Below, in pieces: positions 1-36,860 of a stretch of 36,860 bases of DNA (position 1 is the stretch's first letter; every line of letters begins with the position of its first letter). The stretch is from Chitinophagaceae bacterium (GTDB lineage: Bacteria; Bacteroidota; Bacteroidia; Chitinophagales; Chitinophagaceae). Where the stretch lies: contig JAJTFQ010000012.1 in NCBI GenBank assembly GCA_021299955.1, positions 6,648 through 43,507 of the forward strand. Reading direction: 5' to 3'. The notes under the pieces were generated by a model that worked only from the letters and a program-made list of their open reading frames with translations, did no database searches and was not told the DNA's origin. The position numbers were made by a program, and so were the translations under genes.

Positions 1-1311
1 GTTACTGTCAAACCCATCGAAGTGAAATACCTGACCCCGGGAGGCGTCAAAAGCCGGGTGTTCACGACCTACGCTACCCATCACGGTCCGGTACTGGGCA
101 AGGAAGACGAAAACACCTGGCTGAGTGTGAGATCTTACAACCGCGCGATGAACAGTCTGATCCAAAGCTGGATGCGCACCAAGGCTCGTGGACTTGAGGA
201 CTATAAAAAGGTCATGGACCTGCGGGGTAATACGTCCAATAACACGGTCTTTGCTGATCGGAATGGCAACATCGCCTACTGGCATGGTAATTACATGCCG
301 GTGCGGGACACGTCCTTCGACTGGGGTCGCCCCGTCGACGGCAGCACGCGGGCCACGGAATGGAAGGGGTTACATGAGGCTGATGCCTGTGTCAAGGTCA
401 TCAACCCCGCCGGCGGATGGATCCAGAACTGTAATTCCACCCCGTTCACCGCCGCAGGTCAGTGGAGTCCCGACAATCGTGCCTATCCCCCCTACATGGC
501 GCCGGATGGCGAAAATTTCAGGGGCGTCAATGCTGTCAGGGTCATGAAAGACCTCAAAAATGTCACCCTGGAAGGTCTGATCCTGGCCGGCTATGATCGT
601 CGGCTGACTGCCTTCGAAGTGCTGGTGCCCGCATTGTACGCCGCCTGGCAAAAACGCGGGGCAAACGCGGATACCCTCTCCCCTGACCTCGCATCGGCCA
701 TTGGGCTGCTGGTCAACTGGAATTACCAATGCGATACGGCATCCGTAGCCACCACACTGGCGGTGGAATGGGGTCAGCGATTGAATCCCCTGTTGCAACG
801 GGTGTACATCGAACAGGGAGAATCAGACCAGGTGAGCATCACAAAGCGGTTCGCTGCCACGGCCGATGCCCTGGAACTGCTCAGGCCGCTCTCCGCAGTG
901 CTGCATGAGTTGAAAGCACAATTCGGAACCTGGCAGGTCAGTTGGGGTAGTTATAACCGATACCAGCGGCTGACCGGAGATATCCGGGAGATCTATGATG
1001 ACCGGAAACCCAGTCTGCCCGTCGCATTCACCGCATCCACCTGGGGATGCCTGCCGGCCTATGTGAGCCGGAAGATGCCGGGTACACTGAAACGCTACGG
1101 CGTCAGCGGAAATAGTTTCGTCTGTGCCGTCGAATTCGGTCCGCGCATCCGCGCCCGTTCCGTCCTTGCCGGTGGGGTCAGCAATGATCCGACCTCCAGG
1201 CACTTCTCAGACCAGGCCGCCATGTACACCGAAGGCCGATTCAAGGAGGTCCTGTTCTACCGCGAAGATGTGCTCGCTGCTTCAGAAAAACGCTACAAGC
1301 CGGGAGAATAA
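1..1311 (+). CDS. Penicillin acylase / acyl-homoserine-lactone acylase family (S45) protein, 5'-truncated by window edge
   Basis: Frame +1 is open from base 1 (VTVKPIEVKYLTPGG...), so the ORF-track start at 22 is only an internal GTG. Contains TTYATHHGPVLG, NTVFADRNGNIAYWHGNYMPVRD and GWIQNCNSTPFTAAG, typical of the penicillin acylase beta chain. Confidence 0.85.
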   Translation, partial: VTVKPIEVKYLTPGGVKSRVFTTYATHHGPVLGKEDENTWLSVRSYNRAMNSLIQSWMRTKARGLEDYKKVMDLRGNTSNNTVFADRNGNIAYWHGNYMPVRDTSFDWGRPVDGSTRATEWKGLHEADACVKVINPAGGWIQNCNSTPFTAAGQWSPDNRAYPPYMAPDGENFRGVNAVRVMKDLKNVTLEGLILAGYDRRLTAFEVLVPALYAAWQKRGANADTLSPDLASAIGLLVNWNYQCDTASVATTLAVEWGQRLNPLLQRVYIEQGESDQVSITKRFAATADALELLRPLSAVLHELKAQFGTWQVSWGSYNRYQRLTGDIREIYDDRKPSLPVAFTASTWGCLPAYVSRKMPGTLKRYGVSGNSFVCAVEFGPRIRARSVLAGGVSNDPTSRHFSDQAAMYTEGRFKEVLFYREDVLAASEKRYKPGE

Positions 1312-1384
1312 GGATCAATACATTGATGGTCAATATGTTGATCTTGATTGCTCAATGGCTGAGGATGCCGATAAATTTTGAAAT

Positions 1385-2482
1385 ATGAAAAATTTTTATT
1401 ATATTCTATCATGGGTCGGACTCGCAGGCATTTGCAGCCTGAGCCCGGTCAGCGGTCATGGCCAAACTTCCCTGAAGGCAAAGCTTCAGGCGGTCATGGC
1501 ATCAGAACCAACCTTCAGCGGGGTCGTACTTGTAGCAAAGAATGGACGGACGCTTTTCCATCAGGCCTATGGCACACGTGACATCAACACGGGTGAAAGC
1601 CTGCGGAGGGATGACATCTTCGAACTGGCCTCGGTGTCCAAACAGTTCACGGCCAGCATCATCATCGGCTTACAGGAAGATGGTCAGCTGAGTTATGACG
1701 ATCCCGTAGAAAAATACGTGGACATCCCCTACCCGGGCATCCGGATCCGCCATCTGCTGAATCATACCAGCGGTCTCCCGGATTACCAGGCCGTCATGGA
1801 CAAGTACTGGGATAAATCGAAAGTGGCCGGAAATCCGGATATTCTGGCCTATCTGAAACGTTACGCACCGCCTGCCCTATTCAAGCCGGGTGAGCGGTTC
1901 GAATACAGCAACACGGGATATGTAGTACTGGCAAGCATAGCAGAAGCCATTACGGGTATGGATTTCATCGAACTATGCCGCAGCCGCATTTTCAAGGCGG
2001 CAGGTATGCACGGGGCAGACATTCGAACGAATGAAGTAAAGAATAAGCTGAGTCGTTTCGCACGCGGACATGTGTGGGTTGAGAGCCGGCAGCGCCTGGT
2101 GCGGGCCGATTCCTTTCCTTCTTCTGACTACACGATCTGGCTGGGTAACCGGAAGGGGCCCGGTCGGGTGAGTGCCCGCGCGAAGGATCTGCTGGCCTGG
2201 GATCGTGCACTTCAGGAGGCCAAACTGCAGGGTACCAAGAGTGGCACGGAGGCCTGGCGCTCAGGGGTACTGAACGATGGAACGGCGACCGGCTACGGGT
2301 TTGGCTGGTTTCTGTCCAAGTCAGCCAAAGGTGAACGGGTGATCTGGCACGACGGCGACAATCCCGGATATAAGACCATGTTCCGCCGGTATCCGGAGCG
2401 CGGCCACACCATCATCGTACTCAGCAATAACTATCCCGCAGGTTTCGATCGCCTGATCCAAAGACTGGAAGCGGCACTTTGA
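1385..2482 (+). CDS. Serine hydrolase, class C beta-lactamase / PBP-like family
   Basis: Signal-like N-terminus; SxxK motif in ELASVSKQFTASII; YSN motif in FEYSNTGYVVLA; late HDGDNPGYKT motif. Confidence 0.88.
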   Translation: MKNFYYILSWVGLAGICSLSPVSGHGQTSLKAKLQAVMASEPTFSGVVLVAKNGRTLFHQAYGTRDINTGESLRRDDIFELASVSKQFTASIIIGLQEDGQLSYDDPVEKYVDIPYPGIRIRHLLNHTSGLPDYQAVMDKYWDKSKVAGNPDILAYLKRYAPPALFKPGERFEYSNTGYVVLASIAEAITGMDFIELCRSRIFKAAGMHGADIRTNEVKNKLSRFARGHVWVESRQRLVRADSFPSSDYTIWLGNRKGPGRVSARAKDLLAWDRALQEAKLQGTKSGTEAWRSGVLNDGTATGYGFGWFLSKSAKGERVIWHDGDNPGYKTMFRRYPERGHTIIVLSNNYPAGFDRLIQRLEAAL

Positions 2483-2501
2483 GCGAACTTCAGGATCGAT
2501 C

Positions 2502-4013
2502 TCACTTGATCACACGGATCCGGTATTCCTGGATCAGCGGGGTCTTTTCCGGCGTCAGGGTGAAGTACACATCTGCCCGACCCCTTTCGCATTCGAGGGT
2601 GAACGTACCCCGCAGGTTGTTTTCTGCCCGCATCGGACCCACCCGTCGGATGGCGCCGATCTGTCCGAAGATCTCTGCTGACTGGCGTTGCAGGAGAGGC
2701 AGTGTGTAATCCGGGAAGAAGTTTTCAGCGAAAATGCCGCTTTGTTCCGCCCCTTTCCAATCCGGGATGATCCGGACCAACTGTTCCATTCGGGTTTGAA
2801 GGATGGGGGAAACGGGGATACTCAAAGGTTTCAGACCGGTCAGACGTACGAGCGTGTCCAGGATCTGCATGGTCAGCACAGACATCGGGGAATACGTGCG
2901 GTTGCCGAGCGCGACGATCCCGAGTCCGTGTTCCGGCATGACCTGCCAGTGGCTGCCGAAGCCGGGCAATCCCCCGCTGTGGCCAACGAAGGTCCTTCCT
3001 TCACAATCGCGCACCCATCTCAGTCCATAACAGTAGGCCGCGGCCGTCGGACATACCCGTCCGCCGGGGAAGGTGTAATTGGGGTTCAGGGCACTGAAAC
3101 GCCAGGGGTGCTGCATCTCCCGGATGGAAGCGCGGCGCACAGGTCCGGTCTCCCGTGCATCAGATGGAGGCCATGCCGCCAGATGGATATTCATGTAGGC
3201 CGCGAATTCATCGACAGAGGAGAGCATGCTACCCATCGCACCCCAGGAACCATCGGGCGTGTCGTGCAGGAGTTCTTCTTCCGTGAAGCGATCATCCTGG
3301 TACCGGTACCCATGCGCGAGGAGGCCTGGCGCAACATCAGCGTATTCCCACGCGGCATGCCGCATCCCCAGCGGATTCCATATCTGCTCGCGGATGTATT
3401 GCTGATAGGGCTGGCCGGACACGTTAGTAATGATCTTCCCGAGCATTGCGAACCCGAGATTGCTGTATTCATAGGCTGTACCGGGTGCCGTTGAAAAGGT
3501 GATGCCCTGTTTCAGAAAGGCGTTGAATTCGGCATCACTGTCCGCCAGTTGACGGTCCCCCCAGGGATTGTCTTCCGGAAATCCCGCCCCGTGGGTGAGC
3601 AGGTGTCTGATGGTGACCGGCGCAGCATCCGCGGTGGTATATTTCAGACCTTTCAAAGATGGGATGTAACGTTCTGCCGGCTCATCCAGTTGGAGTTTCC
3701 CGGCATCCCTGAGTTTCAGGATGGCCATGGCGGTGAAACTCTTGGACATGGAGGCGATCCGAAAGACGGAGGACGGAGTTACCGGTGTGTTCCGGGCCAT
3801 GTCCGTCACACCAAAACTAATGGTATGCATCAAGTGACCGTTCGCCACCAATCCGACAGAAACGCCGGGAATGTGGTGCTGTCTGGCGAAATCGGCACAG
3901 ATCCGGTCGATCAGCGGAAAATGCGGACGGAGTTTAGCGATGACCGATGTATCCCCGGCCTGCACGGCCCATGATAAGGATTGAAGTGCGAGAATGATCA
4001 GGGTTTGTTTCAT
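2502..4013 (-). CDS. Serine hydrolase, class C beta-lactamase / PBP-like family with C-terminal extension
   Basis: Signal peptide MKQTLIILALQSLSWAVQA; SxxK in RIASMSKSFTAMAIL; YxN in YEYSNLGFAML; HSGGLPGFGSH. Confidence 0.88.
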   Translation of the reverse strand: MKQTLIILALQSLSWAVQAGDTSVIAKLRPHFPLIDRICADFARQHHIPGVSVGLVANGHLMHTISFGVTDMARNTPVTPSSVFRIASMSKSFTAMAILKLRDAGKLQLDEPAERYIPSLKGLKYTTADAAPVTIRHLLTHGAGFPEDNPWGDRQLADSDAEFNAFLKQGITFSTAPGTAYEYSNLGFAMLGKIITNVSGQPYQQYIREQIWNPLGMRHAAWEYADVAPGLLAHGYRYQDDRFTEEELLHDTPDGSWGAMGSMLSSVDEFAAYMNIHLAAWPPSDARETGPVRRASIREMQHPWRFSALNPNYTFPGGRVCPTAAAYCYGLRWVRDCEGRTFVGHSGGLPGFGSHWQVMPEHGLGIVALGNRTYSPMSVLTMQILDTLVRLTGLKPLSIPVSPILQTRMEQLVRIIPDWKGAEQSGIFAENFFPDYTLPLLQRQSAEIFGQIGAIRRVGPMRAENNLRGTFTLECERGRADVYFTLTPEKTPLIQEYRIRVIK

Positions 4014-4039
4014 GTTGTTGGATGGGGCTGTTTGGGGCG

Positions 4040-6079
4040 TCAGAAAGCCAACAGTTTTTCGATGGTCGAATGCAAGCGATGTTTGGCCAAAAAGACATCC
4101 TCGAGTGCTCGGGCGAAGGGAACGGGACTGTCAAGGCTGGCGCATCGCATGACGGGTGCATCCAGCCAACGGAAGCAGTGTTCTCCGATCCAGGCAGCGA
4201 TCTCTCCGCCGAAGCCTCCGGTGAGGGTGTCTTCGTGGAGCACAAGCGCACGGCCGGTCCGGCGTACAGAGGCCTCAACGGCTTCGCTGTCCCAGGGGAG
4301 CAGGGTCCGCAGATCAATGATATCGATGGACAGTGTTGGATGGGCGTGCGCATATTGTTCAGCCCAGATCACCCCCATGCCATAGGTGATGATGCTCAGG
4401 TTGTTTCCGGTCATAACCTGTCTGGCCTTCCCGATCGGAATAGTATGATATCCCTCCGGCACTATACCTGAGATGCTTCTGTAAAGCGCCTTGTGCTCAA
4501 AGTACATGACGGGATTGGGATCCTCAAAGGCTGCGATCATTAGTCCCTTGGCATCGGCGGGGGTTGATGGGTACACCACCTTCAGTCCGGGCGTATGCGT
4601 GAACCAGGCCTCATTACTCTGCGAGTGAAAGGGGCCCGCTCCGACACCGGCACCCGTTGGCATCCGGATCACAACGTCTGCCGGCTGACCCCACCGGTAG
4701 TGTATCTTGGCGAGGTTGTTGACGATCTGATTGAAGCCGGAGGTCACAAAATCCGCGAACTGCATCTCCACCATGCTTTTGATACCTTCCAGCGAGAGGC
4801 CAAGCGCGGTACCGATGATGGCGCTTTCACAGAGCGGGGTGTTCCTGACCCGGGCAGTACCGAATCGTTCCATCAGACCTTCGGTAACCTTAAAAGCACC
4901 ACCATAAGCTGCAATATCCTGGCCCATTAGAACCAGTTCGGGATGGCGGAGCATGGCCTCGGTCAATCCCTCCCGGATGGCGTCTACAAACCGAATGGGT
5001 TCCCTGTCGGCTGAAGTGGCAACCGGCGCGGGTTTCGGAAATCTCCGCGGTCTTTCCGGCGGCATGATCAGGTCAGGAACTGGCTCGATCGGTGGAGCCG
5101 GTGCATACGCATCCCGTATTTCCACATTTGGATCCGCATCGATCTTCCCGGGCTTCAGGCCGGCCTTTACGGAGACGTCAATGAATGCGGTGCATTCCGC
5201 TCGCATGGCGGCCACGAATGCTGCATCAATGACGCCTGTGCGCAGCAGGTATTGTTCGTAGTTGGCAACGGGATCTTTCTTACCCCATTCCTCAAAGAGA
5301 TGCGGTGGCACATAATCCGTGCCGCTGGCTTCCTCGTGCCCTCTCATGCGGAAGGTGGTACATTCTATAAGGTAGGGCTTGCTGTTCCTGATGCAGTAAT
5401 CGCGCACCCCCCGGACGGTATCCAGCACGGTGAGGATATTATTGCCATCGATCCTGACACCCTCCATACCATATCCGCGGGCACGATCCACCAACCGGTC
5501 GCAGCGATATTGTTCCGAGACGGGTGTACTCAAGCCGTAGCCGTTGTTTTCGATGATGAAGATGACGGGCAGGTCCCACACAGCCGCCACATTCAGGGCC
5601 TCGTGAAAATCACCTTCTGAGGTTCCGCCGTCACCGGTGAACGTGAGGGCTGCCCGCGGTTGGTTCCTGAGCTTGTAAGCAAGTGCCGCACCATCAGCCA
5701 CCGCAAGTTGCGGACCGAGATGAGAGATCATCCCGCAGATATGATGTTCGGTCGATCCGAAGTGAAAGCTGCGTTCCCTGCCTTTTGAAAAACCATCCGA
5801 ACGACCCTGCCACTGCAGAAACAGTTTCTCGAGCGACATGCCGCGGACGGTGAACACCCCGAGGTTGCGATGGAGCGGCATGATCCATTCTTCAGGTTGC
5901 ATGGCCAGGGTTGCCCCCACAGAGATCGCCTCCTGACCGATACCACTGAACCACTTGGAGATCCGGCCCTGACGCAGCAGGATGAGCATCTTTTCCTCGA
6001 TCATCCGTGGCAGCAGGAGCTGCCGGTAGATGGCGATGAGTTCGGCATCTGTCAATCCCTTTCGGTCGAAATGCATCAT
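4040..6079 (-). CDS. 2-oxoacid (branched-chain-type) dehydrogenase E1, fused alpha and beta subunits
   Basis: N-terminal half has the TPP motif GDGGTSEGDFHEALNVAAVWDLPVIFIIENNGYGLSTP. C-terminal half has MGQDIAAYGGAFKVTEGL and MPTGAGVGAGPFHSQSNEAWFTHTPGLKVVYPSTPADAKGL, as in E1 beta. Confidence 0.92.
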   Translation of the reverse strand: MMHFDRKGLTDAELIAIYRQLLLPRMIEEKMLILLRQGRISKWFSGIGQEAISVGATLAMQPEEWIMPLHRNLGVFTVRGMSLEKLFLQWQGRSDGFSKGRERSFHFGSTEHHICGMISHLGPQLAVADGAALAYKLRNQPRAALTFTGDGGTSEGDFHEALNVAAVWDLPVIFIIENNGYGLSTPVSEQYRCDRLVDRARGYGMEGVRIDGNNILTVLDTVRGVRDYCIRNSKPYLIECTTFRMRGHEEASGTDYVPPHLFEEWGKKDPVANYEQYLLRTGVIDAAFVAAMRAECTAFIDVSVKAGLKPGKIDADPNVEIRDAYAPAPPIEPVPDLIMPPERPRRFPKPAPVATSADREPIRFVDAIREGLTEAMLRHPELVLMGQDIAAYGGAFKVTEGLMERFGTARVRNTPLCESAIIGTALGLSLEGIKSMVEMQFADFVTSGFNQIVNNLAKIHYRWGQPADVVIRMPTGAGVGAGPFHSQSNEAWFTHTPGLKVVYPSTPADAKGLMIAAFEDPNPVMYFEHKALYRSISGIVPEGYHTIPIGKARQVMTGNNLSIITYGMGVIWAEQYAHAHPTLSIDIIDLRTLLPWDSEAVEASVRRTGRALVLHEDTLTGGFGGEIAAWIGEHCFRWLDAPVMRCASLDSPVPFARALEDVFLAKHRLHSTIEKLLAF

Positions 6080-6132
6080 GATTCGAAGTTCGTAAAGATG
6101 GATTCAGAAATCAATACGGCAAGGGTTCCGTC

Positions 6133-6483
6133 TTAATCGCGTTTCATCTTTTTGTCCAGCGCTTCCAGGAGGGTAACGATCAGGGATACGACCAGGCTGA
6201 AAGCCAGCGCCCAGCCGAATCCCTGCACTTCAAAACCATCCACGATCTCCGCCCCTAAGATCACGATGACAGCATTGATCACCAGCAGGAACAGCCCAAG
6301 GGTGACCAGCGTAAAGGGGATCGTCAACAGGATGAGGACGGGTTTTACGAAGGAGTCCAGCAGGGCCAGTACGGCCGCCGCCACCAGGGCGGTGATGTTG
6401 TCGCGCACATGGATTCCGTCGAGGAGGTAGGATGCGATCAGCACCCCCAACCAGGTGAAGAAGAGTCGCAGCAGGAAACGCAT
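6133..6483 (-). CDS. Phage holin family (PF04020-type) small multi-TM membrane protein
   Basis: 116 aa, several hydrophobic segments, YLLDGIHVRDNITALVAAAVLALLDSFVKPVLILLTIPFTLVTLGLFLLVINA matches the family pattern. Confidence 0.8.
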   Translation of the reverse strand: MRFLLRLFFTWLGVLIASYLLDGIHVRDNITALVAAAVLALLDSFVKPVLILLTIPFTLVTLGLFLLVINAVIVILGAEIVDGFEVQGFGWALAFSLVVSLIVTLLEALDKKMKRD

Positions 6484-6557
6484 GGCCGCCGGGATTTGTC
6501 ATTCAAGTTACGCAAAAATCAGGGCGGTCCTATGCATATTCCGCAGGTTCAGTTTCA

Positions 6558-7841
6558 TCAGACGACGGTGAGCTCATAAAAATCCTCTTCCCGGAGGTAC
6601 TTGTCAGCCAGGGCGTTCAGTTCCTGTGGCGTGATCTCACGGATGGTTTTGAGTGTATCATAGAAGAACTGGCTGTCAAGGCCGTTCAGGATCAGGTTTT
6701 TCCAGCGACCGATGATCTGGAACGGGCCGTCGAGGTCTCCCAGGATGGTACCCATGAGATAGTTTCGGACCATCATCAGTTCGTCGTCGGGGATCTCATC
6801 TTCGCGCAGCCGTTTCATTTCATGATGGATCTCGCGGATGGTGGCTTCGCAAACCTCGCGCCCGGCTTCCGTGCTGACCATCCAGGCGGTCTGCCCGATA
6901 TGGTTCTGGATATGGCTGTAGATGCCGTAGGTATAGCCCTTTTCTTCGCGGATATTGTCCATCAGACGAGATCCGAAGTACCCGCCGAACAATGTATTCA
7001 GGACCATGGCGGGTTTGTAGTCGGGATGATGGCGATTGGGAAAGGGCCTGGCCAGTCGGATGGCACCCTGCACCCCGTCAGGATCGTTCAGGATAAAGTG
7101 TTTCTTTTCCAACGTGGGTTTGACCGGATGCAGGATCGTTGGCAAGGGCGTGCGGTTGAGGGGCAGCTGTCCGAAGATCCGGTTGAGGGAAGCTTCGAGG
7201 TCTGCCGGCAGGATGCCTGCCACGAAGATCATCGCCTGGCCATTGACATAGTAACGCTCATGAAAGGATTTGAGGTCTCCGCGATCGAGGGCGTCGTACA
7301 TCTCTGCGCTGGAGTAGATCCCGTATGGGTGATCGAAGCCAAAAAGGTACTCATCGATCAGGCGGCCTGCAATGAACTCGCATTTCCGGAGGTTGACTTC
7401 AAGCCGTTGCTTCATGTTCTGCCGGTAGATGTCCAGTTCCTGTTCGGGGAAGACAGATTCGGTGATGAGCTCCTGCATGACAGGCAGGAGTTCAGGCAGA
7501 TGTTTGGTCAGGCAGTGCAGGGTGACGGTGGACGTCTCGTTATAGCAGTTCCTGTTGAGATAGGCACCGAAATATTCGAAATGCTCATTGATCTCGAAGG
7601 CGTTGTGTTTCGGGGTACCGTTCTTGAGCAGGGAGTTGACCGCATTGGCGATGCCGTTGGCGGGTTCGTACCAGTTACCGGCCTGGAAGACGATCTCCAG
7701 CGACATGACTTCTTCTGCACCCGCATCCACTGCGTAGACAGGGATGCCGTTGTCGAGCGTGAAACTGCGATAAGGTTTGAGTTCCAGCGTGAGGTCTACG
7801 GCGTCCTTCATGCGGGGCGGATGCTGACGGTCTGGGGTCAT
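6558..7841 (-). CDS. M16 family (insulinase-like) peptidase subunit, probably non-catalytic
   Basis: M16 fold sequence (LNTLFGGYFGSRLMDNIREEKGYTYGIYS), but the expected HxxEH is replaced in the GNWYEPANGIANAVNSLLKNGT region. Confidence 0.85.
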   Translation of the reverse strand: MTPDRQHPPRMKDAVDLTLELKPYRSFTLDNGIPVYAVDAGAEEVMSLEIVFQAGNWYEPANGIANAVNSLLKNGTPKHNAFEINEHFEYFGAYLNRNCYNETSTVTLHCLTKHLPELLPVMQELITESVFPEQELDIYRQNMKQRLEVNLRKCEFIAGRLIDEYLFGFDHPYGIYSSAEMYDALDRGDLKSFHERYYVNGQAMIFVAGILPADLEASLNRIFGQLPLNRTPLPTILHPVKPTLEKKHFILNDPDGVQGAIRLARPFPNRHHPDYKPAMVLNTLFGGYFGSRLMDNIREEKGYTYGIYSHIQNHIGQTAWMVSTEAGREVCEATIREIHHEMKRLREDEIPDDELMMVRNYLMGTILGDLDGPFQIIGRWKNLILNGLDSQFFYDTLKTIREITPQELNALADKYLREEDFYELTVV

Positions 7842-7896
7842 GTTATGTCGGGAATGATGTGTGTAAAGAAATGTTTGCGCGCGTCAGGGCGAGGCG

Positions 7897-9144
7897 TCAG
7901 GCCTCCTTCGCATCAGCCAGGTAATGGAGGGTATTGCTGTTCTCCGGCCGGAAGATGCGGTGGCATTCTGCAAGGATCTCCTCCGTCGTGACGGCCCGAT
8001 ACTTTGACAATTCCTCATTCATCAGGGAAGCATCTCCGAGCAGTTCGTAGAAAGCCAGACTGGAGGCGCGGCTCATGACGCTCATGTCTTCGAAGGCCAT
8101 GATGCTTTCGGTCTTGTTCTTGACCTTCTGGAGCTCCTTGTCTGTTACTCCATCCTTCAGCATCTTTTCGATCTCCGTTTCGACGGCGGACTCGGCGGCA
8201 TGGATATCTATCCCTTTCACGAGTTTTCCTTCGATGGTCAGCAAGCCGGCATCCAGGCTCCCGAAGTGATAGCAGTCGATGCTGCTGAAAAGTTTCTGTT
8301 CCTTGACCAGCGACTGGTATAGCCTTGAAGATCCGCCGCCGCCCAGCATGTCGGTGATGAGATCGGCCGCGTAATAGCGGGGATCCATGCGAGCTGACAT
8401 ATGCCAGGTCTTGTAGAAGGCATCCAATGGGACATTGGCCTTTACCTCCAGCCGGCGGGCCGCTGTCTGACCGGGTTCCTGGGGCAGGTTGCGCTGATAA
8501 CGCTCGCCCGATTCGATGCCTCCGAACCATTTTTCAGCGAGCTCCCGAACCTGGTCGGTATAAACATTACCTGCCACCGTCAGGATGGCGTTCACCGGAC
8601 GATAGTGCTTGAAGAAAAAGCGTCGCACGTCTTCCAGCTGTGCCTCTTCGATATGCGAAAGCTCCCGGCCGATGGTCATCCAGCGGTAGGGATGCTGCTC
8701 GAATGCAAGCTCGCGCATGATCTTCCAGACATCGCCATAAGGCTTGTTGATATAATGTTCCTTGAACTCCTCGCAAACGACCTTGCGCTGGACATCCAGA
8801 CTTTTCTCGCTGAAGGCCAGGCTCAGCATGCGATCACTTTCCAGCCAGAAGGCAGTTTCGATATTCTCGGCCGGCAGCTGGCAATAATAATTGGTGAGGT
8901 CGTTGGTGGTGTAGGCGTTATTTTCACCGCCTGCCAGCTGCAGCGGCTCGTCATAGACGGGAATGTTCACGGATCCTCCGAACATGAGATGCTCGAAGAG
9001 ATGAGCGAACCCCGTGCGGGCGGGTTCTTCATCCCGGGCACCGACATCATAGAGGACGTTGACAACAGCCATCGGGGTACTGTGATCGCGATGGACAATA
9101 ACGCGAAGGCCGTTGGAAAGCGTGAAACGGTCGAACTTGATCAT
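7897..9144 (-). CDS. M16 family zinc metallopeptidase (catalytic subunit)
   Basis: HLFEHLMFGG (HxxEH zinc motif), ENNAYTTNDLTNYY, LGGGGSSRLYQSLVKEQ. Confidence 0.93.
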   Translation of the reverse strand: MIKFDRFTLSNGLRVIVHRDHSTPMAVVNVLYDVGARDEEPARTGFAHLFEHLMFGGSVNIPVYDEPLQLAGGENNAYTTNDLTNYYCQLPAENIETAFWLESDRMLSLAFSEKSLDVQRKVVCEEFKEHYINKPYGDVWKIMRELAFEQHPYRWMTIGRELSHIEEAQLEDVRRFFFKHYRPVNAILTVAGNVYTDQVRELAEKWFGGIESGERYQRNLPQEPGQTAARRLEVKANVPLDAFYKTWHMSARMDPRYYAADLITDMLGGGGSSRLYQSLVKEQKLFSSIDCYHFGSLDAGLLTIEGKLVKGIDIHAAESAVETEIEKMLKDGVTDKELQKVKNKTESIMAFEDMSVMSRASSLAFYELLGDASLMNEELSKYRAVTTEEILAECHRIFRPENSNTLHYLADAKEA

Positions 9145-9213
9145 GCTGCAAATATCCGATGAAAAGGGGAGATCAGCGGCGATGAAATGTGGGAGCGTGC
9201 ATGGGTTAACCTG

Positions 9214-10098
9214 TCACGCCAACACTACACGAATGCTGCGTACCACATCTATATCGATTCCGGTGCGATCGACAATGTCCTGATCAGACAGATCGGGTTC
9301 AATTTTCAGGATGGATAGTATCCGGAGACTGGCCTCAAGGCCTGCCAACATGCCTTCTTTTCGACCTTGTTCAATCCCCTTTTCAAGTCCTTGGTCAATA
9401 TAATGTAAGGCGAGATCCTCATGCGCGAGCATTTTAGCGATGCGGCTGTCCATCAGCCAAAGTTCGCGCTCTGTATAACGGGTAAGATCCCATGCCTCTA
9501 CTGCAGCACTCATGAACCGCAGTTTTTTCAATTCATCGGGTGAAAATACTCGTTGCATCTCTTCCGTTTTATTGAAATACATCATCCAGAGATCCCGCAC
9601 ATCTGACTTATCAAAAGTATCATTTTCTACCCATTTTCTCATTTCCACCATGGTAAAATGTAGCTCGCCAAAAGGTGCACTTTCAAGAGCCCTGGTGGTG
9701 AAATCGATATGATGGACCCAATCAGGACTTTCCGGGAACATCTTGTAATCCAGGAGACACAAAGTATACACAGGTTGCATCTCCTTCAATGAATCACCAA
9801 TTCTGACCTGTCTGCTGTATACTCTGCTGGCATTCAATAACACGCGTCGAAAAAATAACGGGGTTTTCTGAAGTTGCATTTCGACAATAAAATGTCTCCC
9901 GTTCACATCCCTGCATCTTACATCAACAATAGTCAGACTGCCATCGTCGTGCTCGGCATGCAATTCTGCCGGCATATATTCTATGCCAACGATCGGATCG
10001 GTCAGGGGCAGAAAGCTATTCAGCAAATGTATCAGCGATTCAGGCTGATGCATAAATATAAACCTGAAAATCCTGTCTCTTCTGGGATCAGCCATCAC
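9214..10098 (-). CDS. Rpn family recombination-promoting nuclease / PD-(D/E)XK nuclease family transposase
   Basis: RDRIFRFIFMHQPESLIHLLNSFLP...IVDVRCRDVNGRHFIVEMQLQKTPLFFRRVLLNASRVYSRQ, plus C-terminal GLEKGIEQGRKEGMLAGLEA. Confidence 0.88.
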   Translation of the reverse strand: MMADPRRDRIFRFIFMHQPESLIHLLNSFLPLTDPIVGIEYMPAELHAEHDDGSLTIVDVRCRDVNGRHFIVEMQLQKTPLFFRRVLLNASRVYSRQVRIGDSLKEMQPVYTLCLLDYKMFPESPDWVHHIDFTTRALESAPFGELHFTMVEMRKWVENDTFDKSDVRDLWMMYFNKTEEMQRVFSPDELKKLRFMSAAVEAWDLTRYTERELWLMDSRIAKMLAHEDLALHYIDQGLEKGIEQGRKEGMLAGLEASLRILSILKIEPDLSDQDIVDRTGIDIDVVRSIRVVLA

Positions 10099-10240
10099 AT
10101 CATTTCGAGCGAAATTATATGACTATGATCGCCTATTCCATGTGATTCTAACAATTGCGAAACAGAATAAAACTGATAAAAAAGGTGATTTATACGGAAC
10201 CCATAAATAAATATGAAGTTTCTTTTTCTCAGTAATGTTA

Positions 10241-12493
10241 TCAAAGTTTCGCCCCCACCGTAATGAACCCGTTGCGTGGCTCCGCAGGCATGATACCCGG
10301 CCCCGGATAGCCGCCGGCCCTGCGTGTGAAGTACTTTTCATTGAACAGATTATTGACACCCGCTTTCAGGAAAAATCTTTCGTCAAAGCGCCAGGTACCG
10401 CTCAGGTCAACCACCTCATAGGAGGGAATGGCTCCGTTAACCCCGGTAGCCACAGGTGTTTCGGTATTGTTGGCATCACTGTAGGCCCGGCTAACATGAC
10501 TGTACTGAAGGGTGGCGGTCAGACGGCCGCGGGCGTAGGTCATACCTGTGCGATGAATGCCAGCCGGTGCGTTCTCCACACGCTTGCCAGCCAGGTTCGT
10601 TTCAACGAGGTTGTTTCCAGACTTGGCGATCACCCTGACATTGTCATATCGTGCATCGATCAGGGCCGATGAAACAAACAAGGTCAGGTTGCCTTTCACT
10701 GAACCTTGCATCCAGGCCTTGACGGGACTGAATTCCACCAGCATTTCGGCACCCCGACTCCGACTATCGCCGACATTTGTCCTCAAGTTATAGAAACTTC
10801 CATCTGCCCGCTGCTGTGCAAGCATGCCCACCCGATCCCGGTAATCCAGTGAAAACACACTTACATCGAAAAAGAGCCAGTCCTTCATCCGGCCGCGATA
10901 TCCGATGTCTATGTTATGACCCCTGGCATCCCGCAGGTTCTGATCGATCACATCGGTCGTCGGATTGCCGATGAGCTCGCTGAACAGAACGGGACGGTAT
11001 GCCTGTGCATAGTTCGCATAGATCTCGGTGGCGGCTACATGGTATTCCAGCGAAATTCCGGGTAATATAAAATTTCGGTTACGCGTGTCCGTAGGTGTCC
11101 TGATCTCAGTATTACCGACAATGCCCAGCCTGCCGGCCGTTGTATTGGAGATGTGTTCGTACCGTATGCCCGGAATGATCAGCAGATCGTTTCCGATGCG
11201 GAAGATATTCTCCGCGAAAAGAGCGGTATTAAAGGTGTGAAAATCGAGTGAAGTGGGGAAAGGTGCGGCAACATTCAGGTTGAGATCAGATCCCGTATCA
11301 CCCCGGCCGTTTTGTCTCCTGAATGTATGACCGGTGAAGATGCGTGCACCTGTCGACAATGTATGTTTCTGACGACCAATGGTGTAGTCTGTGATGAATC
11401 TCGCCTCTGCACCCGCATTGCGATACTGATCCAGATCCACCCTTCGGTTGGTATACGCCAAAGTGGCCGGATTGATGCTGTCCTTCAGCGTAGTGGGCTG
11501 CAGGAATCCGACACTGTTTCGTACCCCATCCATACCAAACACCTTTACATTCATCCGCGTGGTTGGGTTGAAGGCATAATCAAGATTCAGTGCGGCCATG
11601 GACCAGCGGACACCGAACCAATTTCTGCTGCGCAAGCTTTGAATATAATCGGCCTGAAATTGTGCATCCGTCAATCCTCCGGGCTGTTGGCTGGTGTAGT
11701 CGAAGTGGGTCAATTCCACGCCGGCCTTGAGCTTGGGAGAGATTTTCCAGGTAGTACTGACAAAGCCGGTATTGACATGGAAGCCGCTGTTGGCCCGGAA
11801 ACCATCACCACGGCGATGATCCCAAAAACCGTAATAATTGATTTTCTCCGTCTTACCGCCGACCGCGTGGTAAGTGTTGAACAGGTTGAAACTCCCCAGT
11901 GTCTGCTGGGTTTCATATTGAAAGGGTTTGGTCGCTTCGGATCCATCCTTCAGGATGAAATTCACCAAGCCACCGAATTGCGGACCGTACTGAAGGCTTG
12001 ACGCTCCCCTCACCACCTGGATGCGCTGGACGGAGTTGAGCTGTGGGGTGTAATATGCTTCGGGATATCCAAACGGATCACTGCTGATGTCATATCCGTT
12101 CTGACGGACATTGAATTCCCAGCTTCTGTTCGGACTCAAACCCCGGGCCGCGATGCCGATCTGTATACCGCTCGGATCACTTTCCCATATCTGTATGCCA
12201 GGTACCTTGGCCATGACCTGGCGCATCGTGTTGTTGACGACGTTGCCCTGGATATTGTCCATCACAATGAGGGCATTCTTCCTGCCCGCATTGATCGTCG
12301 TGCCCACGATCTCAGGCAGGAAGTGGATATCCGATCTCGTATTCCTACCCACGAGCGTGATCTCGGACATATAACGGACATGGCTATGCGTAGTATCGGT
12401 AGCTGATGGCTGCTGTGCCGCTACATTCGATGTGAAAGTACAAATGATGCATGTGCTGAATACAACCCTGATCATTCCTCTGCGTATCATCAT
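10241..12493 (-). CDS. TonB-dependent outer-membrane receptor (FecA-like siderophore/iron type)
   Basis: Signal peptide; plug region IQIGIAARGLSPNRSWEFNVRQNGYDISSDPFGYPEAYYTPQLNSVQRIQVVRGASSLQYGPQFGGLVNFILK; C-terminal NLFNEKYFTRRAGGYPGPGIMPAEPRNGFITVGAKL. Confidence 0.92.
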   Translation of the reverse strand: MMIRRGMIRVVFSTCIICTFTSNVAAQQPSATDTTHSHVRYMSEITLVGRNTRSDIHFLPEIVGTTINAGRKNALIVMDNIQGNVVNNTMRQVMAKVPGIQIWESDPSGIQIGIAARGLSPNRSWEFNVRQNGYDISSDPFGYPEAYYTPQLNSVQRIQVVRGASSLQYGPQFGGLVNFILKDGSEATKPFQYETQQTLGSFNLFNTYHAVGGKTEKINYYGFWDHRRGDGFRANSGFHVNTGFVSTTWKISPKLKAGVELTHFDYTSQQPGGLTDAQFQADYIQSLRSRNWFGVRWSMAALNLDYAFNPTTRMNVKVFGMDGVRNSVGFLQPTTLKDSINPATLAYTNRRVDLDQYRNAGAEARFITDYTIGRQKHTLSTGARIFTGHTFRRQNGRGDTGSDLNLNVAAPFPTSLDFHTFNTALFAENIFRIGNDLLIIPGIRYEHISNTTAGRLGIVGNTEIRTPTDTRNRNFILPGISLEYHVAATEIYANYAQAYRPVLFSELIGNPTTDVIDQNLRDARGHNIDIGYRGRMKDWLFFDVSVFSLDYRDRVGMLAQQRADGSFYNLRTNVGDSRSRGAEMLVEFSPVKAWMQGSVKGNLTLFVSSALIDARYDNVRVIAKSGNNLVETNLAGKRVENAPAGIHRTGMTYARGRLTATLQYSHVSRAYSDANNTETPVATGVNGAIPSYEVVDLSGTWRFDERFFLKAGVNNLFNEKYFTRRAGGYPGPGIMPAEPRNGFITVGAKL

Positions 12494-12574
12494 GATACAA
12501 AGTTCTTACGGACACCATGGAATTGGTTTACGAAAAGAGGAAAGCAGATTTTCGATTTGTGGAAATACTTCAGC

Positions 12575-13768
12575 TCAATAGATGCGGGCAGGGCGCATGA
12601 TGAGCACGCGGATGCCGTCTTCATTCCTGACCAGGAATCTCAGCTTGACGCCGGTTTGTTGCATCAGTTCCTTGTAAATGCGGATATTTCCGGAAATGTC
12701 ATTATTGATGGCCAGGATCATATCTCCTGTCCGGAATCCGGCCTTTTCTCCGGGAGAACCGGATAGCACATCCTCCACGACGACCCGGCCATCGATCTGG
12801 TAGATACCGAGGCCTGTATATGAGTAATCGAAGGGTTCCCGGAGATGCTTATTCGGGAGGATATGGATCTCGCGCCTGGCATAATTAATGACGGTGTTGA
12901 AGCGACGAAGGATATCGTTGCCGATCAGTCCGCCCAGAAATGGGTAGTTGGTGATGTTGTATGGATCTTCGAACAGGAATGTCGGCACACGCCTGAATTT
13001 GTATGGCCCCAGCCTGAATTTGCGTACTGTAGTAATGCGCATGGTCATCTTACCTCCCACTCCTTCTGCCTGTGTGACGAGCGGCTGCTTTTTTTTGTTG
13101 GCCAATACACTGCTGTCTCGTATAAAAGATTCCGAAAGCAACAACGCCAGTCCCGCGCCGGTATCAAAATAGAAACGGCTGGAGAGCCATCGGGCATCCT
13201 GCAGGTCGGCCGACTGTATGGGTATGTTTGTCAGCAATGGACGCAGCAGATGGCCGCCACGGGGATAGAGATAATCTCCCTGGGTGAACACATCCATCTG
13301 CATGATGTCGTAATCCAGACGCACGATGTAACGGCTGAAGAAGCTGTAGCCGATGATGCCATCTACCCGAATACCGTAAACGCTGGACAGGATATCGTAG
13401 TCATTTACATGGAAATCCAGACTATCGACCGACAGTCCGGGCAGGTGCAGGGTTGCATCATAAAGAAAGCTGACCTTTCGAATGCCGGCGATCCCGCGGA
13501 TCGTCTTGTCCGAAGGACGGATGGGCATGTTCCAGCGTGCGCAGGCGGCGGAATCCAGGGAAATTCCACCGCTGCCGGTGTCCAGAATGAAATTCAGGCT
13601 GTCAGGGTACCCATTGACCACAGCGCGGACGAACATGACACCACCCGTCAACGGCTGGAGCCGGACACTGGTGACCCATTGAGAGGGTTGCTCCCCCATG
13701 ACCGGCGCCGCACGTGCGCCAATCACAAAAAGGATATATAAAATGATGATTATCAGTTTATAGGGCAT
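12575..13768 (-). CDS. Retropepsin-like aspartyl protease family protein with C-terminal PDZ domain
   Basis: Two DTG motifs (FILDTGSGGISLDS and FYFDTGAGLALLL); PDZ-like VVEDVLSGSPGEKAGFRTGDMILAINN. Start set to internal Met 13768 (MPYKLIIIILYILFVIGARA signal) rather than ORF-track 13912. Confidence 0.85.
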   Translation of the reverse strand: MPYKLIIIILYILFVIGARAAPVMGEQPSQWVTSVRLQPLTGGVMFVRAVVNGYPDSLNFILDTGSGGISLDSAACARWNMPIRPSDKTIRGIAGIRKVSFLYDATLHLPGLSVDSLDFHVNDYDILSSVYGIRVDGIIGYSFFSRYIVRLDYDIMQMDVFTQGDYLYPRGGHLLRPLLTNIPIQSADLQDARWLSSRFYFDTGAGLALLLSESFIRDSSVLANKKKQPLVTQAEGVGGKMTMRITTVRKFRLGPYKFRRVPTFLFEDPYNITNYPFLGGLIGNDILRRFNTVINYARREIHILPNKHLREPFDYSYTGLGIYQIDGRVVVEDVLSGSPGEKAGFRTGDMILAINNDISGNIRIYKELMQQTGVKLRFLVRNEDGIRVLIMRPARIY

Positions 13769-13822
13769 GTTCAATAAAAGTTTGAAGAGGAGATTCCGAC
13801 CGGCGGGCCTGGCGCCACTGCC

Positions 13823-13830
13823 TAAAGGTA
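13823..13830 (-). promoter_or_regulatory. Candidate -7 promoter element (TACCTTTA) for the aspartyl protease gene
   Basis: Matches the Bacteroidota TAnnTTTG consensus at 7/8 on the minus strand; about 55 nt upstream of the proposed start. Confidence 0.35.
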
Positions 13831-13890
13831 TGGATGATAAAACCACCGAAAGGGTTGCATTGTTGCGGGAACGGAGTCTGCAAGCTTCCG

Positions 13891-13898
13891 TACCTTTG
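13891..13898 (+). promoter_or_regulatory. Candidate -7 promoter element (TACCTTTG) for mqnC
   Basis: Exact match to TAnnTTTG, 19 nt upstream of ATG 13918. The nearest upstream TTG is slightly too far (about 25 nt). Confidence 0.4.
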
Positions 13899-13917
13899 CA
13901 AACATATTCCATCAGCT

Positions 13918-15045
13918 ATGTATGATCTTTCGACCCTGTATCAGAAGGCTTTGTCATTTGAATGGCTGACAGCGGAGGAGGGATTGTTTCTCTTCCGCGA
14001 AGCCCCGTTGACAGAGTTGATGCAGATCGCGGACGAATTGAGGAGGATCCAGGTGCCGCACGGCAAGGTTACCTGGCAGATCGACCGGAACGTCAACACG
14101 ACGAATGTATGCGTCGCCAATTGTAAATTCTGCAATTTCTACCGCATACCCGGTCATGCCGAAGCATACATCACCGACATGGACACCTATCGGGTGAAGA
14201 TCCGGGAAACCCTGAAATACGGAGGTGATCAATTGCTCTTACAGGGCGGACATCACCCGGAATTGAGCCTTTCATTCTATACAGATACTTTCCGGAAAAT
14301 TAAGGATGAATTTCCTGATATTCGATTACATGCACTCGGGCCACCCGAAGTGGCGCACATCACCAAACTGGAAAAATCCACGCACCGGGAAGTGTTGAAA
14401 GCCCTGAAGGAAGCGGGTCTTGACTCACTCCCCGGCGCCGGTGCCGAGATCCTGGTAGACCGGGTGCGCCGGCTGATCAGCAAGGGCAAGTGCGGAGCCC
14501 AGGAATGGCTGGACGTCATGGCAGAAGCCCACCAGCAGGATATCACCACCTCCGCTACCATGATGTTCGGACATGTGGAAACCCTGGAGGAACGATTCGA
14601 ACACCTGGTGCGCATCCGCGAGGTACAGGGTAAAAAACCGGAACACGCCAAGGGATTCCTGGCATTCATCCCCTGGACATTCCAGGATGTGGACACGCTG
14701 CTGACCAAGATACGCGGCGTCCAGAACCTGACCACACCGGAGGAATATATCAGAATGATCTCCATCAGCCGGATCATGCTTCCCAACGTTAGGAACATCC
14801 AGGCATCATGGCTGACCGTCGGAAAGAAAGTCGCTCAGATCTGCCTGCGGGCCGGTGCCAATGATTTCGGCAGCATCATGATCGAAGAAAATGTAGTGAG
14901 CGCTGCAGGGGCACCGCATCGATTTACCTATAAGACCATGCAGGATGCCATCAGAGAAGCCGGGTTTGAACCTCAGCTGCGCAACCAGCAGTATGAATGG
15001 CGTGAACTGCCCGAACACATTCAGGAACAGGTGATAGATTATTAG
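13918..15045 (+). CDS. mqnC: Cyclic dehypoxanthinyl futalosine synthase (radical SAM, futalosine menaquinone pathway)
   Basis: CVANCKFC (CX3CX2C radical SAM cluster); IDRNVNTTNVCVANCKFCNFYRIPG; GGDQLLLQGGHHPELSL; SIMIEENVVSAAGAPHR. Start chosen at ATG 13918 (MYDLSTLYQ). Confidence 0.93.
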   Translation: MYDLSTLYQKALSFEWLTAEEGLFLFREAPLTELMQIADELRRIQVPHGKVTWQIDRNVNTTNVCVANCKFCNFYRIPGHAEAYITDMDTYRVKIRETLKYGGDQLLLQGGHHPELSLSFYTDTFRKIKDEFPDIRLHALGPPEVAHITKLEKSTHREVLKALKEAGLDSLPGAGAEILVDRVRRLISKGKCGAQEWLDVMAEAHQQDITTSATMMFGHVETLEERFEHLVRIREVQGKKPEHAKGFLAFIPWTFQDVDTLLTKIRGVQNLTTPEEYIRMISISRIMLPNVRNIQASWLTVGKKVAQICLRAGANDFGSIMIEENVVSAAGAPHRFTYKTMQDAIREAGFEPQLRNQQYEWRELPEHIQEQVIDY

Positions 15046-15061
15046 CGACACCTGTCGCTAA
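15042..15061. repeat. Perfect 9-bp inverted repeat TTAGCGACA-cc-TGTCGCTAA overlapping the mqnC stop codon
   Basis: Read directly; no T-tract follows on the + strand. Confidence 0.8.
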
Positions 15062-15995
15062 ACAACGTGCAGACGTTGGTCGAGTCATAGTTCCACCCTC
15101 GAAGGCTGGAGCCATTCTAACGATTCCGGGATCGTTTTCTCGGGAAATCTGAGGATCGAATAGCGTGATACCGGAGCACGATTGTCCCCAAAGTAGCACA
15201 TGCTAATGATCACGCTTTCAGGTTCAACCGGAAAAAGGCGACAGCTTTTGACCATGGGAAAAACACGCCCTGGAACAACTGTAGCTGAAGATCCAATGAC
15301 CGATCTGCTGTAAAACAACTGAACTCCCTGCCCCTTGGAGTGGCGACTGCGCCCTGCTGTCTTCATTTTCATCCGAACATTCGCTTTTAACCCGTGCCCG
15401 TTTTCCCTTGATGATCAAAGGAATGGGTACCGGCGTGGTTTGTAACAACGACGCGTGATTCGGAGGGGCGATGCTTTTTGGGGGGATAGAGGTGAGTGAG
15501 GCAGAGTCGAACCACTGTATTTGAAACCATTAACTCCACGTTTTCAGTGGACGGCTACAGACAGCGAGATATGCCAATCGAGGCGAAAGATATCTCGGGT
15601 TCGTCGCATTGTCAAGGGGTGTTGTAAAATTTTCAGGTGATCAGCAGACTGATGATCGATATCCTTGTTACTGAGAATATTGCATGAACCGGAAAGGTCA
15701 ATATTTATAGGTTTGTTATGGCGATGCATGGATCCTTCCCTGTACTGTCACCATCAATCCCTAACCACTGAGTTCCTGTGATTCACCTACAAGGTGCTTA
15801 TCCTGGTACTCAAAACAACGCTAACCACCATTGCGACTCATACTTCAAAAAGACACCCGACCCGACATATTGGCGGCGGATATCAGTTTGTTCGAAAAGG
15901 CCATACTGTAAGACCCGTATGTCATACCCCTCAATGACAGTAGGTTTGAATTTGGGCTGCAGCAAGCGAAACAAAAACTCCGACATTTTGTCGGC

Positions 15996-16880
15996 ATGAA
16001 CCCTTTCAGCGAAACGCCCAGGAGATACCTATCAGACCCATTGCATGATCCAAACAGCCTGTTCGCCGTTATGATGGGTTTGGATCATAAAAAGTACAGG
16101 CCACATGCGCATATAACAAATCATGCGCGAATGATATATTTTTTTGATGCCTGGCCGAAAGAATATCATCGGATCATCAAATTTGTGAATGATTACAGCA
16201 TCGACCGTATTTTCGTCAGTGCCAGCCAATCAGCGGATGATTTGAATGCGTTGTTGAATCAAAAAAAGTTCCATCATGTGCCAGAAGGCGTTGACCCTTC
16301 TGTGTACAGATATGCCCGATATGATTTAAAAAACATCGACGTACTGGCATTGGGAAGAAAATACGACCGATACCACAAAAGAATACTGCCCGCGCTTCAA
16401 GGCTTCGATCGAACTTATCTGTATGAAGTTTTGAAAGGACATCTAATTTTCCCCGACAGGGAAGGTTTGATCGATGGTCTGGCCAGGACGAAGATCTCAA
16501 TATGTGTACCCGGTAGCATTACACATCCGGAACGATCCGGACATGTGGAGACGATGACCATGCGATATCTTCAGTCGATGGCATCTAAGTGCCTGATCCT
16601 GGGGCATGCTCCCGCTGAAATGATCAATCTTTTCGGCTACAATCCAGTGATCGAAATCGATTGGGAAAATGCAGAAGATCAGATCCTGGATCTGCTACAG
16701 CATTTTCATCTGCACATTCCATTAATAGAAAGGAATTACCGGGAATTGGTATCAAAACATACCTGGGTGCATCGTTTTCAGCAAATCAAGGACATATTGG
16801 CAAGAGCGTCAGCGTCAACAACTTTTGGCAAATCTCCTCAGCTTCTGCAAGTGGAATCACCTGTATCGATCATTGCGTGA
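15996..16880 (+). CDS. Glycosyltransferase (group 1 / CgeB-like) family protein, possibly with a degraded N-terminus
   Basis: HVPEGVDPSVYRY, FPDREGLIDGLARTKISICVPGSITHPERSGHVETMTMRYLQSMASKCLILGHAPAEM resembles GT-B C-terminal domains. Coding-like sequence continues in frame upstream of the ATG, up to TAA 15909-15911. Confidence 0.65.
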   Translation: MNPFSETPRRYLSDPLHDPNSLFAVMMGLDHKKYRPHAHITNHARMIYFFDAWPKEYHRIIKFVNDYSIDRIFVSASQSADDLNALLNQKKFHHVPEGVDPSVYRYARYDLKNIDVLALGRKYDRYHKRILPALQGFDRTYLYEVLKGHLIFPDREGLIDGLARTKISICVPGSITHPERSGHVETMTMRYLQSMASKCLILGHAPAEMINLFGYNPVIEIDWENAEDQILDLLQHFHLHIPLIERNYRELVSKHTWVHRFQQIKDILARASASTTFGKSPQLLQVESPVSIIA

Positions 16881-16898
16881 CGGGGTCAAAAGCCTTTT

Positions 16899-17579
16899 TT
16901 AATTCAGCCCCCGTATGGCTTTCCACATCTCTTCGGCGACCAGCAGATTGCCGGCTGCATTGAGGTGAACCCTGTCGGTGGTGAGTATGCCCTTTTCTTC
17001 ATTCCTAGGATTGTTAGCGCGGCTGTGAGATTGGAAACTACTTCTCAAATCCACCAGGGGCAATCCGTTGGCGGCTGCATACTTCCGGATCCAGTTGCTG
17101 TAGTGATTAAGATCACCGTCCTGCGCATTGCTGTTGTCATGTCGCTCACCTATGACGGCGGGGGTGGCCAGGATCACCCGGATGCCCGCTGCCTGCAACT
17201 TCTTGACAACCGCCTCATAGAATCGGCCGAACTTGTCGTAGTCGGTGCCGGTACCGGAACTCGACTTGTGCCATACATCATTGACACCGATATATACGAC
17301 GACGATATCCGGGGATTTTGCCAGTACATCCTGCTCCATCCGAAGATAAAGGTCGTATATCTTATTCCCGCCAATGCCAGCCCCAATAAGCTGATATTGA
17401 TCTGATTCACCGGCCGCCTTGATGATCGAATCCATCTTGACGATATATCCTCCGGGATTTACCCCGGCCTGGGTGATGGAATCCCCAAAGAAGATGACCT
17501 TTTTGGATTTGTCAGGAAGGGTTGCAGCCAGCGTAGAAGTCATGATCAGCAGGATGGGGATGAGGTGGCGGGCGGTCAT
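16899..17579 (-). CDS. SGNH/GDSL-type hydrolase (lipase/esterase), secreted
   Basis: Signal peptide; block I VIFFGDSITQAG; block III VVVYIGVNDVWH; block V DRVHLNAAGNLLVAEEM. Confidence 0.92.
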   Translation of the reverse strand: MTARHLIPILLIMTSTLAATLPDKSKKVIFFGDSITQAGVNPGGYIVKMDSIIKAAGESDQYQLIGAGIGGNKIYDLYLRMEQDVLAKSPDIVVVYIGVNDVWHKSSSGTGTDYDKFGRFYEAVVKKLQAAGIRVILATPAVIGERHDNSNAQDGDLNHYSNWIRKYAAANGLPLVDLRSSFQSHSRANNPRNEEKGILTTDRVHLNAAGNLLVAEEMWKAIRGLN

Positions 17580-17635
17580 GTGATTCGTTTGAACGAATAT
17601 ATGGAAACCGCATGAAAGTAGTCGCCCCGGGCAAA

Positions 17636-18835
17636 TCAGTCCAGGGCTCGTTTCTTTCCGACCAGCCAGAGGATGGCGAAGCCACCCAGTGCCATCAGGG
17701 CGAAGGAATATCTCAGACCCACGGCCTCAGCAATGTATCCGATAATGGGTGGGCCGAGCAGGAAACCCAGGTATCCGATGCCGGCCACACTGGCGATGGC
17801 GATGCCGCTGGCGATCCGGGTATCCTTTCCGGCCGTGCTGTACACCAGGGGGATGATGCTGCTGACACCGATCCCGGTGAGCATACATCCGATCACGGAT
17901 GGTAGAAGCATAGGTAGTAGTGCCGTCAGCCCGATGCCGGTGGTGATCAGTCCGGCACTGATCATCACCCATCTCCTACGTCCCCATCGGGAAGACATCC
18001 CATCGCCCATGAATCGTCCGGCGGACATGGTGATCATGAAGGCCGCATATCCGGCAGAAACGAAACGCTCATCGGCTCCCACAACCTGACGAAAATAGAC
18101 ACCTGTCCAGTCGAACATGCATCCCTCCACACTCATCGAACAGAAGGCGATCAGGCCCAGCAAAAGCAGCTGCCCCTCCGGGAGGCGAAACCTGTACTTC
18201 GGAATTACGGAACTGACTGCACGTTTGGGAATAAGGTTACGCTGAAAAACATAGTCATTCACCCAAACGAACAGGGTGATGAACGGAAAGTGAATGGCCG
18301 GCTCTATGCCATATCGGATCATCAGCCATCCGATTAGGGCGCCGGTAAAACCTCCGAGACTCCAAAGACCATGGAAGGTGGTGAAGATGGGCTTGTGATG
18401 GATACTCTCGGCATTGACCCCCTGGGTATTGACAGAGATATTACACAAATTCCCGATCAGACCGAAAAGATAGAGACAGACAGGAAGATGCCAGGATTCC
18501 TGAACCTGACCGATGAGCAGCAGGATGAAAGAATATCCCATCAAAGCTACCCTCAGGACGTTGCGACTTCCGAAACGGGTGACGATGCGTCCGCTGAACG
18601 GCATCATGGTCAGTTGACCCATGGGAAGCATGAACAGGATGGTGCCCAACGCGCCTTCGCCCAGGTGAAGTTTGTCCTTCAGATCAGGAATACGGCTGGC
18701 CCAGCTCCCGAAAACCACGCCCTGTATGAAGAAGAATACACTCACAGCGTTCACGGTCTTCCGAACGGTCACGCTCAATGCCGAAGTGTCTATCTGTGCG
18801 TTTGACAAGTTCCCTGCGATTTTGTTGACGCGCAA
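17636..18835 (-). CDS. Major facilitator superfamily transporter (sugar-type); start uncertain
   Basis: Multiple TM helices, GSWASRIPDLKDKLHLGEGALGTILFMLPMGQL. The ORF-track start at 18835 is a TTG lying inside a promoter-like motif, so the true start is probably a TTG/GTG further downstream. Confidence 0.85.
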   Translation of the reverse strand: MRVNKIAGNLSNAQIDTSALSVTVRKTVNAVSVFFFIQGVVFGSWASRIPDLKDKLHLGEGALGTILFMLPMGQLTMMPFSGRIVTRFGSRNVLRVALMGYSFILLLIGQVQESWHLPVCLYLFGLIGNLCNISVNTQGVNAESIHHKPIFTTFHGLWSLGGFTGALIGWLMIRYGIEPAIHFPFITLFVWVNDYVFQRNLIPKRAVSSVIPKYRFRLPEGQLLLLGLIAFCSMSVEGCMFDWTGVYFRQVVGADERFVSAGYAAFMITMSAGRFMGDGMSSRWGRRRWVMISAGLITTGIGLTALLPMLLPSVIGCMLTGIGVSSIIPLVYSTAGKDTRIASGIAIASVAGIGYLGFLLGPPIIGYIAEAVGLRYSFALMALGGFAILWLVGKKRALD

Positions 18836-18840
18836 AGGTA
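18833..18840 (-). promoter_or_regulatory. Candidate -7 promoter element (TACCTTTG) for the MFS gene
   Basis: Exact TAnnTTTG match on the minus strand, just 5' of the MFS coding frame. Confidence 0.4.
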
Positions 18841-18871
18841 CGTTGTTGAAGTGCTGGGTTCGTGCAACGGA

Positions 18872-19744
18872 TCAGCTCAACGGATCACAAAGGAATCTGA
18901 GCCTGCCAGGCAGTATTCCGATCTCCAGTCGGCTGGCTTCCGCATACTCACCGTCGCAGTGATATTGGAGGATGGAAGTCGATTCGATGGAAATAGATTG
19001 CAGTCGCTCATGACGGACGAACGGGAGATGGAGGTGTTTTCCGCGTTCTATGACCGGAAGGTATCGAAGACGTTGCAGGGGACTGAGTGGTCCGGCGGTG
19101 ATCAGATCCAGATAGCCGTCATCCGGACGCGCCACAGGTGCTACATGAAAACCTCCGCCTGCGCGACTTCCATTGCTCAGGTCCACCAGCAAAAATCTGC
19201 CGGTCTCCCGGCGACCATTGTATCGAATGTCAAACTCCGCACATCGATAATCCAGGATCTTGCGCAAAACGGCCATCAAAAAAGAAGTCTTCCCCGGCCG
19301 TTTCCGCTTTCCGGTCAGGTCGCGGGCCACGGCACCCTCAAATCCGATGCCGATACCATTGATGAAATAGCGATCGTTGCAAGTGCCCAGATCTATAGTG
19401 ATCGGTGCAGCCTGAAGCATGAGCTCAACCTGCAGCGCAATGGTTGTCTCACCGTATAGTAGCCAGTGAAAATCATTACCGGTCCCGCCTTTCAGCAGTC
19501 CAATGGGTAATTGAATATCAGGATACCGGTTGACGAATTGATGCATGGTGCCGTCGCCACCAACGATCCAGACCATGGTAAATCCTCCGAAATGGGCGGG
19601 CCATTCGTCCTTGAATATTTCATGAAATATGTCCTTCCCTGTCAGCAATGCCGATACCTGGTCCGTAACTCTCAGCGCCCGGCCTACACCCGCAGACGAA
19701 TGCGTTACCAAAGCCACCCGATGTTCTTTATCCGGATTCAACAT
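18872..19744 (-). CDS. Diacylglycerol/lipid kinase family protein (YegS/DgkB-like)
   Basis: VWIVGGDGTMHQFVNRY (GGDGT), LLKGGTGNDFHW, and C-terminal HCDGEYAEASRLEIGILPGRLRFL. Confidence 0.88.
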   Translation of the reverse strand: MLNPDKEHRVALVTHSSAGVGRALRVTDQVSALLTGKDIFHEIFKDEWPAHFGGFTMVWIVGGDGTMHQFVNRYPDIQLPIGLLKGGTGNDFHWLLYGETTIALQVELMLQAAPITIDLGTCNDRYFINGIGIGFEGAVARDLTGKRKRPGKTSFLMAVLRKILDYRCAEFDIRYNGRRETGRFLLVDLSNGSRAGGGFHVAPVARPDDGYLDLITAGPLSPLQRLRYLPVIERGKHLHLPFVRHERLQSISIESTSILQYHCDGEYAEASRLEIGILPGRLRFLCDPLS

Positions 19745-19803
19745 GAAAGTCCGATTTGGAGCAGTGGTGAACTTACCGAATTTTCTTCGAGTATGTCGAA
19801 CTA

Positions 19804-19928
19804 AACCCTTGGAGAGTACCCAACTCTTGGAGAGTGCAGAACTCTTGGAGAGTTCTCAACGCTTGGAGGGTACCCCCACCCTTGGAGGGTTACCCAACCC
19901 TTGGAGGGTACCCCCACCCTTGGAGGGT
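19804..19928. repeat. Array of 7 short palindromic repeats, consensus (A)ACyCT-TGG-AGrGT(T)
   Basis: TTGG cores at 19809, 19827, 19845, 19863, 19882, 19901 and 19920 (spacing 18,18,18,19,19,19). Arms are inverted complements in most units. Confidence 0.9.
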
Positions 19929-19938
19929 TAATACTGAC

Positions 19939-21627
19939 TCAAGATTTCTCCGGCCAGGTGGTTTCGACACCCTGACTGCGCAGGAACTGCTGGAAATCAG
20001 CAAGTAGCTGGGTATCCTGGCGGACTTCGCGGGGAAGTCTGCCCCGGGCAGAAGCATATGCGCAAAGACAACCCACCGCCTCACCAATGCTCCACTCCAC
20101 GGGATGCAGGCGGTAGCAGCCGTTGGTGATGTGTGTGGTGCCTATGTTTTTATTGGCGGGCAAGAGGTTTTGGATGCGAACCGGTAGTAATGATCCGAGA
20201 GGGATCTGAAACGGAAGCGAGGGAAAGTCGATGTAGTTATTTCCCCGGCTCGACGGATGCAAGTCAATATGATAATAACCGACGCCAACGCTGTCTGGAT
20301 AGATGGCCGCACTTCCTCCTGACTGCTCCTTTCCGCAGTCATGCTCCCGGATCGTGTACAGTGCCTTAATCCGGCAGGATTCGCGCACATACGGGTATTT
20401 CGCCAAGCCGTCAGCCGTGCCCATGATATCCGGACGAAGACGCAATCCGCGCCATCCCATGCCGCCATCCGGCCGCGGCGCTTCGGTCTGCAACCAATAT
20501 AACAGCGAGAGGCTTAGCTGACGGGCTGCATTGACATGACGCTGGAACACCTTCTCCGGCACATCGATCAGATGCCCGAGCATATAATCATTCTGTGGCC
20601 AGTTGACGATCGATATGTCTCCCGGAAAATGACCCTCTACAAAGTTTTTCCGATGGATGATCCTTCGATAGTTCCATAGGTTCAGGGTATCGCCCGTGGG
20701 GATGCCCTCAGGATGAAAACCCAGTGCCTTCGGTTTCAACGTGGAAGGATGCATGTACGTCAGATCCAACAGTCGACCAGGCCATGCCGGACGCAGATCC
20801 GGAACATGGTCACGCCAGAAAGAATAGTCTGCCGGACGATCGATCACATGGTCTGCACCGGGCACGAAATCCATCGCGAAGCACATCGTGAAGGCCTGCT
20901 GATTGGTCGAATCTGCCTGATCTGAAGCATGCAACTCACCTGTTTGCGACTTCGACTCGGCACCGGTCACATATTCCGTTCCTGTCAAGGGAAGCAGATC
21001 ACCAAGCTCAGTGGCATCCACGAAGCAGGGAGCAGAAAGAATGCTCTTTGCACTATTTCGGATATTCTTCACCGTTAGTGACAGCACCCGGTCGCCCGAC
21101 ATCTCCGCCGACACCGGACGATGTTCCGTTAGTAAGCGTAGTTTTCCGTTGCTGATCCATGGAGCCAGCATGGACATCATTACCGCAAGCGCCACCCGCG
21201 GTTCATGGCACAGCCGGGAGACAGCACCGTCTCCCGGATTCAGATGTGGCCGGGCTGCCGCTTCAGGTGTCAGTGGATAGTGATGACGATAGTAATCCCG
21301 GATGCCTTCTCTCAGTTTTCGGTAGGAAGCTGGCGCACCGTGGGTTTCAATCCAAGGATGTTCATCTGGCGGGACACCCTGAGATGTCAGTTGACCCCCG
21401 ATCCAGTCAGTCTCCTCCGTTAGGATCACACTCATCCCGTTACGCAAGGCCGCCAGGGCCGCGGCTACCCCACCCAAGCCACCGCCGGCAATGACGAGGT
21501 CCGCTTTCAGCAGGGGAGCATTGCCTGCAGTTGATGATCCATGAGGATTTAGATGCTCTCGCGGATGACCAACAGTCAAAGACGCGGTACCCATGACCGT
21601 TAGTCCCAGGAATTTTCTTCTTTTCAT
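19939..21627 (-). CDS. FAD-dependent oxidoreductase, exported
   Basis: N-terminal MKRRKFLGLTVMGTASLTVG signal; dinucleotide-binding ADLVIAGGGLGGVAAALAALRNGMSVILTEETDWIGGQLTSQGVPPDEH. Confidence 0.88.
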   Translation of the reverse strand: MKRRKFLGLTVMGTASLTVGHPREHLNPHGSSTAGNAPLLKADLVIAGGGLGGVAAALAALRNGMSVILTEETDWIGGQLTSQGVPPDEHPWIETHGAPASYRKLREGIRDYYRHHYPLTPEAAARPHLNPGDGAVSRLCHEPRVALAVMMSMLAPWISNGKLRLLTEHRPVSAEMSGDRVLSLTVKNIRNSAKSILSAPCFVDATELGDLLPLTGTEYVTGAESKSQTGELHASDQADSTNQQAFTMCFAMDFVPGADHVIDRPADYSFWRDHVPDLRPAWPGRLLDLTYMHPSTLKPKALGFHPEGIPTGDTLNLWNYRRIIHRKNFVEGHFPGDISIVNWPQNDYMLGHLIDVPEKVFQRHVNAARQLSLSLLYWLQTEAPRPDGGMGWRGLRLRPDIMGTADGLAKYPYVRESCRIKALYTIREHDCGKEQSGGSAAIYPDSVGVGYYHIDLHPSSRGNNYIDFPSLPFQIPLGSLLPVRIQNLLPANKNIGTTHITNGCYRLHPVEWSIGEAVGCLCAYASARGRLPREVRQDTQLLADFQQFLRSQGVETTWPEKS

Positions 21628-21660
21628 ATCATCATGAATGAACCACGGCCCTTCCTGAGA

Positions 21661-22539
21661 TCAATGCGTCTTTAAGAAAGCTATGGCCTTGGCATATGAG
21701 TCCTCTGTAGCTGATTTATTAAAGGAGGGATTACTCGGATTGGCGAAACCATGTCCCGCATCATATCTATGGACCGTCAGTTTCTTACCTACCGCTGTCA
21801 TGTTTTGCTCAAACGCATCCACCATGGCCGGCGCAGGCGATCTGTCGAGGTTTCCAAAGAAGCCGATGACGTCACAACGGATGTTTTTCAATTTTTCAAT
21901 ATCTGATTCAGGACGACCATAGAACATAACCGTCCCCTTGGCTTTGGGGCCCGCAATGATCGCCGTCTGCAAGCTCCACATCCCGCCGAAACACCATCCC
22001 ACACTGTAGATCGAAGCCTTGTCGCCAGCATAGGCGATGGCGCCACGGATAATGGCCGTCATGCGAGACATGTCTGCGGAACGCATGATCTTCATGGCAC
22101 TGTCGGGCGTAGCGGCGACCCGACCATCGTACATATCCACAGCGATCACATTCATGTCACCCAGATCGCTGTAATATTTGTCAGCCTCGTCACGTATGTT
22201 ATCATTCAATCCCCACCATTCCTGGATGACGATCAGCCAGCGGTCAGACTTCCGCTTCGCGGGAATGAAATAAGCATTCGCTTCAGGACCATCGACCACC
22301 GGAAAACGGATCATCTTTCCCAGCCGATCCACGGCTTCGGCCTTGAGGGGGCCCGGATGCATGGCCGCGAAACCGCTGGTGGAAGCCTCCAGCTGATAAG
22401 CATCCAATGTTTCCATTTGCAGGCATTCGATGGCTTCCGCCCGATTGATGGCGGGTTGTTGCAGATATTTCCAATTCCATCCGGTCCAGGCGGATGCAAA
22501 GAATATCAGAGCGGACGTAAAAAGAATGCGCTTCATCAT
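21661..22539 (-). CDS. Dienelactone hydrolase family protein (alpha/beta hydrolase), exported
   Basis: Start at ATG 22539 (MMKRILFTSALIFFASAWTG). VIQEWWGLNDNIRDEADKYYSDLGDMNVIAVDMYDG; nucleophile YSVGWCFGGMWSLQ; HGFANPSNPSFN. Confidence 0.9.
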   Translation of the reverse strand: MMKRILFTSALIFFASAWTGWNWKYLQQPAINRAEAIECLQMETLDAYQLEASTSGFAAMHPGPLKAEAVDRLGKMIRFPVVDGPEANAYFIPAKRKSDRWLIVIQEWWGLNDNIRDEADKYYSDLGDMNVIAVDMYDGRVAATPDSAMKIMRSADMSRMTAIIRGAIAYAGDKASIYSVGWCFGGMWSLQTAIIAGPKAKGTVMFYGRPESDIEKLKNIRCDVIGFFGNLDRSPAPAMVDAFEQNMTAVGKKLTVHRYDAGHGFANPSNPSFNKSATEDSYAKAIAFLKTH

Positions 22540-22612
22540 GAAATATTTAGGTTGAGAATGATCGTCAGACAATGGATCGGGGTGATTGTTCAACCGAATC
22601 CTTTCAAACCAC

Positions 22613-23455
22613 TCAGACCGGCATGGGTTCCGCCATACCCGGGGTGAGTTCCGTCTCAAAAAGGGGCGTGTCCGGATTCATGATCCAGGTCTTGATCGAT
22701 CCACCCTTGTACAATTCGACGATGCGATATCCGCGATAGTTCGTTCCCCAATTTCCACCCATGTGGCTGTCGAACAAGAACGGCACACCTGCATGCCATT
22801 TGATGCCGTCCTGATCATGTTCATGCCCGTGGAAGACCGCCCGGAGATTCTTCTGCGCCTTGACCAGTTCCTGGAAAGGTGTCGACTCGATGGCATGCTT
22901 CGTCCATTTCATCTGCGGGATATGAATGAACAGGAGGATATGATCCGCCTTACGGTGTTCCCTGAACTTGGCGGTGAGCCAGTCCATGTCCGGCGGAAGG
23001 TATTTCCCGGTATGATCAGAAGTCGTGGCGAAAATAAGGGCGGTTCGATCCTTCACCACATCAAAATTGACCGGAGAATCCCAAGCCTGCCTCCACTGTT
23101 CGGGGGTGGCCATGTCGTGGTTCCCCTGCGTCACATAATATTTGAAGGACAGCTGGTCGAGGGTCTTTCTTGCCTGAGGAAAGAAGGAAATATCATCATG
23201 CACAATATCGCCGTTGATGACGCCGAAGTCGAAGGGATCCTTTGCGTGCATCTCATTCATGTGGCGGATGCCCGTGTCCAGCATCTCCTGGTAAGCCGTT
23301 TTCGGCTGACCGAAATGTGTATCGGATGCGATCGCGAAGCGCAACAGGCGTTTCCTGCGGGCCAGCGAGGGGCCTTCGGAAGCCAGCAGGGTCTGTCCCT
23401 GATGGAGGAGCAAGGCAAGGACGGATGCATCCCTGATGAATCTTCTGCGGTCCAT
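22613..23455 (-). CDS. Calcineurin-like metallophosphoesterase, exported
   Basis: FAIASDTHFG, FGVINGDIVHDD, YVTQGNHDM, VFHGHEHDQDG. Confidence 0.9.
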   Translation of the reverse strand: MDRRRFIRDASVLALLLHQGQTLLASEGPSLARRKRLLRFAIASDTHFGQPKTAYQEMLDTGIRHMNEMHAKDPFDFGVINGDIVHDDISFFPQARKTLDQLSFKYYVTQGNHDMATPEQWRQAWDSPVNFDVVKDRTALIFATTSDHTGKYLPPDMDWLTAKFREHRKADHILLFIHIPQMKWTKHAIESTPFQELVKAQKNLRAVFHGHEHDQDGIKWHAGVPFLFDSHMGGNWGTNYRGYRIVELYKGGSIKTWIMNPDTPLFETELTPGMAEPMPV

Positions 23456-23821
23456 GTGCGGATTTTTGTTTGAAAATACGCATGTGGATTCAATCGGCCA
23501 TATTTAGGAGAATGAACTATCGTCAGGATTTTGTGGAGTGAGATTGTCATTCCAGTCTTTTGCAATAATCCCCCTGCGCTTGTTTTCTACAGGGTCCGTC
23601 TGTTACTATCCACGGAAATCATCGGTCCGTCGTTTGTCTGACATCGGCTATATCATTAAAGTATGACCCGATCTGCGCATTACATCAACACTTAAACAAT
23701 TCAATATTTGCATTTTGTATAAAATGCCGCGAACAGGTGATCAACATCATGATACTGTATGTAAATAAATGCTTAACATTGAATGTGTCCTGCAATCGTT
23801 GAATTAGAAAAACACCAGACT

Positions 23822-23846
23822 AGACGGTTTCGAACCGTCTTTTTTT
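23822..23846 (+). terminator. Rho-independent terminator AGACGGTT-TCG-AACCGTCT followed by a T-tract
   Basis: Perfect 8-bp stem with 3-nt loop (23822-23840), then TTTTTT. Confidence 0.85.
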
Positions 23847-23859
23847 ATTCACAAATACC

Positions 23860-23984
23860 AACTCTTGGAGCGTACCCCACTCTTGGAGAGTTAGCAACTC
23901 TTAGAGCGTACCCCCACTCTTGGAGAGTTACCAACTCTTGGAGAGTTACCAACTCTTGGAGAGCTGCGAACTCTTGGAGAGTTG
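23860..23984. repeat. Array of 7 short palindromic repeats, consensus AACTCT-TGG-AGAGTT
   Basis: TTGG/TTAG cores at 23865, 23883, 23901 (TTAG), 23920, 23938, 23956 and 23974 (spacing 18,18,19,18,18,18). Same family and orientation as the array at 19804-19928. Confidence 0.92.
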
Positions 23985-24057
23985 AACTAGATGTATCAGC
24001 AGTTAATGCTTGTAGAATTGCTACGAATGCGTATCATGCATAAATTGTCAGATTGAT

Positions 24058-24870
24058 ATGAACCTGCGATTCTTCATAAGATTCATTTCAGAGGTCTATT
24101 GCACCATCAGGGGAAGGATCTGGAAAGCCGGGCTCCGAAGTTCGCATCACCTTCAGGTACTACCGGGCAGAAGTTTCACCTTCACTCATTACGGAGACAT
24201 CACCCGCCTGTTGTTTGAACAACAGCATCTTGTATCGATCGGAAAATCATTTGAAACGGATGTCCTTCAGATTTATGCTGGTCTGATCAGGCCCGGTTCC
24301 GTAGTCTTGGACATCGGAGCGAATATCGGATTGTACAGCCTGCTCGGATCGGAAATGGTCGGCCCAAAGGGAAGGATCCTGGCATTTGAACCTGAACCGA
24401 ACACCCATGCAGTGCTGCTTAAAAATCTGTCCGCTAATCGGATAAAGAATGTGACTGCATTGCCCATGGCACTTTCTGACAGAAACGGCATGGTGGAATT
24501 GGCCGTTCCCGAAGTAGTAAAAGCCAGATTTGAATATGGAGACTCCTATCTCTCCATGAATCCCTCAGCAACTGAAGGATCCTCCAATGCAATCCCCTGT
24601 CGACGACTGGATGAAGTCCTCGAAGAGATGAACATTTCAAAGTTGGATCTGATCAAGATCGATGTGGAGGGTGCCGAATATCTATGTCTGTCAGGGGCTG
24701 AGCGATTGCTACAGGAAGATCACAAACCCATCATCCTCCTGGAATGCGACGAGATCCTCAGCCGACGCTTTGGGCATTCGGTATTTGACACGCTACTGCT
24801 GTTGCACCAGCATGGCTACGAATGCGAACAAATCGGGCTTCATCAATGGATCGCACGTCCGCGTTCATAA
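24058..24870 (+). CDS. FkbM family SAM-dependent methyltransferase
   Basis: VVLDIGANIGLYSLLGSEMVGPKGRILAFEPEPNTHAVLLKNL; KLDLIKIDVEGAEYLCLSGAERLL. Confidence 0.92.
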   Translation: MNLRFFIRFISEVYCTIRGRIWKAGLRSSHHLQVLPGRSFTFTHYGDITRLLFEQQHLVSIGKSFETDVLQIYAGLIRPGSVVLDIGANIGLYSLLGSEMVGPKGRILAFEPEPNTHAVLLKNLSANRIKNVTALPMALSDRNGMVELAVPEVVKARFEYGDSYLSMNPSATEGSSNAIPCRRLDEVLEEMNISKLDLIKIDVEGAEYLCLSGAERLLQEDHKPIILLECDEILSRRFGHSVFDTLLLLHQHGYECEQIGLHQWIARPRS

Positions 24871-24878
24871 TGAACGCA

Positions 24879-26531
24879 TCACCTTTTCCTGATCTGCTTC
24901 ATCGGAATCTTTCGCTGCCGCGCCAACATCCAGGTCAGAAAATCAGGTTCCGCAAAGGCATTGTCCCAGCTGTTGTGGTTCACTCCGGGATATTCCTTGT
25001 ACTCGACGATCTTCACTTGGAGCTGCTTCAGTCTGTCCACCATATTCCTCGACAGATTTACATCCACAACGGCGTCCTTGTCGCCGTGGAATACCCTGAA
25101 GGCGGTTTCACCTACCCGGTTGTCATACTGTTCAATATTTCCACCGCCACAGATGGGCACAGCCGCCGCAAATAAAGCGGGATTTCGATAGACCAGTTCG
25201 AAAGTGCCCATACCCCCCATCGACAGGCCGGTCACATAGACCCGTTGTGGATCGACCGATTCATCCCGGATCACCTGTTTCAAGAGTTCCTGTGCGGCTT
25301 CCAGTGGCCAGTTGGGCGCACCTGCGTAGTTGAAGGAGAATTTCCCGGGTTCCTGCCCCCTTTCTATGACCGCCCAATAGCTGTTCTCCGGACATTGCGG
25401 TAAGATGATGATCGCCGGGAAGGCGGCGCGGTTCTCCGGTTTCAGGAACATTTTTGCACCATGGATGAGTTGCTTTTCATTATCAGTTCCCCGTTCTCCG
25501 GCGCCATGCAGGAAAAGCAGGACAGGATACTTTTTGGAACGATCGTAACCTTCGGGATAGAGGATTCGATAAGGCAACACTTTCCCTTCAGACAAGGTGA
25601 AGGTCTTCTTCTCGTAAATTTTCATGGCAGGATCATACATACTTTTTGTTAGCCATCCTTGCTGTTGCAGCCATTCGCCGAAACGGTCGATCCACTGATC
25701 CGAGGGCATTTTCTGGGTCTTCATGCCAAACCCGTGTCCGCCGCGGGCATACATATGCATTTCTACGCTCTTTTTGGCGTTCAGCCATGCGCGATAGAGC
25801 GCCACGCTGTGCGGAGCCAGTTCCAGGCCGTCATCGCTGGCGGCGGCCAGGAACATAGGTGGCGCGTCCGTATCGGGATTCCTGATCATTTCGTCCGGGA
25901 AGAAGGGATAGACAGGCGCAACAAACGCGGGTCTTTCTTCCGGAGTATAGTCATAAGCCGTTGCTCCCGCTACTGTCCCGCCGGCAGAAAATCCCATGAT
26001 GCCTACCCTGGATGGATCCAGTTTCCATTCGTCGGCATGCTGACGAACATATCGTATGGCAGACCGCCCATCGGCAATGCTCAACGGGATCACTTTCCTG
26101 CTTTCTGCCTGGAATTCCGGAGATCCCCAATTCGCTCCCATCTCAGCCACAGGGTCGATAGTCATGCTCCGCACTAGACGATACTTCAATACAAAACAGG
26201 TTACCCCTTTTTTTACGAGCCAGCGCGCGACATCAAACCCTTCACTGTCAATTGACAAGGCACGGAAAGCACCACCAGGACAGATCACCACAGAGGTTCC
26301 ATTCGCCTTACCCGGCTCAGGACTAAACATCGTCAAAGTCGGTTTACTGACATTATATACGGCACGGGTTTTCCATCCATTCTGGTTGTTCTCGGCTTCC
26401 GACCAGTCCCATCCCTCGGATCCTGCCGGCGTTCCTTCATACAAGGGTATGACCCTGTCCTGCGCAATCAGTGACAGGTTTAGGAACATCAGCATAAGGA
26501 AAGACAGCAGGCGTATCTTCATCGAACTCAT
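24879..26531 (-). CDS. Two-domain secreted esterase: BD-FAE-like alpha/beta hydrolase fused to a feruloyl/carboxylesterase-like domain
   Basis: N-domain SVVICPGGAFRALSIDSEGFDVARWLVKKGVTCFVLKYRL and nucleophile GIMGFSAGGTVAG. C-domain PVLLFLHGAGERGTDNEKQLIHG and second nucleophile VTGLSMGGMGTFELV. Confidence 0.88.
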   Translation of the reverse strand: MSSMKIRLLSFLMLMFLNLSLIAQDRVIPLYEGTPAGSEGWDWSEAENNQNGWKTRAVYNVSKPTLTMFSPEPGKANGTSVVICPGGAFRALSIDSEGFDVARWLVKKGVTCFVLKYRLVRSMTIDPVAEMGANWGSPEFQAESRKVIPLSIADGRSAIRYVRQHADEWKLDPSRVGIMGFSAGGTVAGATAYDYTPEERPAFVAPVYPFFPDEMIRNPDTDAPPMFLAAASDDGLELAPHSVALYRAWLNAKKSVEMHMYARGGHGFGMKTQKMPSDQWIDRFGEWLQQQGWLTKSMYDPAMKIYEKKTFTLSEGKVLPYRILYPEGYDRSKKYPVLLFLHGAGERGTDNEKQLIHGAKMFLKPENRAAFPAIIILPQCPENSYWAVIERGQEPGKFSFNYAGAPNWPLEAAQELLKQVIRDESVDPQRVYVTGLSMGGMGTFELVYRNPALFAAAVPICGGGNIEQYDNRVGETAFRVFHGDKDAVVDVNLSRNMVDRLKQLQVKIVEYKEYPGVNHNSWDNAFAEPDFLTWMLARQRKIPMKQIRKR

Positions 26532-26602
26532 AACAAACGAAATGAACTGTGAAAGAATGATTGAATGTACGTCAATCCTGTTTTCTTTGAACCTTTGAAC
26601 GG

Positions 26603-27436
26603 ATGGATAGACTTACGACCAACAAACAACACCCTTTCCTTATCCTGCTTTCGGTGATGATCGTTTTATTCCCGTCATGCCGTGCGCTAAAGATAAAAAG
26701 CCAGGTATCCGATGATCCGATTCCCACAACTGGCTCCGCCTTCTACCGGCAAGCAACCTCCTATGGATGGAAGGAGAGAGACTCTCTGGCCCTGCAGATG
26801 TTTGAGACCGGACAGATTCCGCAAAGGTTCCTGAAGCTTGTAACCATAACCAGCCGCATGACCGATTCCAGCGGAAAAACCTGGAAAGCCCGGCTTCAAG
26901 TCACGCAGGATTATTTCATGGTGGGTACGCGTCGCGATTTCGCCCGGGTACCGATCACCCCCATGGCGGCGCAGAATATCGCCGACCAAACCCACACGGC
27001 TCTTCCGACCCGAAAGATGGTGGACCTGATCCATCTTCAAGCCCGGGTACGGCTCGATCCTGTACCACTCTACGCACATCGCGACAGCACGGTGATCATG
27101 CGGCATCACGACCTGATCATCGAAGGACAGCGGAAAGGGAAAAACGGATTGATCAGCGGAATCAAGAAGGATGTGGTCCTGAGCAGCAAGAATGCATGGA
27201 AAGACCGGACGAAGCGGGTAGCCATCTATGGCTGGCACAAATCAGACGGGAAACCCATCCAGCCGCTTTATACAGGACATGTCGACTGGTATGTAGATTA
27301 CAGCCATGGGATCAGGCTGATAGACCGGAAGGTCCGGGTGAACGGACGAAGAATGGATTACCTCGAATTGCTGAATCACTCCAAACTCAGGGGACTGGTA
27401 TCAGATGAACCGGGGGAGATGATGTTGCGATACTGA
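26603..27436 (+). CDS. Uncharacterised lipoprotein-like exported protein
   Basis: Uninterrupted 277-aa ORF with signal and lipobox-like VLFPSC. Striking block RVAIYGWHKSDGKPIQPLYTGHVDWYVDYSHGIRLIDR. Confidence 0.75.
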   Translation: MDRLTTNKQHPFLILLSVMIVLFPSCRALKIKSQVSDDPIPTTGSAFYRQATSYGWKERDSLALQMFETGQIPQRFLKLVTITSRMTDSSGKTWKARLQVTQDYFMVGTRRDFARVPITPMAAQNIADQTHTALPTRKMVDLIHLQARVRLDPVPLYAHRDSTVIMRHHDLIIEGQRKGKNGLISGIKKDVVLSSKNAWKDRTKRVAIYGWHKSDGKPIQPLYTGHVDWYVDYSHGIRLIDRKVRVNGRRMDYLELLNHSKLRGLVSDEPGEMMLRY

Positions 27437-27447
27437 CAGCGTCAGAA

Positions 27448-28185
27448 TCAATTCCACTGGATCGCAAAATAAAGCGCAGGACGCTTACCGATGTTCGTGA
27501 TGTTATGCGGCAGCATCGATGCCACCCAGGCCGTTTGGCCGGTCACGATCCGATGAGGCTTAGATCCTAATATCATTTCTCCTTCACCATCGATCATCAG
27601 GATGATCTCCTCATTCTGATGCGTGTGCGGCGGATGACTGCTCAATCCCGGATTCAACTGGGTGATATGGATGTCGAACCGCTGCATGGTAACGGTCTTC
27701 CGGTCGAAAAGCTGACGCACACCACCTCTCTCGTGCGCCCGGAACGTCATATCAAACCAGTCCATCATGAATGAAGGACCGGCATTTTTCCCTCTTGACT
27801 CATCCCGATCTGATGCAGTCATTCTCATCTCATAGATCTCTACGTCATCCTTGCGGGGATTGCGAAATGCAACCTCGTCACCGGGCAGCACAAACACCAC
27901 CGATCCCTTGTCGAGCCGGCGGGTTGCGCCGTTGAGCATGACATCTACGGGGCCATATTTGATGATGAAAAACAATTCCGGTCCATTGGATGCAGATTGA
28001 AAAACCCTGCGTTTTCCTCCGCGTATGGTATGGCCGGATAATTGCTGGCTTGAAAGCACCGCACCGGAGCCATTGAGTATGGTACCGCTAGGATTCCAGT
28101 CATACACCGCAGTTTCAACCAGGCTCTGCGAGAACGATACCTGAAAACAGGTAATAAATACAAACAGACCGATGAGTGATTTCAT
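27448..28185 (-). CDS. Cupin domain protein (probable bicupin), exported
   Basis: Signal peptide MKSLIGLFVFITCFQVSFS; metal-binding cupin motif HPPHTHQNEEIILMIDGEGEMILG...H; weaker N-terminal cupin repeat. Confidence 0.87.
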   Translation of the reverse strand: MKSLIGLFVFITCFQVSFSQSLVETAVYDWNPSGTILNGSGAVLSSQQLSGHTIRGGKRRVFQSASNGPELFFIIKYGPVDVMLNGATRRLDKGSVVFVLPGDEVAFRNPRKDDVEIYEMRMTASDRDESRGKNAGPSFMMDWFDMTFRAHERGGVRQLFDRKTVTMQRFDIHITQLNPGLSSHPPHTHQNEEIILMIDGEGEMILGSKPHRIVTGQTAWVASMLPHNITNIGKRPALYFAIQWN

Positions 28186-28206
28186 ATTTATTTTTTATCT
28201 ATAACA

Positions 28207-29274
28207 TTAAGACTTATCTACCCCCAATCCTGCATTACCAACCAAATGCATTAACCCGTCCCGCAGCACAAATCCCCCGCGAAACAGATCCTCAGCCAGA
28301 TCGAAACTGCCATCAAGATCCAGAAACTCCGTGTTCGGACAACTATAGGCCACATGCAAAGCAGCCGCGATGCTGACGACACTCTCGTCGTTGCAACCCC
28401 AGAAGAGACGAATACCTGAAGGCGCCGCAACTTTAGCGATCTCGCGGGCCGCCATTATCCCGCCACACTTCATCAGTTTAATGTTGATGATGCCGAAGAC
28501 CGGATCACCAGACGATAACGCTTTTGCCGCATCGACATCTTTGAGTGATTCATCGGCGGCCAATAGATGTCTGACATCCGATGGCAATGCGCGCAAGTCT
28601 TCCTCCGAACCCGTCGGCAATGGCTGTTCAATGACTTCCATCGGAACCGAAACGGTTCTTCGTAAAAAGGTTTGAAACGAGCGGATATCATATCCCTGAT
28701 TCATATCCACCCGAAGGATCGCCCGATGCCCAAAACGCTCATGCAATCGGATCATCCGTTCGATATCCTCTTCCGGATCCCGTCCCAGTTTGACCTTAAG
28801 ATGCCGAAAGCCGGTGGACAGATAGGCCTCCGCTTCTGCCAATGTTTCCTGTACACCCATCACACCAATGGTAACCGATGTCGGCAAAGGCCCTGAACAT
28901 GCGCCGAACAAAGCGGCAACGGGCACACCGCGCCATCGGGCAAAAGCATCATGCAAAGCGATGTCCACCGCAGCCATGGTACCCGGCCTGTCCGGAAACC
29001 GCTCTCGTAACTTTCGGATCAACGCATCATATTCGCGGATATCGCATCCCTTCAGCATCATGACATCCCCGGAACAGAGATTTTCAAAGGTCATCTCGGC
29101 CGTCTCTCCCACAACTTCAGCAGCAGGACTCCCCGAGCCGTAACCGATGATGCCATTCTCCAGCTCGATCTCCAGGAATGCCAGGTCGACATGATCGAAA
29201 TCTCCCCCGGCGATGGCATAAGGTTTCTTCAGCGGAATGCTGCGCAACGAAGGACGGATGTCTAGGATATTCAT
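28207..29274 (-). CDS. Enolase-superfamily dipeptide epimerase (L-Ala-D/L-Glu epimerase / DgcA-like)
   Basis: KxK motif HLKVKLG; metal ligands LRVDMNQGY, EVIEQPLP, LAADESLKD; second-barrel Lys in NIKLMKCGG. Confidence 0.9.
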   Translation of the reverse strand: MNILDIRPSLRSIPLKKPYAIAGGDFDHVDLAFLEIELENGIIGYGSGSPAAEVVGETAEMTFENLCSGDVMMLKGCDIREYDALIRKLRERFPDRPGTMAAVDIALHDAFARWRGVPVAALFGACSGPLPTSVTIGVMGVQETLAEAEAYLSTGFRHLKVKLGRDPEEDIERMIRLHERFGHRAILRVDMNQGYDIRSFQTFLRRTVSVPMEVIEQPLPTGSEEDLRALPSDVRHLLAADESLKDVDAAKALSSGDPVFGIINIKLMKCGGIMAAREIAKVAAPSGIRLFWGCNDESVVSIAAALHVAYSCPNTEFLDLDGSFDLAEDLFRGGFVLRDGLMHLVGNAGLGVDKS

Positions 29275-29285
29275 ACCGATGGATG

Positions 29286-30356
29286 TCAGCCCTGCGACTG
29301 GCTCTGGGTAATCAAATGCTTAAGATCGGGGATCAGCCTGTCCACGCCTTCCTGCAAGGGCAGTAGTACCGGCCGGGCCAGTACCTGCTCATATCGCTGA
29401 CGAAGGGTCTTCGCCTCTTCGGGCGTACAACCTTCGGTATGCATCCCCACCGCAACGACTTTCGTCCCATATGCCTCGATCAGCCTGATCTCCGAAAGAA
29501 CATCCGGGATCTCTCCCCACTTGGGATTGTGATCCCAGTACTTGCGCTTGGGAGAGAACATAAGCACCGCGTGGCGCGCCCCACCTGATAACAAGAGCTC
29601 CGGACCACAGGGCCCGCTGGGATTGCGCAAACCCGACTGACCCTCCAGAAAGATGATCTCCGGATTGGCCTCGCGCCAGCACTGCAGGATGGCATGCTCC
29701 AACTCACCTGTGACAAAATCATTCAGCGTCGCATCGAAGATGAAACCATACTGACCGCCCTGCATCCAACCCGTCTGTCCTGTGAAGATCATCTCCGCAC
29801 GCAGACCGCTCGCTTCACAGGCCTGACGCAGCAGACGAGCAGTTGTGCGTTTGCCCATCGCACAATCCATCCCAATGACGGCCACCACCGGAACATCCAC
29901 CTTCTTGATATCACCCGTCCAGAAATGAAGCTCTTCACGGGTCTTGGGCTTCCGTACATCTATGATCTCGGCCTGGTAGAGATTAGCCAGGGAAACGATA
30001 TCCTGTTTGTCGCTCAGGAATTCATGCAGACCATTGACGATCGACAGACCGGCGCGAAGGGCCAGCCGGATCACTTCCATCATGTCAGACGGCAACTTGC
30101 CACCGACCGTCGCCACGCCGATGACCAGATAACGAGGTCCCCAGACTCCTGCTAAAGCATCCTCAAGATTGGCAAACATGGGAATGTCGCGATGCTTTCC
30201 ATCCAGCAGGACACCGGCGTCACGACCGGCCGTCTCCGGACCGTCAATGACGCCCAGCACTTCAAAACGTTCACTGCCGCGGATGAGCCCGTGTGCGGTC
30301 TTTGCATCATCCTTTCGGAATAACCCATTGGTGAGTACAATTGCTGGCGACTTCAT
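29286..30356 (-). CDS. DUF1611 family protein (DgcN-like N-acyltransferase candidate)
   Basis: P-loop-like VAVIGMDCAMGKRTTARLL; MIFTGQTGWMQGGQYGFIFDATLNDFVTGELEHAIL; LEGQSGLRNPSGPCG. Confidence 0.88.
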   Translation of the reverse strand: MKSPAIVLTNGLFRKDDAKTAHGLIRGSERFEVLGVIDGPETAGRDAGVLLDGKHRDIPMFANLEDALAGVWGPRYLVIGVATVGGKLPSDMMEVIRLALRAGLSIVNGLHEFLSDKQDIVSLANLYQAEIIDVRKPKTREELHFWTGDIKKVDVPVVAVIGMDCAMGKRTTARLLRQACEASGLRAEMIFTGQTGWMQGGQYGFIFDATLNDFVTGELEHAILQCWREANPEIIFLEGQSGLRNPSGPCGPELLLSGGARHAVLMFSPKRKYWDHNPKWGEIPDVLSEIRLIEAYGTKVVAVGMHTEGCTPEEAKTLRQRYEQVLARPVLLPLQEGVDRLIPDLKHLITQSQSQG

Positions 30357-30386
30357 GGATATCGTAGGTTTTGGATTTAAATCGAT

Positions 30387-31916
30387 TCAATGCTTTTTTA
30401 GGACGGATACCGGACGGGTGACCAATCTGCCGGAACGAATTCCTGTGGACCTGCCAGCGTCATACACTCGTTTTCCGTTGACCCATACACTGATGATGCC
30501 GTCGGACAATGCATGGCTGTCTTCCAGCGTCGCTCGGTCGATGACGCGATCCGGATCGAATAAGACAAGATCCGCCAGGTAACCCGGACGAATGAGGCCA
30601 CGATCCCGGATGCCCAGGTGCCGTGCCGTGAGACCCGTCATCTTATGAACGGCCTTTTCCAGGCTCATCAGTTTGCTCTCACGGACCTGACGACCCAGCA
30701 CCCGCGTAAAGGAACCAAACCCGCGGGGGTGGCGTCCGGCGTTCCCATCAGAACAAATATTCGTGTGCGGCCATGCCAGGAAGGCGGCCACATCCCCGGC
30801 GGTCATCGACTTGCCGGCAATCGCCTCGACACCATCCACATCCGGATGGGTTCGCTCATATTCCGCTGCGCGCGCGACCAAATGCAAAAGGGTCTGAGCA
30901 GGTGACTCCCGACGTATCCGGGCGATCTCCCCCAGCATGCGGCCCTCCCAGGCAGGTTCAGGCAGGTATCTCACCAGCATCGAACTGTCAGGGTCGCATA
31001 ACTTTTCAACAGCCAGTCGGGCACTGGCAGTATCCGAATACCTGCGATCAGGAAACAATACACGCAGGGTGGAGTTCCAGAAAGTGTAAGGATAGGCATC
31101 CGCCGTGATATCGATCCCCTCGGCACGAGCCCGCTCCAACCGGGCGATGACCCGGGGCGCCTGACCCCAGTCATCACGGGCCGCCAGTTTGATATGGGAT
31201 ATCTTGACAGGCATGCCCGTAAGTCGACCGATCTCGATGATCTCTTCCACGGCCTCATCCATCTTCAGATCCTCACTTCGGATATGGCTGATATATCGTC
31301 CGCCAAATTCCGCGGCTACCCGGGCAAGTGACACCACTTCCAAACGGCTGCTGTAAAAGGCACCCTCGTATTCGAGTCCGGTGGAAAGCCCCAGCGAACC
31401 GCGGGTCATCTCCTTCGACAACATCGTCCGCATCTTCGCGAGTTCGACATCCGTAGCCGGCCGGTTCAAGTCATCATCACTCATGACCTCCGACCGCAGC
31501 ATCGTATGGCCGGTGTAACTGGCGATGTTGACAGCAAAACGATTCCCGGAGAGCAATGCCTGAAGGGAATCCATCGGAAGCCCGTCGCCGTCCTGACCGA
31601 TGACGATCGTGGTAATACCCTGACTCGCCGTGGCCAATGCATCCGGATTCCTTCGAAGATATCCCAGGTGATGTGAATGCGAATCGATGAAGCCGGGAGC
31701 CAATACCTGCCCGCGACCATCCACGATACTGTCGCCCGGCATGACTTTCAACGCACCCACGGCGATGATCCTGTCTCCCCGAAGCCTCACTGAAGCGATC
31801 CTCACCGGTGTACCTGTCCCGTCGATCAGCCGGATGTTGGTGATGAGGATGTCCTTCGCCCAGGAGACGCTGGATATGCATGTAAAGCATAATATGATCA
31901 CAAAACGCGCATACAT
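30387..31916 (-). CDS. N-acyl-D-amino-acid deacylase / D-aminoacylase family amidohydrolase, exported
   Basis: Signal peptide; APGFIDSHSHHLGYL; GMPVKISHIKLA; SDGNAGRHPRGFGSFTRVLG; GYLADLVLFDPDRVID. Confidence 0.9.
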   Translation of the reverse strand: MYARFVIILCFTCISSVSWAKDILITNIRLIDGTGTPVRIASVRLRGDRIIAVGALKVMPGDSIVDGRGQVLAPGFIDSHSHHLGYLRRNPDALATASQGITTIVIGQDGDGLPMDSLQALLSGNRFAVNIASYTGHTMLRSEVMSDDDLNRPATDVELAKMRTMLSKEMTRGSLGLSTGLEYEGAFYSSRLEVVSLARVAAEFGGRYISHIRSEDLKMDEAVEEIIEIGRLTGMPVKISHIKLAARDDWGQAPRVIARLERARAEGIDITADAYPYTFWNSTLRVLFPDRRYSDTASARLAVEKLCDPDSSMLVRYLPEPAWEGRMLGEIARIRRESPAQTLLHLVARAAEYERTHPDVDGVEAIAGKSMTAGDVAAFLAWPHTNICSDGNAGRHPRGFGSFTRVLGRQVRESKLMSLEKAVHKMTGLTARHLGIRDRGLIRPGYLADLVLFDPDRVIDRATLEDSHALSDGIISVWVNGKRVYDAGRSTGIRSGRLVTRPVSVLKKH

Positions 31917-32080
31917 CTGCAGAAAATTGATGAACTTAATGCTTAAACATCATACAAGCTAACAATTTTGCAAGACTTACGTGCGAAACCCGCCAGTTTG
32001 GAAATCGTTCCTCAAAAGGACTGACGAAAAATATCCCGTGCTTACAGAAGGAAATAGCTTGTACAATATATCTAACGTTC

Positions 32081-33508
32081 ATGACTGAAAAAATCATACA
32101 CGCGAGACTGATCCTAAGCGTTTTCTCTCTGATCGCCCTGTTTGCTTGCCGAAAGGAAAATACAGGAGATACGGGTAGCCTGACAGCCGCCGATTCCGCA
32201 AAATACAATCCGGATTGGACCTTCACCAGCCATGGCAACGCATATCAGGATTACCAGCGCGTTTTCCCGCAGCAACAAGTCAACAGCATTGAGATCAAGA
32301 TGACCGCAGCCCAGTGGACATCGATCAGGGCCAATGTAAAAACCATCGTCGGAACAGACTTCGGCGTAGCCGGCGGAGGCCCTCCCCCGGCAACCAATGC
32401 CACTGAACCCGACTACGTGGATGTCAGCCTGACATTCAACGGAAAAACCTGGAAGAATGTCGGATTCAGGCTGAAGGGAAATTCCACGCTGCGGACGGCC
32501 TGGCAGACGGGCAACTACAAACTGCCCTTTCGGCTGAATTTTGATGAGTTTGAAGACAAGTATCCGGCCATCACCGATCAGCATTTCTTCGGATTCGAAG
32601 AGATGAGCTTCTCACCGGGAGCCAAAGATCCGTCCCTGATCCGGGAGAAAGCTGCCTCGGACATCTTCAGGATGGCCGGCATACCCTGCGCGCAAACGGC
32701 ATTCTACCGGGTTTCCATCGATTTTGGCAGCGGTTTGCGTTACTGCGGCGTGTACACCGGCATCGAACTCCCCGACGATAACATGATCAAGCAACAGTTC
32801 GGTGAGGAAAAAGGAAACATCTACAAGCCTGAATCGAATCTGACGAGTTTCAACATCAGTCTTTTTGAAAAAAAGAATAATGAGACAACAACCGATTACT
32901 CGGACGTCCAGCAACTGGTCTCCATCCTCAACAGTCCAACCCGTACGAGCGCACCCGCACAATGGCGAACACAGCTGGAGGCCGTCTTCAACGTCGACCA
33001 CTTCCTGAAATACCTGGCCATCAACAATGGGATGGTGAACTGGGACAGCTACGGCGTGATGGCCCACAACTTCTACCTCTACAACCATTCCGTGAAGAAA
33101 CTCACCTGGATACCCTGGGATCACAACGAGGCGCTGAATGGCAGTCCAGGCATCACCGGAACTACCGGGGGAGGTGGACCGGCTGGCAGATCCGGCCTCT
33201 CGCTGAGCATGAATGAAGTCACCGCCTCCTGGCCGCTGATCCGATACCTTGCAGACGATCCAATATACATGCAGTCCTACAAGGACCAGCTGAAAGCGTT
33301 CCGGAACAATTTCCTGGTGGAATCCACCATGCACGCCATGTTTGATAAATATTACAACCTGATACAACCCTTTGCTACGGGTACCAACGGCGAACAGGCA
33401 GGCGCTACCTACCTGACCGGCGGCGCCGCAGGATTCTCGACAGCGTTGACCGCGCTGAAAACACATATCACCAACAGAAGAGCACTCATAGCCAACTATG
33501 TTCCCTGA
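32081..33508 (+). CDS. CotH kinase family lipoprotein
   Basis: Lipobox-like LFAC; VDVSLTFNGKTWKNVGFRLKGNSTLR; ALIREKAA-type SLIREKAASDIFRMAGIPCAQTAFYRV; GVYTGIELPDD; KKLTWIPWDHNEALNG. Confidence 0.9.
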   Translation: MTEKIIHARLILSVFSLIALFACRKENTGDTGSLTAADSAKYNPDWTFTSHGNAYQDYQRVFPQQQVNSIEIKMTAAQWTSIRANVKTIVGTDFGVAGGGPPPATNATEPDYVDVSLTFNGKTWKNVGFRLKGNSTLRTAWQTGNYKLPFRLNFDEFEDKYPAITDQHFFGFEEMSFSPGAKDPSLIREKAASDIFRMAGIPCAQTAFYRVSIDFGSGLRYCGVYTGIELPDDNMIKQQFGEEKGNIYKPESNLTSFNISLFEKKNNETTTDYSDVQQLVSILNSPTRTSAPAQWRTQLEAVFNVDHFLKYLAINNGMVNWDSYGVMAHNFYLYNHSVKKLTWIPWDHNEALNGSPGITGTTGGGGPAGRSGLSLSMNEVTASWPLIRYLADDPIYMQSYKDQLKAFRNNFLVESTMHAMFDKYYNLIQPFATGTNGEQAGATYLTGGAAGFSTALTALKTHITNRRALIANYVP

Positions 33509-34319
33509 TCTTTCATCATACCAGGAAATAACCAGGATGAACCTTCAGACGGATGAAATTATTCAGAACTTCGATTACGTGAACCTATCGGAAACCATCA
33601 AAAAAGCGGCACTGATGGACAGATCCGATACCAAATATGTCATACCAGCCTCCCGACTGAACGAGGTGCTGAAAGCCTGCAAACCAAAGTACCGCATCCT
33701 CGAGATCCGGGACAAGAGATCATTTCAATATGATACTGTATATTTTGACACCCCCGGGCTGAGGTTTTATCATGATCACCATGCCGGGAAGCAGGACAGA
33801 CAAAAGGTACGGATCAGAAAATACCTGGACTCCGGCATGGCTTACCTCGAAGTCAAACATCGGCTCAACAAAGGCAACACCATCAAATCAAGGATGGTGC
33901 TGGATGCACAGTCACCCGAAGACATCAGTGCCCTGAAGCATCCCGTCTTTGCCGATGCCGGAAACCTACCCGTAGATCAGCTCCGGCCGGTCATCAGGAT
34001 ATCCTACGACCGGATCACACTGGTCGATCTGACGAACGAGGAACGGGTCACCATCGACCGGCATATCGTCTTTGAGCGAGGAAATGAAACCCGCTCGATG
34101 GATGGCATTGTCATCGCCGAAGTCAAGCAAGTCAAAAAACATCCTTCGTTTTTCCGCCGGCAAATGCGCGCCATGAACATCCGGGAGGGATCCGTCAGCA
34201 AGTACTGCATGGGAACCCTGCTCCTGAACGACCGAGTCAAAGGAAACCGCTTCAAAACCAGATTGAACAGGATCCTGAAGATCACCGACACCTTAAAACA
34301 AACCATCTCACATGCCTGA
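33498..34319 (+). CDS. VTC-domain polyphosphate polymerase family protein (alternative start 33537)
   Basis: DRSDTKYVIPASRL, YDTVYFDTPGLRFY, KVRIRKYLDSGMAYLEVKHRLNKGNTIKSRM, IVIAEVKQVK: the basic-strand and E-K pattern of the VTC tunnel fold. Overlaps the CotH stop by 11 nt. Confidence 0.88.
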   Translation: MFPDLSSYQEITRMNLQTDEIIQNFDYVNLSETIKKAALMDRSDTKYVIPASRLNEVLKACKPKYRILEIRDKRSFQYDTVYFDTPGLRFYHDHHAGKQDRQKVRIRKYLDSGMAYLEVKHRLNKGNTIKSRMVLDAQSPEDISALKHPVFADAGNLPVDQLRPVIRISYDRITLVDLTNEERVTIDRHIVFERGNETRSMDGIVIAEVKQVKKHPSFFRRQMRAMNIREGSVSKYCMGTLLLNDRVKGNRFKTRLNRILKITDTLKQTISHA

Positions 34320-34941
34320 TTTTTTCGACGGACAGGGATTCAAACTCTGGGGATCCGAAGGACTCGAATTCCTCTTTAGACTCCTGTGCGATATCCTGAC
34401 GGTGACCATCCTGATACGCGGGATCTACATCCCGAAATATCGGCGCACCAACGTCATATTTACGTTCTTTTCGATGAACATTGTCATCTTCCTGATCGGA
34501 TTCCTATTGAACAAGGTGGAGATGACCATGGGCGCCGCCTTCGGGCTCTTCGCCGTCTTTTCCATGCTCCGGTTCAGGACCGAAAACATCTCCGCCCGGG
34601 ACATGACCTACGTCTTCATCGTTATCGCCGTCGGGCTGCTCGTCTCCGTCAGTCGGGGCGGATGGCAGGAAATGCTGCTGATCAGCGGGGTGATCGTACT
34701 CTCAACCTGGCTGCTCGAAAAGGGACTACACTCGGGACAAGAAGAAGTCAGGGAGATCCTGTACGAGCGGATAGAACTCATCCATGCAAGCCGCCGGCAG
34801 GAACTCATCGAGGACCTCAGGAACCGCACCGGCCTGGAAATCCGAAGGGTTGAGATCGGAGAGATCGACCTGCTTAAGGATGCAGCCAGGGTGACCGTTT
34901 ACTACCTGCCACAGCCCAACAAGCCATCCGACCGTATATAA
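34312..34941 (+). CDS. DUF4956 domain membrane protein
   Basis: N-terminal TM helices with MGAAFGLFAVFSMLRFRTENISARDMTYVFIVIAVGLLVSV, then a soluble C-terminal domain. Start overlaps the VTC stop (ATGCCTGA). Confidence 0.88.
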   Translation: MPDFFDGQGFKLWGSEGLEFLFRLLCDILTVTILIRGIYIPKYRRTNVIFTFFSMNIVIFLIGFLLNKVEMTMGAAFGLFAVFSMLRFRTENISARDMTYVFIVIAVGLLVSVSRGGWQEMLLISGVIVLSTWLLEKGLHSGQEEVREILYERIELIHASRRQELIEDLRNRTGLEIRRVEIGEIDLLKDAARVTVYYLPQPNKPSDRI

Positions 34942-34972
34942 TGGATCTGCATGATGACTGCACCATTGCGGA

Positions 34973-35725
34973 ATGATCCAACCACTTCTCATGACTAAAA
35001 AGAATAGTATGATGCCTCAGCATTCATTTTCTTCGGGAAACCGGAAGATCTTCGTCATCAGTTGCCTGATGTCTTTCATGTCCATCATCTCCGGCGGGGT
35101 CAGAAGTCAACCAAGTAAATCCGACCCCGTGGATATCCAGGGATGGGCCATCATCAGCCTCGGATTGGACCTGCCGAAAAAATGGGAAGCCAGCCTGACC
35201 GGACAGTGGAGGACTGAGAACAACCTGAGTACGACCAAGGGATTCTATGTCTCGCCGGAGGTCTCCTACGAGATCCATAAGAAGGTGAGGATCTTCGCCA
35301 ACTTCCGCTACGCAGATGTCGTCGGCAGCCACTCCTCCCGACTGGGCATCGGATTGGAATACTCCACAAAGATTTCCGGTTGGCAGATCGGTTTGCGACC
35401 TCAGTTTCAGTACACACTTAAATACGCCGATGATGGCGACGGCTCGGCAACCGGAACAAGCATCCTGCGCACAAGACTATCCGTCAGGCACCGCATCACC
35501 AAAAAACTCGACGGATACCTGCAGGTTGAGCCTTATTTCACCTTTACACCAGGCGAATACTTCATCGATAACATCCGAAACACGGCCGGACTTCGATACG
35601 AATACCGGAAAGACCGCAGGATATCAGTGTTCTACACTTACAGACCCGATTTTGCCAAAAGTTATAACAGGCTGTTCCATATCGTCGGACTTCGATGGGA
35701 TGTGGACCTGAAATGGAAAAAATGA
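34973..35725 (+). CDS. DUF2490 domain protein, predicted outer-membrane barrel-like
   Basis: Signal; beta-rich pattern GWAIISLGLDLPKKWEASLTGQWRTENNL...LRYEYRKDRRISVFYTYRPDFAKSYNRLFHIVGLRWDVDLKWKK. Confidence 0.82.
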   Translation: MIQPLLMTKKNSMMPQHSFSSGNRKIFVISCLMSFMSIISGGVRSQPSKSDPVDIQGWAIISLGLDLPKKWEASLTGQWRTENNLSTTKGFYVSPEVSYEIHKKVRIFANFRYADVVGSHSSRLGIGLEYSTKISGWQIGLRPQFQYTLKYADDGDGSATGTSILRTRLSVRHRITKKLDGYLQVEPYFTFTPGEYFIDNIRNTAGLRYEYRKDRRISVFYTYRPDFAKSYNRLFHIVGLRWDVDLKWKK

Positions 35726-35747
35726 ACGGACAACAGACATTCAACGG

Positions 35748-36488
35748 TCAACAATTCCAGTATCTGATCGGGTTTTGCACGTGTTTCATCTCCGCATGCA
35801 CGATGCGCTTGCCCCTCTCTCCCACAAATCTCATCCATTGGGCCTCTTCCGCTTCCTTTCCATCGAAGCAATATCGACCGGGATAGGCCGGTGAAGGATA
35901 CCATGTTTCCGGCCTGAAAACGCCAACCGCCACCCCACGGATAGTGGCAATGACCAATTCCGCCTTCGCAGCCCGTTCCCTGGACAAACGCCAGTGACCA
36001 CAGACCTGCAGATAGACAGACATGCGGGTGCTCCTGTTGACGATGTCGTTGATGTTGATGAACAGGATGCGCTCTTCCGGGCGCTCATCAATAACCGGCA
36101 GCGTGTACTTGTCAACCAGCTCACGCACATGCATCGGACCGAAAGAATTACTGCCATGACCAGCCTGTGCGTTCGTCAAACCCGGAAAGGCATCGATCAA
36201 CGCCGCCTCCACATGCTCCACGATACCATCCGGTATCTCATGCCGATGAATGACATGAATGACCTCCAGTCCCGCATTCCGGATGTCCAGGATCCGCTGC
36301 TCCTTGAATGAGAGATCACTATCCGGATCTCGGTCCTTTATCGTGCCGTTGACATGATCAAAAACCCGATTTCCTTTGCCCTTGCCGATGTAAAAGGTCT
36401 CCCCATTGCGCGGATCGATCAGGCGATAGACATAATTCCCGATCTTATCGATGACTTCCTGAGGAAAGGATTGAACTGAATGTTGCAT
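35748..36488 (-). CDS. GIY-YIG nuclease family protein (LEM-3-like GIY-YIG domain)
   Basis: YVYRLIDPRNGETFYIGKGKGNRVFDHVNG; VEHVEAALIDAFPGLTNAQAGHGSNSFGPM. Confidence 0.85.
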   Translation of the reverse strand: MQHSVQSFPQEVIDKIGNYVYRLIDPRNGETFYIGKGKGNRVFDHVNGTIKDRDPDSDLSFKEQRILDIRNAGLEVIHVIHRHEIPDGIVEHVEAALIDAFPGLTNAQAGHGSNSFGPMHVRELVDKYTLPVIDERPEERILFININDIVNRSTRMSVYLQVCGHWRLSRERAAKAELVIATIRGVAVGVFRPETWYPSPAYPGRYCFDGKEAEEAQWMRFVGERGKRIVHAEMKHVQNPIRYWNC

Positions 36489-36644
36489 GACTCCGGATGA
36501 TTGAACCTGATCGTACTAAAGTATGACATTTCAGCATCGTAAAAACCCATCTGGTTGAGCGTAATATCAGCCCGCTTTGCACTGGACCGATGACCGGCAA
36601 CCTGATCTTTTCAAATCTTGCGTATCTTCCTTTTCGTGAGCAAT

Positions 36645-36860
36645 ATGAAGATGAAGATACTGGCCCTTTTGCTGGTCCTCATTCCATTCGGGGCATTTAC
36701 CCAGACGACAGACCCGAAGGGCTATGAAGTTCAGTACACCACCAGGCCTCCCCTGATCGACGGTAGGATCCGTCCCTCCGAATGGCGAAAGGCCGCATGG
36801 ACCGATGACTTTGTGGACATCACCGGTAAACCGGAACTCAAACCGCCACAAAGGACACGC
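36645..36860 (+). CDS. Exported carbohydrate-binding family 9-like protein, 3'-truncated by window edge
   Basis: Not in the ORF track because no stop lies in the window. Translation MKMKILALLLVLIPFGAFTQTTDPKGYEVQYTTRPPLIDGRIRPSEWRKAAWTDDFVDITGKPELKPPQRTR: signal peptide plus CBM9-like IDGRIxxxEWxxAxWTDDFVDI. Confidence 0.75.
   Translation, partial: MKMKILALLLVLIPFGAFTQTTDPKGYEVQYTTRPPLIDGRIRPSEWRKAAWTDDFVDITGKPELKPPQRTR

Follow-up and report, generated by a model that had tools for sequence, protein, structure and literature searches.

What do a CotH kinase-family protein, a VTC-domain polyphosphate (polyP) polymerase and members of the families DUF4956 and DUF2490 do together in one bacterial operon, and would the polymer stay inside the cell or cross the envelope? 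These questions are raised by a locus in a 36,860-nt stretch of a Chitinophagaceae bacterium contig (JAJTFQ010000012.1; hereafter the window). An open reading frame (ORF) map and Pfam searches delimited a closed four-gene operon on the plus strand at 32081–35725, comprising the genes for CotH (32081–33508, 475 aa; PF08757, E 2.9e-53, 182 bits), VTC (33498–34319, 273 aa; PF09359, E 1e-31, 111 bits), a DUF4956 protein placed in the inner membrane by hydropathy (34312–34941, 209 aa; PF16316, E 4.5e-50, 170 bits) and a DUF2490 protein predicted to form an outer-membrane β-barrel (34973–35725, 250 aa; PF10677, E 1.5e-16, 61 bits), each scoring above its curated cut-off. The tight co-directional packing described in an earlier sequence-only reading was confirmed as called, with overlaps of 11 nt between CotH and VTC and 8 nt between VTC and DUF4956 and a 31-nt gap between DUF4956 and DUF2490. 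Given that homologous VTC proteins begin at the position of Met14 (33537) in the alignment, the VTC protein may start there, which would replace the first overlap with a 28-nt gap.

The operon is bordered by a divergent amidohydrolase gene (30387–31916, minus strand) and a convergent gene for a LEM-3-like GIY-YIG nuclease domain (35748–36488, minus strand). Its promoter presumably lies in the 164-bp divergent intergenic region (31917–32080, plus strand), in which a sigma-70 consensus scan located no promoter, and the terminator scan, promoter scan and Rfam search returned nothing useful. The amidohydrolase gene stands in a row with DUF1611, mandelate racemase-like enzyme and cupin genes (27448–31916, minus strand) that resembles a cluster for using amino acids or dipeptides. 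The host genome (3.0 Mb, about 76% complete) carries three DUF2490 genes and a single copy each of VTC, DUF4956 and CotH, and all four operon genes are shared by the closest named relative, a Chitinophagaceae MAG whose VTC is 94% identical.

Conservation was surveyed across the phylum in 248 evenly sampled genomes, of which 43 carry VTC, 68 DUF4956 and 96 CotH. VTC was present across 21 family groups and was always accompanied by DUF4956 (43/43; Fisher p 8e-31, a value that ignores shared ancestry), the pairing being kept among proteins only 22–25% identical. DUF4956 adjoins VTC co-directionally in 97 of 100 VTC loci (median gap −8 nt, 61 overlapping), with VTC preceding DUF4956 in 92, although many loci were picked because VTC or DUF4956 was present, and locus percentages are therefore not population frequencies. 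This adjacency is far beyond chance, and VTC-DUF4956 is the invariant core of the module. The neighbourhood on which the sequence-only reading depended is thus conserved in other genomes, and three loci (L001, L060 and L074) repeat the four genes in exactly the window's order. The grouping of all four families into one module held firmly for the VTC-DUF4956 core and more loosely for the other two members: only 21 of the 100 VTC loci have CotH, counted by a strict kinase-domain profile, within 4 kb of VTC, and DUF2490 is exchangeable. The tie of CotH to VTC is mainly at the genome level, with CotH present in 42 of the 43 VTC genomes (p 1.5e-19, likewise ignoring shared ancestry). Its scarcity beside VTC counts against export, as does Bacteroides ihuae, a control genome with VTC and DUF4956 and without CotH. 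A count of 43 CotH loci from an iterated profile was discarded, the profile having drifted into lamin-tail-domain proteins. Such proteins occupy the place of the window CotH upstream of VTC in four loci (L089, L091, L104 and L107), the one in L107 matching Pfam LTD and carrying a weak type IX sorting tail.

The sequence-only reading considered the module in Bacteroidota, but its distribution is wider. The VTC-DUF4956 pair also occurs in Deinococcota, Pseudomonadota, Actinomycetota and on Bacillota plasmids, including Deinococcus QL22, Nitratireductor, Shinella, Aminobacter, two actinomycetes and Pseudobutyrivibrio (Lachnospiraceae), and Deinococcus taeanensis has CotH-VTC-DUF4956 in the same order as the window. 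Corynebacterium glutamicum, too, carries genes of these three families. In part, the module had also been described before, as a Pel accessory group.

The VTC domain of the window protein is full-length (PF09359 positions 2–234 of 235). A PDB sequence search with this single protein gave no match, whereas the family profile aligned with yeast Vtc4 (3g3q) across the whole domain (E 3.8e-20). Equivalents of the Vtc4 active-site set K200, R264, R266, K281, R361, E426 and K458 are present in the window protein, the last six corresponding to R105, R107, K120, R172, E208 and K235, which are kept in 97–98 of 98 homologues. In yeast, R264 and R266 are essential for polyP synthesis (PMC8749416). The catalytic residues, whose possible loss the sequence-only reading had singled out, are intact, and the window VTC looks like an active enzyme, its active site suggesting polyP synthesis. 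It shares with the yeast VTC complex the catalytic domain, the active-site residues and the coupling of a polymerase to a membrane protein; by contrast, Pfam found the VTC domain only and no SPX domain in the 273-aa protein, whereas the yeast complex has one, and the Vtc transmembrane domain of the yeast vacuole has its counterpart in a separate, unrelated-looking DUF4956 gene in a bacterial envelope. PPK1, an unrelated enzyme whose product would likewise be polyP, is additionally present in 41 of the 43 VTC genomes, the host genome included, and VTC is therefore probably not the housekeeping polyP enzyme, serving instead a compartment or product beyond PPK1. An apparent VTC fusion in L052 was rejected, as its 778-aa frame appears to be the run-on of a GC-rich open frame, with an HlyD-like gene in another frame of the stretch.

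DUF4956 has four transmembrane-like segments by hydropathy and a C-terminal α/β domain, the most confident part of an AlphaFold model (3-row alignment) that is too poor for fold comparison (pLDDT 54, pTM 0.29), and its profile found no credible match in the PDB. It serves not VTC alone, being present without VTC in 25 of the 68 DUF4956 genomes, which counts against export. Among 17 loci with DUF4956 and without VTC, 12 contain an HlyD-like gene, mostly then with a TolC-like protein as well. Because such neighbours also occur in the absence of VTC, DUF4956 behaves as the inner-membrane component of an exporter would, and the cytosolic protein most often paired with it in our sample is VTC. The earlier proposal that DUF4956 is the translocation partner of VTC is strengthened by these neighbours and by the constant co-occurrence, the obligatory linkage making DUF4956 a candidate for this role. 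DUF4956 genes with neither VTC nor HlyD nearby were seen in L139, L140, L141 and L145, and the membrane "tubulin/FtsZ GTPase" genes (222–226 aa) that adjoin VTC and CotH in the NELoc-2 table of C. perfringens (PMC2879425) probably encode DUF4956 proteins.

A new observation is that the outer partner of VTC-DUF4956 is exchangeable. DUF2490 stands beside the core in 43 of the 100 VTC loci and an HlyD-like adaptor, upstream of VTC or downstream of DUF4956, in 29, with no locus containing both; in 28 neither is nearby, which counts against export. One locus (L056) brings an inner-membrane part, an HlyD adaptor and an outer-membrane factor (OMF) together, in the order CotH, DUF4956, HlyD, TolC-like OEP, VTC and a CotH-profile protein (OEP, E 4.3e-17; HlyD_D23, E 4.9e-12). 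The arrangement is reminiscent of HlyD/TolC tripartite exporters, but there is no ABC, RND or MFS pump in the cluster, DUF4956 would be the inner-membrane component, and the window has DUF2490 in place of the HlyD adaptor and OMF set. In Pseudoalteromonas (L080), DUF2490 is replaced by a phosphate-selective porin O/P (Porin_O_P) directly after DUF4956; upstream of this intact DUF4956 gene, an apparent deletion remnant (L080:6288–6984) begins as a lamin-tail-domain lipoprotein and ends as the C-terminus of VTC. Elsewhere, an HlyD-like gene lies in two frames, possibly through a frameshift (L033:7202–8250).

The operonic DUF2490 profile weakly matches KdgM (4fqe, E 0.0013) and NanC (E 0.012), porins for acidic sugars or their oligomers. 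The barrel is assigned by this remote profile match only, the AlphaFold model (2-row alignment, pLDDT 29) being unusable for fold comparison. KdgM, NanC and porins of the OprO/OprP type are channels for solute uptake, and the likeness of DUF2490 and Porin_O_P to them points in that direction; we infer export from the HlyD/TolC partners. Operonic copies conserve R80, R112, R123, R142, R166 and R202, five of which are common to non-operonic copies. An arginine ladder specific to the operonic copies was rejected, since most of these arginines are a general DUF2490 feature and only R112 (42/43) and Q146 differ, non-operonic copies having G/A and E there. The KdgM/NanC-like match lends plausibility to the earlier suggestion that DUF2490 could act on the exported product, with the correction that it is only one of several exchangeable outer partners.

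As the window CotH has a predicted N-terminal lipoprotein-like signal (LIALFAC) and the related CotH of L074 a type IX secretion tail, CotH probably leaves the cytoplasm, either as a lipoprotein or as a secreted protein, and would act outside the cell. Its kinase activity is putative. The protein matches B. cereus CotH (5jd9, E 4e-8), and by motif and spacing its catalytic Asp322 (kept in 25/28) and Asp347 (28/28) are the equivalents of D228 and D251, which are reportedly needed for the activity of B. subtilis CotH; the source of ATP for CotH in the spore coat is described as an unanswered question (PMC7821199).

Taking these observations together, we give about an even chance to the operon being an envelope polyP module in which synthesis is coupled to inner-membrane translocation and outer-membrane exit, with CotH outside. 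The cytosolic VTC enzyme would polymerise phosphate from ATP into linear polyP, as its intact active site suggests, and would hand the growing chain to DUF4956, a translocation partner suggested by the obligatory one-to-one pairing. The chain would exit here through DUF2490, predicted to form an arginine-rich barrel suited to linear polyanions, and in other lineages through an HlyD-like adaptor with or without TolC, and CotH would phosphorylate proteins or polymers at the surface. Several neighbours fit a phosphate polymer, namely an inorganic phosphate transporter and a phytase-like esterase on rhizobial plasmids, a HAD acid phosphatase in Deinococcus QL22, and the phosphate porin of Pseudoalteromonas. 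Since extracellular ATP is not expected, we speculate that exported polyP could be the phosphoryl donor for CotH, which would offer an answer to the question of its ATP source. In its fullest form, as a dedicated bacterial polyP secretion system with exchangeable outer-membrane exits whose exported product feeds CotH kinases outside, the proposal is improbable. To our knowledge, no active polyphosphate secretion system has been described for bacteria, and the module is a testable candidate for one, while DUF4956 gains a functional context across several phyla.

Published work suggests another role, that of an envelope-polymer accessory: the substrate of CotH would be a surface glycopolymer or a matrix protein, VTC and DUF4956 would provide or control the phosphate for this, and polyP export is beside the point. 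Gram-positive Pel operons carry CotH-PPP-DUF4956 as a conserved accessory set (PMC7112168), and in the S. intermedius Pel locus deletion of CotH and DUF4956 altered Pel amount and aggregation, while deletion of the VTC gene had no reported aggregation phenotype, which also counts against export (PMC12345266). That set (SIR_1594–1592) agrees with the window in its three families and in their order; the window differs in adding the outer-membrane partner DUF2490 and in having no Pel genes. EPS-type neighbours are likewise found on the Pseudobutyrivibrio plasmid and in L064, where VTC-CotH-DUF4956 is embedded in a glycan locus that also encodes an O-antigen ligase-like protein and glycosyltransferases. 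However, PelG above cut-off was found in none of the VTC genomes of the phylum sample, the host genome (about 76% complete) included, no glycan synthesis genes adjoin the module in the window or recur beside other loci, and the phosphate transporter, phytase-like and phosphate porin partners would go unexplained; we regard an accessory role of this kind as unlikely. Linkage of the window module to Pel (pelDEADAFG) was rejected, PelG being absent and the neighbouring window genes unrelated. Because PelG matches above cut-off are missing from all VTC genomes of the phylum sample, the CotH-VTC-DUF4956 set exists without Pel, which contradicts, and corrects, the 2025 statement that the arrangement is not found outside Pel loci (PMC12345266). 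The literature searched contained no description of VTC-DUF4956 as a general unit or of its DUF2490, HlyD and TolC partners.

The phosphate-type neighbours could equally serve acquisition, the outer barrel admitting phosphate or oligophosphate and VTC trapping it as an internal polymer, with DUF4956 as the membrane part. The transporter and esterase of the rhizobial plasmids, the acid phosphatase and phn genes of Deinococcus QL22, Porin_O_P and the importing nature of KdgM-like porins all agree with such a function, but HlyD and TolC belong to export machinery, CotH is inherited jointly, internal storage is already provided for by PPK1 in 41 of the 43 genomes, and genes for phosphate transport are not recurrent neighbours of the Bacteroidota loci, making acquisition rather doubtful. 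Nor do we put much weight on the polymer remaining in the cytosol without any export, with DUF4956 only an anchor or sensor (an MgtC-like membrane part with an ACT-like domain) and the neighbours incidental. This would accord with the resemblance of SIR_1592 to MgtC and ACT (PMC12345266), with the α/β domain being the best-modelled part of DUF4956 and with the many loci, monoderms included, that have VTC-DUF4956 alone; however, an internal product would be redundant with that of PPK1, and both the mutual exclusion of DUF2490 and HlyD and the DUF4956-HlyD-TolC loci without VTC would be left unexplained. The genome that carries the glycan-associated L064 (G019) contains three separate VTC loci.
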